From Candidatus Rokuibacteriota bacterium (lineage in GTDB: Bacteria > Methylomirabilota > Methylomirabilia > Rokubacteriales > CSP1-6), in the NCBI GenBank assembly GCA_023248995.1, contig JAHFDN010000008.1:1-64000 (forward strand): a stretch of 64,000 nucleotides of DNA, written 5' to 3'. The first letter of the stretch is position 1. Each line of letters begins with the position of its first letter. Of the stretch, positions 1 through 64,000 are shown piece after piece. The translations under genes were made by a program, and so were the position numbers. The notes below the pieces were generated by a model, which saw only the letters and a list, made by a program, of their open reading frames with translations, was not told where the DNA came from and did no database searches.

Positions 1-1
1 G

Positions 2-430
2 GGGGAGAACGTCGAGATCGCCACCTGGACGCGGAAGACCGCGCGGCCTGCCGCGGACCGGCTCGCCCAAGCGTATGCGGCCTTTCCGGCGCTCCGCCGC
101 TATCAGGGGCGGAAGGGGACCCAGATCAGCGGCGGCGAGCGGAAGATGCTCTCCATCGCCCGGGCCCTGGCCCTCGATCCGACGATGCTCCTGCTCGACG
201 AGCCCTTCGAAGGGCTCTCGCCGGCGATCATCCCGGAGATCGGCCGGAGCATTTTCGAGATCACGAAGCTGGGTCACTCGATCCTCATCGCCGAGTCGAA
301 CATCCACCACGTTCCGGACTACACGACCCGTCTTTACGTGATCGAGCGCGGCGAGATCATCTTTTCCGGGAGACCGACCGAGGTCGAGAGTGATCGGGCG
401 GTCCTGAGGATCATAGGAGGGATACCGTAA
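2..430 (+). CDS. LivF-type ABC transporter ATP-binding protein, 5' truncated
   Basis: These are the last 142 residues of an ABC ATPase that starts before the window. The signature ISGGERKMLSIARAL is followed by the Walker B stretch MLLLDEPFEGLSP and a short tail with no TOBE domain. The E-G-L-S-P run after Walker B and the short tail are typical of LivF, the ATPase that powers branched-chain amino acid or amide uptake at the inner membrane. ISGGERKML replaces the more usual LSGGEQQML. The TAA stop shares its last base with the ATG of the next gene (TAATG), so the two are probably translationally coupled and the next enzyme may act on the imported compound. Confidence 0.88.
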   Translation, partial: GENVEIATWTRKTARPAADRLAQAYAAFPALRRYQGRKGTQISGGERKMLSIARALALDPTMLLLDEPFEGLSPAIIPEIGRSIFEITKLGHSILIAESNIHHVPDYTTRLYVIERGEIIFSGRPTEVESDRAVLRIIGGIP

Positions 431-1452
431 TGGCAGAGCTGCCGCTGATTCCCGCGACGGTCGTGGGCTCCCACGGCAAGGCCGGCTGGTGGTACGTGGC
501 CGTCAAAGCCTGCGAGGGCGGCGAGCTCGGGCCCGCCGACCTCGAGGAGATGTTCGATGACGCTGCCGACACGGCCATCCGCGACATGGAGCGCGCCGGG
601 CTCGACATCATCACCGACGGCGAGGTGCGCCGGCTCGACGGCTACGTGGACTCGTACTACGCGATCATCAAGGGGATCCAGGCGCTCCCCGTCCGCCGCA
701 AGGCCGGCCCGTGGGGCTACGATCAGCAGACCCGCTACGAGGCGGTCGGGCAGATCGAGACGCCGCCCGGGGGCCTCGGCATCGTCAAGGAGTTCGAGTA
801 CCTGAAGGCCCACACGACGAAGCGCACCAAGGCGACGTGCGCGGGGCCCCTGACGTTCGGCTCGCGGATCCACCCCGGCAAGGTGCACAAGGGGGTGGTG
901 GACGTGGCCGAGCGCTTCGCGGAGGTCATCAACGCCGAGCTCAAGGGGCTCCAGGCCGCCGGCGCCGACTTCATCCAGATCGACGAGCCGGCACGGGGGA
1001 ACGTGTCGGGGGAGGAGATGGCCCGCCTGTTCAACCTGGCCACGGAAGGCGTCAAGGCGAGGCTCGCCTTCCACGTCTGCTTCGGTAACCGTTTCGGCCG
1101 CTCGCGCTTCAACCGGACGTACCGTCCTTACTTGCCGGGTCTCCTCAAAGCGCGCGCCGACCAGTTCGTGCTCGAGTTCGCCGGGCGCGAGCTCTCCGAG
1201 CTGGACCTCTGGCAGCAGTACGGCGATGGGCGCGAGCTGGGCGCCGGGGTCATCGACGTCAAAGGGTTCTATCCGGAGACGCCCGAGGACGTGGCCGAGC
1301 GGATCCGCCGGGTCCTGAAGGTCTGCCGCCCCGAGAAGCTCTACGTGAACCCGGACTGCGGCTTCGGCTGGTCGCCCCGCTACATGTGCAACCAGAAGAT
1401 CCGGGCGCTCGCGGCCGGCGCCGCGCTCGTGAGGAAAGAGCTGGGGGGCTGA
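430..1452 (+). CDS. Cobalamin-independent methionine synthase II (MetE C-terminal) family protein
   Basis: This 340-residue protein matches only the C-terminal catalytic barrel of MetE, which transfers a methyl group to a zinc-bound thiolate. Probable zinc ligands are His215 and Cys217 (AFHVCFGN), Glu249 (VLEFAGRE) and Cys310 (VNPDCGFGW). A DFIQIDEPA strand is also present. Full MetE is about 750 residues with two barrels, so this is a stand-alone one-barrel enzyme; its real substrate may be a xenobiotic or small thiol rather than homocysteine. It overlaps the LivF-type gene by one base upstream and the tungstate-binding gene by one base downstream. Confidence 0.85.
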   Translation: MAELPLIPATVVGSHGKAGWWYVAVKACEGGELGPADLEEMFDDAADTAIRDMERAGLDIITDGEVRRLDGYVDSYYAIIKGIQALPVRRKAGPWGYDQQTRYEAVGQIETPPGGLGIVKEFEYLKAHTTKRTKATCAGPLTFGSRIHPGKVHKGVVDVAERFAEVINAELKGLQAAGADFIQIDEPARGNVSGEEMARLFNLATEGVKARLAFHVCFGNRFGRSRFNRTYRPYLPGLLKARADQFVLEFAGRELSELDLWQQYGDGRELGAGVIDVKGFYPETPEDVAERIRRVLKVCRPEKLYVNPDCGFGWSPRYMCNQKIRALAAGAALVRKELGG

Positions 1453-2279
1453 TGCGCGGCCTGAGACTCGGCCTCCTGCTGAGCCTGCTCGCGGCGGCGC
1501 CGGCGGCGGCCGAGCGCTCGGCGGTGATCCTCGCGACGACTACCAGCACCCAGGACTCGGGGCTCCTCGACGTGCTCGTGCCGCTCTTCGAGAAAAAGGG
1601 GGGCTACACGGTGAAGACGATCGCGGTGGGGACCGGGCAGTCGCTGGCGCTCGGGGACCGGGGCGAGGCCGATGTGGTGCTGGTCCACGCGCCGACGCTG
1701 GAGCGTGAGTACCTGGCCAAAGGGACCCTCGTGAACCGGCGGCTCGTGATGCACAACGACTTCGTCCTGGTCGGGCCGCCGGACGACCCGGCGGGGATCA
1801 AGGGTGGTAAGGCGGCGGGGGCGTTCGGGAAGATCGCCGAGCGCGGCTCGAGGTTCGTCTCGCGGGGAGACAACTCGGGCACCCACAGCAAAGAGAGAGC
1901 CCTGTGGAAGGCCGCCGGGATCGCGCCGAAGGGCGGGTGGTACGTCGAGTCCGGGCAGGGGATGGGGGCCACGCTGACCATCGCGTCCGAGAAGGGCGCC
2001 TACACGCTGACTGACCGGGCCACCTATCTGGCCTTCAAGAAGCGGATCCGGCTCGCGATCCTCCTCGAGGGGGATACCCCGCTCCTCAACATCTACCACG
2101 TGATGGAGGTGAACCCGGCCCGCCACCCGAAGGTGAACGCGGCGGCGGGCAAGGCCTTCGCGGACTTCATGGTTTCACCGGAGGCGCAGGCGGTGATCCG
2201 GACCTTTGGCGTCGAGAAGTACGGCGAGCCGCTGTTCTTCCCCGACGCCGGCAAGCCGGAGCCGGGAAGCGAGGGGTAG
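1452..2279 (+). CDS. tupA: Tungstate ABC transporter substrate-binding protein TupA
   Basis: This is a 275-residue periplasmic binding protein with a signal peptide at about residues 1-20, ending near PAAAERS. Hallmarks of TupA are the TTTSTQDSGLLD start of the mature protein, the VGTGQSLALGDRGEADVVL block, the HNDFVLVGPPDDPAG block and SRGDNSGTHSKE, which line the oxyanion site in the family. The ATG at 1452 was chosen because it overlaps the upstream stop (TGATG) and begins directly before a clean signal peptide; an upstream ATG at 1386 would bury that peptide. It feeds the permease encoded two bases downstream. Confidence 0.93.
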   Translation: MRGLRLGLLLSLLAAAPAAAERSAVILATTTSTQDSGLLDVLVPLFEKKGGYTVKTIAVGTGQSLALGDRGEADVVLVHAPTLEREYLAKGTLVNRRLVMHNDFVLVGPPDDPAGIKGGKAAGAFGKIAERGSRFVSRGDNSGTHSKERALWKAAGIAPKGGWYVESGQGMGATLTIASEKGAYTLTDRATYLAFKKRIRLAILLEGDTPLLNIYHVMEVNPARHPKVNAAAGKAFADFMVSPEAQAVIRTFGVEKYGEPLFFPDAGKPEPGSEG

Positions 2280-2280
2280 C

Positions 2281-2973
2281 ATGGAGCTCATCTGGGAAGG
2301 GATCAAGCAGTCGCTCGGGCTTCTCCTGACCGGCGATCCCGAGGTGCTCGGGATCACCGCGCTGTCGCTTCAGGTCTCCGGCGTCGCCACGGGCCTGTCC
2401 CTGCTCGTCGGCATCCCCCTCGGGACGCTGATGGCCCTGGCCCGCTTTCCTGGGCGGGCGCTGGTGGTGAGCCTCGTCAACACCGGGATGGGGCTGCCCC
2501 CGGTCGTGGTCGGCCTCTTCGTGTCGATCCTCCTCTGGCGGAGCGGGCCCCTGGGCGTGCTCGAGCTCCTTTACACGCCGACGGCCATGGTGATCGCCCA
2601 GTTCGTGATCGCCGCGCCGATCGTCACGGGGCTGACCCTCGCGGCCGTGCAGCAGATCCCGTCCCAGTTCCGGCTGCAGATGCTGGCGCTCGGCGCCTCG
2701 CGCGTCCAGCTCTTGCGGGTCCTGCTCAGGGAGGCGCGCCTGCCGATGCTCGCCGCGGTGATGGCGGGGTTCGGCGGGGTGATCTCGGAGGTCGGCGCCT
2801 CGATGATGGTGGGCGGGAACATCCGGGGGCAGACGCGCGTGCTCACCACGGCGACCGTGCTCGAGACGGGGAAGGGGAATTTCGACCTCGCCATCGCGCT
2901 CTCGCTCCTCCTCCTGGCGATCACCTTCCTCGTGAACTGGGCGCTGACCTGGATCCAGCAGCGCCGGCGTTGA
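2281..2973 (+). CDS. tupB: Tungstate ABC transporter permease TupB
   Basis: This 230-residue inner-membrane permease has about five or six hydrophobic segments. The cytoplasmic EAA-type loop, ALGASRVQLLRVLLREA, contacts the ATPase. The block EVGASMMVGGNIRGQTRVL is strongly conserved in TupB. The ATG at 2281 lies one base after the tupA stop codon, so the pair are certainly cotranscribed. The matching ATPase is not next door: a complete modABC set intervenes before the TupC-like ATPase at 5581. Confidence 0.92.
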   Translation: MELIWEGIKQSLGLLLTGDPEVLGITALSLQVSGVATGLSLLVGIPLGTLMALARFPGRALVVSLVNTGMGLPPVVVGLFVSILLWRSGPLGVLELLYTPTAMVIAQFVIAAPIVTGLTLAAVQQIPSQFRLQMLALGASRVQLLRVLLREARLPMLAAVMAGFGGVISEVGASMMVGGNIRGQTRVLTTATVLETGKGNFDLAIALSLLLLAITFLVNWALTWIQQRRR

Positions 2974-2997
2974 CGGGGACGGTCCCGGGCTGACAGA

Positions 2998-3786
2998 ATG
3001 AAGAGCGCCATGCGATGCCTGCTCGGGTGCATCGTCATCGCGCTCCTGGTCTCGCTCGGCGGCGTGCTCCCCGCGACGGCTCAGGAGTTGACGCTCTCCG
3101 TCGCGATCAGCATGAAGGGCGCCGTGCGGGAGGCGGGTCGTCGGTTCGCCGAGACGCGGCCCGGCGTCACGCTCCGGTACAACTTCGGCTCTTCGGGGGA
3201 GCTCCAGAAGCAGATCGAGGCTGGCGCGCCCGTGGATCTGTTCGTGTCGGCCGCGGAGCGCCAGATGGACGAGCTGGAAAAGAAGGGCCTCATCCTGCCC
3301 GACACGCGCCGCGCCTTTGCTCGGAACCTGCTCGCGGTCATCAGGCCGGCGGACTCGCGGCTGGATCTGGCGAAGCCGCAGGACCTGCTCGATGCCCGCG
3401 CCGGGAAGATCGCCATTGGCAATCCCAAAACCGTTCCAGCCGGCCAGTACGCGGAGGAGAGCCTTCGCTCGCTCGGCGTGTGGGATCGCCTCCAGCCGAA
3501 GCTGGTGTTCGCCGAGAACGTGCGCCAGGTGCTCGAATACGTGGCCCGCGGCGAGGTGGAGGCCGGCTTCGTGTACACGACCGATGCGGCCATGCGGCCC
3601 GACGGCGTGAAGGAAGCGTTTCGTCCGCCCGAGGACACGTACCGGCCGGTCATCTACCCCGTCGCGGTGGTCGCGGCGTCGAGGCAGGCGGCGCTCGGTC
3701 GTGCCTTTATCGCGCTCTTGCTGAGCCGGGAGGGGCAAGCGATGCTTTCCCGATTGGGATTTCAGCCGCCCGGTGTTGGACGGTGA
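2998..3786 (+). CDS. modA: Molybdate ABC transporter substrate-binding protein ModA
   Basis: This is a 262-residue periplasmic protein with a signal peptide at about residues 1-29 (cleavage near ATAQEL). ModA hallmarks are NFGSSGELQKQIEAGAPVD, where the Ser-Ser pair and backbone bind molybdate in the family, the DLFVSAAERQMDEL block and IGNPKTVPAGQYAEESL. The gene begins 24 bases after tupB and its stop overlaps the GTG start of modB by four bases. Substrate choice between molybdate and tungstate cannot be read from sequence alone. Confidence 0.93.
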   Translation: MKSAMRCLLGCIVIALLVSLGGVLPATAQELTLSVAISMKGAVREAGRRFAETRPGVTLRYNFGSSGELQKQIEAGAPVDLFVSAAERQMDELEKKGLILPDTRRAFARNLLAVIRPADSRLDLAKPQDLLDARAGKIAIGNPKTVPAGQYAEESLRSLGVWDRLQPKLVFAENVRQVLEYVARGEVEAGFVYTTDAAMRPDGVKEAFRPPEDTYRPVIYPVAVVAASRQAALGRAFIALLLSREGQAMLSRLGFQPPGVGR

Positions 3787-4448
3787 GCGCCGAGGTGGTC
3801 AGCGCGCTCCTGCTCTCGATCCGCGTGGCGGTCGTGGCTACCATCCTGAACGCGATCGTCGGGATCCCGGTTGCCTACGCGCTGGCCCGGCGGCAGTTCT
3901 GGGGGCGCGCGTTCGTGGATCTGCTCGTGACGCTGCCGCTGGTGCTGCCTCCCACCGTCACCGGCTATTACCTGATCGTCCTGTTCGGGCGGCGGGGGTG
4001 GATCGGGGCGCCGCTCTATGCGTTGACGGGATGGACCGTCGCCTTCACCTGGTACGCGGCGGTGATCGCGGCGACGGTGATGGCGCTCCCGCTGCTCGTG
4101 CGCCCCGCGCGGGCCGCGATCGAATCCGTCGACCGGAGTCTGGAGCAGGCCGCGCGTACCCTGGGGCGCTCCGAGTGGCGGACGGCGCTGGAAGTGACGC
4201 TGCCGCTCGCGCGGAACGGGATCCTGGCCGGACTGGTGCTGGCGTTCACCCGCGCGGTCGGGGAGTTCGGCGCGACGCTCATGCTCGCCGGGAACATCCC
4301 CGGACGGACGACGACGGTTCCCCTGGCGATCTACACGGCGACCCAGACCGGGGAGACGGCGGACGCGCTGGTGCTGGTGGTGGGGCTCACGGCCGTGTCG
4401 TGCGTCGTGCTGCTCGTGGCCGGCCGGCTCGGGGCGCGCGCGGCCTGA
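3783..4448 (+). CDS. modB: Molybdate ABC transporter permease ModB
   Basis: This 221-residue permease starts at GTG 3783 in a GTGA overlap with modA. About five membrane helices are visible. The EAA loop reads EQAARTLGRSEWRTALEVTL, followed by FTRAVGEFGATLMLAGNIPG, the signature end of ModB. A much longer reading frame extends upstream in antiphase to modA, but it has modA-shadow composition and is not real. ModB forms the channel for ModA cargo together with ModC. Confidence 0.93.
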   Translation: MSAEVVSALLLSIRVAVVATILNAIVGIPVAYALARRQFWGRAFVDLLVTLPLVLPPTVTGYYLIVLFGRRGWIGAPLYALTGWTVAFTWYAAVIAATVMALPLLVRPARAAIESVDRSLEQAARTLGRSEWRTALEVTLPLARNGILAGLVLAFTRAVGEFGATLMLAGNIPGRTTTVPLAIYTATQTGETADALVLVVGLTAVSCVVLLVAGRLGARAA

Positions 4449-4462
4449 GCGCGAGCGGGTTT

Positions 4463-5584
4463 ATGCTTTCGCTCTCGATCACGAAGCGGTTCCCCGGGTT
4501 CACGCTCGACGTCGCCTGGGAGGCCGACGACCCGGTCGTGGTGCTCTTCGGCCCCTCCGGCGCGGGGAAAACCCTCACGCTTCAGTGCCTGGCAGGGCTC
4601 GTGAAGCCGGACCGGGGCCGAATCGCGCTGAACGGTCGGGTGCTGTTCGAGGGCGCCACGGAGACGAACCTGCCGCCGCGGTCGCGGAGGCTGGGCTACG
4701 TGTTCCAGGGGTACGCGCTCTTCCCTCACCTCACCGTGGAGGAGAACGTCCAGTTCGGCCTCAAAGGTCGCCCTCGGGCGGAGCGCCGCGAGCGCGCCCG
4801 ACTGGTGCTGGAGCGGCTCGCGCTGACGGGCCTCGAGGGCCGCTATCCGCGGGAGCTCTCGGGCGGTCAGCAGCAGCGCGTGGCGCTTGGACGCGCCCTG
4901 GCTCCCGATCCGGATCTCCTCCTGCTCGATGAGCCGCTCTCGGCCCTGGATGCTCCGCTCCGTCGCCAGCTCCGCGAGGAGCTGGGGCTCGTGATCCGGG
5001 AGTGGGGGAAGGCCACCGTGCTCGTGACCCACGATCTGGCCGAGGCCTACCAGCTCGCCGACCGGATCGTCGTGTACGAGGGGGGGCAAGTCCTCCAGGC
5101 CGCGCCCAAGTCCGAGCTGCTCTGGCAGCCGACGTCCGAGCGCGTGGCCCGGCTGATCGGAGTTCGGAACCTCCTCTGCGGCACCGTGCTGAAGGCCACG
5201 CCGGAGATCATCCAGCTCCACTGGCGCGACCAGACGCTGGAAGCCGTCAACTCCCCTTCGCGGCTCTTCCTGCCGCCGCCGGGCACGCTCCTTCCTTTCT
5301 TCGTCCGCCCGGAGTACGTCCGCCTCATCCGGAAGGACCGTGCTGGCGTCGATCCGGACCACCACATGAACCTGATGGACGGCCTGGTGGTGGGGGACCT
5401 GGACCAGGGGACGGCATGGACGCTCTTGTTCCGCCTGAACGCTCCCGGAGAGGGAAGCCAGGGCGCCTATGACCTCGAGATCGAAGTGCCCAAGCTCGTC
5501 TACGAGATCCTCGACATGGCTCGCGATCGGCGCTGGCAGGTCTCCATTCACCGCGGCTCGATTCAGGTCCTGCCATCCGAATGA
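4463..5584 (+). CDS. modC: Molybdate ABC transporter ATP-binding protein ModC
   Basis: This 373-residue ATPase has its P-loop GPSGAGKT at residues 30-37, the signature LSGGQQQRVALGRAL near residue 132, Walker B LLLLDEPLSALD near 153, and the H-loop VTHDLAEAYQLADR. About 140 C-terminal residues form a TOBE-like regulatory or metal-binding region, as usual in ModC. The ATG at 4463 lies 14 bases after modB and gives the expected length; the open frame running far upstream is antisense-phase noise over modB. The stop overlaps the next start as ATGA. Confidence 0.92.
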   Translation: MLSLSITKRFPGFTLDVAWEADDPVVVLFGPSGAGKTLTLQCLAGLVKPDRGRIALNGRVLFEGATETNLPPRSRRLGYVFQGYALFPHLTVEENVQFGLKGRPRAERRERARLVLERLALTGLEGRYPRELSGGQQQRVALGRALAPDPDLLLLDEPLSALDAPLRRQLREELGLVIREWGKATVLVTHDLAEAYQLADRIVVYEGGQVLQAAPKSELLWQPTSERVARLIGVRNLLCGTVLKATPEIIQLHWRDQTLEAVNSPSRLFLPPPGTLLPFFVRPEYVRLIRKDRAGVDPDHHMNLMDGLVVGDLDQGTAWTLLFRLNAPGEGSQGAYDLEIEVPKLVYEILDMARDRRWQVSIHRGSIQVLPSE

Positions 5585-7698
5585 ACGCCGTGGTGGAGCT
5601 CTCCGGCGTCCGGCTGGCCTACGACGGCACCGTCGTGCTGGAGGTCCCGCGTCTGGAGGTGCGCCCGGGCGAAATCCTGGCGGTCATCGGGCCCAACGGC
5701 TCGGGAAAATCCACCCTCCTTCGCGTCGTGGGCCTGCTGGAGCCTCCCGCGGCGGGTGAGGTGCGGTTCAAGGGCCGGCCGGTGGAGAGGCACCGTCTCC
5801 TCCAGGCGCGGCGAGAGATGGCGAGCGTCTTCCAGGATCCGCTGCTCGTGGACGGCACGGTCTTCGAGAACGTGGCGCTCGGGCTTCGCTTCCGTCGGGT
5901 CGCCGAGCCCGAGATTGTCGCTCGCGTCGGGGCTTGGCTCGACCGCTTCCAGATCGGCGCGCTGGCGGGGCGTCAGGCCCGGACCCTCTCCGGCGGCGAG
6001 GCCCAGCGCGTGGCGCTGGCTCGCGCCTTGGTGCTGAGGCCGGAGGTGCTTCTGCTGGACGAGCCGTTCTCGGCCTTGGACCAGCCGACGCGCGAGACGC
6101 TCATCGAGGAGCTGGGGGGGATTCTTCGCGAGGACCGGATCAGCACGGTCCTCGTCACTCACGACCGGTGGGAAGCCCTGGCCCTCGGCGACCGGGTCGC
6201 CGTGATGATGCGCGGGCGGATCCTCCAGGTGGACGAGGCGGCCCAGCTCTTCCGGGCGCCGGCCACGGAAGAGGTCGCCCGGTTCGTGGGCGTGGAGACG
6301 ATCCTGGACTGCCGGGTCCTGTCGGTCCAGGCCGGCCTGGCCACGGTGGAGGCGGGGGGGCAGAAGATCGAGGTCGCGGCGGAGGTCGCTCCCGGCGACC
6401 GGCTCCGGCTCTGCATCCGGCCCGAGGACGTGACGGTGATGGCTCCGGACGCCTCCATCCTGGCCTCGAGCATCCGGAACCACGTGCGCGGCACGATCGC
6501 GCGGCTCCTCCCCGTCGGGCCGTACGTCCGAGCCGTGGTGGACTGCGGCTTTCCGCTCGTCGTCCTGGTGACGCGTCGGTCGGTGGAGGAGCTCGGCCTC
6601 TCTGAAGGGGCGCGGATCATCGCCGCCTTCAAGGCCACCGCGCCCCACGTCATCCGCCGGAGCGCCGTCGCCCTGCTTCTGCTTGTGCTTGCCATGGCGG
6701 CGCCGGCGTGGGGGGAGTCCAGAGTGGAAATCGTGGCCACGGGCCTCGAAACGCCGTGGGCTCTGGCCTTCGCCCCTGACGGGCGCTTGTTCGTGGCTGA
6801 GCGCCCCGGACGGATCCGCCTCGTGCGGGATGGTCGGCTCGAGCCCGAGTCGATCGCCACGCTTCCTGTGGCGGCGGTGGGCGAAAGTGGTCTGATGGGG
6901 CTGGCGCTGGACCCTCTGTTTGCCGAGACGCCGCACCTCTATGCCTGCTACACGGCGGCCAAGGACGGCCGGCTCGTCAACCGTGTCGTGCGGCTCACGC
7001 TCCGTGGCGGGAGGGCCGGCGACGAGCGCGTGCTGATTGACGACATTCCGGGCGCGTGGAACCACGACGGATGCCGCGTGAAGGTCGGCCCTGACGGCCG
7101 CCTGTACGTCACGACGGGCGATGCGGCGGAACCGGGGCTGGCCCAGCGCCGGGACTCCCTCGCCGGGAAAATCCTCCGCCTCAACCGCGACGGCTCCGTG
7201 CCCGACGATAACCCTTTTCCGGGTTCGTTCGTGTTCTCGCTCGGTCATCGCAACCCACAGGGGCTCGCGTGGGACCCGGCGGGACGCTTGGTCGCGGCCG
7301 AGCACGGGCCGTGGGGTCACGACGAGATCAACCACATCCTGGCCGGGCGAAACTACGGCTGGCCTGAGGTCCGGGGACGGGGTGGCGACAGCCGCTACGT
7401 GGAGCCGATCCTTGAATCAGAGGAAGATACCTGGGCGCCGTCAGGGATCGCCTTCCTGGGGGGCGACCTGTTCGTGGCAGGGCTCCGGGGGCGGCGTCTG
7501 CTCCGCGTGACCCTGGCCCCGGACCTGAGCCACGCGGTCCGCGTGGCCACGCTCCTCGGCGGGACCTACGGCCGGCTCCGTGACGTTGTGGTCGGCCCGG
7601 ATGGGGCGCTCTACGTGACGACGAGTAATCGCGACGGTCGCGGGTGGCCGCATCGCGACGATGATCGGATTGTCAGGGTGCACGTGGAGGGTCCATAG
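5581..7698 (+). CDS. TupC-like tungstate ABC ATPase fused to a PQQ-type glucose/sorbosone dehydrogenase domain
   Basis: One uninterrupted 705-codon frame. Residues 1-358 are a TupC/ModC-type ATPase: P-loop GPNGSGKST at 37-45, signature LSGGEAQRVALARAL near 139, Walker B LLLDEPFSALD, H-loop VTHDRWEA, and a TOBE-like tail ending FKATAPHVI, where such proteins normally stop. Then come Arg-Arg and a hydrophobic helix (about 361-380, ending APAWGES) that looks exactly like a Sec signal peptide. Residues 385-705 form a six-bladed sGDH-type domain (ETPWALAFAPDGRLFVAE, ESGLMGLALDP, GHRNPQGLAW, HGPWGHDEIN). The predicted topology puts the ATPase in the cytoplasm and the dehydrogenase in the periplasm. 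A lost stop codon between two overlapping genes is the simplest origin; a sequence error is the alternative. Confidence 0.85.
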   Translation: MNAVVELSGVRLAYDGTVVLEVPRLEVRPGEILAVIGPNGSGKSTLLRVVGLLEPPAAGEVRFKGRPVERHRLLQARREMASVFQDPLLVDGTVFENVALGLRFRRVAEPEIVARVGAWLDRFQIGALAGRQARTLSGGEAQRVALARALVLRPEVLLLDEPFSALDQPTRETLIEELGGILREDRISTVLVTHDRWEALALGDRVAVMMRGRILQVDEAAQLFRAPATEEVARFVGVETILDCRVLSVQAGLATVEAGGQKIEVAAEVAPGDRLRLCIRPEDVTVMAPDASILASSIRNHVRGTIARLLPVGPYVRAVVDCGFPLVVLVTRRSVEELGLSEGARIIAAFKATAPHVIRRSAVALLLLVLAMAAPAWGESRVEIVATGLETPWALAFAPDGRLFVAERPGRIRLVRDGRLEPESIATLPVAAVGESGLMGLALDPLFAETPHLYACYTAAKDGRLVNRVVRLTLRGGRAGDERVLIDDIPGAWNHDGCRVKVGPDGRLYVTTGDAAEPGLAQRRDSLAGKILRLNRDGSVPDDNPFPGSFVFSLGHRNPQGLAWDPAGRLVAAEHGPWGHDEINHILAGRNYGWPEVRGRGGDSRYVEPILESEEDTWAPSGIAFLGGDLFVAGLRGRRLLRVTLAPDLSHAVRVATLLGGTYGRLRDVVVGPDGALYVTTSNRDGRGWPHRDDDRIVRVHVEGP

Positions 7699-7758
7699 AC
7701 CCGGGCACGGCGTCGGCGGCAGGAGTGCCGGGGCTTTGGGAAGACGCCCACGGTCCGA

Positions 7759-7788
7759 TTGACACCAGCCGAACCTTTCTGGTATAAG
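7759..7788 (+). promoter_or_regulatory. Sigma70-type promoter before the DUF465 gene
   Basis: TTGACA at 7759-7764 and TATAAG at 7783-7788 are separated by 18 bases, close to consensus. The expected transcript begins near 7795, giving a leader of about 130 bases before the start codon at 7929. Confidence 0.7.
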
Positions 7789-7860
7789 AAGGCCAGCCTG
7801 AGGCGGCCGAACTGACCAAAGGGAGGCCCGGGTGCAGCAGGGAAGTCGTAACCGTCACGG

Positions 7861-7890
7861 AAAGCCAGCGATCCCCGGGGACGCTGGCTT
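7861..7890 (+). promoter_or_regulatory. Leader hairpin in the DUF465-moaC transcript
   Basis: A perfect nine-base stem (AAGCCAGCG at 7862-7870 with CGCTGGCTT at 7882-7890) encloses TCCCCGGGGA, which is itself self-complementary. It is followed by GTGTTATTTC, not a clean T-run, so a factor-independent terminator is only weakly possible. It lies 38 bases before the start codon at 7929. No known riboswitch consensus was recognised. Confidence 0.5.
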
Positions 7891-7928
7891 GTGTTATTTC
7901 AGGGGCCATGTATCCCAAGGAGGGGCCG

Positions 7929-8171
7929 ATGTCCCAGCGGGAAACCCTCATCGAACGACTGCTTGCCGAGAGCGATGAGTTTAGGAAGCTCCGGGAGGAG
8001 CACCAGGGGCACGAGAGGGAACTGGACGCGCTGAAGGCCAGCTCCTTCCTGTCCGCGAACCAGGAGTGGCGGATCAGCGAGTTGAAGAAGCTCAAGCTGA
8101 TGGCCAAGGATCGTATGGAGGCCATCATCCGCCAGGCCAGCCAGACCCAGTCCACGAAGACCCCGGCCTGA
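7929..8171 (+). CDS. DUF465 (YdcH-type) small coiled-coil protein
   Basis: This is an 80-residue acidic and basic helical protein. The central HERELDALK and the C-terminal ISELKKLKLMAKDRMEAII match the DUF465/YdcH pattern (H..LD, then LKK.KL..KDR). The start at 7929 was chosen because AAGGAGG at 7918-7924 is an ideal ribosome site for it; the upstream ATG at 7908 would place that site inside the gene. The function of the family is unknown. It heads the transcript that continues into moaC. Confidence 0.8.
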   Translation: MSQRETLIERLLAESDEFRKLREEHQGHERELDALKASSFLSANQEWRISELKKLKLMAKDRMEAIIRQASQTQSTKTPA

Positions 8172-8192
8172 TCCCGCCCCCGGGGGCCCAGC

Positions 8193-8702
8193 ATGCCACC
8201 GACACGGCGGGAGTCTACGCTCACAAAGCTCTCCCACTTGAGCCCTGAGGGTAACGCCCGCATGGTGGACGTGACCCGGAAGGCGGAGACCGCGCGCGAG
8301 GCCGTCGCGCAGATCGTCCTCAGGATGAAGCGCTCGACGCTGGCCGCCATCAAGGTGGGCCAGGTGGCCAAGGGCGACGTCCTGGGTGTGGCGCGCACCG
8401 CCGGCATCCTCGCCGCCAAGCGGACCCCGGACCTCATCCCGCTCTGCCATCCGCTCCGGATCACCGGCGTGGACCTGACCTTTGAGCTCAACCTGCGCGC
8501 CGGGACGCTGCGCATTCAGTCGCGCGTCAGGACGGTGGACAAGACCGGCGTGGAGATGGAGGCGCTCACGGCGGCGGCGGCGGCGGGGCTCACCGTGTAC
8601 GACATGGTGAAGGCGGTGGACAAGGGCATCACCCTCACCGATCTCTGCCTCCTCAGGAAGTCGGGGGGCAAGAGCGGTCCCTGGCGCCGGAGGGGCGCGT
8701 GA
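8193..8702 (+). CDS. moaC: Cyclic pyranopterin monophosphate synthase MoaC
   Basis: MoaC converts the MoaA product to cyclic pyranopterin monophosphate in molybdenum cofactor synthesis. The 169-residue protein keeps all known active-site residues, offset by nine from E. coli: Lys60, His86 (PLCHPLRI), Glu121 and Glu123 (VEMEALTA), Asp137 and Lys140 (DMVKAVDKGI). The N-terminal LSPEGNARMVDV is also typical. Its stop overlaps the next GTG start by four bases. It sits about 500 bases from the molybdate/tungstate transport operon, so cofactor synthesis and metal import are neighbours. Confidence 0.95.
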   Translation: MPPTRRESTLTKLSHLSPEGNARMVDVTRKAETAREAVAQIVLRMKRSTLAAIKVGQVAKGDVLGVARTAGILAAKRTPDLIPLCHPLRITGVDLTFELNLRAGTLRIQSRVRTVDKTGVEMEALTAAAAAGLTVYDMVKAVDKGITLTDLCLLRKSGGKSGPWRRRGA

Positions 8703-9829
8703 AGACCGCGCTCATCCACTCCGACCAGTACGAGCGCTTCGACTACGGCCCGGAGCACCCGCTCCGGATGGAGCGTCTCGGCCTCACCTGGCGCCTCATG
8801 GAGGCCTACGGCCTCACCGCGCTGCCCGAGGCCCGGGTGCTCGCCCCCGGGCCGGCCGACGAGGCGGCCATCGGCCGGTTCCACGGGCGTGAATACGTCG
8901 AAGCGCTCAAGGCGGCCGGGAACGGCCTCCACGTGCCGGGCCTCCACCGCTTCGGCCTCGGCCCCGGCGACAACCCCATCTTCCCCGGGCTCTGGGAGGT
9001 CGCGCGCCTCGTCGCGGGAGGCTCGCTGCTGGCGGCCAAGCTCGTCGCCGACGGCGAGGTGGAGCGGGCTTTTCACTTCGCGGGCGGGCTCCACCACGCC
9101 ATGCCCGACCGCGCCTCCGGGTTCTGCTACGTCAACGACCCCGTGCTGGCCATCCTCTGGCTCCGGGAGCGCGGCCTCAGGGTCTCTTACGTGGACATTG
9201 ACGCGCATCACGGCGACGGCGTCCAGTTCGCCTTCTACGGCGATCCGGACGTCCTGACGATCTCGACCCACGAGCGCGGCGACCGCCTGTTTCCGGGGAC
9301 CGGCTTCGTCGAGGAGGCGGGCGAGGGGGCGGGCCACGGCTACTCGGTGAACCTCCCGCTCGAGCCATACACCGACGACGAGGTCTACTGGGAGGCGTTC
9401 GAGGCCGTCGTCCCGCCGCTTCTCGGCGCCTTCAAGCCGGACGTGGTCGTGGCCCAGCTCGGCATCGACTCCCACGCGACCGACCCGCTCACGCATCTGT
9501 CCTTCAGCGTCCAGGGCTTCACCCGGGCCGTGGGGCGGATCGCGGAGCTCTCTCCCCGGCTCGTGGCCCTGGGCGGCGGCGGGTATGACCTCACGAACGT
9601 CGCCCGGGCCTGGACCGCGGCCTGGGCTGTGATGAATGGCGTAGAGCTTTCGCCCGAGCTTCCTTCAGGGTTCGGCGAGGACGTGCAGCGCTTCGACTTT
9701 CGCTCTTCCTTGCTCTGGGATCCCCCGATCGAGCTGTCCGCCGAGACCCGTCGCCGGGCCCGGGAGTTCGCTGGCCGCCAGGTCGAGGTGATCCGCCGGA
9801 GCATCTTTCCCGTCCATGGGCTCGCCTGA
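8699..9829 (+). CDS. Histone deacetylase / AcuC family hydrolase
   Basis: This 376-residue zinc amidohydrolase has the arginase/deacetylase fold. Visible motifs are GGLHHAMPDRASGFCYVND (catalytic His pair and Tyr/Asn region), YVDIDAHHGDGVQ (zinc ligands Asp and His), STHERGDRLFPGTG, AQLGIDSHATDPLTHL (third ligand region) and LGGGGYD. Members remove acetyl groups from lysines, for example on acetyl-CoA synthetase, or from polyamines; which applies here cannot be told. The GTG start at 8699 overlaps the moaC stop. Confidence 0.9.
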   Translation: MKTALIHSDQYERFDYGPEHPLRMERLGLTWRLMEAYGLTALPEARVLAPGPADEAAIGRFHGREYVEALKAAGNGLHVPGLHRFGLGPGDNPIFPGLWEVARLVAGGSLLAAKLVADGEVERAFHFAGGLHHAMPDRASGFCYVNDPVLAILWLRERGLRVSYVDIDAHHGDGVQFAFYGDPDVLTISTHERGDRLFPGTGFVEEAGEGAGHGYSVNLPLEPYTDDEVYWEAFEAVVPPLLGAFKPDVVVAQLGIDSHATDPLTHLSFSVQGFTRAVGRIAELSPRLVALGGGGYDLTNVARAWTAAWAVMNGVELSPELPSGFGEDVQRFDFRSSLLWDPPIELSAETRRRAREFAGRQVEVIRRSIFPVHGLA

Positions 9830-9901
9830 GCGGCCGGGTCCCTTTGGTGGGCCGAATTTGCTCGTGTTACAGTGGGTTATCGCGAGCGCAGGAGGACGTG
9901 C

Positions 9902-10540
9902 GTGCCTGGACTTTTGATCACGGTGGAAGGGGTCGAGGGGTCGGGGAAGACGACCCAGTGCAGGCTTCTGGCCGGGTGGCTCCGGAAGCTCGGCCATCGG
10001 GTGCGCGAGACCAGCGAGCCTGACGGCTCTCCGATCGGGCAGGCCATCCGCGGGTTGTTCGAGCAGGACCGGGTGAGGCTCACCCCGCTCACGGAGGCCT
10101 TCCTCTTCATGGCGGCGCGCCAGCTCCACGTGGCGGAAGTGATCCGGCCGGCGCTCGAGGCCGGCGAGCTCGTGCTCTCCGATCGGTATGCCGACGCCAC
10201 GCTGGCCTACCAGGGGTACGGGCGGGGGCTCGATCTTCAGACGATCCGGGAGCTGAATGCCCTCGCGACCGGCGGCGTCCTGCCGGACCTGACGCTCCTC
10301 CTGGACCTGGACCCGACGGTCGGCCTCGGGCGGCTCGGCGCGCGGCGCCTGGACGTCTTCGAGAAGATGGACCTGGCCTTCCATCGCCGCGTGCGGCAGG
10401 GGTACCTCGAGATCGCCCGCGAGGAAAAGCGCCGGATGGTCGTCCTCGACGCCGCCCAGCCCGCGGAGCGGGTGCACCAGGAGCTGAAGACGGCCGCGGG
10501 AGAACTCCTGAGGCAGCGGGGGCTCGCTCGTGGGGTTTGA
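9902..10540 (+). CDS. tmk: Thymidylate kinase
   Basis: This 212-residue kinase phosphorylates dTMP to dTDP. The P-loop EGVEGSGKTTQ lies at residues 8-18, the SDRYADATLAYQG motif near residue 97, and the LID arginines are in GLGRLGARRLD. GTG 9902 is preceded by AGGAGG at 9890-9895 with ideal spacing; an in-frame ATG at 9872 would place that site inside the gene. It overlaps holB by 11 bases, the same tmk-holB pairing seen in many bacteria. Confidence 0.95.
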   Translation: MPGLLITVEGVEGSGKTTQCRLLAGWLRKLGHRVRETSEPDGSPIGQAIRGLFEQDRVRLTPLTEAFLFMAARQLHVAEVIRPALEAGELVLSDRYADATLAYQGYGRGLDLQTIRELNALATGGVLPDLTLLLDLDPTVGLGRLGARRLDVFEKMDLAFHRRVRQGYLEIAREEKRRMVVLDAAQPAERVHQELKTAAGELLRQRGLARGV

Positions 10541-11561
10541 CGCGGTCCACGGCCAGGCCGGCGCGATCGAGGTTCTGACGCGGGCCCTCGCCGCCGGGCG
10601 CGTGGCGCATGCCTATGCGTTCGTCGGGCCCTCGGGGGTGGGCCGGAAGCTCACAGCCCTGGCTTTCGCCCAGGCGCTCCTGTGCCCCTCACCCCAACCC
10701 TCTCCCCTCGGGGGAGAGGGCAGGGTGAGGGCGTGCGGGCGGTGTCTGGCCTGCCAGAAGGTGGAGCGCGGCGTCCATCCGGACCTGATGGTGATCGCCC
10801 CGACACCCCCCGCGACGAACCCGCGGGGGACGGTCGCCATCAGGATCGAGACGATCCGCGAGCTCGAGGGCTGGGCGGGCCTTTGCCCGGCGGAGGGGCC
10901 CTGGAAGGTGTTCATCGTGGACGACGCCGAGCGGATGACCCACGAGGCGCCCCAGGCCTTTCTGAAGACCCTGGAGGAGCCGCCGGCGCGCACGGTGATC
11001 ATCCTGATTCTTTCCGAGGCCCGCGGGCTTCCAGCGACGGTGCTCTCGCGCTGTCAGGTGGTGCGCTTCAGCCCACTCGACGAGGAGGCGACAGCCGCGA
11101 TTCTGGAGCGGCGCGGGATGGACGGGCCGACGGCCCGGCTCCTGGCGCGGGCCAGCCAGGGCCGCCCGGGGCTCGCCCTCGCTCAGGATCCCAAGGCGTG
11201 GGCGGAGCAGCGCGAGCGGGCGCTCACGATCCTGGACGAGGTCGGGAGCGGCGGAGCCGGGGCGCTCTTCAAGTGGACGGAGTCCCTCGGGCGGGACCGC
11301 GCCCAGGCGGAGCAGTTGATCACGGCTTGGTGGCTCTGGCACCGGGACCTCCTCTGCGCCAAGGCCGGGGCCGATCCGCAGCTCCTGATCCACGGCGACC
11401 GATCCGAGGCGGTCAGGGCGGCGGCCGAGGGGCGCTCCTGGGAGGAGCTCTTCCAGGACCTCGGCGCGTGCCGGGAGGCCTGGCGGGCACTGCAGGGGAA
11501 CGTCTCGCCGCGGCTGACGCTGGAAACGACGTTGAGCCGCCTCGCGCTCGGGGCGGCATGA
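10530..11561 (+). CDS. holB: DNA polymerase III delta' subunit HolB
   Basis: This 343-residue clamp-loader subunit has the AAA+ layout: HAYAFVGPSGVGRKLTAL (residues about 27-44), the zinc knuckle CGRCLACQK with a further cysteine at ALLC, Walker B FIVDDAERM, and LKTLEEPPARTVIILI. Between the first cysteine and the CGRC knuckle the protein carries PSPQPSPLGGEGRVRA, encoded by a 46-base palindrome unlike the rest of the gene. It keeps the frame, and delta' needs no intact P-loop for function. Translation begins inside tmk. Confidence 0.93.
   Translation: MGFDAVHGQAGAIEVLTRALAAGRVAHAYAFVGPSGVGRKLTALAFAQALLCPSPQPSPLGGEGRVRACGRCLACQKVERGVHPDLMVIAPTPPATNPRGTVAIRIETIRELEGWAGLCPAEGPWKVFIVDDAERMTHEAPQAFLKTLEEPPARTVIILILSEARGLPATVLSRCQVVRFSPLDEEATAAILERRGMDGPTARLLARASQGRPGLALAQDPKAWAEQRERALTILDEVGSGGAGALFKWTESLGRDRAQAEQLITAWWLWHRDLLCAKAGADPQLLIHGDRSEAVRAAAEGRSWEELFQDLGACREAWRALQGNVSPRLTLETTLSRLALGAA
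10686..10731 (+). repeat. REP-like GC-rich palindrome inside holB
   Basis: The left arm, CCCTCACCCC then AACCCTCTCCCC, mirrors GGGGAGAGGG then CAGGGTGAGGG about a TCG centre. Arms and centre span 46 bases. This CCCTCACCC...GGGTGAGGG palindrome is a well-known interspersed bacterial repeat and is usually intergenic. Here it is translated in frame between the cysteines of the HolB zinc knuckle. Confidence 0.8.
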
Positions 11562-11570
11562 GGGCCATTG

Positions 11571-12440
11571 ATGGACGCTGAGACCCCGACCGTCGAGGCT
11601 CCCCCGAGATACCTGATCGGCGTGCGGCTCCGCGAGCCCGTCAATGCCGACGACCACCTCATGGAGGAGTTCGACCTCCACGTGGGCGACTTCTGCGTCG
11701 TGGAAACGGCGAGCGGCACCGCGGTGGGAGAGGTCCGGCGTCCGCGGCGCCCCCTGCCCGAGTTCAAGCAGGACCGCCTGTTCCGGAAGGTGATCCGCAA
11801 GGCGACCACCTCCGAGGCGAACGAGTGGCGGGAGCGCCGCGATCGCGAGAGGCGGGCGGTGGTGACCTGCCAGGAGCGGGCCCGGCAGAAAAACCTCCGC
11901 CTGAAGGTCGTGGACGTGGAGCTCGCGCCCAACGGCCGCCGCGCGGTCGTCATGTTCAACGCCGAGGAGCGGGTAGACTTCCGGGAGCTTGTGCGCGACC
12001 TGGCCCGGGAGTTCCGCGTGCGCATCGAGATGCGGCAGATCGGCGCCCGCGACGTCACCAAGGTGATGGACGGGATCGGCCCGTGCGGCCGCCAGCTCTG
12101 CTGCTCCTCGTGGCTCCGGCAGTTCGAGCCGATCTCGGTGAAGATGGCCAAGACCCAGGAGATGCCCCTCACGGACAGCCGGCTCCTGGGCAACTGCGGC
12201 CGGCTCAAGTGCTGCCTGCTGTACGAGTTTTCCACCTATGAGGAGCTCCGCTCCCGCCTCCCGCGGGTCGGCACCCCGTGCCAGGCCGAGTGCGGCGGCG
12301 GCGGGTGCATGGAGGGCAAGGTCAAGTCGCTCCGGCTGTTGAAGGAGACGGTCGTCGTGGGTTTTGCGGATGGCACCGAGGCCGAGGTGCCGCTGGATCT
12401 CCTGACGTGGGAGGGACGGCCACATATCAAACCGCTCTGA
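11571..12440 (+). CDS. PSP1 / YaaT (RicT) family protein
   Basis: This 289-residue protein has the PSP1 core and the conserved cysteine cluster MDGIGPCGRQLCCSSWL, GNCGRLKCCLLYEF and CQAECGGGGC. In the related RicT of Bacillus such cysteines hold iron-sulfur clusters in a complex that stimulates RNase Y and biofilm/sporulation control. Nothing sporulation-related is seen here. ATG 11571 was preferred over the adjacent TTG at 11568. Its place between holB and metG repeats the gene order of Firmicutes. Confidence 0.88.
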   Translation: MDAETPTVEAPPRYLIGVRLREPVNADDHLMEEFDLHVGDFCVVETASGTAVGEVRRPRRPLPEFKQDRLFRKVIRKATTSEANEWRERRDRERRAVVTCQERARQKNLRLKVVDVELAPNGRRAVVMFNAEERVDFRELVRDLAREFRVRIEMRQIGARDVTKVMDGIGPCGRQLCCSSWLRQFEPISVKMAKTQEMPLTDSRLLGNCGRLKCCLLYEFSTYEELRSRLPRVGTPCQAECGGGGCMEGKVKSLRLLKETVVVGFADGTEAEVPLDLLTWEGRPHIKPL

Positions 12441-12458
12441 CCGGGCGCTCACCCCCTC

Positions 12459-14381
12459 ATGACCACGTCGCCGCGAACGTTCTATCTCACCACGCCGATC
12501 TATTACGTCAACGCGGTCCCGCACCTGGGACACGCCTACACCACGCTCATCGCCGACACCATGTGCCGCTATCGACGGCTGGCCGGCGACCGCGTCCACT
12601 TCCTCACCGGCACCGACGAGCATGGCGACAAGATCGCGCAGGCCGCCGCCGCCGCGGGCGAGACGCCGCAGGCGTACGCCGACCGGATTTCGGCCGTGTT
12701 CCGGGAGACCTGGCGCCGCCTCGGGATCGGGAACGACGACTTCATCCGGACGACCGAGCCGCGCCACAAAGCGGTCGTCCAGGCCGTCCTGCAGAGACTC
12801 CACGACGCCGGGGAGGTCTACTTCGGCGAGTACGGGGGCCACTACTGCTTCGGCTGCGAGCGCTTCTACACCGAGAAGGAGCTGGTGGACGGCAAGTGCC
12901 CCGACCATCAAACACCGCCGACCTTCATCAAGGAGCAGAACTACTTCTTCCGGATGAGCCGCCATCAGGACTGGCTCGTCAAGCACATCGCGGAGCACCC
13001 CGACTTCATCCGGCCGGAGCGCTACCGGAACGAGGTGCTGGCCTTCCTGCGCGAGCCCCTGGAGGACCTGTGCATCAGCCGGCCGCGGAGCCGGCTCCAG
13101 TGGGGGATTCCGCTCCCCTTCGACGAGAACTTCGTCACGTACGTCTGGTTCGACGCCCTGATCAACTACGTCTCCGCCCTCGGCGGGCCGGGGGCGGAGC
13201 GATTCGACACGTTCTGGCCCCACGCCCAGCACCTGATCGCCAAGGACATCCTGAAGCCCCACGGCATCTACTGGCCCACGATGCTCAAGGCCGCGGGGCT
13301 CCCGCTCTACCGGCACCTCAACGTGCACGGCTACTGGAGCCTCGGGGGCGGCAAGATGTCCAAGTCCATCGGCAACGTGGTGGAGGCGCTGGCGCTCGCC
13401 GACAAGTACGGCCACGATGCCTTCCGTTATTTCCTGATGCGCGAGATGACCTTCGGGCTGGATGCCAACTTCTCGGAAGAGGCGCTGGTGACCCGGTTCA
13501 ACGCCGACCTTGCCAACGACCTGGGGAACCTGGTCGCGCGCGCGACCACCCTGATCGTGAACTTCGGCGATCCCACCGGCGACACCAGGGAGGCGCTCCC
13601 CAGCGAGGATCAGCAGGTCCACATGGCCTTTGCCGAGGCGACTCATGCGCTGGGCCTGGCCATGGAGGAGTTCGCGTTCCAGCGGGCGCTCGCGGCCATC
13701 TGGGAGTTCATCGGTACTGTCAACCGCTACATCGATGCCCGAGCGCCCTGGGTGCTGGCGAAGGATCCAACGAAGGACAAGCGCCTTCAATCGGTATTGG
13801 TCACACTGGCCGACGCGCTCTGCTGCCTCGGGATCGTCCTGGATCCCTTCCTGCCGACCGCGGCGGCCCGGATCCGCCAGGCGGTGGGCCACACGGCGCC
13901 CCCGCGGCTCGAGGCCGCGGTCCTGGGTCGTCTCCACGCGATCCCGAAGGTGGAGAAGCTGTCCGGGCTTTTCCCGCGCATTGATGCCAAGGGCGAGCAG
14001 AGGAGCGGCGCGACGATGCTGAAAGGGGCCAGCGACCAGGAGGGAGCGGGGCGTTCGTCACGGATCTCCATCGAGGAGTTCCGCAGGGTGGATCTCCGGG
14101 TGGCCGAGGTCGTGGCCGCGGAGAAGGTCGAGAAGTCGAAGCGGCTCCTGAAGGTAACCGTCAGGCTCGGCGCCGAGAGCCGGACGCTCGTGGCGGGGAT
14201 CGCCGAGCACTACGACCCCGCCTCCCTGGTCGGCCGGAAGGTCGTGGTCGTCGCCAACCTCGAGCCCGCCACGCTGATGGGGGTCGAGTCCGACGGCATG
14301 ATCCTGGCCGCCTCCGAAGGGAACACTCTGACCCTGATCGTCCTCGATCGCGACCTCCCCGCCGGGGCGAAGGTCAAGTGA
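12459..14381 (+). CDS. metG: Methionyl-tRNA synthetase
   Basis: This 640-residue class I synthetase charges tRNA-Met. The HIGH-like motif is PHLGHAYTT near residue 25, the KMSKS loop GGGKMSKSIGN lies near residue 300, and one zinc knuckle (CFGCER...GKCPDH) is present. Residues about 530-640 form the appended tRNA-binding (Arc1p-like) domain with VDLRVAEVVAAEKVEKSKRL and SDGMILAAS. Such a domain gives dimerisation and tRNA affinity in longer MetG forms. Confidence 0.96.
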   Translation: MTTSPRTFYLTTPIYYVNAVPHLGHAYTTLIADTMCRYRRLAGDRVHFLTGTDEHGDKIAQAAAAAGETPQAYADRISAVFRETWRRLGIGNDDFIRTTEPRHKAVVQAVLQRLHDAGEVYFGEYGGHYCFGCERFYTEKELVDGKCPDHQTPPTFIKEQNYFFRMSRHQDWLVKHIAEHPDFIRPERYRNEVLAFLREPLEDLCISRPRSRLQWGIPLPFDENFVTYVWFDALINYVSALGGPGAERFDTFWPHAQHLIAKDILKPHGIYWPTMLKAAGLPLYRHLNVHGYWSLGGGKMSKSIGNVVEALALADKYGHDAFRYFLMREMTFGLDANFSEEALVTRFNADLANDLGNLVARATTLIVNFGDPTGDTREALPSEDQQVHMAFAEATHALGLAMEEFAFQRALAAIWEFIGTVNRYIDARAPWVLAKDPTKDKRLQSVLVTLADALCCLGIVLDPFLPTAAARIRQAVGHTAPPRLEAAVLGRLHAIPKVEKLSGLFPRIDAKGEQRSGATMLKGASDQEGAGRSSRISIEEFRRVDLRVAEVVAAEKVEKSKRLLKVTVRLGAESRTLVAGIAEHYDPASLVGRKVVVVANLEPATLMGVESDGMILAASEGNTLTLIVLDRDLPAGAKVK

Positions 14382-14388
14382 TGTAGGG

Positions 14389-15606
14389 GTGCGCAAGAGC
14401 GTCTTCGTCGCGCTCCTCGTGGTGTTCTTACCCGGGATTGCCTTCGCCGTCTTCCAGCTGTTCGTGTTCCAGACCCCCGTCCGGGAGCGCGCCAGGGTCG
14501 CGGCCTGGGCCTTCCTCGTGATCGGTCTCGCCTGCGTCGCCGCGCTGGGGGCGCTTCTCGTGCGCGACGCGGCCCGCTCCGTGCGCCGCCGGAGCCTCGG
14601 CGACTCGTGGGCGGAGCTCTCCGGCCGGCCTGCCTGGCTCGGATGGGCGCGCAAGTGGGGGATCTCGGCGGCCTCCCTCGCCTCGGGGCTGGTGGCGCTC
14701 TTCGTCTTCCGGCGCGGGGTGCCCGACGTGGCCTGGCTGGTCGGCTACCTCCTCCTGCTCTGGCTCCTCTTCGCCGTCTTCACCCAGGTGCGCGCGCCTC
14801 TCGAGACGCGCGGGCGGCGTCTCGTGCTCGGGGCGGTGGACTATACGATCCAGACCCTCTACCACAACCTGCTGCTCTTCGTGCTGCCGTCTTATTACGC
14901 CAGCGCGACGCTCACCTCGGTGAACGTCGTGTTCCTAGAAGCACTGGTCGCCGGCGCGCTCCTGACGGCGATCGACCCCTGGTACCGGGCGGTGGTCGGC
15001 CCGCGCCGGTGGCTCAACCATGCGTTGCTGGCCTTTTCGATGTTCGCGACGCTCAACGTCGCGCTGCCGCTGGTCGGTGTGCCCCCCTTCTGGGCGCTCG
15101 AGGGGAGCGCCGCGCTCTGCGCCCTCGCCCTGACGCCGGCGCTCCGCCAGACGGCAGGGAGCTGGAAGGGGGCCGGCGTCCGCGCGGCGGTGTTCGCCGT
15201 GGCGGCGATCGTCCTCCTGCCCGCGTTCCCGGCCTGGGTGCCGCCGGCGCCGCTCAACCTGGCGCGTGCCACTCTCGCGCGCGACATCGGCCTGCTGGAG
15301 CCCGTCGGCCTCGTGAGGAGCCCGATCTCGGCGGCGAACCTCGAGGCCTTCGGCGGCCTCGTCGCCTACACCGCCGTCTACGCCCCCGCGGGTCTCAAGC
15401 AACCGATCCTCCACGTGTGGACCAAGGACGGCGTGCCGGTCTCGACCGTCCGCCTCTCCCCGGTCAGGGGCGGGCGGGCGGAGGGGTTCCGGACTTACTC
15501 GCGCAAGAGCGACTTCGGGCCGTCCCCCGCGGGCCGCTGGGCGGTGGACGTCGTGACGGCCCAGGGCCAGCTCATCGGCCGCCTCTCTTTCGTCGTCCTC
15601 GAATGA
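14389..15606 (+). CDS. DUF2914 polytopic membrane protein
   Basis: This 405-residue protein has eight or nine predicted membrane helices in residues 1-300, followed by a soluble C-terminal domain (about 310-405) with HVWTKDGVPVSTVRLSPV, TYSRKSDFG and GRWAVDVVTAQGQLIGRLSF. That ending matches DUF2914, an extracytoplasmic Ig-like domain of unknown role. GTG 14389 follows the metG stop by seven bases, suggesting cotranscription. No function can be assigned. Confidence 0.75.
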   Translation: MRKSVFVALLVVFLPGIAFAVFQLFVFQTPVRERARVAAWAFLVIGLACVAALGALLVRDAARSVRRRSLGDSWAELSGRPAWLGWARKWGISAASLASGLVALFVFRRGVPDVAWLVGYLLLLWLLFAVFTQVRAPLETRGRRLVLGAVDYTIQTLYHNLLLFVLPSYYASATLTSVNVVFLEALVAGALLTAIDPWYRAVVGPRRWLNHALLAFSMFATLNVALPLVGVPPFWALEGSAALCALALTPALRQTAGSWKGAGVRAAVFAVAAIVLLPAFPAWVPPAPLNLARATLARDIGLLEPVGLVRSPISAANLEAFGGLVAYTAVYAPAGLKQPILHVWTKDGVPVSTVRLSPVRGGRAEGFRTYSRKSDFGPSPAGRWAVDVVTAQGQLIGRLSFVVLE

Positions 15607-15682
15607 TCCGCCTCCTCTTGACCTGGGACCGCTTCTGGGATGAACTGACGTCACCCGACAGCATGATAAGGAGGGCGTCAGC

Positions 15683-16153
15683 ATGCCTATCCTGGCGAAG
15701 CTCCAAGAGTTCCTGGAGGCCAACAAAGCCGCCTACTCGGTCCACGCGCATCCCACGGCCTTCACCGCCCAGGAGGTGGCCGCCCTGTCCCACGTCAAGG
15801 GGCGCGCGCTGGCCAAGGTGGTTATCGTCAAGGCCGGGGCGGATCTCGCGATGCTCGTCCTGCCCGCCGACCACCGGGTAGACCTGAACCGGGTGAAAAC
15901 GATTCTGGGGGCGAAGGACGTGAGGCTGGCCCAGGAGGCCGAGTTCAGCGGGGTCTTCCCCGGCTGCCCGGTGGGGGCGATGCCGCCCTTCGGCAACCTC
16001 TTCGGCCTGCCGGTCTACGCCGACCGCTCCTTGGAGAAGGACGAGGAGATCGTCTTCAACGCCGGGACGCACACGCTCACCGCGAAGATGGCCCTCCGCG
16101 ACTTCGTGCGCCTCGTCAAGCCGCGGCTGGAGGAGTTCGCCGTCCACATGTAG
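15683..16153 (+). CDS. YbaK/EbsC-type aminoacyl-tRNA deacylase
   Basis: This 156-residue protein has the YbaK/ProRS-editing fold: the N-terminal helix TAQEVAALSHVKGRALAKVV carries the catalytic lysine region, and the GCPVGAMPPFG loop and NAGTHTLTAKM are typical. Relatives hydrolyse mischarged tRNAs such as Cys- or Ala-tRNA-Pro. A strong AAGGAGG ribosome site precedes ATG 15683. It lies between metG and tatD, in a translation-related neighbourhood. Confidence 0.88.
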   Translation: MPILAKLQEFLEANKAAYSVHAHPTAFTAQEVAALSHVKGRALAKVVIVKAGADLAMLVLPADHRVDLNRVKTILGAKDVRLAQEAEFSGVFPGCPVGAMPPFGNLFGLPVYADRSLEKDEEIVFNAGTHTLTAKMALRDFVRLVKPRLEEFAVHM

Positions 16154-16188
16154 CCGCCGAGGCGTCGGCGGAGACGGGAGAGGGTGCC

Positions 16189-16233
16189 ATGAAGGTCACG
16201 AGCGTCGATCGAGAAGGCGTGCTGACGGCGTGA
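16189..16233 (+). CDS. Possible 14-residue leader peptide upstream of tatD
   Basis: The tiny frame MKVTSVDREGVLTA begins at an ATG behind a GGGAGAGGG purine run, and its TGA overlaps the GTG start of tatD (GTGA, 16230-16233). The geometry is that of translational coupling. It may be a true uORF or just chance; the peptide has no recognisable family. Confidence 0.3.
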   Translation: MKVTSVDREGVLTA

Positions 16234-17027
16234 GTCCCGCCCTGTTCGACACCCACGCGCACCTGCACTTCCCCGAGTTCGCCGGCGATCTTCCGGCGGT
16301 GCTCCAGCGGGCGCGCTCCGCGGGCGTCAGGTGGATGCTGACGATCGGGACCAGCAGGGAAAGCTCGCGCGCCGCCGTGGCGCTGGCCGAGCAGGAGGCC
16401 GACGTCTACGCCGCCGTGGGCATCCACCCTCACGATGCCTCCGACGCTGACGATGCGACCTTCGACGAGCTTCGTCGATTGGCCGAATCTTCGCCCCGGG
16501 TCGTGGCCGTCGGCGAGATCGGGCTCGACTTCTTCCGCAACCTCTCGCCGCGCGAGGTCCAGGCCGAGGTGTTCCGGCGCCAGCTCGCCCTGGCTCGCCA
16601 GGTCGGCAAGCCCGCGCTCGTCCACTGCCGGGACGCGCACGCCGAGACGCTCGAGATTCTGAAGGCGGAGGGTGTGCGGGACGTGCGGGGCATCATGCAC
16701 TGCTTCTCGGGAGACGAGGCGGTGGCCCGCCAGTGCCTGGACCTGGGCCTCCTGATCTCGCTCGCGGGGCCCATCACCTACCCGAACGCGCGGAAACTCC
16801 CCGCGGTGGTGCAAATGGTCCCGGCCGACTGCCTCGTGGTGGAGACTGATTGCCCCTTCCTGCCGCCCCAGCCCTACCGCGGGCAGCGGAACGAGCCGGC
16901 GTACCTGCCGATCACGGCCGCGCGCGTCGCGGAGCTCAAAGGGGTGCCCGTCGGTGAGCTCGGCTCCCGGATGGCGGCGAACGCGCTGGCCCTCCTCGGG
17001 CTTCCGTCCCCGCCGCCGGGCACATGA
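16230..17027 (+). CDS. tatD: TatD family metal-dependent DNase
   Basis: This 265-residue TIM-barrel hydrolase has all the TatD metal motifs: DTHAHLHF (His9, His11), GIHPHDA, VAVGEIGLDFFR (bridging Glu), LVHCRDAHAETL, GIMHCFSGD and VETDCPFLPPQPYRG (Asp and Arg). It acts as a 3'-5' exonuclease or D-aminoacyl-tRNA-type hydrolase in the cytoplasm. Proximity to metG is conserved in many bacteria. Its stop overlaps the M28 gene by four bases. Confidence 0.94.
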   Translation: MSPALFDTHAHLHFPEFAGDLPAVLQRARSAGVRWMLTIGTSRESSRAAVALAEQEADVYAAVGIHPHDASDADDATFDELRRLAESSPRVVAVGEIGLDFFRNLSPREVQAEVFRRQLALARQVGKPALVHCRDAHAETLEILKAEGVRDVRGIMHCFSGDEAVARQCLDLGLLISLAGPITYPNARKLPAVVQMVPADCLVVETDCPFLPPQPYRGQRNEPAYLPITAARVAELKGVPVGELGSRMAANALALLGLPSPPPGT

Positions 17028-17956
17028 CGCTCCGCGAGCTGCGCTTCTACCTCCGCGGCCGGGTCAACACCGCCGTCGCCCGCCTCGTGAACCGTCGCCG
17101 GGGCGCGCCGGTGCGCCCGCTCGAGCTGGAGGAGGTGCTCCGGGCGCCGAGCCCCTCGCTCCTGGAGTACGTGCGGCTTCTCGAAGGGCGGCCCAACGAC
17201 GAGCGTCAGGCTCTGGTGGCGTGCTACCTCGCCGCTCGCGGGCTGCCGTTCCGTCGCCATCCCTACCGGACGTTCGAGGGGCGCGGCGAGAACTTCGCGC
17301 TCGATGTCGGGCAGGGGAGCAAGATCCTGGTTCTGATCGGCCACCACGACGCGGTTCCCGGAAGCCCGGGCGCCAACGACGACGGCTCGGCCGTGGCGAT
17401 CCTGCTGGCCCTTGCAGGACGCCTCACCGCGGATCCCCCGCGCGGCGTCCGCGTCAGGCTCCTCTTCACCGGCGGCGAGGAGGTGGGCTATCTCGGGGCG
17501 CGCTGCTACGTCAAGGAGGAGATCCTCGACGACGTGGTCGGCGTGCTGAGCCTGGAGCTCTGCGGGATCGGCGACGCGCTCGCCGTGTGGGATGCCGTGC
17601 CGCCGCTCGACCGCGCCCCGTTCCTCGGCGCCGTGGCGACGACGCTCGAGGGACTGGGCTACCGGCGGGATGAGACCTATCACGTCGTGGGCAGGATTCC
17701 CGTCTTCGGGAGCGATCACCGCGCCTTCGCGGCCCGGGGGATCCCGGCCTTCGGGCTCACGGTGATCCCGCTGGCCGAGGCGGAGGGACTGCGGCAGTTC
17801 ATCTTCAGCCCGCTCCGGAGCGCCTTCCGCCAGCTCGTCAGGCGCCCGCCGCCGTTCGACACCTACCACACTGCCCGCGACCGCTCGGAGACGCTGATGC
17901 CGTCGGCGCTCGCGCAGACGGCCGACGCGCTCTTCGCCCTGGCCCATTCGCTCTAG
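17024..17956 (+). CDS. M28 family metallopeptidase
   Basis: This 310-residue aminopeptidase-like protein has the two-zinc M28 pattern: GHHDAVPGSPGANDDGSAVA (His and bridging Asp), FTGGEEVGYLGAR (catalytic Glu pair), FGSDHRAF (Asp) and the late His in TYHTARDRSETL. No signal peptide is visible, so it is probably cytoplasmic. Its stop codon TAG is part of the CTAG that forms the left edge of the repeat element at 17953-18188. Removing that element would place the following HAD gene only 13 bases downstream. Confidence 0.88.
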   Translation: MTLRELRFYLRGRVNTAVARLVNRRRGAPVRPLELEEVLRAPSPSLLEYVRLLEGRPNDERQALVACYLAARGLPFRRHPYRTFEGRGENFALDVGQGSKILVLIGHHDAVPGSPGANDDGSAVAILLALAGRLTADPPRGVRVRLLFTGGEEVGYLGARCYVKEEILDDVVGVLSLELCGIGDALAVWDAVPPLDRAPFLGAVATTLEGLGYRRDETYHVVGRIPVFGSDHRAFAARGIPAFGLTVIPLAEAEGLRQFIFSPLRSAFRQLVRRPPPFDTYHTARDRSETLMPSALAQTADALFALAHSL

Positions 17957-18188
17957 TGTTCCGTCCCGTAAGTCGCGTTCTGTTAGGATGGCCAGCAGGG
18001 CCTGTCGCCGCGAGCAGCCCCACGGTGCTCGCTCCCGCGTGGCCGGCGCCTTGTCTCCGCCGTATCTGCTCATGCCGAACGCCGGCAGCCCAGAGGCGGT
18101 CCGCTCCGCGCCGCGGGGCCCCCCGCTCGCTGCGCCACCCGCTGGCCATCCAGCTCTCGTGAATATGACTTTCCAGACAGAATACTAG
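17953..18188 (+). mobile_element. CTAG-bounded MITE-like element, copy A
   Basis: A 236-base non-coding element starts CTAGTGTTCCGTCC and ends in GACAGAATACTAG. The ends are imperfect inverted repeats continuing inward to GGATGGCCAGC at the left and GCTGGCCATCC at the right. CTAG on both flanks looks like a 4-base target duplication. It is about 95 percent identical, by eye, to copy B (59317-59529) over their shared part and is related to the inverted copy C (61902-62082). It carries no transposase. Long antisense frames through it are composition artefacts. Confidence 0.85.
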
Positions 18189-18201
18189 AGAGTCGACCCG
18201 G

Positions 18202-18837
18202 GTGGCCGCGCCGCGCGCCGTCGTCTTCGATCTGGACCACACCCTGGTTCGCTCGCCGCTCGATCTTCGCGCGATGGCCCGGGACCTGCTGGCCTACGTC
18301 CGGGACCGGGGCGTCGCGCTCCCGCCGCGGGAGACCCGCTGGTCGGCGCCCGAGCTGGCCCGCGTGGTGAGGGAGGAGGCCCCGAGCCTCGAGAGCGGCT
18401 TCTGGGAGATCGCCCTGAGTCACGAGCGCGGGGCGCTCTTGGAGGCCGAGCTCGAGCCCGGGGCGCTGGACTCGCTCCGGGCGGTCCGTGCGTTGGGGTT
18501 CAGGACGGCCGTGTGGACCAACAACGACGGGGCGGCGAGCCGCCAGGTGCTCGAGCAGTTCGCCCTGGCGCCCCACCTGGATCTGATCGTCACCCGGCAG
18601 GAGGTGCGGCACCTCAAGCCCGACCCCGACGGCCTTCGCGTGATCGCCCTGCACTGGCCGGACCTGGGAGACCTCTTCGTGGTGGGAGACTCGTGGGCGG
18701 ACGGCCAGGCGGCGCAGGCCGGCGGCGTCCCGTTCATCGCCTATCGGGCTGATCGGGAGGACCTGACGCAGCGGGGCATCGCGGTCTGGGCGTGGATCGC
18801 CCACCTGCAGGACCTCCCCGGTCTCTTCTCCTCCTAG
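18202..18837 (+). CDS. HAD family hydrolase (phosphoglycolate phosphatase-like)
   Basis: This 211-residue phosphatase has the HAD motifs VVFDLDHTLV (nucleophile Asp), VWTNNDG (motif II), LKPDPDGL (motif III Lys) and VVGDSWADGQAAQAGG (motif IV Asp). A helical cap at about residues 20-85 makes it subfamily IA. The substrate is unknown. GTG 18202 lies 13 bases beyond repeat copy A, which now separates it from the M28 gene. The stop overlaps the convergent DUF2007 gene by four bases. Confidence 0.85.
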   Translation: MAAPRAVVFDLDHTLVRSPLDLRAMARDLLAYVRDRGVALPPRETRWSAPELARVVREEAPSLESGFWEIALSHERGALLEAELEPGALDSLRAVRALGFRTAVWTNNDGAASRQVLEQFALAPHLDLIVTRQEVRHLKPDPDGLRVIALHWPDLGDLFVVGDSWADGQAAQAGGVPFIAYRADREDLTQRGIAVWAWIAHLQDLPGLFSS

Positions 18838-19139
18838 GGGAAGGATGGGCCGGGGGAGATGCGCGCGAGCACGATGCGCGCCCGCGGGGCGTCGGCGTCG
18901 GGGACCAGGACGACGACCTCTCCCTGGTCGCCGACGGTGAAGGGGTGGACAGAGTGGACCAGGTGGGAGCGCAGGACGGAGGCGATCCCCTCGCTCTCCA
19001 GGAGGCTCTTCACCACCAGCGCCTCTCCCTGATCCCGACAGCGCCGCACCTCGACCAGGGGGCGCTCGTCTAGCCGGGGCTCGCGGCGGTCCGGGGCCCC
19101 GCGCCCGGGAAAGCGGATGACCTTGGCGCGCCTCGCCAT
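18834..19139 (-). CDS. DUF2007 family small protein
   Basis: This 101-residue protein has VEVRRCRDQGEALVVKSLLE, ESEGIASVLRS and VVVLVPDADAPRARIVLAR, matching the DUF2007 pattern (an alpha-beta domain resembling ACT or PII folds, called a putative signal transducer). It is convergent with the HAD gene, with a four-base tail overlap. No partner is evident. Confidence 0.75.
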   Translation of the reverse strand: MARRAKVIRFPGRGAPDRREPRLDERPLVEVRRCRDQGEALVVKSLLESEGIASVLRSHLVHSVHPFTVGDQGEVVVLVPDADAPRARIVLARISPGPSFP

Positions 19140-19248
19140 GCCTAGAGGCTAGCCTGACTGAAGGCGACCCGCAACCCCCTGCCCGCAACTTTCCGTCAAG
19201 CACTTCTCAGTCAGCCTGGTTGAGCCACGTCTGTGTTTATTGCGTGCT

Positions 19249-19266
19249 CCACCACCACCACCACCG
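19249..19266 (+). repeat. CCA trinucleotide microsatellite
   Basis: About six CCA units lie in the intergenic region some 55 bases upstream of the -24/-12 promoter of the MucR-type gene. Slippage could change the spacing to any upstream activator site. No gene covers it. Confidence 0.6.
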
Positions 19267-19320
19267 GCCTCGCTCCAACTTCTGAAGACCCAAGTGTCTA
19301 TTTTTACTGACAGTCTCTCA

Positions 19321-19336
19321 TGGCATTCTCCTTGCC
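19321..19336 (+). promoter_or_regulatory. Sigma54 (-24/-12) promoter of the MucR-type gene
   Basis: TGGCA-TTCTCC-TTGCC has GG at 19322-19323 and GC at 19334-19335, exactly 12 bases apart, as RpoN promoters require. The predicted start near 19347 gives a leader of about 39 bases. The promoter overlaps an in-frame ATG at 19320, which argues for the later start at 19386. Confidence 0.75.
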
Positions 19337-19385
19337 TTTGTGTAAGGGCAGCCGGTCATCGAGCCGCCGGCGGAAGGGAAGAGCG

Positions 19386-19814
19386 ATGAGTCAGATAGAG
19401 ACTGACGAGCAGACCAGCCCGGACCGGCTTCTGAGAGTCTTCGGGGGCGATCCGCGGCGGGCTATCAGGGAGGAAACTATCGTCTGCCTCATCTGCCGGG
19501 CCGCCTTTCGCCAGATCACGAACACCCATCTCCGGTGCCACGAGACGACCTCCCTCGGCTACAAGGAGCGGTTCGGCTACAACCGGCGCCGCCCCCTGAT
19601 GTGCGGCGCCTTGCTGCGGCTCTACACCGAGCGGGCGATCCGAAGCCGGCTGGCCGCCAGAATCCTGCGCCGACCGATCGTGGATAACCCCGAGCTCCGG
19701 TGCCAGGGGGGCCATCGGCCGGTCGCCCTGGAAGAGATCCTCAACCGCCGGGACATCCATCTGGCGCGAGGAGCCTCAGCGCGCGGATTGAACGGCAGCG
19801 GGAGGGCCCCATGA
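19386..19814 (+). CDS. MucR/Ros family zinc-finger transcriptional regulator
   Basis: This 142-residue protein has the Ros/MucR core VCLICRAAFRQITNTHLRCH, whose Cys2His2 set forms a single prokaryotic zinc finger, followed by YKERFGYNRRRPLMC. Family members bind AT-rich DNA and control exopolysaccharide, motility and envelope genes. The start at 19386 lies downstream of a -24/-12 promoter, implying RpoN-dependent expression. The last bases overlap the ATG of the next gene (ATGA), so the two are coupled. Confidence 0.88.
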   Translation: MSQIETDEQTSPDRLLRVFGGDPRRAIREETIVCLICRAAFRQITNTHLRCHETTSLGYKERFGYNRRRPLMCGALLRLYTERAIRSRLAARILRRPIVDNPELRCQGGHRPVALEEILNRRDIHLARGASARGLNGSGRAP

Positions 19815-20353
19815 AGTCCATGACGACGAACTGGCGTTCGACGCTGATCTTGATCGCGACCGGGATGCTGTTCCTCCTGCTCGCGATCGCGGAAGTCATG
19901 GCCGCGCCGGCCGAGGCCGGGGCGGCGGACGCCGTTGCCCCGTGGGCTTCTCGCGTCCGGGCGATGGACGAGGCGCTGGCCCGGAAGGACGTCCGGGCCG
20001 CCCGGTACGAGTGGCAGGGCGCGTACGGCGCGGCGCTCGGGAGCCGCCGCTGGGATGCTCTGGTCGAGGTCGGCGACGCCTGGCTTCGGATCGGCAGAGT
20101 CGCGGGGGATCGCAAAGCCGCCGAGCCGATGGCGCGGCGGCTCTACCTGGCCGCGTTCTTTCTCGCGCGGCAGCAGGGCTCCCTCGACGGGGCGCTCGTG
20201 ACGGCTGAGGCGTTCGCCCGCCTGGGCGATCAGGAAGTCGCGCGCGCGTGCCTGGGCACGGCCGAGCGCATCGCCGCGCGGGCTCCCGGCGCGCGCGCCG
20301 CGGATCGGGTGATCGAGGTCCGCAACCGCTTGACGCTGCTCGAGGGGCCGTAG
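19811..20353 (+). CDS. Exported helical protein of unknown function
   Basis: This 180-residue protein has an N-terminal hydrophobic helix (about residues 10-30, ending VMAAPAEAGAA) that is a signal peptide or anchor, then an Ala/Arg-rich all-helical region resembling TPR-like packing (RWDALVEVGDAWLRIG, TAEAFARLGDQEVARAC). Family not recognised. It is translationally coupled to the MucR-type regulator, so it may belong to the same envelope response. Confidence 0.6.
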   Translation: MKSMTTNWRSTLILIATGMLFLLLAIAEVMAAPAEAGAADAVAPWASRVRAMDEALARKDVRAARYEWQGAYGAALGSRRWDALVEVGDAWLRIGRVAGDRKAAEPMARRLYLAAFFLARQQGSLDGALVTAEAFARLGDQEVARACLGTAERIAARAPGARAADRVIEVRNRLTLLEGP

Positions 20354-20472
20354 GGCGGTGGAAGAGATGGCAAGCTCTGAAAAATAATCGCCGAACGACG
20401 AGGTCCGCCGCGCCCGCCACGGACGCCGGGACGCTCCACCCCGGCGCTCGTGGCGTGATCTGCGGAGGAGGC

Positions 20473-20706
20473 ATGGCCGAATACCTGCTCATCGTGGCGC
20501 TCGACCGGCCGCAGGTCTACGAGTATCTGAGGCGGGTATTCTCCAGCGACAAGCCGATCCAGGTCCTCCTCGACCGGCGGCGGGGAGAGCGGCGGCAGCG
20601 CAACGAGCCCCGTGCGCCCGAGCGCCGCCGGGGTCAGCGTCGGAGCGGCGCGGGACGTCATCCCCGCTCCGACTGGTTCGTCTTCGTCCGGCCCCCGGCC
20701 GGCTAG
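20473..20706 (+). CDS. Small Arg-rich protein with RRGERR-type repeats
   Basis: This 77-residue protein starts AEYLLIVALDRPQVYEYL and then has a strongly basic stretch with two RRRG-(E/Q)RR units (DRRRGERRQR and ERRRGQRR), ending WFVFVRPPAG. GGAGGAGG directly precedes ATG 20473. A nucleic-acid or membrane-surface role is conceivable, but no family was recognised. Confidence 0.6.
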   Translation: MAEYLLIVALDRPQVYEYLRRVFSSDKPIQVLLDRRRGERRQRNEPRAPERRRGQRRSGAGRHPRSDWFVFVRPPAG

Positions 20707-20729
20707 CCCTCCTTAAGGGCGACATGACC

Positions 20730-20758
20730 TTGACACCCGCTCTGCATCCGCCTACCCT
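20730..20758 (+). promoter_or_regulatory. Sigma70-type promoter
   Basis: TTGACA (20730-20735), 17 bases, then TACCCT (20753-20758). It precedes the short exported peptide frame at 20787 and the GYD-domain gene at 20948. Confidence 0.5.
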
Positions 20759-20786
20759 ACCGCCACTTCCCAAACCCCAAAACCGT

Positions 20787-20906
20787 ATGACCTTGGCCCT
20801 GGGAATCGCGCTCGGGATGATCGGGACCCAAGTCCTGAGCGCCCAGCAGACACCCCAGAAGGTGGCCCTGTCGGCGCTCGGGGAGCAGCGGCCCGATGCC
20901 ATCTAA
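20787..20906 (+). pseudogene. Signal-peptide-only ORF, probable remnant of an exported cupin-type protein
   Basis: These 39 residues read as a signal peptide with a clean cleavage region (GIALGMIGTQVLSAQQTP), then stop after 15 further residues. The ALG..LGTQ.LSAQQ pattern resembles the N-terminus of small exported cupin proteins, whose catalytic barrel is absent here. It is either a truncated gene or a real micropeptide. It follows a fair sigma70 promoter. Confidence 0.35.
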
Positions 20907-20947
20907 GACTGTCGCTGCCCGTCAGAATTTGGAGAAGGAGGCTACTC

Positions 20948-21241
20948 ATGCCCACGTATATCAGCCTTCTCACCTACACCGATCAGGGAATCCGCAACAT
21001 TAAGGACTCGCCGAAGCGCCTCGACGCGGCGAAGCAGCTGCTCAAGTCTCTGGGGGGAGAGTTCAAGGGCTTCTACCTGACGCTTGGGCAGTACGACCTC
21101 ATCCTCATTGTCGAGGCGCCGAGCGACGAGGCTGTCGTCAAGTTTACCCTCGGGCTGGGCTCGGCCGGCAATGTGCGGACGACCACCCTCAAGGCGTTCC
21201 CCGAGGCTGAGTACCGGAAGGTCGTCCAGGGGCTTCCCTGA
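20948..21241 (+). CDS. GYD domain protein
   Basis: This 97-residue alpha/beta-barrel dimer protein has the typical opening PTYISLLTYTDQGIRNIKDSP, the GGEFKGFYLTLGQYDLILI core that contains the GYD-like turn, and LGLGSAGNVRTTTLKAFPEAE. GYD proteins are small ferredoxin-like-fold proteins of unknown biochemical role, often near oxidoreductases. AAGGAGG precedes ATG 20948. Confidence 0.85.
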   Translation: MPTYISLLTYTDQGIRNIKDSPKRLDAAKQLLKSLGGEFKGFYLTLGQYDLILIVEAPSDEAVVKFTLGLGSAGNVRTTTLKAFPEAEYRKVVQGLP

Positions 21242-21274
21242 CGGCCGGTGGACAGGCGCCATGCGGCAGGCGGG

Positions 21275-21625
21275 ATGCCCGACAGACACCCTTTGGACAA
21301 GAAAGCCCTGACGCTTGACGCCGCGAAGAAAATCGCGGCGGCGGCTCCGGCCGAGGCCAAAAAGAACAACTGGCGGGTGGTGATTGCGGTCCTGGACGAT
21401 GGCGGCCAACTCGTCTACCTCCAGCGCATGGACGAGACGCATGAGGATGCTCTGGTCGGTGGACGGATGGCGATTCTCGGGGTCACCGGCGCGGTGCCGC
21501 TTGAGGGTGGGCTCCCCCTTATGGCGGATGGGAGGGTCATTGGCGCGATCGGAGTCAGCGGCGTCACCTCTGCGCAAGACGGGCAGGTGGCCAAGGCTGG
21601 GGCCGACGCCCTCACGACAAAATAA
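21275..21625 (+). CDS. GlcG/HbpS family protein with internal deletion
   Basis: This 116-residue protein is related to GlcG/HbpS, small heme- or cobalamin-binding proteins. LTLDAAKKIAAAAPAEA, VVIAVLDDGGQLVYLQRMD and VPLEGGLPLMADGRVIGAIGVSG are conserved. Compared with the family, about 35 residues between QRMD and EDALVGGR (normally SI..A..KA.TA..F.RPT) are missing in frame, leaving DETHEDALVGG. It may be folded but altered, or a decaying gene. ATG 21275 was chosen over GTG 21248. Confidence 0.65.
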   Translation: MPDRHPLDKKALTLDAAKKIAAAAPAEAKKNNWRVVIAVLDDGGQLVYLQRMDETHEDALVGGRMAILGVTGAVPLEGGLPLMADGRVIGAIGVSGVTSAQDGQVAKAGADALTTK

Positions 21626-21903
21626 CGCACCCCCCCCTCGCAACAGGCGCACCGCGGGCGTCGAGGGCCATCCTCGGCGCTCGTGGTGCTTCTAGGACCC
21701 GCTTCTCCGGCCCGCCCTCTGATTTCCTGGTGGCATCCGGCTTGCTTCATTGCAAGCTCGCAAGGGGTAGAGAGGGGCGCGCTGTGCCCTGCGCGAATCC
21801 GAGCGGCTACGCTCCGGCTCAACCGGGTGTCTATGGCCTCTACAAGGCGGAAGGGCCTTCTTATCTTTCTGATGTTTCACCCGCCCGTATCGGACATTGG
21901 ACA
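21626..21903. other. Intergenic region without a supported gene
   Basis: About 280 bases with no credible coding frame. A small hairpin (GCTTGC-TTCATT-GCAAGC, 21740-21757) is present without a T-run. Near the 3' end there is a short GGACATT direct repeat just before the promoter at 21904. Confidence 0.5.
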
Positions 21904-21932
21904 TTGACACGTTCCTGTCCCGCCGCTAGCAT
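21904..21932 (+). promoter_or_regulatory. Sigma70-type promoter of the secreted-protein operon
   Basis: TTGACA (21904-21909), 17-base spacer, TAGCAT (21927-21932). The predicted start near 21939 leaves about 26 bases before ATG 21965. Confidence 0.6.
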
Positions 21933-21964
21933 CCCGCCCACGTTTTGCGCGAGTGCCATCTGTC

Positions 21965-24508
21965 ATGCTTTGGAGACGCAGAGTACACCTGTTCGTGGTC
22001 GCGCTTCTTGCGCTGACCGCGTTTCTCCTTCCCGCCTCTGGTCGTCAGTCGAGCCTTTCCGTGACCGCGCTGGCTCCCGTGGTGCTCGTCGTCGAAGAGG
22101 TCGGTCATCTGGAAGGGATTGCGGTGAGCAGCGCAGGGGTGATCCTGGCCTCGGACTCGAAGGGAGGCAGGATTCTCCGGATCACGGCAGGGCGGACTCT
22201 GGTTGTGGCGGAAGGACTGAGGCGCCCTCGCGGCGTGGCGCTGGACGCGGAGGATGGGCTGCTTTTCGTCGAGGCAAGCGGTGGGCGCGTTCTTCGCATG
22301 GACAAGGAAGGCGAGGTGGGGACGCTGGCGTCGGGGTTCAGACATCCCCAGTGGATCGGGGCAGCGCCCGATGGAAGGGTGTACGTGACTGCCAGCCGCT
22401 TGGCGCCGGAGGCGGAGGAAGGTGACGACGACGAGGAGGACCCCGAGGTGGTCGCATGGGTCACCCCGGAGGGGAGGGCGCGCATCTTTGCCGACGGCTT
22501 TCGGGGAGTGCAGGGGCTCACGGTGGAGCCGGACGCCCTCGTGGTGGCTGGACGCGGCCGGAAGGGCGAGCACCGTGCGCTCGGGACCCTCTATTCGATT
22601 CCCTTCGACGCCGCCGGCGAGGCCGGGCGGGTGACGCCGCTCGTGGCGAATCGGTTCGTGGACCCCGTGGGAGTGGCCACTGACCGGCTCGGCGCGCGCT
22701 TCGTCAGCGCGATGTCTCTCGCGGCAGAGCCGTGGCGTCGCCAGGTCATCGTCAAAGTTTCCGGGGACGAAACGACGCTCTTCGCCGAAGGACTGGAGGA
22801 TCCGCAGGGCCTGGCGTTCGGCCCGGAGGGCTCGCTCTACCTGGCGGACGGCCGTTCGGGCCGGATTGTCCGGTTCGTGGCCCCGGGCCCGCCGATCCTC
22901 GACGACGAGCCGCCGGCCGTCACGAACCAGCGCCAGGTCGTCCTCCGCGTCAGGGCGGAACCCGGATCCTGGCTGACGGCGCTGGGCGGGCAGTTTCCGA
23001 TCACCGTGCCGACCGCTCTCGGCGGCTCGGTTTTGCTCCCCGTGACGTTGCGTGCCAATAGAGAGAACCTTTTGCAAGTCTTCGCGACGGCGGGGGCCGG
23101 GATGGGGTTGACCTCGGCTCCGCGGGAGGTGGCTGTGATCCATGACGACCAACCACCCTCCATCGAGCTGGTCACCCCCAAAGAGGGGAGTCTGGTCCGT
23201 GGTACGATCGCCGCGGAGGTTGCCGCCGTGGATGCCAGCGGGATCGCGGAGGTGGAATTCCGCCTCGCCGGCTCCCCGATTGGCCTGGACACGACGGCGC
23301 CGTTCCGGATCGCTCTCGACACGAAGGCGGTGGCCGACGGTGCCAAGACTCTCCTGGCTATCGCGCGAGATCGCGCGGGCAACGTGGCGCGCGCAGCGGC
23401 TCAGGTGACGGTGGATAACACGCCCCCGGAAGTCAGAATCGTGTCGCCGACGCCGGGTTCAATCGGCAGCGGCCCCGCGGAGGTTATGGTAGATGCTCGT
23501 GATCTCACATCCGGCGTCGCCCGCGTGGATGTGGCCGTCAATGGAGCGCTCCTGTTTACCGCCGAGTTACCGCCCTTTCGGTTCCGGCTCGATCCCGAGG
23601 GCCCCGGGCCGTTCGTGCTGGTGGCGGCCGCGACGGATCGAGCCGGAAACCGCGGAGAGTCGGCGCCCGTCTCGCTCGCCCGTTCCGGGGTCATCGTCGC
23701 GATCAGGGAGCCGGCTGACGGCGCTCGGACCCCGGCCGGCGCTGTCCGGGTGAGAGGGCAGGTTGACGCCGGCGGGCCCGAGGTCGGCGTCACCGTCAAC
23801 GGCTTCCCCGCCGCTGTCCAGGGGACCGCCTTCGCTGCCCTCGTCCCGGTGGCCTCCGACACCACCTCCCTCACGGCCGTCGCCACCACGGCCTCCGGCG
23901 CCACCGCCAGCGACAGCGTGGCCATCACTGTCTCCCCCTCGTCGACTCAGGGCAGCGAGTTACAGGCCGCGCCCCAAAGCGGCCTCGCGCCGCTGACCGT
24001 GACCTTTTCGCTCCTCGGCCCACTCGGCGCCACTGTCGCTCTCGATTTCGACGGCAACGGCAGCGTGGACTTCGCCGGGCCGAGCGTGGACGGCCAGACT
24101 TTCATCTACGTGGCGCCGGGGTTGTACTTCCCCACCGCGACCACCACTGACGCTCAAGGGAATCGGGTCACCGCGAGCGCCGTCGTCGAGGTCTTTGACG
24201 TGCTCGCTTTTGATGCCGCCCTCCAAGCCCAATGGACTGCCTTTAAGGACGCGCTCCGCCGGAGCGACATCGAAAAAGCCCTGGAGTCGCTTGTCTTCAG
24301 CGAGCGGCAAGGCTATCGGGAGCTCTTGGCAGCCCTGACCCCCCAACTCGGCAACATCGATGTGATCCTTCGCGATATTAGTCTCGTCGCCTTCGAGGAC
24401 AATCGAGCGGAATTTCAAATGATCCGGTTCGACAATGGTGTCCGGTTATCGTACCTGGTGCTGTTTACCAGAGACGATGACGGCATCTGGCGGCTGGAGT
24501 TCTTCTAG
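21965..24508 (+). CDS. Secreted beta-propeller / Ig-like / PKD multidomain protein
   Basis: This 847-residue exported protein has a signal peptide at about residues 1-26. Residues about 45-320 form NHL-type propeller blades (repeats such as LEGIAVSSAGVILASDS, PQGLAFGPEGSLYLADG). About 395-660 are two or three Ig-like modules (PPSIELVTPKEGSLV, DNTPPEVRIVSPTPGS). A PKD-like domain follows (APLTVTFS, ALDFDGNGSVDF), then a roughly 100-residue C-terminal domain of unknown type. An extracellular binding or adhesion role is likely. GTG 21953 is an alternative start. The TAG stop is inside the CTAG edge of the repeat at 24505-24745. Confidence 0.75.
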   Translation: MLWRRRVHLFVVALLALTAFLLPASGRQSSLSVTALAPVVLVVEEVGHLEGIAVSSAGVILASDSKGGRILRITAGRTLVVAEGLRRPRGVALDAEDGLLFVEASGGRVLRMDKEGEVGTLASGFRHPQWIGAAPDGRVYVTASRLAPEAEEGDDDEEDPEVVAWVTPEGRARIFADGFRGVQGLTVEPDALVVAGRGRKGEHRALGTLYSIPFDAAGEAGRVTPLVANRFVDPVGVATDRLGARFVSAMSLAAEPWRRQVIVKVSGDETTLFAEGLEDPQGLAFGPEGSLYLADGRSGRIVRFVAPGPPILDDEPPAVTNQRQVVLRVRAEPGSWLTALGGQFPITVPTALGGSVLLPVTLRANRENLLQVFATAGAGMGLTSAPREVAVIHDDQPPSIELVTPKEGSLVRGTIAAEVAAVDASGIAEVEFRLAGSPIGLDTTAPFRIALDTKAVADGAKTLLAIARDRAGNVARAAAQVTVDNTPPEVRIVSPTPGSIGSGPAEVMVDARDLTSGVARVDVAVNGALLFTAELPPFRFRLDPEGPGPFVLVAAATDRAGNRGESAPVSLARSGVIVAIREPADGARTPAGAVRVRGQVDAGGPEVGVTVNGFPAAVQGTAFAALVPVASDTTSLTAVATTASGATASDSVAITVSPSSTQGSELQAAPQSGLAPLTVTFSLLGPLGATVALDFDGNGSVDFAGPSVDGQTFIYVAPGLYFPTATTTDAQGNRVTASAVVEVFDVLAFDAALQAQWTAFKDALRRSDIEKALESLVFSERQGYRELLAALTPQLGNIDVILRDISLVAFEDNRAEFQMIRFDNGVRLSYLVLFTRDDDGIWRLEFF

Positions 24509-24745
24509 TGCCGTTCCAACTAACTTCGCCACGACCCACTTCGTGGGTGCCCGCCAAGGACGGCCTTCGGCCATTGATTAACGTCGGTCGTCGCCATTCC
24601 TCTTCGGGCACCGCGTCCGGCCGAAGGCCGGCGTGGTCGTTACGCTCCGGTCGGCTCCTCCCTCGGGCCTCGTCTGGCTCGTTATTTGGCCCGGCACACC
24701 GAGTCCGGCATGAGTCTTAGCTCGAATTCGTTGGAAGTCCACTAG
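24505..24745 (+). mobile_element. CTAG-bounded MITE-like element, family 2 (copy D)
   Basis: A 241-base non-coding element whose ends are inverted repeats: the left reads CTAGTGCCGTTCCAACTAA, and the right, on the other strand, CTAGTGGACTTCCAACGAA. The inside has the short palindromes GGCCTTCGGCC and GGCCGAAGGCC and no gene. It begins on the TAG stop of the upstream gene. The CTAG at its right end re-forms the AGGAG ribosome site of the next gene. Its interior is unrelated to copies A to C. Confidence 0.75.
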
Positions 24746-24754
24746 GAGAGCAGT

Positions 24755-25312
24755 ATGCGACGGGCCAGGCGAGCGCTGGGCTTTCTTCTGATCGCCGCGA
24801 TCGTAGTCGGCTGCGGCCACTTGATCTACACGAGCGGGCCGTACCGAGGCAGGGTGATTGACGCGGAGACCAAACAGCCGCTGGCCGGGGCCGTCGTGCT
24901 GGCCGTGTGGTATTGGGAGAGCTTTGGCCTCGGTCACCCCAGCGAGGGATTCCACGACGCGCTCGAGGTGCTGACAGACGCCAACGGGGAATTCGCGATA
25001 CCGAGGGAAACCCACTTCAGGGTGACGGGATGGGTCGACAAGCCTGGCATTGTCGTCTATTTTCCAGGGTATCGGGACTTCTCGTTCGTGCAGGTTCAAT
25101 GGAATGGGGAGTCGATTGGTTCGACCCTTCGGGAACACACGATCGTGGAATTGCCTCGGCTGAAGTCGTACAAGGAAAGAAAGGATGTTGCCACGATTCC
25201 CTCCCTCGCGGCTGGCGTTCCCGGGGAGAAGATGCCAAACCTGATCCGCCTCGTCAATCAGGAACTGAGGGCCCTGGGCCTGCAGCCGATCCATACGGAG
25301 GTTGCGAAATGA
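24755..25312 (+). CDS. Lipoprotein with carboxypeptidase-regulatory-like (Ig/transthyretin-like) domain
   Basis: This 185-residue protein has a lipobox at IVVGC (lipidated Cys near residue 20). Residues about 30-125 resemble a CarboxypepD_reg-like beta-sandwich (GRVIDAETKQPLAGAVVLAV, VLTDANGEFAIP, GYRDFS). The remainder is unassigned. The ribosome site AGGAG overlaps the right-hand CTAG of the upstream repeat. The stop overlaps the next ATG (ATGA). The gene belongs to an operon with the secreted propeller protein and the large protein that follows. Confidence 0.75.
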   Translation: MRRARRALGFLLIAAIVVGCGHLIYTSGPYRGRVIDAETKQPLAGAVVLAVWYWESFGLGHPSEGFHDALEVLTDANGEFAIPRETHFRVTGWVDKPGIVVYFPGYRDFSFVQVQWNGESIGSTLREHTIVELPRLKSYKERKDVATIPSLAAGVPGEKMPNLIRLVNQELRALGLQPIHTEVAK

Positions 25313-28300
25313 GGGCAGGAGTACGGGGCGCGTGCGGAACGGGTGTTCTGGTGGTCTCGCTGATCTTCACCGGTGGCGTTTCCTGGGCTTTCAAAGCTAA
25401 GACCCACCGGGATCTAAACCTCCGCGCCGCGGAAGCATCAACGCTTCAGACAGACGACTATCTCGGTCAGCAGCTCGGGTTTTCGGCTGGACTCTCGGAA
25501 CGCTTCAACGGAAAGCAGGTTCGTCAGTGGATCGGGGACGGCGGGGCCGCGGAGGATCAGTTTCTGGGAAGTGAGTTTTTCGTCGGCGCGTTGAACCGCT
25601 CGCGCCACCATTTCCATAATCCGCTTCTCTCGTGGGATCAAGCAGGGTTGGATGGGCGATGCCTTTTCCTGACCCCGGTGAGAGGGGAGGCCTCGGTGCG
25701 CTGGGCGCAGTCGCCCGAAGGGCAGGCCGGGGAGCCGGCAACGTGGGCCGACGCGCGGCGGCTAGAGAGGGACGCCCTGACCCTTTCGTCGAAAGGAGAG
25801 CGTGACAGCGCGTGGGCCCGGCTCTTCCAGACCCTGGGACAGCAGATGCACCTGATCGCCGACTTAGCGGTCCCGGCTCACGCGCGCAATGACATCCACT
25901 GTTGGCCCTGGAGCGAGCGATTGGAGGTTTGGGCCTTGAGCGAGGAGGGTTCCAAGCAGATCGCCGGTGTTCAACCTATCAACCCCGATCGCTCGATTTT
26001 TAACATCGATGTTCCTATCTCCGATCCGATTGCCAAGGTGCCCGTGGCTCGTCTGTGGGACACGGACCAATATACCAGCGCGAACCCCAACCCGGCCCTG
26101 ACGGTCAGCCCTTTGGGAACGGACCCGACGATTGGCCTCTCGGAGTATACCAACGCCAATTTCTTCAGCCAGAACACGATCTTCTCGCCGAGTTTTCCTT
26201 TTCCGGCTCGGAGTAGCGTTCAGCTGAAGGCCGACAAAGAGATCGTACCGAAGACTGGGGAGGCACGGCGCTACATTACGAAGGTGCGGGACGGAGAGGT
26301 GATCGACCACTTTGCTGTTCCCAGCGCGCTCCTCGAGTTTCTTCCCCCCGATCTGCAAACGAAGAAGATCGGTTTCGATGACACGGTCTTTGGGGACTAC
26401 GCAGCCAAACTGTTCCCGCGTGCGATTGGCTACTCGGCGGCGCTGATCGACTACTTCTTCCGCGGGAGGCTGGACGTGGACCTCCAACTCGACCCGGCCG
26501 ACTCGTCTTTCTTTCAGCTGGTCGGCGCGAACGGGTCAAGGGATCCTCTCGTGGATGGCGTCCTCACCCTCTATGCTGACAGCTCGTCCGGGGAGCGCCA
26601 AGCCATCGCGTCGGTGGGCTCGCTTCCCGTCAGGGGCGTGGAGCCGGGTCAGGACCTGTTTCCCGTGCCCGTGAGCTTCCAGCCTCCCGAGGACGCCGAG
26701 CGCTTCGTGGCCGTCTACAAGGGGCAACTGGGGAACGAAGTCCCCTCCGGCTCCTTTCCCGGCGGGGTGATCGGCAAGGTCCTGGGCGGCGTCCGCGTGG
26801 AGGAGGTCTTCTCGGATGGGGTCCGCTGGAAGCTCCGGACGCCTAAAGGGGTGTTCCTGCTACCGCTAACGGTGGCCGAGTTCGAGGACCTCCGCTGGGG
26901 GGATGGCGATAACACCCTGGTGGCCCGCGCTGTGTTCACGCCAGAGCGGCCCATTCGGGTGGTCGCCTATGAGGTCCAGCGCCTGCCGGATTCGATCGAG
27001 CTGAGGACCGTGGATACCTCTGACGGGCCCGAAGTCCAGCTCACCCCGATAACCGAGGCGGGGTTTCCGTTTAACATGCCCGCCCTCACGACCGTGCAAT
27101 TCTCCCAGACGGTCCAGTACCGGCAGCAGCTGGTCAGATACACCCGCACGTTCGTGTCTCAGTGGAACCCGTTGTTTCATGAATATGACCCTTTACCGAC
27201 TGAGTACAGCCCCTATCAAGTCGAGACCGTCCACCAACAGACGGTGCCGTTCACCGAAAGCTTCCCCATCGTCTTGAATGTTGCGCACAATAGCAGTTTT
27301 GGCGCGGAGAGGGCGCCGTACGTGTGGTCCTTGCAGGAGGTCGCTGCGGATGCGTCCGGGCGCCTCCTTGGGTTGGTGGTCGTGCATCTTACCTTCCCCA
27401 CGATTCCCGAGGTAAAGCTCCCGTCTTTCAACGTGGATGCCGGCGGGGGACTTGCGGTGGCTGAGCAAGTTTCAATTTTCCCCGCCTTTCCCCCGGGAGT
27501 GGGTCCCCTCTGGGTGCTCGTGGATCTCACGGAGGGCCGGCTCGTTGCCTCTACCGCGGATTCCACGATCACAATGGTCTCGCAAACACGCCTGGAAGGA
27601 GGGGGTTGGGGTTCTGTCCCCGCATTCGGTACCGGTGGGATTGGGAGACACGATTTCGTAAGGCTCGAAGGGGGTGGCCCGTCCGACGACCTCTTCGATT
27701 TCGGCTGGTCCGCTACGTCCCCCCCTTTTCGTCAGAGACCTGCCCACGTGCCGCCGGCGGAAGTCACGGAGTTTCAAACCGAAGAGGGGTTTTTCGGGAT
27801 CTCTGTCGGTGGGTTGCCTGGGGGAGAGGTGAAGGACGAGTTGGCTCGGCTTGGGCTTGTCGGCTTTCAGCTCAGCACAAGGACCGGTGACCCCATCGAA
27901 GTCAACGCCAATTGCAGCGGCGCGACCCTCGACACGTGCCGCACTCTTTGGCTCGTCCCCTCTGCAGGTGCGGTGATCCAATCGCCTGCTCGGCTCCAGG
28001 AGGCCCGGCGCTCACGCCCGGCGCCCGCGCCCGGGGCCGAACGATTGGTCCTCACGACCCAGGGTGACAGAATTCTCGTCTGGAACCCGGGCACGAGCGC
28101 CCGGGCCGTGCTCGATCAACCGGGGGTTCGATTCGCCGGGCCGGTGACCCGGAGTACGGTTATGGTCTTCGACTTCTCTGGGGCGATGTTTGAGCCCTCG
28201 ACTCTGCTGGTTCCCTTGGAAGGCACTCGACCGCCGATCGTTTTCCCCGGGCAATTCCTGTTTGGCTTCACGCTCCTCGATCCCGGCTATCTCTACAGCG

Positions 28301-28425
28301 TGCGCGATCTGAAGTTCTTCCGCGGAACGCCGCCGCTCCAGCGCACGGCGCTCCCGGCCAGGCTCGCCGACCTCCCCGACCAGACAAATACCGTCGGGGA
28401 TTACCACGCGATCCGGGTGCCGTAG
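25309..28425 (+). CDS. Large secreted protein with zinc-dependent phospholipase C / P1-nuclease-like domain
   Basis: This 1038-residue exported protein has a signal peptide ending near SWAF. Residues about 26-200 show the spacing of the zinc phospholipase C/S1-P1 nuclease fold: Trp26, His33, HHFH at 100-103, His181-Leu-Ile-Ala-Asp185 and His191 (QQMHLIADLAVPAHARND). The remaining roughly 800 residues are beta-rich with no recognised family and end without an anchor. It may hydrolyse phospholipids or phosphodiesters outside the cell. The true start is ATG 25309; the frame open upstream is a shadow over the lipoprotein gene. Confidence 0.7.
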   Translation: MRAGVRGACGTGVLVVSLIFTGGVSWAFKAKTHRDLNLRAAEASTLQTDDYLGQQLGFSAGLSERFNGKQVRQWIGDGGAAEDQFLGSEFFVGALNRSRHHFHNPLLSWDQAGLDGRCLFLTPVRGEASVRWAQSPEGQAGEPATWADARRLERDALTLSSKGERDSAWARLFQTLGQQMHLIADLAVPAHARNDIHCWPWSERLEVWALSEEGSKQIAGVQPINPDRSIFNIDVPISDPIAKVPVARLWDTDQYTSANPNPALTVSPLGTDPTIGLSEYTNANFFSQNTIFSPSFPFPARSSVQLKADKEIVPKTGEARRYITKVRDGEVIDHFAVPSALLEFLPPDLQTKKIGFDDTVFGDYAAKLFPRAIGYSAALIDYFFRGRLDVDLQLDPADSSFFQLVGANGSRDPLVDGVLTLYADSSSGERQAIASVGSLPVRGVEPGQDLFPVPVSFQPPEDAERFVAVYKGQLGNEVPSGSFPGGVIGKVLGGVRVEEVFSDGVRWKLRTPKGVFLLPLTVAEFEDLRWGDGDNTLVARAVFTPERPIRVVAYEVQRLPDSIELRTVDTSDGPEVQLTPITEAGFPFNMPALTTVQFSQTVQYRQQLVRYTRTFVSQWNPLFHEYDPLPTEYSPYQVETVHQQTVPFTESFPIVLNVAHNSSFGAERAPYVWSLQEVAADASGRLLGLVVVHLTFPTIPEVKLPSFNVDAGGGLAVAEQVSIFPAFPPGVGPLWVLVDLTEGRLVASTADSTITMVSQTRLEGGGWGSVPAFGTGGIGRHDFVRLEGGGPSDDLFDFGWSATSPPFRQRPAHVPPAEVTEFQTEEGFFGISVGGLPGGEVKDELARLGLVGFQLSTRTGDPIEVNANCSGATLDTCRTLWLVPSAGAVIQSPARLQEARRSRPAPAPGAERLVLTTQGDRILVWNPGTSARAVLDQPGVRFAGPVTRSTVMVFDFSGAMFEPSTLLVPLEGTRPPIVFPGQFLFGFTLLDPGYLYSVRDLKFFRGTPPLQRTALPARLADLPDQTNTVGDYHAIRVP

Positions 28426-28455
28426 CCCGGGCGAGGCGCTGTGCGGGACGGCCGG

Positions 28456-29373
28456 TTACTCTTCGATCAGCTTCTTGCGGCGCTGCAGGTAGGCGTTGCG
28501 GAGGGCGCTGTAGAACTCGACGGTGGATTCCTCGAAGCCCTGGTAGAGGTCCAGGTTCACCGAGCGGTCGTTGATGGTGTCGCCGGCCTTCATCGGGAAG
28601 CGGGCTGAGAAGAAGGGCAGGAGGTAGCTCGCGGGGTCCATGGCCCCGTCCACGAAGAAGCCGATGGCGTCGCGCACCGTCAGCGGCGGCAGGAACGGCA
28701 GGACGAGGTAGGCGCCGGGCCCGGCGCCCCACTTGCCGAGCGTCTGGCCCAGGTCCTCTTTGCACTTCTTGAAGCCTTCGGTGCCGGCGACGTCAAAGAG
28801 GCCTCCGATGCCGACCGAACTATTGACGACGAAGCGCAGGATCTCGCGGCCAGCCCCCGCGAATTTCCCCTGGAGCATGCAGTTGACGAAGCGCGGGACG
28901 AAGGCGATGTTGTCGAAGCCGTTACTGACCCCCTCTTGGAGCGGGTCGGGCATGATCTTGTTGTAGCCCTTCGCCACCGGCTTGAGGACCCATCGGTCCA
29001 GGCCGCGGTTGAACTCGAACATCTTCTCGTTGAACGGCTCCCAGGGGTCGTACTCCTCGAGCTCGGGCTCGAGCGCGCTCAGGCGGCCTGGCCCCTTCTG
29101 CTGCGCCAGCTGGAGGCTGATCTGGACGGGATCGGCGGCGGCCAGCCGGCTGTCGGCGGGAGCGACCGGGGGCCCGGCGTCGGTGACCGCGGGCTGGGCG
29201 TCAGGCTTCGGGGCGTCCGGCAGGTCTTTCGCGGAGGATGAGGGGGCGGCCCCCTGCTGGCTGAGGTCGGGCGTGCTCTTGAAGAGGCTTGAGACTCCGG
29301 CGCAGCCTCCGAGTCCGAGCGCGAGAAGGACGAAGAGCACACACTGCAGAGCGCCAGCCCATCTTGGACGCAC
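28456..29373 (-). CDS. mlaA: MlaA (VacJ) family outer-membrane lipoprotein
   Basis: MlaA removes misplaced phospholipids from the outer leaflet of the outer membrane and hands them to the Mla pathway. This 305-residue form has a lipobox LGLGGC, a long Pro/Ala linker, then the MlaA core YDPWEPFNEKMFEFNRGLDR, FVNCMLQGKF, NSSVGIGGLFDVA and LPPLTVRDAIG. GTG 29373 lies behind a GGGAGAGAG purine run; the more upstream frame would delay the signal peptide. Other mla genes are not in the window. Confidence 0.9.
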   Translation of the reverse strand: MRPRWAGALQCVLFVLLALGLGGCAGVSSLFKSTPDLSQQGAAPSSSAKDLPDAPKPDAQPAVTDAGPPVAPADSRLAAADPVQISLQLAQQKGPGRLSALEPELEEYDPWEPFNEKMFEFNRGLDRWVLKPVAKGYNKIMPDPLQEGVSNGFDNIAFVPRFVNCMLQGKFAGAGREILRFVVNSSVGIGGLFDVAGTEGFKKCKEDLGQTLGKWGAGPGAYLVLPFLPPLTVRDAIGFFVDGAMDPASYLLPFFSARFPMKAGDTINDRSVNLDLYQGFEESTVEFYSALRNAYLQRRKKLIEE

Positions 29374-29468
29374 GACTCTCTCCCTGGAGTGGCAGTTCAC
29401 ATCGGGCGCAACGGCACCAAGGCTAACCCAACCCGGGAGGCGAGACAAGGGGAAAATATGGTGGTCCC

Positions 29469-30416
29469 TCATAGGTCTCCGGCCGCCGGCAGGCCCGGCA
29501 GGGAGGCTGCGGCGCGGGCCGCGCGGGCGATGGCGCGGGCCACGGCATCGGCCGCCGCGAGCCCCAGCGCGGTCAGGTCGGCGGAGGCCTCGCCCACGGA
29601 CAGGCAGAAGAGAGTGTCACCGTCCACCGCGGTGTGGGGGGGAGACAGGGCACGGGCGAAGCCCACCAGGGCGAGCTGAGCCACCTTGCTGGCCTCGGGC
29701 TTGGACAGGCGCGCGTTCGTGGCGACGACCCCGAGCGTGGTGTGCTGGGGGGCGAAGCTCGGAAGGGGTGTCCCGCTGGCCAGGGCCCGCGCCGTGTCCA
29801 CGAGGGTGCGGCCGTCGGGCCTGTCGCGCGCGCCGGCCAGGAGGGCGCCTGTTTCCGGATCGCGCACGTCGCCGAGAGCGTTGACGGCGACGAGGGCGCC
29901 GACGACCGCCGGGCCGACCCGCTGGCTCGCGGTCCCGATCCCTCCCTTCATGGCGCGGGAGATGCCGAAGAGCTTGCCGACGGTGGCTCCCATGCCGGCG
30001 CCGACGTTTCCCTCTTCTACGGGACCCGGCCGCGCGGCCTGGGCCGCCTGGTAGCCCATCGCCCGCGTCGGGCGCGCCTTGAAATCACCCAGGCCGAGGT
30101 CGAAGAGGACCGCCCCCGCCACGTGGGGCACCACGGTGGGCCCGGCGCTGAAGCCGACGCGGCGCTCTTCGAGATACTGCATGACCCCGTACACCGCCTC
30201 GAGGCCGAACGCGCTCCCGCCGCAGAAGAGGACCCCGTCGAGCGTCGGCACCAGGTGGCGCGGATCGAGGAACTCGAGTCCGTGGACGGCGTTGGCCCAG
30301 CCGCGCAGCTCGACCCCTCCGACCGCGGGACGGTCGGCCAGGATGAGGGTGCACCCGGTCACCCCGCGGGGGTCGGTCACGTGGCCGACCCGGATACCGG
30401 GGACGTCGGTGATCAT
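29469..30416 (-). CDS. S58 (DmpA/NylC) family N-terminal-nucleophile peptidase
   Basis: This 315-residue self-cleaving aminopeptidase family protein opens with ITDVPGIRVGHVTDP. It also has GGSAFGLEAVYGVMQYLEE, EEGNVGAGMGATVGK, AVNALGDVRDP and the nucleophile region QHTTLGVVATNA, where the chain is cut before the Thr in NylC. Members act on small peptides or amides. ATG 30416 overlaps the stop of the upstream gene (ATGA). Confidence 0.9.
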   Translation of the reverse strand: MITDVPGIRVGHVTDPRGVTGCTLILADRPAVGGVELRGWANAVHGLEFLDPRHLVPTLDGVLFCGGSAFGLEAVYGVMQYLEERRVGFSAGPTVVPHVAGAVLFDLGLGDFKARPTRAMGYQAAQAARPGPVEEGNVGAGMGATVGKLFGISRAMKGGIGTASQRVGPAVVGALVAVNALGDVRDPETGALLAGARDRPDGRTLVDTARALASGTPLPSFAPQHTTLGVVATNARLSKPEASKVAQLALVGFARALSPPHTAVDGDTLFCLSVGEASADLTALGLAAADAVARAIARAARAAASLPGLPAAGDL

Positions 30417-31549
30417 CGCTTGGGCGCCCGGCTGACCTCGGCGGCCGAGAGGCGACCGAGCGCGACCTCCGAGGCGACGGCGAGCCCCCGCTCCGCGAGC
30501 CCGCGCGCCAGCGGGATCCGGCGCGGAGGGTGCTCGGGATCGTCGAGGGCCAGGGCTGTGGCGTAGGCGACGCGGGCTTCGCGGAGACGTCCCGTCGCGT
30601 GGAAGATCCAGGCCATCTCCTCGAGGCGCCGGGCCCAGAGCCCGCGCGCGTCGGCCGTCAGCGCGCGGTCCACCACCCGCTCGACGATGGCGGCCTCGCG
30701 TTCGGCCTTGATCTGGTCCGAGACGACGAGGCGGCTCTCCCGGGCCTGGAGCAGCTCCAGGGCGTCGCTCCCGAGCGTGCCGGGATCGAGAAACCAGCTG
30801 GCGAGCTCGGGCAGGGCGAGGAGCTCCGCCGAGTGGTCGAGGAGTGTGGCGTCGCGCCGCACCTCGTCGGCCGCCAGGTCCTCGCCGATCATGGGCCCCG
30901 CGCCCCCGGCCGCGGCGTCGAAGGAGCGTCGCCACCGGGAGAACTCGGCGGGCGGGTCGGTCTTAAGTCGCGCGTGAAGGGCGAGAGCCGCGGCCACGAG
31001 TCCCGTCGCACGCGCGGGCGGCAGCTCGAGCCAGGGGAGCTTCTGGCTCTGGCGAAGAGACCGGAGCTCGGCTTCGAGTCGCTTCTTGGAGATGGCGCCG
31101 CCCGAGGATTCCAGGATCCCCGCTTGGTCGTTCACGATCAGCGCGCAGAGGGCGAGCCCACCGAAGGCGTCCTCGAAGAGGACCCAGACGGCGCGCGAGC
31201 CGCTGCCGTCCACGCCGGAGACCCACGCGCGGGCCGCCCGCGGCGGCTGGCGCTCCGCCTGCGGCTTGGGGACCGCGGGCGGTAGAGCGACGCCAGCCTG
31301 GGTCAGGCGGTAGAGGACGCGGCGCGCGGCCTTGCGCGCCTGCTTGCTCGATGCCCGCTCCGCGAGCGTCGTGAGGAGCCGGAGCGCCCGGTCATCGCCG
31401 CGCCGGGCCAGCGCGTCGAGCGCGGCCTCGAGCGTGCCCGGGGGGAACTCGTCGCGGGCCTCCGACTCTCCGCCCGTCTTCGCCAGGCTCGCCTCGAGCG
31501 TGGCGAGGCAGGCGAGGACGGCCTCGTCCTCGGCGGGGCGGGCTACCAT
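30413..31549 (-). CDS. Hypothetical HEAT-like helical protein
   Basis: This 378-residue protein is Ala/Arg/Leu-rich and helical. An N-terminal part (ALDALARRGDDRALRLLTTLAERA) resembles HEAT/ARM repeats; a middle domain carries WVSGVDGSGSRAVWVLFEDAFGG. The C-terminus has a TPR-like GRLREARVAYATALALDDPEH. No family recognised. ATG 31549 overlaps the end of the small upstream frame (ATGGTAG); ATG 31594 is an alternative. The stop overlaps the S58 peptidase start. Confidence 0.65.
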   Translation of the reverse strand: MVARPAEDEAVLACLATLEASLAKTGGESEARDEFPPGTLEAALDALARRGDDRALRLLTTLAERASSKQARKAARRVLYRLTQAGVALPPAVPKPQAERQPPRAARAWVSGVDGSGSRAVWVLFEDAFGGLALCALIVNDQAGILESSGGAISKKRLEAELRSLRQSQKLPWLELPPARATGLVAAALALHARLKTDPPAEFSRWRRSFDAAAGGAGPMIGEDLAADEVRRDATLLDHSAELLALPELASWFLDPGTLGSDALELLQARESRLVVSDQIKAEREAAIVERVVDRALTADARGLWARRLEEMAWIFHATGRLREARVAYATALALDDPEHPPRRIPLARGLAERGLAVASEVALGRLSAAEVSRAPKR

Positions 31550-31686
31550 TCGGTGATGAGGTGCCGGGAGAAGGGCAGATCGGGAGGCGAGCATTCGGGG
31601 CGGACCACCCGATCGAAGAAGCGCCTGAGCGTGAGCGCGGCACCCGGCTGCGACACCCGGTTTCCTTTCCAGGGAGGATGATACAT
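31543..31686 (-). CDS. Small 47-residue ORF, possible conserved gene
   Basis: MYHPPWKGNRVSQPGAALTL followed by RRFFDRVVRPE, then PPDLPFSRHLITEW. The composition (Trp, Phe, His, Arg) looks protein-like rather than random GC-rich noise. The TAG stop overlaps the ATG of the next minus-strand gene, as in coupled pairs. No strong ribosome site was found, so support is modest. Confidence 0.4.
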   Translation of the reverse strand: MYHPPWKGNRVSQPGAALTLRRFFDRVVRPECSPPDLPFSRHLITEW

Positions 31687-31722
31687 GATCGTGCGTACGC
31701 CGCCAAGAGACGGCCTATTTCT

Positions 31723-31752
31723 TTGACTCTCCCGGCGCGGCTCCGGTAGACT
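31723..31752 (+). promoter_or_regulatory. Sigma70-type promoter
   Basis: TTGACT (31723-31728), 18-base spacer, TAGACT (31747-31752), placing a start only a few bases before ATG 31763. Confidence 0.5.
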
Positions 31753-31762
31753 CGGAGTCACG

Positions 31763-32170
31763 ATGGACGAAAAGGGATCGGATCTCACGAAGGAGCCCGG
31801 AAGGCGGATGCGGGACGAGATGGACGAAGCGTTGAAACCCTCGCGCCCGTGGCTCCTCGTCATCGCGAGCCTGATGCTGGCCGCGCTGGCGGCCTGGAGC
31901 GCCTATCAGTGGAAACAGTCGGCCGCCGCCGAGGGGAAGCTCCGGGCCGAAGTGAAGCAGGTGTACCTCGAGGCCGAGCAGCTCCGCGCCCAGGCCGCCC
32001 AGTCCCAGCAGCGCGTCTCGCTGCTCGAGAAGCAGGTCATGGCGCTCTCCGCCGAGCGGGAGGCTACGACCAAGCGCATCGAGGAGCTGGAGGCGGAGCT
32101 CTCCGCCGCGAAGGCGCGCCTCGGCGGCAAGAAGCCGACCACGCCCGCCAAGCCGGCGCCGAAGCGCTGA
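31763..32170 (+). CDS. Single-pass membrane protein with coiled coil
   Basis: This 135-residue protein has a cytoplasmic N-tail of about 29 residues, one membrane helix (WLLVIASLMLAALAAWSAY), a coiled coil with heptads (EAEQLRAQAAQSQQRVSLLE, ERATT-type turn, RIEELEAELSAAKARL) and a Lys/Pro tail. The topology is that of an inner-membrane protein with a periplasmic coiled coil. No family can be named. Confidence 0.65.
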   Translation: MDEKGSDLTKEPGRRMRDEMDEALKPSRPWLLVIASLMLAALAAWSAYQWKQSAAAEGKLRAEVKQVYLEAEQLRAQAAQSQQRVSLLEKQVMALSAEREATTKRIEELEAELSAAKARLGGKKPTTPAKPAPKR

Positions 32171-32176
32171 CCGCTC

Positions 32177-33268
32177 TCATCCCGTCGCCCGCTCGAGCGT
32201 CCTGAGCAGCCGCGCGTTCGTCTCCCGGGTTCCGATCGTGATCCGGAGGTGGCCGGGAAACCCGACGGCAGTCCCGTCGCGCACCAGGATACCGTCCTTC
32301 AGCAGCGCGGTTCTCAAAGCTTCAGCGCGTCCGCCGGCGTCCACCAGAAGGAAATTCGCCTGCGAGGGCGCGGCGGCGAAGCCCAGGCGACTCAGTTCCG
32401 CGCTCAGAAACCGGCGCTCGCGGATCACGAGCTGTCGCGTCCGCTCCCAGTGCTAGCGATCTTCGAGCGCCGCGACCGCCGCCGCCTGGGCGAGGCGGTT
32501 GACGTTGTACGGGGCGCGCACCCGGTTCAGCATGGCGACGATGTCGGGGCGCGCCACGCCATAACCGACCCGGAGCCCGGCTAGGCCCGCGATCTTCGAA
32601 AACGTCCGGAGCACGATCAGCGTGGGGCAGGCGGGCAGGGCGGCGATCCCGTCGGCGCCCTCCGGATCGTCGGCGAAGTCCCGGTACGCCTCGTCCAGAA
32701 CAAGGAGCGGCGGATCGCCCCCGAGGCCTGAGGCGAAGCGCCGGAACGCGGCGCTCGGGATGATCGTGCCCGTCGGGTTGTGGGGCGAGCAGAGGATCAC
32801 GGCCTTCGTTCGCGACGTCACGCGGCGGGCCATGTCGTCGAGGTCCAGGCGGTAGTCGGCGAGCGGACTCCTGACGGCCGTCGCCCCCGCGAGGGCGACC
32901 AGGGTGGCATAGGGCTCGAAGGCCGGATGGGGGATCACCACCTCGTCGCCGGCTTCAAGGGCCGCCCAGGCGATAAGCCCCAGAAGCTCGTCGGCGCCAT
33001 TGCCCAGGATCACCGACTCCGGGCCGACGGCGAGCGTCCTGGCCAGCGCCTCCCGCAGCGCCGTCGCCCCGGCGTCGGGGTAGAGGTGGGCGCGGGGCGC
33101 CTCGGCCCGGATGGCCTCGACGGCGCGCGGGGAGGGGCCGAGGGGGCTTTCGTTGGCTGAGAGCCGGACGATTTCGGCGAGCCCCAGCTGCGCCTTGAGA
33201 GCCTCCAGCGAGGGCCCGGCCTCGTAGGGCGTCAAGTGGTCGAGCGTCGAGCGCCAGAGCCGTCGCAT
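32177..33268 (-). pseudogene. Histidinol-phosphate aminotransferase-like gene interrupted by an in-frame TAG
   Basis: A class I/II PLP aminotransferase of the HisC type, 363 residues if read through. The first 271 codons hold HLTPYEAG, LSANESPLGPSP, the PLP-binding LCSPHNPTG, VLDEAYRDF, the Schiff-base region RTFSKIAGLAGLRVGYG and RAPYNVN. An amber codon at 32455-32453 follows AALEDR. The same frame then continues HWERTRQLVIRERRFLSAEL to FLLVDAG and FPGHLRITIGT, a normal HisC ending. A single-base change (for example GAG to TAG) or a sequencing error explains it. Confidence 0.85.
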
Positions 33269-33303
33269 GGGCTTTCATTGTAGCGCCCAAGTCAGCGCCG
33301 TGT

Positions 33304-33333
33304 TTGACAATCCTGACACCCCCCATGTAGGCT
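33304..33333 (+). promoter_or_regulatory. Sigma70-type promoter of glnD
   Basis: TTGACA (33304-33309), 18 bases, TAGGCT (33328-33333). The expected start near 33340 is only about three bases before ATG 33343, so the message may be nearly leaderless. Confidence 0.6.
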
Positions 33334-33342
33334 ACGGGCACC

Positions 33343-36048
33343 ATGGCCCAAGAGGTTTTCCGTAGGCTGAAGCGCGCCGAAGCCGAGCTCCAGCAGGGCT
33401 TCGAGGGGCCGTCGGGTGAGCTGGCCGACCAGCGCCGCCGCCTGCGCCTCAACCTCCTCCGCCAGCACCTCGTCGCCGGGCTGGATTCCTTCAAGGCGCG
33501 CCACGTGGACGGCGCCTCGGGGCAGGAACCCGTCCGGGCGCACGCGGGCTTCATGGACCGCTTCCTCCGACAGCTCTTCGACCTGGTGGGGGAGGACGCG
33601 CGCCGGGAAGGGCTCCTGCCCGTCCCCCTCGTGCTCGTGGCCCTGGGCGGGTACGGGCGCGGCGAGCTCCACCCCTCCTCCGACATCGACGTGATGGTGA
33701 TCTACGACCGCGAGATGACGCCGTACGTCCAGCGGATCACGCAGGAGCTGCTCTACACTCTCTGGGACCTGGGGCTCCAGGTGGGGCACTCGTGCCGCAG
33801 CCTCCCCGACTGTCTCGCGATCGCGCGGACCGACTTCCCCAGCCGCACCTCCATGCAGGAGGCGCGCGACGTCGCGGGGGACCGGCTCCTCTTCCGGCGC
33901 TTCCAGAAGGTGCTCCGCGCGAACCTCTTCCGCAAGGACTTCTCCGGCTTTCTCGACACCGCGCTCGGCGAGCGCGACCAGCGATACCGGAAGTTCGGGG
34001 CCTCGCCGTACATCGGCGAGCCCAACGTGAAGGAATCCGCGGGGGGCCTTCGCGACCTCCACACCGCCATGTGGCTCGCCTCCGCGAAGTTCGGTGCCCG
34101 CACGCTCCAGGAGCTGGCGGACAAGGGGCTCGTCACGGACCGGGAGCGGAAAGCCACGGACGAGGCGCTGACGTTTCTCTGGCGCGTCAGGAACGAGCTA
34201 CACTTCCTCTCGGGCCACAAGAACGACGTGCTCTCGCGGGACCTCCAGCCGCAGATCGCGCGCAACTTCGGCTACGCCGACGACGAGACCGCCCTGGGCG
34301 TCGAGCGGTTCATGCGCGAGTACTACCTGCACGCGCGGGCGATCCACCGCGTCTCGCGGCGGCTCATCGCGCGCTGCCAGGAGCTGCTCTCGCGGCGCGG
34401 CTCGGCGCACCGCGGGCTCCGGCAGGAGGCGCTGGCCGACGGGCTCCTGTTCTTCGACGGGCAGCTCCACCTGGCCCGGCCCGACGGGCAGGCGTTCGTC
34501 GAGGATCCCATCCGCCTGATGAAGGTGTTCTGGCACGCCCACCGGCTCGGGTGCGGTCTCTCGATCGACCTGGAGCGGGCCGTCGAGGCCGCGCTGGACC
34601 TGGTTGACGAGCGCTTCCGCCGCTCGGCCGAGGTGCGGGAGTTGCTGCTCGCGATCTGCCGCAACTGGGGACGCGTGGCGCAGACGCTCGGCGCGATGCA
34701 CGAGCTCGGACTGCTGGGGCGGTATCTGCCGGAGTGGGGCGCGTTGACGTGTCTCGTGCAGTACGACGTCTACCACCGGTTTTCGGCCGACCAGCACTCG
34801 CTGCTCGCCGTCGAGACGCTGGAGGCGCTCGCCCCCGGGCAGTCGGCCGAATCGGAGGGGATCGCGCGGGTGCTCACGGAGGTGGAGAAGCCCGAACTCC
34901 TGATCCTCGGGATGCTTCTCCACGACATCGGCAAGGCCAAGGGGCACGGGCACGTGGCCAAGGGCATTCCGCTGATCAAGACGCTGGCCTCGCGGCTTGA
35001 CTTCGCGCCTCAGGAGGCGGCGACGCTCGTCTTCCTCGTCGAGCACCACCTCTTGATGTCGCACGTGGCTCAGCGCCGCGACATCGACGACCCGAAGACC
35101 ATCGCGCAGTTCGCCGCCGCCGCGCGGGATCCCCAGTGGCTCCGGATGCTGTACCTCCTCACCTACGCCGACATGAAGGCCGTCGGGCCGGGGGTGCTGA
35201 CCTCATGGCGGGCGGCGATCCTCTGGGAGCTCTACAGCCGGACGCTCGTGCGCCTGGCCGGCGGCCTGCCCGAGGAGCCGGACCGGCAGGCCGTCGCCGG
35301 CCGGGTGTGGGCGGAGCTCCGGGGCGAGGGAACCCGCGGGGAGGTCGAAGCGCACCTCGCCTGGATGTCCGAGCGCTATCTCGCGACCACCGGCGCCCAG
35401 CGGATCGCGGCGCACCTCCGGTCCATCCATCAGCTGGCCGCGACGCCGGTGGCGACGGAGCTCTTCCACCATCGGGATCTGGGTTTCTCCGACCTGGTGG
35501 TCGTGACGCGGGATCTCGCCGGGCTCTTCTCGCTCATTGCGGGGACCCTCGCGGCCAACGGGATCAACATCCTCTCGGCCCAGATTCACACGCGCTCCGA
35601 CGGGATCGCGCTGGACACGTTCCAGGTCAACGACCGGATCGGGGAAGCCATCACGGACGAAGCACGCTGGAGCCGGACGCTCGGCGATCTGACCCGGGTG
35701 ATCCGGCAGGGAGAAACGGTGGAGACGCTGCTCGACCGCCGCCAGGCCGGTCGCCGCGAGGCGGAGACGGTGCCCGGACCGGCGAAGGTGGCCCTCGACA
35801 ACGCGCTGTCCGACACGCACACCGTGGTCGAGGTGAAATGCCCGGATCGGGTAGGGCTCCTGTACCTGATCACGCGCACGCTCTCGCGGGCCGGGCTCGA
35901 TATCGGGAGCGCCCGGATCGCCACGGAGATTGACCAGGCGTTCGACGCCTTCTACGTCACCGAACGTGGGGGGCGGAAGATTGAGGACCCCGAGGCGATG
36001 AACCGGATTCGCGAGGCGCTCGAAGAGGCGCTGATCACCCCACTCTAG
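33343..36048 (+). CDS. glnD: [Protein-PII] uridylyltransferase GlnD
   Basis: This 901-residue bifunctional nitrogen sensor uridylylates and deuridylylates PII. The nucleotidyltransferase motif LGGYGRGELHPSSDIDVMV lies near residue 105. The HD domain LLHDIGKAKGHGHVAKG lies near 525. Two ACT domains at the C-terminus (VTRDLAGLFSLIAGTLAANG and KCPDRVGLLYLITRTLSRAG) sense glutamine in the family. Length and domain order are standard. The start is close behind a good promoter. Confidence 0.95.
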   Translation: MAQEVFRRLKRAEAELQQGFEGPSGELADQRRRLRLNLLRQHLVAGLDSFKARHVDGASGQEPVRAHAGFMDRFLRQLFDLVGEDARREGLLPVPLVLVALGGYGRGELHPSSDIDVMVIYDREMTPYVQRITQELLYTLWDLGLQVGHSCRSLPDCLAIARTDFPSRTSMQEARDVAGDRLLFRRFQKVLRANLFRKDFSGFLDTALGERDQRYRKFGASPYIGEPNVKESAGGLRDLHTAMWLASAKFGARTLQELADKGLVTDRERKATDEALTFLWRVRNELHFLSGHKNDVLSRDLQPQIARNFGYADDETALGVERFMREYYLHARAIHRVSRRLIARCQELLSRRGSAHRGLRQEALADGLLFFDGQLHLARPDGQAFVEDPIRLMKVFWHAHRLGCGLSIDLERAVEAALDLVDERFRRSAEVRELLLAICRNWGRVAQTLGAMHELGLLGRYLPEWGALTCLVQYDVYHRFSADQHSLLAVETLEALAPGQSAESEGIARVLTEVEKPELLILGMLLHDIGKAKGHGHVAKGIPLIKTLASRLDFAPQEAATLVFLVEHHLLMSHVAQRRDIDDPKTIAQFAAAARDPQWLRMLYLLTYADMKAVGPGVLTSWRAAILWELYSRTLVRLAGGLPEEPDRQAVAGRVWAELRGEGTRGEVEAHLAWMSERYLATTGAQRIAAHLRSIHQLAATPVATELFHHRDLGFSDLVVVTRDLAGLFSLIAGTLAANGINILSAQIHTRSDGIALDTFQVNDRIGEAITDEARWSRTLGDLTRVIRQGETVETLLDRRQAGRREAETVPGPAKVALDNALSDTHTVVEVKCPDRVGLLYLITRTLSRAGLDIGSARIATEIDQAFDAFYVTERGGRKIEDPEAMNRIREALEEALITPL

Positions 36049-36064
36049 GGACGCCAGCGGGCAG

Positions 36065-36652
36065 ATGCTGAGCCACTACAAGGACCGGTTCGCCCGCTGC
36101 ACCGATCCCCTGGCGCGGGCACTGCTGAGGCTCCGGCTCCGTCCCAACCACCTCACCGTCCTGGGGCTCGGCGTCAGCTGTCTGGCCGCGCTCTCGTTCG
36201 CGCGCGGACGGGAGCGGTGGGGCGGCGCGCTGCTGATCCTCGCCGGCCTCTTCGATTTCTTCGACGGCTCGCTGGCGCGGCTCTCCGGGCAGGTGACCCC
36301 GTTCGGGGCGTTCCTCGACTCGGTCATCGATCGCTACTCGGACCTCGTGGTGCTCGCGGGCATCCTGGTGCTCTACGCCCGGGCGGGCCGGCGGACGGAG
36401 GTGCTCCTCACGCTGCTGGCCCTGATCGGGACGGTCATGGTGAGCTACACGAAGGCTCGGGCCCAGGCCATCGGCGTCGCCTGCGAGATCGGGTTGATGG
36501 AACGTCCGGAGCGTCAGATTCTCCTCATCGCGGGCGGGCTCTTCTATCTCATGACCCCGGCGCTGTGGGTGCTGGCGGTGCTGGTGAACGTCACCGCGAT
36601 CCAGCGGATCCTCTACACCCGGCGCGTCTCGCATCGGGAGCCCGTCGCCTGA
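36065..36652 (+). CDS. CDP-alcohol phosphatidyltransferase family protein
   Basis: This 195-residue membrane enzyme has the family signature D-x2-D-G-x2-A-R-x8-G-x3-D-x3-D, seen as FDFFDGSLARLSGQVTPFG then AFLDSVIDRYSD. About five or six helices are predicted. It transfers a phospho-alcohol group from CDP-diacylglycerol-type donors; the acceptor (glycerol phosphate, inositol phosphate or other) is not determined. It follows glnD by 16 bases. Confidence 0.9.
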   Translation: MLSHYKDRFARCTDPLARALLRLRLRPNHLTVLGLGVSCLAALSFARGRERWGGALLILAGLFDFFDGSLARLSGQVTPFGAFLDSVIDRYSDLVVLAGILVLYARAGRRTEVLLTLLALIGTVMVSYTKARAQAIGVACEIGLMERPERQILLIAGGLFYLMTPALWVLAVLVNVTAIQRILYTRRVSHREPVA

Positions 36653-36671
36653 CATCTGTTAGACTTGAGCC

Positions 36672-38750
36672 GTGCGGATCATCGCTTCCGTCCTTGCCAT
36701 CGGCCTCCTCCTCGCGCCGGGCGGCGCGGCTGCCGCGGGCTCGGGGCTGACGAAAGAGGAGCGCGCGCGCTTCGCGATGGCCGTGGAGGCGCTTCGCGGC
36801 GGCGATTGGCGGGCGGCGGCGGCGGGCTTCGGGACCGCGGCGCGGAAGGGAGCGCTTCTCGCGGATTACGCCCAGTTCTTTCTGGCTGAAGCGCTCGCCC
36901 GTCAGGGCGATCTGCCGGCTGCGCGCCGGTCCGCCGAGGAACTGCTCGACCGGCATCCCGACAGCCCGCTCGTGCCCTCGGCGCTCCTCCTGGCGGCGGG
37001 CCTGGCCGCGCGGCAGGAAGACGAGCCCGGCAGCGAGGCGCTGATCCGCCGCTTTCTCCAGAGGTTCGCCGGCTTTCCGGACGCGCCCGGCGCCAGGTAC
37101 GTGCTCGGGCTCTCTCTCGAGGCTCAGGGGCGTGGCGTCGAAGCGGCGCAAACGTTCCGGGAGCTCTGGCTCCGGGCTCCCGCGTCGCCCTATGGTGAAG
37201 CCGCCGGGGAGCGGCTACAGTTCTTGGCCCTCCGCGGTGTCCCCGTGCCTTCGCCGACGACTGTTGAACGGATCGATCGCGCCGAACGGCTCCTGGCCGG
37301 TGGCGTCCGGGCACAGGCCCGCGAAGAGGCCGAGGCGTTGCTGGCGGAACTGCCCGACGCCGAGCTGACACTGCGCGGCCTCCGAGTGCTTGGCGGCGCG
37401 TGGCGGCGCGGCGGCCGGTACGATGTGGCCCAGGAGGCCGCGGAGCGGGCGCTGGCCGACGTCGCGGCGGCGCGGCGCCCTCCGCTGCTCCTCGAGCTGG
37501 CCCGGCTCCAGCAGCGCGCGGGGGCGCGCGAGGCGGCCCTGGCGACGCTGGAGCGTCTGACGCGGGAGCACCCGGACGCGCCCGAGGTCGCCGACGCCGT
37601 GCTCCAGAGCGCCAGGATCCTCGAGGACACCGGGAGGACCGCCGAGGCCGAAGCCTACTACCGGCGCGTCGTCCGTGAGTTCACCGACTACGAGGGAGGC
37701 GGCGCGGCGCTCTGGCGGCTCGGGTGGCTCGCCTACCTGCGCTCCGACCTCCGGGCCGCCGCTCTGGAGTTCGCGCGCCTGAGCGCGCTGCCTGCCGCCG
37801 GGCCCTACCGCTACCCTGCGGCGTACTGGGCGGCGCGCGCGCGGGAGGTGCTCGGCGAAGAGGCCGGGGCAAGGCACCTCTACCGCCTGGTCGTCCGGGA
37901 GGCGCCCAGGAGCTACTACGGCATCCTGGCCGGACGGCGGAGCGGCGCGCAAGTGACCGGCCGCGGCCGGGCGGTTCCCATCGTGCTCCCGAGAGATCCT
38001 CTGCGTCCTCTGGCCGGCGATCGTCGCTTCGCCAGGGCCGAGGCGCTGTCGAGCCTCGGACTGGACGCGTTCGTCGTGGGCGAACTCGAAGACATCCTCT
38101 CTCGGTCGCTCGCAGAGCCCGCCAGGCTCTACGCGGTGGCTGCGGCCTTTGTCCGCCAGGAACGCTTCCACCTGGCCCTCCGGATCGTCCGCTGGTACTT
38201 CGGCGACCTGGTGTCGAGCGGCGATCCGGCGCTGCCGAGCGCGTTCTGGGAGATGGTCTACCCTCTCGGCTGGCAGCGCGAGCTCGTGGAGGCGGCGACG
38301 CGGGCGCGCGTGGACCCGTTTCTTCTCGCGGCGCTTGTCAGGGAGGAGTCGAACTTCTTCCCCCAGGCGCGGTCCCCGGCGGGCGCGCGCGGGCTCATGC
38401 AGCTCATGCCCGACACGGCCCGTCCGCTGGCGCTCCGTCGCGGGCTGGTGTTCGGTAACGGCGAGCTCCTCGACGAACCGGGAGCGAACCTCGAGCTCGG
38501 AACGACGTACCTGGCGTGGCTCCTCGCGGAGTTCTCCGATCCGCGCCTCGCCGCTGCGGCCTACAACGCCGGTCCCGCCCGCGTCCGCGAGTGGTGGGCC
38601 GCCCGGACGAGCGACGACCTCGAGCTGTTCGTCGAGCGGATCCCCTTCGACGAGACGCGGCACTTCGTCAAGCGCGTGATGGTCTCCTGGGAAGAGTACC
38701 GGCGTATTTACGCCGGCTCCGGGGTGATGGCCGAGGGAGCGGGGCGGTGA
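36672..38750 (+). CDS. Soluble lytic transglycosylase (Slt70-like)
   Basis: This 692-residue periplasmic murein hydrolase has a signal peptide at about residues 1-23. Residues 30-480 are a superhelix of TPR-like units (DAPEVADAVLQSARILEDTG and similar). The C-terminal SLT domain at about 545-670 holds the catalytic Glu in ALVREESNFFPQARSPAG, plus GLMQLMPDTA and AAAYNAGPARVREWW. It cleaves peptidoglycan to 1,6-anhydro muropeptides. GTG 36672 begins the protein. Confidence 0.92.
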   Translation: MRIIASVLAIGLLLAPGGAAAAGSGLTKEERARFAMAVEALRGGDWRAAAAGFGTAARKGALLADYAQFFLAEALARQGDLPAARRSAEELLDRHPDSPLVPSALLLAAGLAARQEDEPGSEALIRRFLQRFAGFPDAPGARYVLGLSLEAQGRGVEAAQTFRELWLRAPASPYGEAAGERLQFLALRGVPVPSPTTVERIDRAERLLAGGVRAQAREEAEALLAELPDAELTLRGLRVLGGAWRRGGRYDVAQEAAERALADVAAARRPPLLLELARLQQRAGAREAALATLERLTREHPDAPEVADAVLQSARILEDTGRTAEAEAYYRRVVREFTDYEGGGAALWRLGWLAYLRSDLRAAALEFARLSALPAAGPYRYPAAYWAARAREVLGEEAGARHLYRLVVREAPRSYYGILAGRRSGAQVTGRGRAVPIVLPRDPLRPLAGDRRFARAEALSSLGLDAFVVGELEDILSRSLAEPARLYAVAAAFVRQERFHLALRIVRWYFGDLVSSGDPALPSAFWEMVYPLGWQRELVEAATRARVDPFLLAALVREESNFFPQARSPAGARGLMQLMPDTARPLALRRGLVFGNGELLDEPGANLELGTTYLAWLLAEFSDPRLAAAAYNAGPARVREWWAARTSDDLELFVERIPFDETRHFVKRVMVSWEEYRRIYAGSGVMAEGAGR

Positions 38751-39226
38751 CCGGGGTCGAGCCGGCGGGCCTGCTCGCGCGGCTCACCGCGTGGATCGTC
38801 GACCGCGTCATCCTGGGAACCCTCTGGATCCTCCTGGCCTGCTGGGGCGCGGCGCTCTACGTGGTGATCGCTCGGTGGCCCGGAGACGTGCGGAACTGGG
38901 TCGCGTTGGCGGGACTCCTCCTGCTGCTGGAACTCGTCCTGCACGCCGCCTACTTCGTCGTCTTCGTCGGCGGGTGCGGCCAGACGCCGGGCAAAATGCT
39001 GTGCGGTGTCCTCGTCGTCGGCCGGGACGGGAGTGCCATCGGGTACGGGCGGGCGCTCCTTCGCTGGTTCGGCTATTGGGCGGCCGCGCTACCGCTCGGG
39101 CTCGGCTTCGTCTCCGCGCTGTTCACGGCTGAACGGCGCGGGCTGCACGACTTCGTCGCGGGCACGCGGGTGGTTCAGGCCCATGCCCGGCCCGAACCGG
39201 CTGGCATGTACGCCGCCCTCGGCTAG
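38747..39226 (+). CDS. RDD family membrane protein
   Basis: This 159-residue protein carries the RDD pattern: ARLTAWIVDRVILGTLW (Arg and Asp in helix 1), GQTPGKMLCGVLVV and RRGLHDFVAGTRVV. Three or four helices are predicted. Some RDD proteins are ion antiporters, but most are uncharacterised. The GTGA overlap with the transglycosylase suggests a linked envelope function. Confidence 0.85.
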   Translation: MTGVEPAGLLARLTAWIVDRVILGTLWILLACWGAALYVVIARWPGDVRNWVALAGLLLLLELVLHAAYFVVFVGGCGQTPGKMLCGVLVVGRDGSAIGYGRALLRWFGYWAAALPLGLGFVSALFTAERRGLHDFVAGTRVVQAHARPEPAGMYAALG

Positions 39227-39232
39227 CCGACG

Positions 39233-39922
39233 CTATTTCGCGATGACGGCCTCGGCCAGCGGGGAGGCCGGCGGTTCGAGCGGCTGGAGCGCGGCCAGAC
39301 GCTCGCTCATTGGTGGGTGGGTGGCGAGCATGCCGCCTTGCTCGTTACTCTTTCCGTTCCGGATCTCCACCGCCTGAAGGGCGAGCGACAGCGCGCGGCG
39401 GGGGGCCTTGTATCCCATAGCCCGGAGGATCTCGACCGCCCGGGCATCGGCCTCCAGCTCGTGCTCTCGGGAGAACGCGCGCGCGACCAGGGGGTTGACC
39501 ACGAGGTCGCCGAGGCTCGCCCCGGGAATGAACACGCCGAGCAGCGAGAAGCCCGCGGTGATGGAGAGCGAGAGGGCTTGCTTCTTTCCCAGGTGCCCGA
39601 GCACCTCATGGGCGACCTCATGGGCGACCAGCGGTTCCACGACGTGGGCGGGCATCCGGGCCAGGCCGTCGGTCACGTAGAAGGTGGCGTCGTCCGCGCT
39701 CCAGGCCTGGACCTGGGGGGAGGCCACGAGCGCGAAACTGTAACGGGCCGGATCGTCCCCGGCGGCGACGGCGGCCTTGTAGAGGGCGTTGGAGACCTTG
39801 ACGCTGTCCGGCTGCGTGAGCGACGGGAAGTAGGTGCCGCTGGGCACGCCGGCGCAAGCCGCCAGAACGAGCATGGCCCCGGCGACGACGAGGGCGCCTC
39901 CCGCGCGCAGAATGGGTTTCAT
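39233..39922 (-). CDS. M48 family metallopeptidase lipoprotein
   Basis: This 229-residue periplasmic protease has a lipobox VLAAC near residue 22, the zinc motif HEVAHEVLGHLGKK (HExxH), and the third ligand in FSREHELEADARAVEIL, as in BepA/LoiP-like M48C proteins that clear misfolded outer-membrane proteins. The C-terminal LATHPPMSERLAAL is also typical. ATG 39922 was chosen since it starts directly before the signal sequence. Confidence 0.9.
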   Translation of the reverse strand: MKPILRAGGALVVAGAMLVLAACAGVPSGTYFPSLTQPDSVKVSNALYKAAVAAGDDPARYSFALVASPQVQAWSADDATFYVTDGLARMPAHVVEPLVAHEVAHEVLGHLGKKQALSLSITAGFSLLGVFIPGASLGDLVVNPLVARAFSREHELEADARAVEILRAMGYKAPRRALSLALQAVEIRNGKSNEQGGMLATHPPMSERLAALQPLEPPASPLAEAVIAK

Positions 39923-40160
39923 CAAAGTGATCCAATGGTAGGAGGGCAGCGACCGAATCGGCGCAGTAAAAATAGGGCGCCACGGCCTCCCAGCCGTTGG
40001 GGAGGACCCGAGGCACATGCACCAGCCGTGGGAGAAGACGGGCGCCGGTGCGGTCGGTGATCCGGTCAGGCGAGATCGAAGGAGAGGAGCGCCGAGGGGT
40101 CGCGCGCGGCGAAGCCGCTTCGCCGAATCCGGGCGGGCTCCGGCAGCGTCCAAAGGGCGT

Positions 40161-40970
40161 ATGAGCGACTTCCTGATCCTGCTGGTGCGGTATGGGTACC
40201 TCGTCGTGTTCGGCGTCCTCCTGCTTGAGAATCTTGGCCTGCCGGTCCCGGGGCTGATCGTGCTCATCATCGCCGGGGGCCTCGTGGCCGGAGGGAAGCT
40301 CGGGCTCCCGCTGGTGATCGTCGCCGGGGTCGCGGGCGCGCTTATTGGCGATCTCGTGTGGTATGCCCTCGGCCGCTGGCGAGGCCGTCCGGTGCTGGGC
40401 TTTTTGTGTCGATTGTCGCTGAACCCCGACACGTGTGTCGGCAGCACCGAGCGGTTCTTCCTGCGCCACGGCATGCCGACTCTCCTGATCGCCAAGTTCC
40501 TTCCCGGCCTGAACACCGTGGCCCCGCCGCTGATGGGAACTCTGCGCGCCAGGTTCGGGTCGTTCTTCGCTTACGATCTCGGGGGCGCCCTGATCTTCAC
40601 GGTGGTCAGCGCCGGCATCGGCTACGGCCTCGGCCTGGAGATGGTGGACCGGGTCCAGGCGGCCGCCTCCCAGCTGGGGGCGTTCGTCGGCTGGGGCGCT
40701 GCCGGCTTCGGGTTGTCATACGTGGGCTGGCGATTCGTCCTCCGGATGCGCGTGCGAAAGGCGCTGCGCTCGGTCGGTCTCACGCCCGACGAGCTGCGTC
40801 GGCGGCAGGAAGAAGGCGCGGACCTGGTGGTCGTCGACGTGCGCTCCCCGCTCGCGGTGAAGGAGAAGCCGCGCCTGATTGCGGGCGCCCTCCGCGCCGG
40901 CCACGAGGAGATCGAGCGGCTCGCCGCCACGCTCTCTCGGCATCAGACGATCGTCGCCTATTGCGTCTGA
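40161..40970 (+). CDS. DedA family membrane protein with C-terminal rhodanese domain, ending at an in-frame UGA
   Basis: Residues 1-200 are a DedA/SNARE-associated protein (ENLGLPVPGLIVLIIAGGL, GDLVWYALGRWRGRP, AKFLPGLNTVAPPLMG) with about five helices. Members act as lipid scramblases or flippases and in membrane homeostasis. From about residue 215 a rhodanese domain begins (DLVVVDVRSPLAVKEKP) and reaches its active-site loop IVAYCV at codon 269. Codon 270 is TGA, exactly where homologues of the CxCPNE loop type carry a second Cys. The frame then resumes with PNEVSS and runs to 41108. Read through, the product would be 315 residues. Confidence 0.88.
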   Translation: MSDFLILLVRYGYLVVFGVLLLENLGLPVPGLIVLIIAGGLVAGGKLGLPLVIVAGVAGALIGDLVWYALGRWRGRPVLGFLCRLSLNPDTCVGSTERFFLRHGMPTLLIAKFLPGLNTVAPPLMGTLRARFGSFFAYDLGGALIFTVVSAGIGYGLGLEMVDRVQAAASQLGAFVGWGAAGFGLSYVGWRFVLRMRVRKALRSVGLTPDELRRRQEEGADLVVVDVRSPLAVKEKPRLIAGALRAGHEEIERLAATLSRHQTIVAYCV

Positions 40971-41108
40971 CCCAACGAGGTGTCCAGCGTCCGGGCGGCG
41001 CTGGCGCTCCGAGCAAGGGGACTGACGGACGTCTGGGTCCTCAAGGGAGGGCTCAACGCCTGGATGCGCGCCGGCTACCCGACCGAGCCCGCCCCGGAAG
41101 CCCTCTGA
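40968..41108 (+). other. Continuation of the rhodanese domain after an in-frame UGA (candidate selenocysteine codon)
   Basis: Codons after the TGA at 40968-40970 encode PNEVSSVRAALALRARGL, DVWVLKGGLNAW and MRAGYP, the normal second half of a rhodanese domain, up to a TGA at 41106-41108. No ribosome site serves it alone. It is either part of a Sec-containing fusion, the tail of a gene broken by one base change (TGC or TGT to TGA), or a sequence error. Confidence 0.6.
40984..41004 (+). promoter_or_regulatory. SECIS-like hairpin after the UGA codon
   Basis: Thirteen bases after the UGA, CCAGCG (40984-40989) pairs with CGCTGG (40999-41004). A single unpaired U at 40990 is followed by a CC/GG pair and a GGGC loop. 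A bulged U a few pairs below a loop starting GG is the hallmark of bacterial SECIS hairpins such as that of fdhF. G+C-rich coding DNA can form stems by chance. Confidence 0.4.
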
Positions 41109-41213
41109 GGCTACCGTCCCGCCGCTGACAATGTCAGCGCCTCCCTGTTCCTCCGCCTGACAACGTGTTCAGTCGCTCCTCAGTCGTTTCAATGGGTTCG
41201 GGCCCGTGCCCGC

Positions 41214-41229
41214 TGGCAGCAATGTTGCT
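41214..41229 (+). promoter_or_regulatory. Sigma54 (-24/-12) promoter
   Basis: TGGCA-GCAATG-TTGCT with GG at 41215-41216 and GC at 41227-41228, 12 bases apart. The predicted start near 41240 lies at the AGGAGGT ribosome site of the gene at 41251. Confidence 0.7.
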
Positions 41230-41250
41230 CTGTATCCACAGGAGGTACCG

Positions 41251-41781
41251 ATGTTCAAACGGAGCCACGCCGAGCGACCGGGTGAGGGCTTCGGGGGCGG
41301 CGCCCTCGTGGAGCGATGCCCCAAATGCGGCGCCACCGAGGTGATCGGCGATTACTGTCAGCGCTGCCGCGTGAAAATCTCGACGTATCGGGTCTACCTG
41401 GCGAGCCTGGGCAAGAGGGCCCCGCGGGAGTCGGCTGGCACACGTCGCTGGTTTGGCGGATTTCGGATTGCTTCCGGAGGGCAGGCTCCGGCCTCGGCCG
41501 ACCGGCGTACGGACTACGAGGACAGGGCGCTCCAGAAGATCTATCGGGAACTGCACTATCCCGCGACCGCGCGCGGAGTCTACCTGGTCGTGCTCACCCT
41601 TCACCTGACGACGGCGGGGCGGGTCGTCTCGCTTCGGCTCACCGTGGATCCCCCGAACGCGGATGTCGCCCAGAGCGTCCGGACTGCGGTCAGCCGTGCC
41701 CAACCGTTTCCGCTCCCACCCCCCGCGGCCCCGACCGGTGAGACCGAGCGCATCACGCTGGCCTTCACGGTCAGCATCTAG
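41251..41781 (+). CDS. Zinc-ribbon protein with TonB C-terminal-like domain
   Basis: This 176-residue protein has an N-terminal four-Cys zinc ribbon (CPKCGATEVIGDYCQRC). Its C-terminal region, about residues 90-176 (YRELHYPATARGVYLVVLTL, TTAGRVVSLRLTVD, RAQPFPLPPPA), resembles the TonB C-terminal fold, which normally touches outer-membrane receptors. No signal peptide or membrane helix is visible, which is odd for a TonB-like domain. AGGAGGT precedes ATG 41251. Confidence 0.7.
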   Translation: MFKRSHAERPGEGFGGGALVERCPKCGATEVIGDYCQRCRVKISTYRVYLASLGKRAPRESAGTRRWFGGFRIASGGQAPASADRRTDYEDRALQKIYRELHYPATARGVYLVVLTLHLTTAGRVVSLRLTVDPPNADVAQSVRTAVSRAQPFPLPPPAAPTGETERITLAFTVSI

Positions 41782-41805
41782 CGCGCGCTTCTCCGCCACG
41801 ATCGG

Positions 41806-41834
41806 TTGACAAGGGCCTCTGCCCGGAGTATCAA
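41806..41834 (+). promoter_or_regulatory. Sigma70-type promoter
   Basis: TTGACA (41806-41811), 17 bases, TATCAA (41829-41834), close to consensus. The expected start is about four bases before ATG 41845. Confidence 0.6.
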
Positions 41835-41844
41835 GAGCAGAGCC

Positions 41845-42741
41845 ATGTCCGTCGTTTCCCGGTGCGTGCGGGCCCTCGTTCCCCTGGGCCTGGTCGTCTC
41901 GATCGCCGGCGCCCAGCCGCCCGCGATCTCCACCGAATTCATCCGCCTGACGACTGCCGACGGCGTCGAGACGGCCGGGCTCGTCTATGCGCCGGTCGGT
42001 CGTGCGCCGAGGGGCGGTGTGGCGCTGGTCCACGGGTACGCGTCCAACTTCTACTCCGGCTCGCCGGGGCACCTCTCGCCGGGGCTGGCCACGCGCGGCT
42101 TCGCGACGATCGCGATCAACATGCGCGACCACGACGCGGGCCCCAAAACGACGCTGTTCGAGGAGAACCGGTTGGATGAGCAGGCGGCGGTGGACGAGCT
42201 GTCGCGCCGGGGCATCGCGCCCGTGGCCTTGGTCGGCGCGAGCCTCGGGACGAACCGGGTTCTCTTCTACGTCGCCGAGACCCAGGATCCGCGCGTCCGG
42301 GCCGTCGTGCTGCTGGCCGGCCCGGGCAACGCGTTCGAGTGGAACGTCCGGCGCTTCGGCCGAGCAGCCGCGACCAGGAGCCTCGAGGAGGCCGAGCGGC
42401 TCCGGGCGGCGGGGCGCGGCAAGGAGCTGATGGTGGTGGACCTCGGCCCCCTCGGCAAGGCGCTGTACTCCGCCGATCATCTGGTGAGCCTGCGGGGTCC
42501 CCAGACGAAGTCGGATCCGTTCCGCAACGTTGCGCAGGTCAAAATGCCCATCCTGCTCGTGTACGGGACGGCGGACGGTCTCGTGGATCTCGAGGTCGGG
42601 CGCCGATTGAAGGCGGCCGCGGCGCAGGCCTCCCGCGTGGATCTGGTGGAGATCGCCGGCGCCGACCACACCTTCTCGCATCACCGGGAGGAGCTCGCCT
42701 CGGTCGTGGAGCACTGGCTCGGCGAGGTCCTCGGGCGGTAG
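41845..42741 (+). CDS. Exported alpha/beta hydrolase
   Basis: This 298-residue protein has a signal peptide (LVPLGLVVSIAGAQPP) and an alpha/beta hydrolase fold: VHGYASNFYSG at the oxyanion region, nucleophile elbow LVGASLGTN, acid VYGTADGLVD and His in GADHTFSH. The substrate is unknown; esterase or dienelactone hydrolase-like activity is plausible. ATG 41845 follows directly behind the promoter. Confidence 0.85.
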   Translation: MSVVSRCVRALVPLGLVVSIAGAQPPAISTEFIRLTTADGVETAGLVYAPVGRAPRGGVALVHGYASNFYSGSPGHLSPGLATRGFATIAINMRDHDAGPKTTLFEENRLDEQAAVDELSRRGIAPVALVGASLGTNRVLFYVAETQDPRVRAVVLLAGPGNAFEWNVRRFGRAAATRSLEEAERLRAAGRGKELMVVDLGPLGKALYSADHLVSLRGPQTKSDPFRNVAQVKMPILLVYGTADGLVDLEVGRRLKAAAAQASRVDLVEIAGADHTFSHHREELASVVEHWLGEVLGR

Positions 42742-42797
42742 GAGAAGCCCGGACCAGCGCCAGGCGGCCCGGGGGCCGTCTGGGAGGAGGCGATCCC

Positions 42798-43454
42798 ATG
42801 ACCGAGTTCTCCCACGCCGAGCGCGCCGCCCTGTATCGCGTGATCGAGAGCCGCCGCGACGTTCGGGCCTTCAGGCCAGATCCGGTCCCGGAGGAAGCGC
42901 TGCGCCGGATCCTGGGCGCCGCCCACCACGCGCCGTCGGTCGGTTTGATGCAGCCGTGGAACTTCGTCGTGATTCGGAGCGCGGCGACCAAGGCGGAGGT
43001 CAAGACTCTCTTCCTGCGGGAGAATGCCAGGGCCGCCGCCAACTACGCGGGACCCCGCGCGGCGCTCTACCGGTCGCTCAAGCTCGAAGGCATCGAGGAG
43101 GCGCCGCTCAACCTCTGCGTGACGTGCGATCGGACCCGCGCGGGCCCGCACGTGCTCGGGCGGAACACCATCCTGGACACGGACCTCTATAGCACCTGCT
43201 GCGCGATTCAAAACCTCTGGCTGGCCGCGCGGGCCGAGGGGATTGGGGTGGGCTGGGTCAGCATTCTCGACAGCGACGACCTCCGGAGAATTCTCGCCAT
43301 CCCGACGCACATTGTCCCGGTCGCGTACCTGTGCCTGGGATACGCGAGGGAATTCTTTGACGACCCTGAACTCGAGCGCCGGGGCTGGGCGAGCCGCCTG
43401 CCCTTGGACAGCCTGGTCTACGGGGAGCGGTGGGGCCAGCCCGCCACCGCGTGA
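42798..43454 (+). CDS. bluB: 5,6-dimethylbenzimidazole synthase BluB
   Basis: BluB uses FMN and oxygen to cut the flavin ring and make the lower ligand of vitamin B12. This 218-residue protein has the BluB-specific pattern YRVIESRRDVRAFRPDPVP, AAHHAPSVGLMQPWNFVVI, VLGRNTILDTDLYS, IQNLWLAARAEGIGVGWVS and PVAYLCLGYAREF, which separate it from other nitroreductases. GGAGGAGG precedes ATG 42798. No other cobalamin gene is nearby. Confidence 0.9.
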   Translation: MTEFSHAERAALYRVIESRRDVRAFRPDPVPEEALRRILGAAHHAPSVGLMQPWNFVVIRSAATKAEVKTLFLRENARAAANYAGPRAALYRSLKLEGIEEAPLNLCVTCDRTRAGPHVLGRNTILDTDLYSTCCAIQNLWLAARAEGIGVGWVSILDSDDLRRILAIPTHIVPVAYLCLGYAREFFDDPELERRGWASRLPLDSLVYGERWGQPATA

Positions 43455-43466
43455 GCCGCGCCCCGA

Positions 43467-44678
43467 TCACGTCGCGACGCGGTTTCGCCCGGCTCGCTTG
43501 GCGCGATAGAGCGCCGCGTCCGCTTTCCGTATCACCCCATCCGGCGCGGCGCCGCGACGGTCCGCGTCGGCGGTGCCGATGCTGACCGTGACGGAGGCTT
43601 TCCCGATGCCGGCGCTGGCCCGCGGCTTTTGGGGCCTCTTGCGGGGTCGCCGGCGCCCGCGGACGGTGAAGGGAGAAGCCTCGATGGCGGCGCGGAGCGC
43701 CTCGAGGTGGGGAAGGGCCTCCTCCACCGAGTTGCCCGGGAAGATCACCGCGAACTCTTCGCCGCCGTAGCGGAAGGCCCGTCCGCCGCCTCCCACCTTG
43801 GCCAGTTTCGACCCCAGCATCCGCAGCAGCTGATCGCCCACGGCGTGACCGTGTTCGTCGTTGAATCGTTTGAAGTGGTCTAAATCCACCATCGCGATCG
43901 TGTAGCGCTCGCCGAGCTTCACGAGCGCTTCGTTGAGCGCCCGCCGACCCGGCAGCCCCGTCAGTTCGTCGTCGTAGGCCATGCCGTGTGAGGTCTCGAC
44001 GAGCGATACCGCGAGGATGAGTCCCGCCGTGGTCAGGTAGATCGTGAAGCCGGCGCCCACGGGGCCGGCGCGGAGCGCGAGGAAGGCGGCGATCAGGGCC
44101 CAGAGCGAGCCGCTCTCCAGGGCGTTCGCCTGCCGAAGGAAGCGGAACGCGGCGAGGAGCAAGGCCAGGGCGAAGGCCAGCAGCGCGGGCTGGGGGAGGT
44201 CGAGCGGCGGGAGAAAGGCCGGCTCGACGACCGCGTAGTCGAGCCGGGCGGCGATGGGCGCGAGCTCCGGCCGGGCGATCAGGGCGGCTCCGAGCACTTG
44301 CGTCAGGAGGACCCCCAGCATCCCCCGACCGCGCGGGGTCAGAAGCCCGCGCTCGGGGAGCCACGACAGAGCCGCGAGGTCCACAGGGAGGAGCAGCGCG
44401 ACCGTGTTGAAGACGATCCGACCGACGCCCGCCGTCCGGGCATCGCCGGCCGAGAAGTGGAGCAGCGCCCGATCGGCCAGGGCGAGGACGAGGAGCGCCA
44501 GGACGAGGCGGCTCCGCGCAAAGCGCCAGGCGAGCAGGATTCCTCCGCCGAAGAGGGCGTACGGATAGACGGGAAGGATCGCCGCGAGGGATTCTTGGAG
44601 GGCCGCCGTGTGCAGGACCACCGTGGCGGCGAGCAGCAGCACACCCCCGGGCACGAGCCGTCCGACGGCTTTTTTCAC
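43467..44678 (-). CDS. Membrane diguanylate cyclase (GGDEF)
   Basis: This 403-residue protein has about seven or eight hydrophobic helices in residues 1-215, then a GGDEF domain (about 220-403): DDELTGLPGRRALNEAL, MVDLDHFKRFNDEHGHAVGD, the active-site loop RYGGEEFAVIF and VTVSIGTAD. GGEEF is a competent variant, so it likely makes cyclic di-GMP. No EAL domain is attached, and a sensory ligand for the membrane part is unknown. Confidence 0.9.
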   Translation of the reverse strand: MKKAVGRLVPGGVLLLAATVVLHTAALQESLAAILPVYPYALFGGGILLAWRFARSRLVLALLVLALADRALLHFSAGDARTAGVGRIVFNTVALLLPVDLAALSWLPERGLLTPRGRGMLGVLLTQVLGAALIARPELAPIAARLDYAVVEPAFLPPLDLPQPALLAFALALLLAAFRFLRQANALESGSLWALIAAFLALRAGPVGAGFTIYLTTAGLILAVSLVETSHGMAYDDELTGLPGRRALNEALVKLGERYTIAMVDLDHFKRFNDEHGHAVGDQLLRMLGSKLAKVGGGGRAFRYGGEEFAVIFPGNSVEEALPHLEALRAAIEASPFTVRGRRRPRKRPQKPRASAGIGKASVTVSIGTADADRRGAAPDGVIRKADAALYRAKRAGRNRVAT

Positions 44679-44836
44679 CCGCTCTTCATTCTAGCAGAGG
44701 GTCGCCGCGGCGGGCCGTCCGGGTAAACGCTCGGCCCGGGGACCGTTGAGCGGCCTCGCGCCTGGACATGGGTCGAGGTGTCAACGTCGTGACAGGACGA
44801 GGCGCATAACCCATTGAGAAGATAGGGCTCCGGCGG

Positions 44837-44852
44837 TGGTCTCGCTGTTGCA
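44837..44852 (+). promoter_or_regulatory. Weak sigma54-like promoter
   Basis: TGGTCTCGCTGTTGCA keeps GG (44838-44839) and GC (44850-44851) 12 bases apart and the TTGCA element, but lacks the usual CA after TGG. It precedes the small gene at 44909/44960. Confidence 0.35.
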
Positions 44853-44908
44853 GGAGATTTCGCTCTGAAACCAGCCTTTGCGCGGGCGCCGCCCGGGGAG
44901 GATCAGCC

Positions 44909-45169
44909 ACGCACCTCAACTTTGAGGAAGTCCTGAAGATCCAGAATCAGGTCCAGCGGGTGAGCCACTCGGTCATTTTCAACCAGGACGGGAGCTTCAC
45001 CTGCCGGAGGCGCTACCAGCCCCTGGCCAGCGAGCAGCAGTTCGCCAGCGACATCAAGCAGATCATGAGCGCCGTCCGGCACGGCAAGATTGAGATTCTC
45101 GAGCAGAGCGTCGAGAAGGTGGGGCCCGACATCTTCGATTTCGTCGTCAGGTTCAAGCCCCTTCGCTAG
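44909..45169 (+). CDS. Small conserved-looking protein, possible ACG start
   Basis: The formal ORF starts at GTG 44960 (69 residues, SHSVIFNQDGSFTCRRRYQP to FDFVVRFKPLR). The frame, however, continues upstream with convincing protein (HLNFEEVLKIQNQVQR) to an ACG at 44909. That ACG sits seven bases after GGGGAGG, just where an ATG would be expected. It may therefore start at ACG or have lost its ATG by one base change. No family recognised; no signal peptide. Confidence 0.6.
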   Translation, partial: THLNFEEVLKIQNQVQRVSHSVIFNQDGSFTCRRRYQPLASEQQFASDIKQIMSAVRHGKIEILEQSVEKVGPDIFDFVVRFKPLR

Positions 45170-45199
45170 GCGGCCCGCTCCGCGGCGCCTCTGCCCCCA

Positions 45200-46255
45200 C
45201 TACTCCTCGAAGACGAAGACGCCCTTGCCGGTGGTCTGGGTGTCGAAGAGCCGGTACGCCTCCGCGGCCTGGTGGAGGGCGAACCGGTGGGTCAGGAGCC
45301 GCCGGAGCGGCAGCTTCCGGTCTACGATGAAGCGCGCGCATTCCGCCTGCCCCAGGCTGCTGAAGGTCCACGAGGCGTGGATCGTCAGCTGTCGCCGGAT
45401 GAGATCCTGGCTGACGTCGAAGGTCGTGGGGCTGCCCTCGCCGACGAAGCAGACGCGCCCCCAGGTCGCGGCGCTCCGGACGGCGGCGATCCGAGCCTCG
45501 GGGTTCCCCGTGCAGTCGACCGCGGCCTCGACGCCCTCGCCGCGCGTCAGGTCGCGCAGCGCCGCCACAGGGTCCGCCGCGCGCGGGTCGATGACGGCCT
45601 CGGCGCCGAACTCCGTGGCGAGCCGCCGCCGCTCGGGAGCGAGGTCCACGGCGATCACGCGCGCGCCCATGGCGCGGGCGAGCATGGTCGCGCTGAGGCC
45701 GACCGGCCCCTGGCCGAAGATCGCGAGCGTATCGCGTCCCGACACGTCCAGGCGCTTCAACGCTCCGTACGCGGTCCCCGTCCCGCACGAGATCGCCGCG
45801 CCTTCGTCGAAGCCGAGCTCGTCGGGCAGGGGCACGAGCGTGCCCGCCGGGACCTTCATGAACGGCGCGTGGGCGCCGTGCCCCGTCATGCCGTAGACGA
45901 CGAAACCGTGGGGGCAGAGCTGCGACCAGCCGGCCCGGCAGTGCTTGCAGCGCCCGCACCCGCGGTAGTGATGGTTCATGACGCGCTGGCCGATCGGCGC
46001 CTCTGTCTCGAGGACGCCCGGGCCGCGCTCGGCGACGACGCCGCAGGGCTCGTGGCCGGCGATGACCGGACCACCTGCGCCCCCGAGACCGAGGGCCGCG
46101 GTGGCGCTACCGCCCGAGGCGCGGTAGGGGTGCAGGTCGCTGCCGCACATGCCGGAGGCCTTGATGGCGATGATGACCTCCCCGGGGCCCGGCGTGGGGT
46201 CGGGGAACTCCCGCAGTTCGAGCTTCCGGTCTCCGAGGAAGACTACGCCGCGCAT
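45200..46255 (-). CDS. Zinc-dependent alcohol dehydrogenase family protein (MDR)
   Basis: This 351-residue medium-chain dehydrogenase has catalytic zinc ligands at ASGMCGSD and GHEPCGVV, the structural zinc set GCGRCKHCRAGWSQLC, and the nucleotide-binding GQGPVGLSATMLARAMGA with an acidic residue (VIAVD) that suggests NAD. VDCTGNPEARI is also typical. The substrate is a polyol, alcohol or threonine-type compound, unknown. GGAGGAG precedes ATG 46255 on the minus strand. Confidence 0.9.
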   Translation of the reverse strand: MRGVVFLGDRKLELREFPDPTPGPGEVIIAIKASGMCGSDLHPYRASGGSATAALGLGGAGGPVIAGHEPCGVVAERGPGVLETEAPIGQRVMNHHYRGCGRCKHCRAGWSQLCPHGFVVYGMTGHGAHAPFMKVPAGTLVPLPDELGFDEGAAISCGTGTAYGALKRLDVSGRDTLAIFGQGPVGLSATMLARAMGARVIAVDLAPERRRLATEFGAEAVIDPRAADPVAALRDLTRGEGVEAAVDCTGNPEARIAAVRSAATWGRVCFVGEGSPTTFDVSQDLIRRQLTIHASWTFSSLGQAECARFIVDRKLPLRRLLTHRFALHQAAEAYRLFDTQTTGKGVFVFEE

Positions 46256-46419
46256 GGCTCCTCCGTGCGATCATAGCGACGGGGTCCGGCTGCCGCAAGC
46301 TCTGCCGGTTGTCCACCCCCTGACAGTGTTGCTGGTGCCCCGACGACGGGGGAGGAACGGGAAGCGGCGGAGCGCTTGTTTTTTCGCGGGGTAGCGCGGG
46401 CTTGCCGCCGGGGCCGGCT

Positions 46420-46435
46420 TGGCAACGAAGTTGCT
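46420..46435 (+). promoter_or_regulatory. Sigma54 (-24/-12) promoter of pal
   Basis: TGGCA-ACGAAG-TTGCT with GG at 46421-46422 and GC at 46433-46434. The predicted start near 46446 leaves about 22 bases with GGGGAGGAG before ATG 46468. Confidence 0.7.
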
Positions 46436-46467
46436 CCCTGTCGGGGCAAGCAAGGGGAGGAGACCAC

Positions 46468-47073
46468 ATGAGGCTTCACCGACGCTGGCAGCTCCTGTCC
46501 GCTCTCGCCGTACTGGTCCTGGCACTCTTCCTCGGGGCATGCGCCGCGCGACCGATGTCCATGACGGTCGCCGCGCCCGCGCCGGGCGCTCCTGCTCCGG
46601 CGATGCCGGCCCCGGCCCCGCCAGTGGTCGCCGCGCCCAGCCCGCCCCCGCCGGAGGCGGCCCCGCCAGTGGTCGCCGCGCCCAGCCCGCCCCCGCCACC
46701 GGCCACGCCGCCGCCTCCGAAGGAATTCACGGCCGTGGAGGCGCTCCGCGAGATCCACTTCGACTTCGACAAGTACGACATCCGCCCGGGCGACGCGGCG
46801 ATCCTGGACGGAAACGCCGACTGGATGAAGGCGCACCCGGACTCGCTGATCCTGATCGCCGGAAACTGTGACGAGCGCGGCACCGAGCAGTACAACCTGG
46901 CCCTCGGCGAGCGCCGGGCCAAGGCGACGATGCACTACCTCGTGGCTCGGGGCGTTCAGGCCGACCGCATCACGCTCGTCAGTTACGGCAAGGAGCGCCC
47001 GCTCTGCGGCGAAAAAACTAAGGAGTGCTGGGCCCGGAACCGGCGGACCGAGTTCCTGGCGAAGGAACGCTGA
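46468..47073 (+). CDS. pal: Peptidoglycan-associated lipoprotein Pal
   Basis: Pal tethers the outer membrane to peptidoglycan in the Tol-Pal system. This 201-residue form has a lipobox LFLGAC near residue 25, a Pro/Ala-rich linker with a tandem VVAAPSPPPP repeat, and an OmpA domain (about 90-201) with IHFDFDKYDIRPGDA, GNCDERGTEQYNLALGERRA and ERPLCGEKTKECWARNRRTE. tolB and tolQRA are not adjacent. The preceding -24/-12 promoter is an unusual control for pal. Confidence 0.92.
   Translation: MRLHRRWQLLSALAVLVLALFLGACAARPMSMTVAAPAPGAPAPAMPAPAPPVVAAPSPPPPEAAPPVVAAPSPPPPPATPPPPKEFTAVEALREIHFDFDKYDIRPGDAAILDGNADWMKAHPDSLILIAGNCDERGTEQYNLALGERRAKATMHYLVARGVQADRITLVSYGKERPLCGEKTKECWARNRRTEFLAKER
46618..46700 (+). 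repeat. Tandem repeat encoding the Pal Pro/Ala linker
   Basis: Two near-identical units of about 40 bases (starting CCAGTGGTCGCCGCGCCCAG) encode PPVVAAPSPPPP twice. Slippage between them would change linker length without breaking the frame. Confidence 0.75.
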
Positions 47074-47098
47074 GGTCCGGGGGGAGGGGAGGGACGGC

Positions 47099-47782
47099 AT
47101 GCGGGCGCTGGTGCTGGGGGCCATCCTGCTGGCTCTCGCCGGCGAGGCAGTGGCGGCCCCGCCCGAGGAGGCCATCATCTCCCTCGACAGGTACACATCC
47201 CCCAGGGGGAAAAGCCTCGCGATCACATTCGGCAGTCAGCTCCGCCAGATCTACGACCGCGTCTATCACTGCCGCCCGTGGCTCGAGGTGCAGAAGGGCG
47301 GTCTGGGCTTCACCCACCCTGTGGGGGTGCCGGGCGACGACCGCTTTCTGAACATCTGGGTGTGGGTGGACCAGCAGATGACCCCCGAGTTCGGGGCCCT
47401 CTCGCCCGCGCGCCGCGCCTCGGCGATGTTCTCCCGCCACGGCGTGGACCTCCTCCGGCACCTGGCAGCCGACGCAGGCCTCTTCGCCGACCCGACCCTC
47501 CACGGCTACTCGGTCATTCTCACCTGGATCAAGCCGAGCGCGGGGGGAGGGGGCGAGGCACAGAAGTCGGAGACGCTCGGCGTGTTCGCCGACAAGGCCG
47601 CCGTGCGCGGCTTTCTCGCCAGGCGGATCGGTGCCCGGGAGTTCGTCGGACGGGCGACGATCGTGGCCTTCGACGGCAAGGAGCGGCTAGGCCGGCTGCC
47701 ACTGGAGATCTGGGAGGACAACTTCGCAACCACCTTCAAGCTGAAGGACTACCAGCCCGAAAACAAAAACCTCCGCTGCTAG
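47099..47782 (+). CDS. Exported protein of unknown function
   Basis: This 227-residue protein has a signal peptide at about residues 1-19 (LGAILLALAGEAVAAPP). The body has ISLDRYTSPRGKSLAITFGS, FLNIWVWVDQQMTPEFG and LGVFADKAAVRGFLARRIGA, with two cysteines only (CRPW and the last residue). No family recognised. A GGGAGGGGAGGG run precedes ATG 47099, 25 bases after pal, so it is probably cotranscribed with pal and periplasmic. Confidence 0.7.
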   Translation: MRALVLGAILLALAGEAVAAPPEEAIISLDRYTSPRGKSLAITFGSQLRQIYDRVYHCRPWLEVQKGGLGFTHPVGVPGDDRFLNIWVWVDQQMTPEFGALSPARRASAMFSRHGVDLLRHLAADAGLFADPTLHGYSVILTWIKPSAGGGGEAQKSETLGVFADKAAVRGFLARRIGAREFVGRATIVAFDGKERLGRLPLEIWEDNFATTFKLKDYQPENKNLRC

Positions 47783-47926
47783 CTCACCGAGAAGTCGAGC
47801 TGCTCGAGCCGGCGCCCATGAACGGGGTCCAGCCGATCACGTAGTCGCCCGTCACGACCACCTCACGATCCGCATCGCGCCGAGGTATTCCTTTTCCGCC
47901 GGGGCCGCCGGGACGGGCCGGGGCCA

Positions 47927-47955
47927 TTGCGGAGGCGACGGCGCTGACGTATTCT
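47927..47955 (+). promoter_or_regulatory. Possible sigma70-type promoter of the sugar-type ABC operon
   Basis: TTGCGG (47927-47932), 17 bases, TATTCT (47950-47955), about 35 bases before ATG 47990. The -35 box is weak. Confidence 0.4.
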
Positions 47956-47989
47956 ACGCGCGTTCCGGGAGGATCCATCGGGCAGCCCG

Positions 47990-48940
47990 ATGTCCAATTC
48001 GACGGCCGTCGTCAATCTCGAAGGCGTCGCGAGCCGCGCCGGGCCCGGCGCGGCCACTTGGGGCTCGCGCTGTCGGGGTGGCACGTACCTCTACCTCGCC
48101 CCCGCCCTCGTCTTTTTGGTCGTGTTCACGTACTACCCCATGGGTTTCTCGGCCTATCTCAGCCTGTTCCAATGGAACGTCCTGACGCCGGAAAAGGTCT
48201 TCGTGGGGCTGGAAAACTACCTGACCCTCTGGCGCCAGCCGCTCTTCTGGCTCGTGCTGCGCAACAACCTCTTCTACGCGCTGGGCGCCATCCCCGCGAC
48301 CATGGTGCTGGGGTTGTTCCTCGCCATCCTCGTCAACCAGAAGCTGGGGGCGGCCCGGGGCATCTACCGCGCGGCCCTGTTCTATCCGACCATGATACCC
48401 ATGGTGGCGGCGGCCATGCTGTGGGTGTGGATCTTCAACCCCGGCATAGGTCTCTTCAACTACTACACCGGCTTCCTCGGGCTGCCGCGCTTGGACTGGC
48501 TCTACGACCGCCACTGGGCGCTCCCCGCCATCATCATCATGAGCATCTGGAAGAACTTCGGTTACTACATGCTGATCTACCTCGCCGCGCTCCAGGGCAT
48601 TCCCGGCGAGCTCTACGAGGCTGCCGGCCTCGAGGGCGCGGGCGCCTGGGCGCGGTTTTGGAGCATCACCTTCCCGCTGCTGGGGCCGACCAGCCTCTTC
48701 GTCTTCGTGGTGGCCATCATCTCCTCGTTTCAGGTCTTCGACCAGGTTTTCGTGATGACGCAGGGCGGGCCGGCGGACCAGACCAACGTGCTCATCTTCT
48801 ACATCTACCAGAACGCCTTCCGTTTCTGGGATCTCGGCATGGGGGCGGCCCTGACCACGGTGTTCATCTGCCTCCTGCTGGTGCTCATCGCGCTCGTGTT
48901 CCGCGCGGTCGGGCGGTGGGTCTATTACGAAGGGGAGTGA
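47990..48940 (+). CDS. Carbohydrate-type ABC transporter permease (UgpA/MalF family)
   Basis: This 316-residue permease has six helices (LYLAPALVFLVVFTYYPMGF, VPMVAAAMLWVWIFNPG-type core). The EAA loop reads YEAAGLEGAGAWARFWSITF and the typical end is FVMTQGGPADQTNVLIFYIYQ. It pairs with the permease five bases downstream to import a sugar, polyol or glycerol-phosphate-like solute. No ATPase is encoded in this operon, so a shared MsmK/UgpC-type subunit elsewhere is implied. Confidence 0.92.
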   Translation: MSNSTAVVNLEGVASRAGPGAATWGSRCRGGTYLYLAPALVFLVVFTYYPMGFSAYLSLFQWNVLTPEKVFVGLENYLTLWRQPLFWLVLRNNLFYALGAIPATMVLGLFLAILVNQKLGAARGIYRAALFYPTMIPMVAAAMLWVWIFNPGIGLFNYYTGFLGLPRLDWLYDRHWALPAIIIMSIWKNFGYYMLIYLAALQGIPGELYEAAGLEGAGAWARFWSITFPLLGPTSLFVFVVAIISSFQVFDQVFVMTQGGPADQTNVLIFYIYQNAFRFWDLGMGAALTTVFICLLLVLIALVFRAVGRWVYYEGE

Positions 48941-48944
48941 GGGG

Positions 48945-49802
48945 ATGAGGCTCGGCGAGCGGGCGCGGAGCTGGTACCGGAGGGCGCGGCTCCATCTCCT
49001 GGCCACCCATTTGATCGTCGGGCTGTTCGCGCTGGTCACGTTGACGCCGTACCTCTGGCTTCTCGCCACGTCGCTCAAGTTCCGGACCGAGGTCTTCACG
49101 CCGACGCCCCAGTGGATTCCGTGGCCCATCAACTTCGGCAACTACCGGGAGGTCTTCGAGCGGGCGCCCTTCGACCTGTTTCTGGCGAACACGCTCCTCG
49201 TGGTGAGCGGCATTCTCGCCGTGCAGCTGGTGACGGTCACGCTGGCGGCCTATGTATTCGCGCGCCGGCGCTTCCGCGGCTCCAACCTGCTCTTCATGCT
49301 CTTTTTGGTCCAGATGATGGTCCCGATCCACGCGACCTTCCTGCCGAACTTCCTCACGCTCCAGAGCCTGGATCTGCTCAACACGCGGACGGCCATGATG
49401 CTGCCGTTCTTCGCCAGCGGCTACGGCACCTTTCTTCTGCGGCAGGCCTTCAAGCAGGTGCCGCGCGAACTGGAGGATGCGGCCGTGATGGACGGCTGCG
49501 CGGGCGCGCGCTTTCTCTGGCACGTGCTGATCCCGCTCGCGAGGCCGACCCTGGTGGCCTTCGCCCTCATCAGTTTGGTGAGCCATTGGAACGACTATCT
49601 CTGGCCGCTGATCGTGACCGACACGCCCAACGTCCGCACGCTGACCATCGGGCTCGGCATGTTCGTCCAGCAGGAGAGCGGCGCGGATTGGACGCTCCTC
49701 ATGGCGGCCACGGCCTTCGTGACCGCCCCGTTGCTGCTCATCTTCCTGGTCTTCCAGCGAAAGTTCGTCGAGAGTTTCATGTTCTCGGGGCTCAAGGGCT
49801 AA
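48945..49802 (+). CDS. Carbohydrate-type ABC transporter permease (UgpE/MalG family)
   Basis: This 285-residue second permease has six helices and the EAA loop LEDAAVMDGCAGARFLWHVL with PLARPTLVAFALISLVSHWN, standard for MalG-type subunits. The N-terminal TPYLWLLATSLKFRTEVF and PQWIPWPINFGNY are also conserved. It starts five bases after its partner and ends 23 bases before the binding protein. Confidence 0.92.
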   Translation: MRLGERARSWYRRARLHLLATHLIVGLFALVTLTPYLWLLATSLKFRTEVFTPTPQWIPWPINFGNYREVFERAPFDLFLANTLLVVSGILAVQLVTVTLAAYVFARRRFRGSNLLFMLFLVQMMVPIHATFLPNFLTLQSLDLLNTRTAMMLPFFASGYGTFLLRQAFKQVPRELEDAAVMDGCAGARFLWHVLIPLARPTLVAFALISLVSHWNDYLWPLIVTDTPNVRTLTIGLGMFVQQESGADWTLLMAATAFVTAPLLLIFLVFQRKFVESFMFSGLKG

Positions 49803-49825
49803 CCCATCACTGAAGGAGGCCTCTC

Positions 49826-51118
49826 ATGCACCTGCGCAGCGCAATGTGGCTCACGGTGGCGGTCCTTCTGGCGTTCGCGGCGACGCTGCCGCTGGCGGCG
49901 GCGGCCGAGGCGCCCGGCAAGCTGATCCGGCTCACCTTCTACTATCCGGTCGGGGTGGCCGGGCCGCTGGCGAAGGTCATCGGGGAGATGGCCGACCGGT
50001 TCAACAAGGAGCATCCGGGGATCGAGGTGGTGCCCGTGTACTCGGGCGACTATGATCCGACGCTCCAGAAGGTCCAGACGGCGGTCATGGCCGGCAACCC
50101 GCCCGACGTCTTCATCGTCGAGATCTCGGAGCTGCCGACCCTCCTGGCCATGAATGCCGTCATCCCACTCGACGACTACGTCAGGAAAGCCGAGGGGGGC
50201 AAGTACTGGGAGGACTTCTTCCCCGCCTTCCGCGAGAACAGCACGCTGCGAGGGAAGATCTGGTGGATCCCCTTCCAGCGCAGCACGCCCGTCCTCTACT
50301 GGAACAAGGACCTCTTCAAAAAAGCCGGGCTCGACCGTGAGAAGCCACCCCAGTCCTGGGCCGAGCTCAAGGACATGGCCAAGAAATTGACGGTGCGCGA
50401 AGGGGGGGACACCAAGCAGTGGGGCGTGACGATCTCCGGGGGCTGGAACGACTGGCTCTTCGAGGCCTTCGTCCGCCAGAACGGCTCCTGGCTGATCAGC
50501 CCGGACGGGACCAGGGTCAACTTCGCCTCCAAGGAAGCGGTGGAGGCGCTCGATTTCTGGGTGGACCTCATGCACCGAGACAAGGTGGGCCCGCCCCACT
50601 CCACCTGGGGCTCGACGCCGCCCGACTTCGTCGCCCAGCAGACGGCCATGCTCTATCACTCGACGGGTATCCTGACCTTCCTCCGGAACTCGGCGAAGTT
50701 CGACTTCGGCGTGGCGTTCATGCCCAAGAGCAAGAGCTTCGGCGCCGAGGTGGGCGGTGGCAACCTCGCCATCGCCCGGAAGATTCCGAAGGAGCGGCAG
50801 GACGCCGCGTGGAAGTTCATCGAGTGGATGACGTCGGGCGAAAACGCCGCCCACTGGAGCGTGGCATCGGGCTACGTGGCCACGCGGCAGTCCTCCTACA
50901 ACGTGCCGGCGATGAAGGAGTTCCTGGCCAAGGACGCCCGCTACCTGGTGGCGCGGGATCAGTTGAAGTACGCTTCGGGGAAGATGATGGCGCCCAACTT
51001 CCAGAAGATCCGGGAAATCCTCAAGAAGCAGCTGGATGACGCCGTGGACGGGAAGGTTCCGCCCCAAGAGGCGCTCGCCTCCGTCCAGACTCAGGTGGAG
51101 ATCGTGATCAAGCGGTAA
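49826..51118 (+). CDS. Carbohydrate-type ABC transporter substrate-binding protein (UgpB-like)
   Basis: This 430-residue periplasmic protein has a signal peptide (LLAFAATLPLAAAAEAPG) and a cluster 1 solute-binding fold: LIRLTFYYPVGVAGPLAKVI, MADRFNKEHPGIEVVPVYSG, DVFIVEISELPTLLAMNA and PVLYWNKDLFKKAGLDREKP resemble UgpB. The likely ligand is a glycerol-3-phosphodiester, sugar or related compound; the two enzymes encoded downstream suggest an amino or ester-containing substrate. GAAGGAGG precedes the ATG. Confidence 0.92.
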   Translation: MHLRSAMWLTVAVLLAFAATLPLAAAAEAPGKLIRLTFYYPVGVAGPLAKVIGEMADRFNKEHPGIEVVPVYSGDYDPTLQKVQTAVMAGNPPDVFIVEISELPTLLAMNAVIPLDDYVRKAEGGKYWEDFFPAFRENSTLRGKIWWIPFQRSTPVLYWNKDLFKKAGLDREKPPQSWAELKDMAKKLTVREGGDTKQWGVTISGGWNDWLFEAFVRQNGSWLISPDGTRVNFASKEAVEALDFWVDLMHRDKVGPPHSTWGSTPPDFVAQQTAMLYHSTGILTFLRNSAKFDFGVAFMPKSKSFGAEVGGGNLAIARKIPKERQDAAWKFIEWMTSGENAAHWSVASGYVATRQSSYNVPAMKEFLAKDARYLVARDQLKYASGKMMAPNFQKIREILKKQLDDAVDGKVPPQEALASVQTQVEIVIKR

Positions 51119-51120
51119 CG

Positions 51121-52425
51121 ATGGACCGAGGGACGGCGATGCGATCGGCTGCTGAGTCCGCGCTGCTGGAGACGGCCGCCCGGTGCCTGCCGGGGGGCGT
51201 GCTCGGCACCGTTCGCTTTTCCGACGGACTCGCCTTCGTGGTCAAGCGGGCCCAGGGGTCGAAGCTCTACGACGTGAGCGGCCGCGAATACATCGATTAC
51301 CTCCTCGGCTCGGGGCCGATGATCCTCGGCCACAGCCATCCCGCGGTCGTCCGGGCGGTGGCGGAGCAGCTCGGGCGCGGCACGACCTATTTCTTGCTCA
51401 ACGAGCCGATCATCGCCCTGGCGGAGGAGCTGTGTCGCGCGGTCCCGTGCTCCGAGCAGGTCCGCTTCACCTCCACCGGCTCCGAGGCGACGTTCTTCGC
51501 GCTCCGGGTGGCGCGCGCGTACCGCCAGCGCGACAGGATCATGAAATTCGAGGGCGGTTTTCACGGGAGCCACGACTACGCGTTGATGAGCGTCGCGCCC
51601 AAGTCCCCCAAGGCGTTTCCGGCGCCGCTGCCGGACTCGGCCGGGATCCCGCACGTCGTGGAAGGCGAGGTGCTGATCGCGCCCTACAACGACCTGGCCA
51701 CCACCGAGGCGCTGCTGGCGATCCACGCGGACGAGCTCGCCGGGGTGATCGTGGAGCCGTTCCAGCGGCTCATCCCGCCGCGGGCGGGATTTCTCCAGGG
51801 GCTCCGGTCGCTCACGGAACGGTACCGGATCCCGCTGATCTTCGACGAGGTCGTCACGGGTTTCCGCTTCGCGTACGGGGGCGCCCAGGAGTACTACGGC
51901 GTCGTCCCGGACCTGGCGGCGTTCGGCAAGATCGTCGGCGGCGGGTTTCCGCTGGCCGCCGTCTGTGGGCGGCGGGCCCTCATGGAATGCCTCGATCCGA
52001 GCCGTGTGGGGACGGGAGAGTTCGTCTCGCAGGTCGGGACGCTCAACGGCAACCCCGTCGCGGCCGTCGCCGGCCTCGCGACGCTGGCCGAGCTCCGGCA
52101 GCCCGGGACCTACGAGACGTTGCGGCGGACGGGGGCGGTGCTGAAGGACGGCCTCGCCGATCTCCTCCGGCGGTCGGGGCGTCCCGCGCAGGTGGTGGGC
52201 GAGGCCACGGTGTTCGACGTGGTCTTCACGGACCGGCCGATCGGCGACTACCGGTCCATGCTCACCGCTGACGCCGAGCTCCTCAAAGCCTTCAACGAGG
52301 AGTGCCTCAAGCGGGGCGTGGTGAAGGGCGAGCACAAGCTCTACGTCTCGCTGGCGCACACCGACCGGGACGTGGAGCGCACGCTGGACGCCTTCCGGGG
52401 CGCCCTGTCCTCGCTGCCGGCCTGA
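51121..52425 (+). CDS. Class III aminotransferase, glutamate-1-semialdehyde aminomutase-like
   Basis: This 434-residue PLP enzyme has VSGREYIDYLLGSGPMILGH, FTSTGSEATFFALRVARAYR, the Asp of IFDEVVTGFRFAYGG and the Schiff-base Lys in AFGKIVGGGFPLAAV. The fold is that of HemL-type aminomutases. Its place directly after an ABC binding-protein gene (two bases) and before a phosphotriesterase-like gene points to catabolism of an imported amine rather than heme synthesis. Confidence 0.88.
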   Translation: MDRGTAMRSAAESALLETAARCLPGGVLGTVRFSDGLAFVVKRAQGSKLYDVSGREYIDYLLGSGPMILGHSHPAVVRAVAEQLGRGTTYFLLNEPIIALAEELCRAVPCSEQVRFTSTGSEATFFALRVARAYRQRDRIMKFEGGFHGSHDYALMSVAPKSPKAFPAPLPDSAGIPHVVEGEVLIAPYNDLATTEALLAIHADELAGVIVEPFQRLIPPRAGFLQGLRSLTERYRIPLIFDEVVTGFRFAYGGAQEYYGVVPDLAAFGKIVGGGFPLAAVCGRRALMECLDPSRVGTGEFVSQVGTLNGNPVAAVAGLATLAELRQPGTYETLRRTGAVLKDGLADLLRRSGRPAQVVGEATVFDVVFTDRPIGDYRSMLTADAELLKAFNEECLKRGVVKGEHKLYVSLAHTDRDVERTLDAFRGALSSLPA

Positions 52426-52436
52426 GCAGGGAAACC

Positions 52437-53483
52437 ATGGCGCGCTCGGCGTTGGCCGGCAAGGCCCAGACCGTGCTGGGTCCCGTCCCCGCGGACGAAC
52501 TCGGGATCACGCTGCCGCACGAGCACCTGCTCATTGACTTCCACGTCATGTATCGGGAGCCGGAGGGATCGTCCGCGCGCGGGCAGGAGCCCGTCGGCCT
52601 CGAGAACCACTACGAGCTCCTCTACGACTGGACGCGCAACCTCGACAACCTTCAGTTGCTGGACGAATCCGCCGCCATCCAGGAGGCTCAGCTCTACGCC
52701 CGCGAGGGGGGCCGCACGGTGGTGGATGCCACCAGCGTGGGCATCGGGCGCGACCCGTTGGCGCTCGCGCGCATCGCGCGCGCGACGGGACTCCACGTGA
52801 TCATGGGGGCGGGGTACTACGTGGCGGCGGCGCAGCCCCCCGACATGGACCGGAAGTCCGAGGACGACATCACCCGGGAGATCGTCCGGGACATCACCGA
52901 GGGCGTGGGCGACACGGGGGTGCGCGCGGGCCTCATCGGCGAGATCGGCTGCACCTGGCCGTGGACGGAGAGCGAGCGCAAGTCGGTGCGCGCGGCGGCC
53001 GAAGCGGCCAGGCAGACCGGCGCCGTGCTCATGATCCACCCCGGGCGCAACCCGGCGGCGCCCGAGGCGCACCTGGACGAGGTGCGAAAGGCCGGCCACG
53101 ACCTCGGGCGCGTCATCATGTGTCACATTGATCGCACGGTGTCGGATCCCGCCCGGCTCCGGGCCATCGCCGACACGGGCTGCTACGTCGAGTACGATCT
53201 TTTCGGCTCGGAGGTGTCCTACTACCCGCTCAGCGACTTCGACATGCCGTCCGATGCCGAGCGGATGCGGCAGATCCTGTGGCTCGCCGAGCAGGGGCAC
53301 GTCCGGCAGATCCTCATGTCGCAGGACATCTGCTACAAGGTTCGGCTCGTCCGTTACGGCGGGCACGGCTACGGGCACATCCTGCGTCACATCGTCCCCC
53401 GGCTCCGCAAGAGGGGCTTCAGCGAGACGAATGTCAGGATGCTGATCGTGGAGAACCCGGCCAGGGCGCTCGCGTTCATCTGA
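52437..53483 (+). CDS. Phosphotriesterase / phosphotriesterase-like lactonase family hydrolase
   Basis: This 348-residue amidohydrolase has the metal motifs PHEHLLIDFH (HxH), GLIGEIGCTWP (bridging Glu in place of the carbamylated Lys of classic phosphotriesterase), VIMCHIDR and MSQDICYK (Asp). LLIVENPARALAF-like helix ends occur at the C-terminus. It probably opens a lactone or hydrolyses an ester or amide. It ends the sugar-type ABC operon and may process the imported solute with the aminotransferase. Confidence 0.9.
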   Translation: MARSALAGKAQTVLGPVPADELGITLPHEHLLIDFHVMYREPEGSSARGQEPVGLENHYELLYDWTRNLDNLQLLDESAAIQEAQLYAREGGRTVVDATSVGIGRDPLALARIARATGLHVIMGAGYYVAAAQPPDMDRKSEDDITREIVRDITEGVGDTGVRAGLIGEIGCTWPWTESERKSVRAAAEAARQTGAVLMIHPGRNPAAPEAHLDEVRKAGHDLGRVIMCHIDRTVSDPARLRAIADTGCYVEYDLFGSEVSYYPLSDFDMPSDAERMRQILWLAEQGHVRQILMSQDICYKVRLVRYGGHGYGHILRHIVPRLRKRGFSETNVRMLIVENPARALAFI

Positions 53484-53538
53484 GCTAACCCGTCTCCCCG
53501 TCGGACGCCCCATCGGCGGCCGCAGTCTTGTCGGCGCG

Positions 53539-53567
53539 TTGACAAACACACCCGCAGAGCGTATGAA
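53539..53567 (+). promoter_or_regulatory. Sigma70-type promoter of the peptide-type ABC operon
   Basis: TTGACA (53539-53544), 17 bases, TATGAA (53562-53567). The start is expected near 53574, about 60 bases before ATG 53637. Confidence 0.65.
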
Positions 53568-53636
53568 GTGGGTTGCACGTCGGCAAGGTTCAGTCCGACA
53601 CGGGGTTCGTGCCTGGCAGAGGAGGAGGGTGCTCTT

Positions 53637-55190
53637 ATGCGACGCCTAGGGTGGAGATTCGCAATTGCACTCGTAGTCGGGGTGGCCCTGGCGCCGGCGG
53701 CCTGGGCGCAGGGTCAGCCCCAGGTCGGTGGCACGCTCGTCTACGCCGCCGGGGTGGATCCGGACAGCCTGGATCCGGCCAACACCGACAGCAACCCCGG
53801 CGAGGCGATCGGCCGGATGATGAACAACTTCCTGGTCCGGTTCGACGCCAAGCTCCGGATCCACCCAGACCTGGCCACGCGCTGGACCCAGTCCAAGGAC
53901 GGGCTCACCTGGACCTTCACGCTCCGGAAGGGGGTCAAGTTCCACGACGGGACCCCGTTCAACGCCGAGGCGGTGAGGTACAACTTCGAGCGGTTCCTCG
54001 GCGCGGAGAAGCCCCTCAAGGCGGGCCTCCACAGTCCCATCATCCGGTCGGTGGACGTGGTGGACGAGCACACCGTGCGGTTCAACCTGAAGGTGCCCTT
54101 CGCCTTCTTCCTCAACAACCTCGCCCACAGCGCCTCCGCGCTGGTGAGCCCGGCCGCCCACCAGAAGTGGGGCAAGGACCTGACGCTCCACCCCGTCGGC
54201 ACCGGGCCCTTCAAGTTCGTGGAGTGGGTGCGGGGGGATCACATCACGCTGGTGCGAAACGACGACTACTTTGATGGCAAGCCGCGCCTGGAAACGGTCA
54301 TCGTCAAGACGGTGCGGGAGGACTCGGCCAGAGTGCTCGGGCTCGAGGCCGGCGACTACGATCTGATCGTCCGCATCCCGCCGGAGGAGGTCGGCCGCCT
54401 CACGCGCGGCGGGAAGGTGCGGATCGAAGCCGACCAGAGCAACCGCGCCCTCCGGATCGGGATCAACGCCTCGAAGAAGCCGTTCGACGACGTCCGCGTC
54501 CGCCAGGCCCTGAACTACGCAGTGGACAAGGACTCGATCGTGAAGAACATCTACCAGGGGTTCGCCGCGGTGATCCCGACCATGGTGGGCCCGCTCAATA
54601 CCGGCTACGCGCCGGTCAAGGGCTACCCCTACGATCCGGTCAAGGCCAAGAAGCTCCTGGCGGAGGCCGGCTATCCCAGTGGCCTCAAGGTCCTACTCTG
54701 GACGCCCAAGGGTCGGTTCCTCAAAGACTTCGAGCTGGTCCAGGCGGTCCAGCAGCAGCTCCAGGCCGTGGGCGTCGAGGCGAGTCTCCAGTCCTTCGAG
54801 TGGGCCGCGTACCTCTCGCTCTTGAAGAAGCCGAAGGACGAGGCCAAGCACGAGCTCTACCTGATCGGCTGGTCGCCGTCCACGGGCGAGGCACGCTGGG
54901 GGATCTTTCCGATCACCGCCTGCTCCCAGTGGCGGCCCATCGGCTCCAACGACTCGTTCTACTGCAACAAGGATGTGGATGGCCTGCTCGAGAAAGCGGT
55001 GGCCGCCACCAGCCTGAAGGAGCGGGACGAGTCCCTTCGGAAGGCCCAGGAGTTGCTGGTCCAGGACCCGTCGTCCATCTATCTCCTGGCCACGAAGGAG
55101 ACGGTCGGCATGTCGCCGAAGCTCCACGGGATCATCAACTCTCCGCTGGAGCTCGTGTACGTGGACAAGGACACCTGGAAGGAGAAGTAA
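53637..55190 (+). CDS. Peptide/nickel-type ABC transporter substrate-binding protein (SBP_bac_5)
   Basis: This 517-residue periplasmic protein has a signal peptide (VALAPAAWAQGQ) and the family 5 pattern GGTLVYAAGVDPDSLDPAN, DLATRWTQSKDGLTWTFTLR, GVKFHDGTPFNAEAVRYNFE, HPVGTGPFKFVEW and DVRVRQALNYAVDKDSIV. GGAGGAGGG precedes ATG 53637. It would deliver a peptide, opine, nickel complex or similar solute to the two permeases downstream. Confidence 0.93.
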   Translation: MRRLGWRFAIALVVGVALAPAAWAQGQPQVGGTLVYAAGVDPDSLDPANTDSNPGEAIGRMMNNFLVRFDAKLRIHPDLATRWTQSKDGLTWTFTLRKGVKFHDGTPFNAEAVRYNFERFLGAEKPLKAGLHSPIIRSVDVVDEHTVRFNLKVPFAFFLNNLAHSASALVSPAAHQKWGKDLTLHPVGTGPFKFVEWVRGDHITLVRNDDYFDGKPRLETVIVKTVREDSARVLGLEAGDYDLIVRIPPEEVGRLTRGGKVRIEADQSNRALRIGINASKKPFDDVRVRQALNYAVDKDSIVKNIYQGFAAVIPTMVGPLNTGYAPVKGYPYDPVKAKKLLAEAGYPSGLKVLLWTPKGRFLKDFELVQAVQQQLQAVGVEASLQSFEWAAYLSLLKKPKDEAKHELYLIGWSPSTGEARWGIFPITACSQWRPIGSNDSFYCNKDVDGLLEKAVAATSLKERDESLRKAQELLVQDPSSIYLLATKETVGMSPKLHGIINSPLELVYVDKDTWKEK

Positions 55191-55286
55191 CCCCCGCCGA
55201 GCCCGGGCGGCAGATCGAGGGCGGCCGGATTCCTTCCTCGCGGATCCGCCCGCCCCCTTTGTGTCGCCGGGGATGACGGCCGCGCC

Positions 55287-56207
55287 ATGCTGCGCTACAT
55301 CCTCCGCCGGATTTTCATGCTGGTCCCGGTCCTCTTCGGGGTGACCCTCGTCTCCTTCTCGCTTCTGCACCTGGTGCCCGGCGACCCGGCCGAGGTGCTG
55401 GGCGGGCAGGAGGCCACCAAGGAAGACGTCGAGCGCATCCGGCGGGAGTACGGGCTCGACCGGCCGCTCGCGGTGCAGTATCTCCGTTTCGCCGCCAATG
55501 CCGTGCGCGGCGACTTCGGTGTCTCCATCCAGTCCCGGCACCCGGTCCGTGACCTTCTCCTCCAGCGCCTGGCCTTCACGCTCCAGCTCTCGCTCGCCAG
55601 CATCCTCGTGGCGTCGGCGGTCGGCCTCCTGGCCGGGGTCGTCTCCTCCACGCGGCCTTACTCGCTCTTCGACGCCACCAGCATGCTGGGGGCGCTCTTC
55701 GGCATCTCCATGCCCATCTTCTGGCTCGGCCTCCTCCTCATCCTCGTCTTTGCGGTCCGGCTCCACTGGCTCCCGTCGGGCGGGACCGGCACGCTGCTGC
55801 ATCTCATCCTGCCGGCCATCGCCCTGGGAGGCGCCTCCGCCGCGGTCATCGCGCGCATGACGCGTGCCTCCATGCTGGAGGTGGTGCAGCAGGATTACAT
55901 CCGGACGGCCCGCGCCAAGGGGCACCGGGAGGGCGTGGTCATCCTCCGCCACGCGCTCAAGAACGCCATGATCCCGATCCTGACGGTCTTCGGGCTCGAG
56001 TTCGGCTCGATGCTGGGCGGGGCGGTGCTGACCGAAACGGTCTTCTCTCTGCCGGGCATCGGGCGCCTCCTGGTCGAGGGGATCTTCGCCCGGGACTACC
56101 CGGTGGTGCAGGGAGCCATGATCCTCGTGGGCACGACCTTCGTCCTGGTGAACCTCCTGACCGACGTGGCCTACGCCTTCTTCGACCCGCGGATCCGCTA
56201 TGAGTGA
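55287..56207 (+). CDS. DppB/GsiC-type ABC transporter permease
   Basis: This 306-residue permease has six helices with MLVPVLFGVTLVSFSLLHLV, PGDPAEVLGGQEATKEDVER and REYGLDRPLAVQYLRF at the N-terminus, and the EAA region YIRTARAKGHREGVVILRHA. It ends FFDPRIRYE, typical of DppB. It overlaps the next permease by eight bases. Confidence 0.93.
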   Translation: MLRYILRRIFMLVPVLFGVTLVSFSLLHLVPGDPAEVLGGQEATKEDVERIRREYGLDRPLAVQYLRFAANAVRGDFGVSIQSRHPVRDLLLQRLAFTLQLSLASILVASAVGLLAGVVSSTRPYSLFDATSMLGALFGISMPIFWLGLLLILVFAVRLHWLPSGGTGTLLHLILPAIALGGASAAVIARMTRASMLEVVQQDYIRTARAKGHREGVVILRHALKNAMIPILTVFGLEFGSMLGGAVLTETVFSLPGIGRLLVEGIFARDYPVVQGAMILVGTTFVLVNLLTDVAYAFFDPRIRYE

Positions 56208-57093
56208 GCTCGCCGCCGGCGCGCTGCGCGCGGCGCCCGAGCGGGTCGCGGCCGCGGGCGAGCTGGCCAACCTCTGGCGGCGCCTCTGCCGGAACCGGGC
56301 GGCGATGGTCGGCGCCGGCATCGTGGCGCTCTTCGTGCTGCTGGCGCTGCTGGCGCCGGTCCTGGTGCCGTTCAATCCGATCCAGGGGGACCTCAACGAC
56401 CGGCTCCAGCCCGCCAGCGGCACGCACTGGCTCGGGACGGACGAGCTGGGCCGTGACGTGCTGAGCCGCATCATCGTCGGCGCCCGCGTGTCGCTCCAGA
56501 TCCAGGTCGTCGCGGTGGTGCTGGCGCTGGTCGTCGGGGTCACGCTGGGAGCGGCGGGCGGCTATCTCGGCGGGCGTCTCGACGACCTCATCATGCGCGC
56601 GATGGACGTCCTGCTCGCGTTCCCGAGCATTTTCCTGGCGCTCGGGATCATCGCCGCCCTCGGCACCGGCCTCGTCAACCTGATGGTGGCTGCGGGGGTC
56701 TCCTCCATCCCCGCGTTCGCCCGGATCGTCCGAAGCTCCGTCCTGTCGCTCAAGGAGCGGGAGTTCGTCGAGGCGGCGCGCGCTCTGGGGGGCGGGGGCG
56801 GCCGGATCCTGTTCCGCCACCTCCTGCCCAACTGCCTCGCCCCGGTCATCGTGCAGGCGACCTGCCGCATGGCGACGGTGCTCCTGACGGCCTCCGGGCT
56901 TTCCTTCCTGGGCCTCGGCGTCCAGCCCCCGACCCCGGAGTGGGGCGCCATGCTCTCCAACGCGCGGAGCTACCTGATCGTGGCGCCCCACGTGGCGACG
57001 GTCCCCGGTCTCGCCATCATGGTCGTGGTGGTCGGCTTCAACCTTTTCGGCGACGGGCTCCGCGATACCCTTGACCCGCGCCTCCGCCAGTAG
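56200..57093 (+). CDS. DppC/GsiD-type ABC transporter permease
   Basis: This 297-residue permease has the N-terminal cytoplasmic NRAAMVGAGIVALFVLLALL, HWLGTDELGRDVLSRIIVGA and the EAA loop FVEAARALGGGGGRILFRHL. It ends LRDTLDPRLRQ, as DppC proteins do. No DppD/DppF ATPases follow, unlike in most such operons; the next gene is an aminotransferase. Confidence 0.93.
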   Translation: MSELAAGALRAAPERVAAAGELANLWRRLCRNRAAMVGAGIVALFVLLALLAPVLVPFNPIQGDLNDRLQPASGTHWLGTDELGRDVLSRIIVGARVSLQIQVVAVVLALVVGVTLGAAGGYLGGRLDDLIMRAMDVLLAFPSIFLALGIIAALGTGLVNLMVAAGVSSIPAFARIVRSSVLSLKEREFVEAARALGGGGGRILFRHLLPNCLAPVIVQATCRMATVLLTASGLSFLGLGVQPPTPEWGAMLSNARSYLIVAPHVATVPGLAIMVVVVGFNLFGDGLRDTLDPRLRQ

Positions 57094-57106
57094 CGGAGCA
57101 CCCTCC

Positions 57107-58465
57107 ATGGCCGCCCGGCCCCGTCTCCCGCTCACCAAGGCGTATGCGGACCCCGAGTCCCGCTCGGCCCGCCTCTTCCGGCGGGCCCAGGAGGTGCTGC
57201 CGGGGGGAAATTCGCGGATGACGGTTTTCATGGCGCCCTATCCGCCCTACGCGGCGGAGGGACAGGGCTCTTGGCTCGTGGACGTGGACGGCGACCGGCG
57301 CCTCGACTTCCTCAACAACTACACCTCGCTGATTCACGGCCACGCCCATCCCGCCGTGACGGAGGCCGCGGCGCGGCGGCTCCGGCAGGGCGCCTCCTTC
57401 CCGCTCCCCACACCCGAGGAGATCGAGCTGGCGTCGCTCCTCGTCGAGCGCCTGCCCGCCGTGGAGCATGTCCGCTTCACCAACTCGGGGAGCGAGGCCG
57501 TGATGATGGCGGTCAAGGCCGCGCGGGCGTTCACGGGCCGAGTGAAGCTCGGCAAGTTCGAGGGGGCCTACCACGGATCGTACGACTACGCCGAGGTGAG
57601 CCTGACCTCCGTGCCCGAGAACTGGGGGCCCCTGGCCGAGCCGGCGAGCGTGGCGTACGCCCGCGGCACGCCCTCCGCGGTGCTCGAGGACGTGGTCGTG
57701 CTGCCCTTCAACCACCCCGAGCCGGCCTGCCGCCGGATCGAGCGCGAAGCCCAGCGCCTCGCCGCCGTGATCCTGGACCCCGTGCCGAACCGCGTGGGGC
57801 TGATGCCCGCCACCCCGGAGTTCCTCCGGGCGGTCCGCGACGTCACGGCGGCCCACGGCGTGCTCCTGATCTTCGACGAGGTGATCTCGTTCCGGGTGGG
57901 CTATCACGGCGCGCAGGGGCTCTACGGGATCCGCCCCGACCTCACCGTGCTCGGCAAGATCATCGGAGGGGGGTTCCCCGTGGGTGCCGTCGGGGGACGG
58001 GCCGACGTCATGGCCGTCTTCGATCCGCGCCACGGCAGGCCCGCCGTCCCCCACAGCGGGACCTTCAACGCCAACCCGGTCACGATGACGGCCGGGCTCG
58101 CGGCCATGCGCCTCCTCGACGCCGAGGCGCTCCGGCGCCTGGACGAGCTCGGCGGCAAGCTGCGGGACGGGATGCGCGCCTCCTTCACGGACGCGGGCAT
58201 CCCGGGCAGCCTCACGGGGGCGGGGTCCCTGTTCAGGATCCATCCGACGGCGCGGGAGCCGATGGACTACCGGAGTGCCCGGCAGGACCCGGTGGAGAGC
58301 GCTCGACTGAGCCGCCTGGTCCGCTATCTCCTCGATCACGGCGTGCTGGTGTCCCCCACCGGCCTGGGCTGTCTCTCCACGCCGATGGGGGAGGCCGAGC
58401 TCGCATCGTTTCTGGACGTGTTCGCCGCGGCGGTCGCCGCGGAACGTCAGAACGCGAGCGCGTAG
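57107..58465 (+). CDS. Class III aminotransferase, glutamate-1-semialdehyde aminomutase-like
   Basis: This 452-residue PLP enzyme has AEGQGSWLVDVDGDRRLDFL, FTNSGSEAVMMAVKAARAFT, FEGAYHGSYDY, LIFDEVISFRVGYHG and the lysine in VLGKIIGGGFPVGAVGG, followed by SGTFNANPVTM. It lies 13 bases after the DppC-type gene, so it is part of that import operon and probably deaminates the imported compound. The start at ATG 57107 is preferred over the GTG at 57071 inside the permease gene. Confidence 0.88.
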   Translation: MAARPRLPLTKAYADPESRSARLFRRAQEVLPGGNSRMTVFMAPYPPYAAEGQGSWLVDVDGDRRLDFLNNYTSLIHGHAHPAVTEAAARRLRQGASFPLPTPEEIELASLLVERLPAVEHVRFTNSGSEAVMMAVKAARAFTGRVKLGKFEGAYHGSYDYAEVSLTSVPENWGPLAEPASVAYARGTPSAVLEDVVVLPFNHPEPACRRIEREAQRLAAVILDPVPNRVGLMPATPEFLRAVRDVTAAHGVLLIFDEVISFRVGYHGAQGLYGIRPDLTVLGKIIGGGFPVGAVGGRADVMAVFDPRHGRPAVPHSGTFNANPVTMTAGLAAMRLLDAEALRRLDELGGKLRDGMRASFTDAGIPGSLTGAGSLFRIHPTAREPMDYRSARQDPVESARLSRLVRYLLDHGVLVSPTGLGCLSTPMGEAELASFLDVFAAAVAAERQNASA

Positions 58466-58512
58466 CCGTCCCGGCGGGGGCAGCATCTCCATTCCCGCCG
58501 CCACCCGGCACG

Positions 58513-59226
58513 TCACTCCTGAAGGACGATCACTTGCCAGCCCAGGGCGGCCAGGCGTTGGGCCAGACGGTAGGCCTCGGCGCGGGTGGCGTAGTGGCCG
58601 ACGCGGACCCGGTAGACGGCCTGTCCGCCGACCTCGGCAGGCTGGACGTAGGTGTCCGCCCACGTCCGCTCGAGTTCGGTTTTCACAGCCACCGCCCGGT
58701 CCTCCGTCGTGAAGGAGGCCACCTGCACCGCGAACGCTCCCCTCCGCGTTCCCGGCGTCGAGCCCGGCAGCGCGATGACGCGGAGGCGGACAGGGATCAC
58801 TCCGGGTTCGATGGCGCCGAGCACCCGCGCTGCCGCGTTCGAGAGGTCCAGGATCCGATTGCCCATGAAGGGGCCGCGGTCGGTGATCCGCACCTCCGCG
58901 GTCCTCCTGTTGAGCAGGTTCTCCACGACGACCCAGCTGCCGAAGGGGAGGGTGCGATGCGCCGCGGTCAGCTGGGACATGTCGTACACCTCGCCGCTGG
59001 CAGTCCGCCGCCCGTGAAAGGGAGAGCCGTACCAGGAGGCTTCCCCTGTTTCCTCCGAGCCGACGGAGACGGGTGGGGGCGGGAGCGGGACGAGAACCTT
59101 GGCGCACCCGGCCGCCATGACCAGGAGCACTCCCGGAAGCCCGAGCCGGGCCCACGGGCGCCCGGGCGATCTCCTGCCGCTGTCCTCACGCCCCGGTGGG
59201 CCGGCGTCCGCTGATCCCGTCGTCAT
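58513..59226 (-). CDS. rlpA: RlpA-type septal lytic transglycosylase with SPOR domain
   Basis: This 237-residue lipoprotein has a lipobox VMAAGC near residue 40. The double-psi beta-barrel RlpA domain follows (GEASWYGSPFHGRRTASGEV, AAHRTLPFGSWVVVENLLN, RITDRGPFMGNRILDLS). The C-terminal SPOR domain (about 160-237: AFAVQVASFTTEDRAVAVK, YRVRVGHYATRAEAYRLAQR) binds denuded septal glycans. RlpA cleaves such glycans during division. Confidence 0.92.
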   Translation of the reverse strand: MTTGSADAGPPGREDSGRRSPGRPWARLGLPGVLLVMAAGCAKVLVPLPPPPVSVGSEETGEASWYGSPFHGRRTASGEVYDMSQLTAAHRTLPFGSWVVVENLLNRRTAEVRITDRGPFMGNRILDLSNAAARVLGAIEPGVIPVRLRVIALPGSTPGTRRGAFAVQVASFTTEDRAVAVKTELERTWADTYVQPAEVGGQAVYRVRVGHYATRAEAYRLAQRLAALGWQVIVLQE

Positions 59227-59316
59227 CTCGAGCGAGCGCCCCTTTCTGCCGGCTTGAGTTTACACCACGCCCTGAGGAGCGGCCCATGAAGGGTGCTGTT
59301 CTTCGGTCCCCTTCCC

Positions 59317-59529
59317 CTAGTGTTCCATCCCGTAAGTCGCGTTCTGTCAGGATGGCCAGCAGGGCCTGTCGCCGCGAGCAGCCCCACGGTGCTCGCTCCC
59401 GCGTGGCCGGTGCCTTGTCTCCGGCGTGTCTGCTCATGCCGAAAGCCGGCAGCCCAGAGGCGGTCCGCTCCGCGCCGCGGGGCCCCCGCTCGCTGCGCCA
59501 CCCGCTGGCCCTTCCAGACAGAGCAGTAG
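59317..59529 (+). mobile_element. CTAG-bounded MITE-like element, copy B
   Basis: A 213-base copy of the element at 17953-18188, in the same orientation and about 95 percent identical by eye, but missing about 22 bases near the right end (between CGCTGGCC and TTCCAGACAG). The left edge is CTAG; the right edge reads GTAG, a decayed duplication. Together with flanking sequence it fills the 398-base gap between rlpA and phnX, which otherwise holds only the phnX promoter. Open frames across it are not genes. Confidence 0.85.
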
Positions 59530-59569
59530 TTTCTCCCGACCAGGGTCAGCGGGACCGGGCTCGTCCTCC

Positions 59570-59598
59570 TTGACAGTCTCCTCGATCCCGCATAAATT
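59570..59598 (+). promoter_or_regulatory. Sigma70-type promoter of phnX
   Basis: TTGACA (59570-59575), 17 bases, TAAATT (59593-59598), then GGGAGGG ahead of ATG 59625. It lies 40 bases beyond repeat copy B. Confidence 0.6.
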
Positions 59599-59624
59599 CA
59601 CGGCAATACTTTCGGGAGGGATAC

Positions 59625-60455
59625 ATGGTCTTTCACTACAAGCGCAGCTACCGGGGCCCGATCGAGGCCGTCCTCCTTGACTGGGCCGGCACCACCATGG
59701 ACTTCGGCTGTCTCGCGCCAGCGGTGGTTTTCGTGGAGGTCTTCAAGCGCAAGCGCGTGCCCATCTCCATGGAGGAGGCCCGGGCGCCGATGGGCGCCCA
59801 CAAGCGGGTGCACATCCAGCGCGTCACCGAGCTCGACTCGGTGCGCCAGCGCTGGCAGGCCGTGCACGGCCGGCTGCCGAGCGACGACGACGTCGAGGGG
59901 ATGTTCGCCGAGTTCGTCCCGCTGCAGCTCGAGTGCCTCTCGGCGTACTCCGAGCTCATCCCGGGCACGCTCGAGGTCGTCGAGCAGCTGCGCCGGCGCG
60001 GCATCAAGATCGGCTCCACCACCGGCTACACGACCCCGATGATGGCGATCAATCTCCGGGACGCCGCGCGCCAGGGCTACAAGCCCGACTCCACCGTGTG
60101 CGCGAGCGACGTGCCGGCCGGCCGCCCCTCCCCCTACATGTGCCTCCAGAACGTGATCAACCTCGGCGTCTCGACCGTCCAGGCCTGCGTCAAGGTTGAC
60201 GACACCATCCCCGGCGTCGAGGAGGGCCTCAACGCGGGGATGTGGACCATCGGGCTCGCCGTCAGCGGCAACGAGGTCGGCCTGTCGCGCCCCGACTGGG
60301 AGGCGCTGCCGCAGGGGGACAAGCACGCCAAGCGGGAGCGCGCCCATAGCCGCCTCTGGCAGGCGGGCGCGCACTACGTCGTGGATAGCATCGCGGACAT
60401 CATGCCCTGCATTGACGACATCGAGGAGCGCCTTCATCGCGGAGAGCAGCCGTAG
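59625..60455 (+). CDS. phnX: Phosphonoacetaldehyde hydrolase
   Basis: PhnX splits the C-P bond of phosphonoacetaldehyde to acetaldehyde and phosphate. This 276-residue HAD enzyme has the nucleophile Asp19 in AVLLDWAGTTMD, the Schiff-base Lys60 in the cap motif MGAHKRVHI, GSTTGYTTPMM, DVPAGRPSPYMC and VKVDDTIPGVEEG. All match the family. It is followed by a class III aminotransferase gene, together implying use of 2-aminoethylphosphonate or its hydroxy form as a phosphorus source. Confidence 0.94.
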   Translation: MVFHYKRSYRGPIEAVLLDWAGTTMDFGCLAPAVVFVEVFKRKRVPISMEEARAPMGAHKRVHIQRVTELDSVRQRWQAVHGRLPSDDDVEGMFAEFVPLQLECLSAYSELIPGTLEVVEQLRRRGIKIGSTTGYTTPMMAINLRDAARQGYKPDSTVCASDVPAGRPSPYMCLQNVINLGVSTVQACVKVDDTIPGVEEGLNAGMWTIGLAVSGNEVGLSRPDWEALPQGDKHAKRERAHSRLWQAGAHYVVDSIADIMPCIDDIEERLHRGEQP

Positions 60456-60503
60456 GGGCGGCCCCCCCTGGCGCCGCGTCGCCTCCGGTCGAGGACACGC
60501 CCG

Positions 60504-61853
60504 GTGACCCCGCCCTCCTTCGAGGCCTTCGAAGGCGATACGAACGTCTCCCCCCGGCGCGACGAGTGGGCGGAACGGCACCTCGCCCCCGCGACGCGGC
60601 GCTGGCTCGAGGAAGACCAGCGGTACTTCCTGCGCCAGGCCCTCTCCACGCCGTGCCTCAACGTGCTCTCGCGCTGCCACGAGCTCTACGTGGAGGATCT
60701 CGAGGGTCGGCGGTACCTGGACTTTCACGGCAACAGCGTCCATCAGGTCGGGTTCGGCAACCCCGCCGTGATCGGGGCCATCAAGGCGCAGCTCGACGAG
60801 CTGGCGTTCTGCCCGCGCCGCTACACGAATCTGCCGGCCATCGCGCTGGCGAAGAAGCTGGCCGAGATCACGCCCGGCAACCTCGGGAAGTCCCTCTTCT
60901 GCCCGAGCGGCGCGGGGGCGATCGGCATGGCGCTTCGCCTGGCCCGCGCCGCGACCGGACGGTACAAGACGCTCTCGATGTGGGAGTCTTTTCACGGCGC
61001 GTCGCTCGATGCGAGCAGCGTCGGCGGGGAGCAGCTCTTCCGGGGAGGGATCGGGCCGCTCCTCCCCGGGACCGAACACGTGCCGCCGCCGAACGCCTAC
61101 CGCTGCCTCTGGGGGTGCGGCGGCCAGTGCGATCTGCGGTGCGCGCGGTACATCGAGTACGCGCTCGAAACCGAGGGGGACGTCGCCGCGGTTGTCGCCG
61201 AGCCGGTGCGGAGCACCCCGTACGTTCCGCACGCGGACTACTGGCGGCGGGTGCGCGAGGCCTGTGACCGCGCCGGGGCGCTCCTGATCTTCGACGAGAT
61301 CCCGCAGGGCCTGGGGCGAACGGGCAAGATGTTCGCGTGTGAGCACTTCGGGGTCGTTCCCGACATCCTCGTGCTCGGCAAGGGGCTCGGCGGCGGCATC
61401 CTGCCGATGGCGGCGATCGTCACGCGGCCGGATCTGGACGTGATGCCCGACCGGGCGCTGGGGCATTACACCCACGAGAAGAACCCGGTGACGTGCGCCG
61501 CCGCGCTGGCCACCATCAACTACATCGAACAGGAACGGCTCGTCGAGCGGGCGCGCATGCTCGGCGAGCACGCGCTGGGACGGCTGCGGGAGATGGCGGC
61601 CCGTCAGCCGCTGATCGGGGACGTCCGGGGTCTAGGGTTGCTGCTCGGGATCGAGCTGGTTCAAAATCGCGAGACCCGCGTGCGCGCGCGCGACGAGGCC
61701 GAGCGCGTCATGTACCGGGCGCTCGAAAAGGGCCTCAGCTTCAAGGTGACGGCGGGCAACATTCTCACCCTCACCCCGCCCCTCACGATCCCCAAAGAGG
61801 AGCTCGATCGCGCGCTCGCGATCGTGGAGGAGTGCATCCGGGAGGTCACCTGA
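60504..61853 (+). CDS. Class III PLP enzyme linked to phosphonate catabolism (PbfA-like candidate)
   Basis: This 449-residue PLP enzyme has YLDFHGNSVHQVGFGNPAVI, FCPSGAGAIGMALRLARAAT, LLIFDEIPQGLGRTGKMFAC and the lysine in VLGKGLGGGILPMAAI, then HYTHEKNPVTCAAALA. A Cys-rich loop (CLWGCGGQCDLRC) is unusual for the class. Standing 48 bases after phnX, it fits a (R)-1-hydroxy-2-aminoethylphosphonate ammonia-lyase (PbfA), which makes phosphonoacetaldehyde, or an aminoethylphosphonate transaminase. The family PhnW is class V, so it is not PhnW. Confidence 0.75.
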   Translation: MTPPSFEAFEGDTNVSPRRDEWAERHLAPATRRWLEEDQRYFLRQALSTPCLNVLSRCHELYVEDLEGRRYLDFHGNSVHQVGFGNPAVIGAIKAQLDELAFCPRRYTNLPAIALAKKLAEITPGNLGKSLFCPSGAGAIGMALRLARAATGRYKTLSMWESFHGASLDASSVGGEQLFRGGIGPLLPGTEHVPPPNAYRCLWGCGGQCDLRCARYIEYALETEGDVAAVVAEPVRSTPYVPHADYWRRVREACDRAGALLIFDEIPQGLGRTGKMFACEHFGVVPDILVLGKGLGGGILPMAAIVTRPDLDVMPDRALGHYTHEKNPVTCAAALATINYIEQERLVERARMLGEHALGRLREMAARQPLIGDVRGLGLLLGIELVQNRETRVRARDEAERVMYRALEKGLSFKVTAGNILTLTPPLTIPKEELDRALAIVEECIREVT

Positions 61854-61901
61854 CCCGCCGCCCGAGGAGGCCTGCCCTCCTGCGAGTCACCCGATCCCCC
61901 A

Positions 61902-62082
61902 CTAGTATTCCGTCCGGAAAGTCATGTTAACGGGGCTGGGACGGCCAGCGGGTGGCGCGGCGAGCGGGGTGCCCCGCGGCGCGGAGCGCACCGCCGCGGG
62001 AGTGAGCACCGTGGGGCTGCTCGCGGCGACAGGCCCTGCTGGCCGTCCCAAACAGAACGCGACTTCCAATACGGAACACTAG
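61902..62082 (-). mobile_element. CTAG-bounded MITE-like element, copy C (inverted, internally deleted)
   Basis: A 181-base copy in the opposite orientation to A and B, lacking about 60 central bases. Both edges are CTAG, and its ends carry CTAGTGTTCCGTATTGG and CTAGTATTCCGTCCGG, still strongly inverted-repeat. The right edge supplies the TAG stop (minus strand, 62081-62079) of the OmpA-type lipoprotein gene. It fills most of the 225 bases between that gene and the aminotransferase. Confidence 0.85.
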
Positions 62083-62591
62083 TTGGCGGGGGCCAGCAGT
62101 CTGACCGTCACACGGCGGTTCTTGGTCTGCTCCGTCGGCGTGCCGTGGTCGGCGAGGGGGCCGAGGCCAACCGACCGAATCCGCGCCGGCTCCACCCCCC
62201 TCTCGACGAGGTAGCGGCGCACCGCCTCCACCCTCTTCTGGCTGAGGTGGAGGTTATAGTCGCGCGTTCCCGCAGAGTCCGCATACCCCTCGAGGTCCAC
62301 CGTCAACTTGGCGCTCTCCCGGAGCTTCTTGGTCAGGGCGACAAGCTGGGCCTTCGCGCTTTCGGTAAGATCCGACCGGTCGAACCCGAACTGCACGTCG
62401 AGAGTCAGTACCTGAGCCGGTCGGCCGTTTGCCTCCTGGGCCCTGGCGCTCACTTGCCCGTCTTCGCCCCGCTGCTGGTATTCAGCCTCTTGCGTTCCTA
62501 GGCGATCGGCGACCCATTCCTTCACCGCGCAACCCGAGGCCACGATGAGCAGTGCTGAGAGCAAGATCCCGCCCCGCAAAGCGTGTCGCAT
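62079..62591 (-). CDS. OmpA-family lipoprotein
   Basis: This 170-residue protein has a lipobox IVASGC near residue 21 and an OmpA C-terminal domain (about 60-168) with VQFGFDRSDLTESAKAQL, LEGYADSAGTRDYNLHLSQK, RVEAVRRYLVERGVEP and KNRRVTV. It binds peptidoglycan in the family. GAGGAGGG precedes ATG 62591, and a -24/-12 promoter lies farther upstream. The TAG stop coincides with the edge of repeat copy C. Confidence 0.9.
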   Translation of the reverse strand: MRHALRGGILLSALLIVASGCAVKEWVADRLGTQEAEYQQRGEDGQVSARAQEANGRPAQVLTLDVQFGFDRSDLTESAKAQLVALTKKLRESAKLTVDLEGYADSAGTRDYNLHLSQKRVEAVRRYLVERGVEPARIRSVGLGPLADHGTPTEQTKNRRVTVRLLAPAN

Positions 62592-62637
62592 AGCACCCTC
62601 CTCTTAGGGATAGCATTGTGGGTCAATCTGACATGGG

Positions 62638-62653
62638 TGCAACGGCTTTGCCA
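62638..62653 (-). promoter_or_regulatory. Sigma54 (-24/-12) promoter of the OmpA-family lipoprotein
   Basis: On the minus strand TGGCA-AAGCCG-TTGCA has GG and GC exactly 12 bases apart (GG at 62652-62651, GC at 62640-62639). The predicted start near 62627 leaves about 36 bases before ATG 62591. Confidence 0.7.
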
Positions 62654-62824
62654 GATCGCGGGGTGCGTGGTAATTCCACGAAGGAACAGCGGTTAGGCGT
62701 ACTGGCCAGGGAGCGAGATCAGCCCGTCGCGTTACCGTCGTGACACCGGCAGTCGATCGGCTGACGTTGGGCGCGGCCCCTTCGAGGAGGGCCCCGGGGC
62801 GTGAGGCGCTCGCCCGCTTTTTGC

Positions 62825-62853
62825 TTGTCACCAACTGCGGAAGGGAGTATTCA
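62825..62853 (+). promoter_or_regulatory. Sigma70-type promoter of the globin gene
   Basis: TTGTCA (62825-62830), 17 bases, TATTCA (62848-62853), 33 bases before ATG 62886. The surrounding sequence turns AT-richer here. Confidence 0.5.
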
Positions 62854-62885
62854 GTCAAAAAAGTGAAGGAGCCGCAGGTGGTGAT

Positions 62886-63290
62886 ATGAGTGAACAAGAC
62901 GTTGAGATGTTCAACGACAGCCTCGAACGGTGTAAAAGCACGTCCGGATTCTTGGGTCGCTTCTACGAACTCTTTTTGGCGTCGTCAGAGGAAGTATCGG
63001 AGAAGTTCAAGCACACGGACTTTAGGAAGCAGAAGAGAGCACTCATGACGTCGTTGTACATGATGATGCTCGTCACCGAAGGGAGGGCCGAAGGCGACGC
63101 CTATTTGGAGCGAATCGCAAAGGTGCACAGCAAGAGTCAAATGGATATCAAGCCGAAGCTATATGAGCTTTGGCTGGACTGTTTGATCCAGGCCGTGAGG
63201 GAATTTGACCCATTGTTCAACGAGGAAACCGAGAGGGCATGGCGAAATATCATGCGACCGGGAATTGAATTTATGAAATCTAGGTACTAG
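62886..63290 (+). CDS. Globin-like protein, low G+C
   Basis: This 134-residue all-helical protein fits a single-domain bacterial globin: SGFLGRFYELFLASSEEVSE (helices A-C), KQKRALMTSLYMMMLVTEG (E region), the candidate proximal His in LERIAKVHSKSQMDIKPKLY (F-G), and LWLDCLIQAVREFDPLFNEE with AWRNIMRPGIEFM (H helix). Codon use is much more AT-rich than that of its neighbours, with many AAA, TTT, TTG and GAA codons, suggesting recent transfer. Whether it binds heme is not certain. Confidence 0.7.
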   Translation: MSEQDVEMFNDSLERCKSTSGFLGRFYELFLASSEEVSEKFKHTDFRKQKRALMTSLYMMMLVTEGRAEGDAYLERIAKVHSKSQMDIKPKLYELWLDCLIQAVREFDPLFNEETERAWRNIMRPGIEFMKSRY

Positions 63291-63315
63291 CCACGCACGG
63301 TGCGAGGGCGGCGGG

Positions 63316-63999
63316 TCAGTGATCGAAGTGGAAGAGGATCGTGGAACGGCCTGCCGTGTAGCTGGACTTCACGCGATCGGCGTAGCGGCGGAGCATGAAG
63401 CCGGCGAGCTTCCGCTGGCCCTCCTCCGACTCTATGATTTCCTCGTTGCTCGGGCGCTTGTCGGGCAGCTGGAGCGCTGCGCCCGCGTACGACACCCGGA
63501 GGTCGAGGTTGAACTCGTCGAAACTCGCCTCGATCTCGAGCGGGCCCTGAGGAGCACAGCCCTCCACGATTGTCTCGACCGATTGCGTGAGGTTGAACTT
63601 CGCCCGATCGATGACGTCCCGCCGCGCGCCCCACGCGGCCCCCTGGGCTTCCATGAAGTCCTCGATCTTCGCGGGGTCCAGCTCGCGCGGCTCGAGGGTG
63701 AGCTGCTGCGTGCGCCGAACGCCGAGACGAAAGACCGCGTTCAGGACCAGAGCCAACACCGTCCCGAGGACGAGGGAGCTACCCGTGAACGGCTGGAGCG
63801 TCGGGCGCAGGCTGTGGAAAAACGACGGGTAGAGATCCACGGCAAGCCCGATGGTGAAGGAGAGCCCGATCACGAACGTCCGGCGGGCGTCGAGCATTCG
63901 CGACGTGACGATCTGCAGGCCGTTGATGAAGACAAAGCACGCCGAGAACCACAGGGTCGCGCCGAGGACCGGCTGCGGCATGATGGCGAGGAGGGCGGC
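63316..63999 (-). CDS. NCS2 (uracil/xanthine-type) permease, C-terminal part with appended cytoplasmic domain
   Basis: The gene runs off the window, so only the last 227 residues are seen. The frame enters at AALLAIMPQPVLGATLWF and ends in about four helices of a nucleobase:cation symporter (FINGLQIVTSRMLDARRTFV). After the last helix come about 115 extra residues (KFNLTQSVETIVEGCAPQGP, LEIEASFDEFNLDLRVSYAG) that resemble an ATPase/anti-sigma-type (HATPase_c-like) domain, which ordinary NCS2 permeases lack. Confidence 0.7.
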   Translation of the reverse strand, partial: AALLAIMPQPVLGATLWFSACFVFINGLQIVTSRMLDARRTFVIGLSFTIGLAVDLYPSFFHSLRPTLQPFTGSSLVLGTVLALVLNAVFRLGVRRTQQLTLEPRELDPAKIEDFMEAQGAAWGARRDVIDRAKFNLTQSVETIVEGCAPQGPLEIEASFDEFNLDLRVSYAGAALQLPDKRPSNEEIIESEEGQRKLAGFMLRRYADRVKSSYTAGRSTILFHFDH

Positions 64000-64000
64000 C

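Follow-up and report, generated by a model that had tools for sequence, protein, structure and literature searches.

The gene located at positions 40161..41108 (+ strand) of the window, i.e. of the entire 64,000-nucleotide stretch of DNA analysed here, almost certainly encodes a membrane selenoprotein, in which the UGA at codon 270 would be decoded as selenocysteine (Sec) by SelB and tRNA-Sec. This reading is based on the conservation of the UGA, on a hairpin under RNA-level selection, and on the presence of the Sec machinery in the genome of the host, a soil bacterium from the Rokubacteria group. The frame contains only one TGA before its terminus (40968..40970, + strand), itself ends in TGA (41106-41108) and yields upon read-through a product of 315 aa, aligned here with 51 relatives, which comprises a DedA/VTT membrane domain and a C-terminal rhodanese domain. 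The former matches PF09335 (residues 29-155, 40245..40625, + strand; E 2.9e-13, 50.8 bits, above the gathering threshold of 33.9) and the latter PF00581 (residues 208-303, 40782..41069, + strand; E 2.4e-10, 41.2 bits, above the gathering threshold of 22.2), and the 45 codons that follow the TGA still match the rhodanese profile when taken alone (E 7e-4). An earlier note on this DNA had described a frame open up to YCV, which meets TGA and resumes in the same frame with the second half of a rhodanese domain, and both the frame and the Pfam domains of the read-through product bear this out.

The active-site loop of the rhodanese domain reads YCVUPNE (C-x-U), so that UGA occupies, as had been proposed, the place of the second Cys of a CxCPNE loop; the relatives from Pseudomonadota have Cys there. 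The first residue of the loop, C268 (codon 40962..40964, + strand), is invariant (51/51), and we take it to be the catalytic Cys position according to established knowledge of rhodaneses. Met aside, the only other member of the Cys/Sec complement besides U270 is a pair in a loop of the DedA domain, namely C83 (40407..40409, + strand; conserved in 50/51 sequences from Methylomirabilota and in 10/12 relatives from Pseudomonadota) and C92 (40434..40436, + strand; 49/51, missing from both Sec-less relatives). The Ser/Thr codons 86 and 91 beside this pair (window 40416-40433) exhibit a biased synonymous choice throughout the family (TCG for Ser). The AlphaFold model of the protein (pLDDT 75.8, pTM 0.53) leaves the arrangement of the domains unfixed, and the best matches of the fold search covered the rhodanese half only.

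The earlier note had also stated that no sel genes lie in the window, which is correct for the window itself; a search of the whole genome (2.34 Mb, 57 contigs, 97% complete), as it had proposed, identified selA, selB, selD and tRNA-Sec elsewhere. Three of them share one contig: selA (C51:44752-45846, - strand, E 3e-153), selB (C51:42802-44682, - strand, E 6e-114) and tRNA-Sec with the anticodon UCA (C51:47447-47540, - strand, 70.9 bits). The selD gene (L018, C22:271492-272433, - strand, E 5e-104) holds one internal TGA in frame, and therefore SelD of the host is probably a selenoprotein too, as is known for SelD elsewhere. In the phylum, 84 of the 95 genomes yielded a selA match, and among those with a TGA-type DedA-rhodanese gene only G087, rated 100% complete, has no selA match, probably due to an assembly gap.

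Of the 95 Methylomirabilota genomes searched with read-through, about 30 contained full-length matches, and 51 distinct full-length DedA-rhodanese sequences were compared. The alignment of homologs, suggested earlier as a check, shows TGA at codon 270 in 49/51 sequences, Ser (TCA) in L077 and Glu (GAG) in L078, and Cys in 0/51 sequences from the phylum. All 12 relatives from Pseudomonadota, found in a plasmid collection, exhibit C-x-C (in L105, a frameshifted gene, in the shifted frame). In the tree, the Cys forms constitute one group, while L077 and L078 are separate losses nested among the Sec members. The picture of the spread beyond the phylum rests on the plasmid set, which supplied the Cys forms, and on a scan for close relatives in 84,980 species, which returned matches from Rokubacteria and one rhodanese-only match; the phage collection contained no DedA-rhodanese match. 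In the 38 codons after the UGA, comparison of the window gene with its two closest relatives (65-66% identity) gave dN of 0.15 and dS of 0.8-1.1, i.e. dN/dS of about 0.1-0.2, with dN lower than in the upstream part of the rhodanese domain. Thus, instead of the accumulation of downstream mutations that the earlier note had listed as an argument against Sec, the 3' part of the gene is under purifying selection, and this comparison excludes that it is broken or unused.

These data bear directly on the simplest alternative, in which an ordinary DedA-rhodanese gene of the Cys type has acquired its TGA by nonsense mutation or through a sequencing error. The read-through frame is indeed otherwise ordinary and single bases in a metagenome assembly can be wrong, but a sequencing error is untenable given that TGA occurs at the same codon in 49 homologs from about 30 genomes, and the low dN/dS downstream together with the lack of a Cys form among the 51 sequences from the phylum also makes a nonsense mutation extremely improbable. 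Nearly as improbable is a true stop with a separate or rarely used downstream product, or a genome-wide reassignment of UGA. A product truncated at 269 aa would keep the whole VTT domain; however, the UGA splits the rhodanese domain, which carries on in frame, reassignment is at odds with the TGA that terminates the CDS itself and with the lack of internal TGA in the selA and selB frames, and the presence of tRNA-Sec and of a SECIS-like hairpin speaks against both variants. In every member of the family the UGA sits after the complete membrane domain, which could suggest a dual output, with termination at low selenium releasing the DedA domain with half of the rhodanese domain and the site acting also as a selenium-sensing switch. 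We consider it improbable, although less so than the former two: selection for a truncated form is not in evidence, and the position of the UGA follows simply from the order of domains. Decoding of UGA270 as Sec remains by far the preferred reading.

The hairpin reported in the earlier note is present 13 nt past the UGA (40984..41004, + strand; stem 40984-40991/40997-41004, loop 40992-40996 CGGGC). The GGGC loop and bulged U described there are only another way to draw this structure: in the predicted fold the U is paired with G, and this pair is C-G in 46/49 relatives. The spacing of 13 nt between the UGA and the stem and the G in the loop agree with general descriptions of bacterial SECIS elements. 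Folding, proposed as a further check, gave a mixed result. The hairpin itself (22 nt) has a predicted energy of -13.1 kcal/mol (z -2.1), but the 59 nt around and after the UGA exhibit no signal compared to shuffled sequences; since the longer context does not surpass shuffled sequences in stability, the fold by itself proves little, and the evidence for a SECIS element was taken from conservation instead.

Synonymous constraint was assessed, with the codon usage of the family as reference, at 99 alignment columns whose amino acid is conserved. Of the six sites with the strongest constraint among the 99, five were codons 276-280 (S A R V A), and these five begin 18 nt into the UGA-proximal region. 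Mean codon entropy amounts to 0.31 of the expected value in codons 276-281 versus 0.92 elsewhere (Mann-Whitney p 4e-5). The codons used at positions 276-280 are AGC (47/48), GCC (45/46), CGG/CGT/AGG, GTG (40/40) and GCG (47/49), and the Arg codon is never CGC, although CGC is the commonest Arg codon elsewhere. The conserved core of the hairpin consists of 6 pairs (40986-40991/40997-41002), all of which are kept in 46/49 Sec members, with the consensus stem AGCGCC/GGCGCU and the loop CGGGU, CGUGU or close variants. The pair 21:33 is C-G, replaced by G-C in L045 and L059 and by U-A in the single-domain relative L090. Covariation detected by RNAalifold is weak, as the same bases are constrained by the conserved codons. 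The hairpin is intact in the Ser member L077 and has one broken pair in the Glu member L078, as expected for a recent loss of Sec in the former and an older one in the latter; the Cys relatives from Pseudomonadota mostly lack it. A covariance model built from the hairpins of the family found its best match in the host genome at the window site and only two further matches, both in CxU rhodanese genes. The synonymous constraint and the covariation at one pair thus identify the hairpin as an RNA element under RNA-level selection, and we take it to be a SECIS element. The sequence features by which bacterial selenoproteins are recognized, i.e. an in-frame UGA flanked by conserved coding sequence, the Sec machinery, a SECIS element and Cys homologs, were therefore all found, and the selenocysteine reading of TGA 40968-40970 put forward in the earlier note is supported by the machinery, the relatives, the constrained hairpin and the selection downstream.

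Two further genes in the host genome, on contigs C39 and C17, encode a trypsin-like protease, a membrane helix and a CxU rhodanese domain, with the same hairpin. The first (L080:3397-5133, - strand; about 65396-67132 of C39) combines a Trypsin_2 protease with a rhodanese loop YCTUPEE containing the in-frame TGA, and this selenoprotein architecture is apparently uncatalogued; similar TGA genes occur in L084, L089 and L091. The second candidate (L111, C17:60724-60786, + strand), with the loop YCSUTDE, was found by the SECIS model. Ser versions of the protease-rhodanese protein are encoded in other genomes (L087 and L088, loops YCTSPDE/YCTSPEE), with the hairpin degraded in both, and L087 possesses an additional C-terminal cyclic-nucleotide-binding domain. 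L090:2515-2922 (+ strand), the relative with U-A at hairpin pair 21:33, is a single-domain rhodanese that has the loop YCAUPSE and a hydrophobic N-terminal segment, and it resembles members of NF041203. Since the CxU rhodanese domain occurs also on protease-membrane helix fusions with the same hairpin in the same genome, it has the appearance of a module that Methylomirabilota have joined to several membrane proteins.

With regard to what the DedA domain might transport, it was compared with E. coli YghB, in which E39, D51, R130 and R136 have been proposed to function in flipping of undecaprenyl phosphate (UndP) (PMC10127716). In the family analysed here, the equivalent of E39 is E/D in 50/51 sequences, that of D51 is non-acidic in 48/51, that of R130 is K in 51/51 and that of R136 is S/N/T in 51/51, i.e. 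the set of acidic (E39/D51) and basic (R130/R136) residues that marks the flippases of COG0586 is incomplete. The protein is therefore best described as DedA-like, with UndP flippase activity only putative. DedA-rhodanese fusions of COG0586 are listed among the putative UndP flippases, and were called unexplained in 2023 (PMC10127716), and the acidic residue corresponding to E39 is kept; yet three of the four key residues (D51, R130, R136) are changed, one of them conservatively, so that a canonical UndP flippase merely regulated by the Sec rhodanese seems rather unlikely. Slightly less unlikely, in our opinion, is transport by the DedA part of a small anion of sulfur or selenium, from which the CxU rhodanese would take the chalcogen on the cytoplasmic side. 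Rhodanese chemistry and the loss of the phosphate-binding R136 would fit such a role, as would the published connection of DedA to selenite resistance (Ledgham 2005, as cited in PMC10127716) and the existence of another transporter-type selenoprotein, the YeeE/YedE thiosulfate transporter (PMC13188914). Against it, no genes of selenium or sulfur assimilation were seen to recur beside the DedA-rhodanese loci, and the substrate is only putative. The analysis of genomic neighborhood revealed no conservation beyond near copies, with pirin and OsmC genes recurring in 2-4 loci only; a pirin gene adjoins DedA-rhodanese genes both in Methylomirabilota and in Pseudomonadota (L027, L038, L099, L102).

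A possible connection between the two domains is indicated by their Cys and Sec residues. C83, C92, C268 and U270 are all kept in 49/49 Sec members, while the corresponding residues are C, W, C, S in L077 and S, F, C, E in L078, i.e. the Sec-less members have lost C92 in 2/2 cases and C83 in 1/2. Because both independent losses of U270 were accompanied by the loss of C92, we tentatively suggest an inter-domain selenol/thiol relay of U270/C268 with C83/C92, which we regard as a reasonable possibility, albeit short of probable. The rhodanese domain is predicted to face the cytoplasm, owing to a segment rich in arginine that follows the last membrane helix. In such a relay, C268 would carry a persulfide or become oxidized, U270 would attack it to form a selenylsulfide, the latter would then undergo exchange with the two Cys residues, C83 and C92, of the charged DedA loop, and the sulfur or redox state of the rhodanese domain could thereby gate or load the transporter. 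Two losses of Sec are, however, a small sample, and the lack of conserved gene neighbors counts against the overall interpretation. L105 and L106 weaken the apparent strict coupling of CxC to the DedA Cys pair: the pair is present in 10/12 Cys relatives from Pseudomonadota, and these two have C-x-C without it, hence the relay cannot be obligatory. The likeliest role of the protein would be to couple the passage of a lipid or a small anion across the membrane to thiol/selenol redox or sulfane-sulfur chemistry. With the same reserve as for the relay, we picture a transporter-like protein controlled or energized by a selenylsulfide relay between U270 and C83/C92, in which the CxU rhodanese would be a plug-in redox/persulfide module of several Methylomirabilota membrane proteins (the DedA transporter and a membrane-anchored trypsin-like protease). 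The joint loss of U270 and C92 provides a concrete, testable hypothesis as to how the DedA and rhodanese domains communicate.

The CxU rhodanese as such is a known selenoprotein type (PMC13188914, Table 1; the CxU form also in PMC9312934), whereas its Sec-type fusion to DedA is absent from the 2026 catalogue, the text of which mentions neither DedA, VTT, PF09335, flippase nor protease (PMC13188914); our literature search found no paper that brings together selenoprotein, rhodanese and DedA. A Methylomirabilota MAG for which 63 selenoproteins are predicted is mentioned in the catalogue (PMC13188914), and DedA-rhodanese genes may be counted among them. The family ties selenium to the DedA/VTT superfamily and represents a large group of membrane selenoproteins in Rokubacteria-type genomes, with up to several copies per genome, which a gene caller that reads UGA as a stop would truncate halfway through the active site. 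The best NCBIfam match is NF041203 (rhodanese_LYCAU, rhodanese-like selenoprotein form 3, CxU; E 2.2e-24, with 85.5 bits below the curated cut-off of 115), which likewise has Sec as the second chalcogen of the C-x-U loop, but is a single-domain model of 126 positions, while the window protein is fused to a DedA membrane domain. The TsoB rhodanese/DsbD fusion-like selenoprotein (NF045694; E 0.077 for the window protein) also combines a rhodanese with a membrane redox domain and Sec (PMC13188914), but exhibits the motif UxxxxU and a different membrane domain. E. coli YghB and the DedA flippases of COG0586 share the VTT/DedA family, but YghB possesses neither a rhodanese domain nor the Cys pair, and its D51 and R136 are not conserved in the window family. 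E. coli YgaP, found by the fold search (2mrm, 5hbo), is similar as a membrane-attached rhodanese, but presumably is neither a DedA protein nor a selenoprotein. The DedA/GlpE thiosulfate sulfurtransferase fusions of Pseudomonadota (e.g. in Xanthomonas, Burkholderia and Pseudomonas aeruginosa) share the two-domain layout at 33-41% identity and the YCxCPxE loop, usually together with the Cys pair of DedA; they differ in having Cys in place of Sec, and the SECIS hairpin is mostly missing from them.
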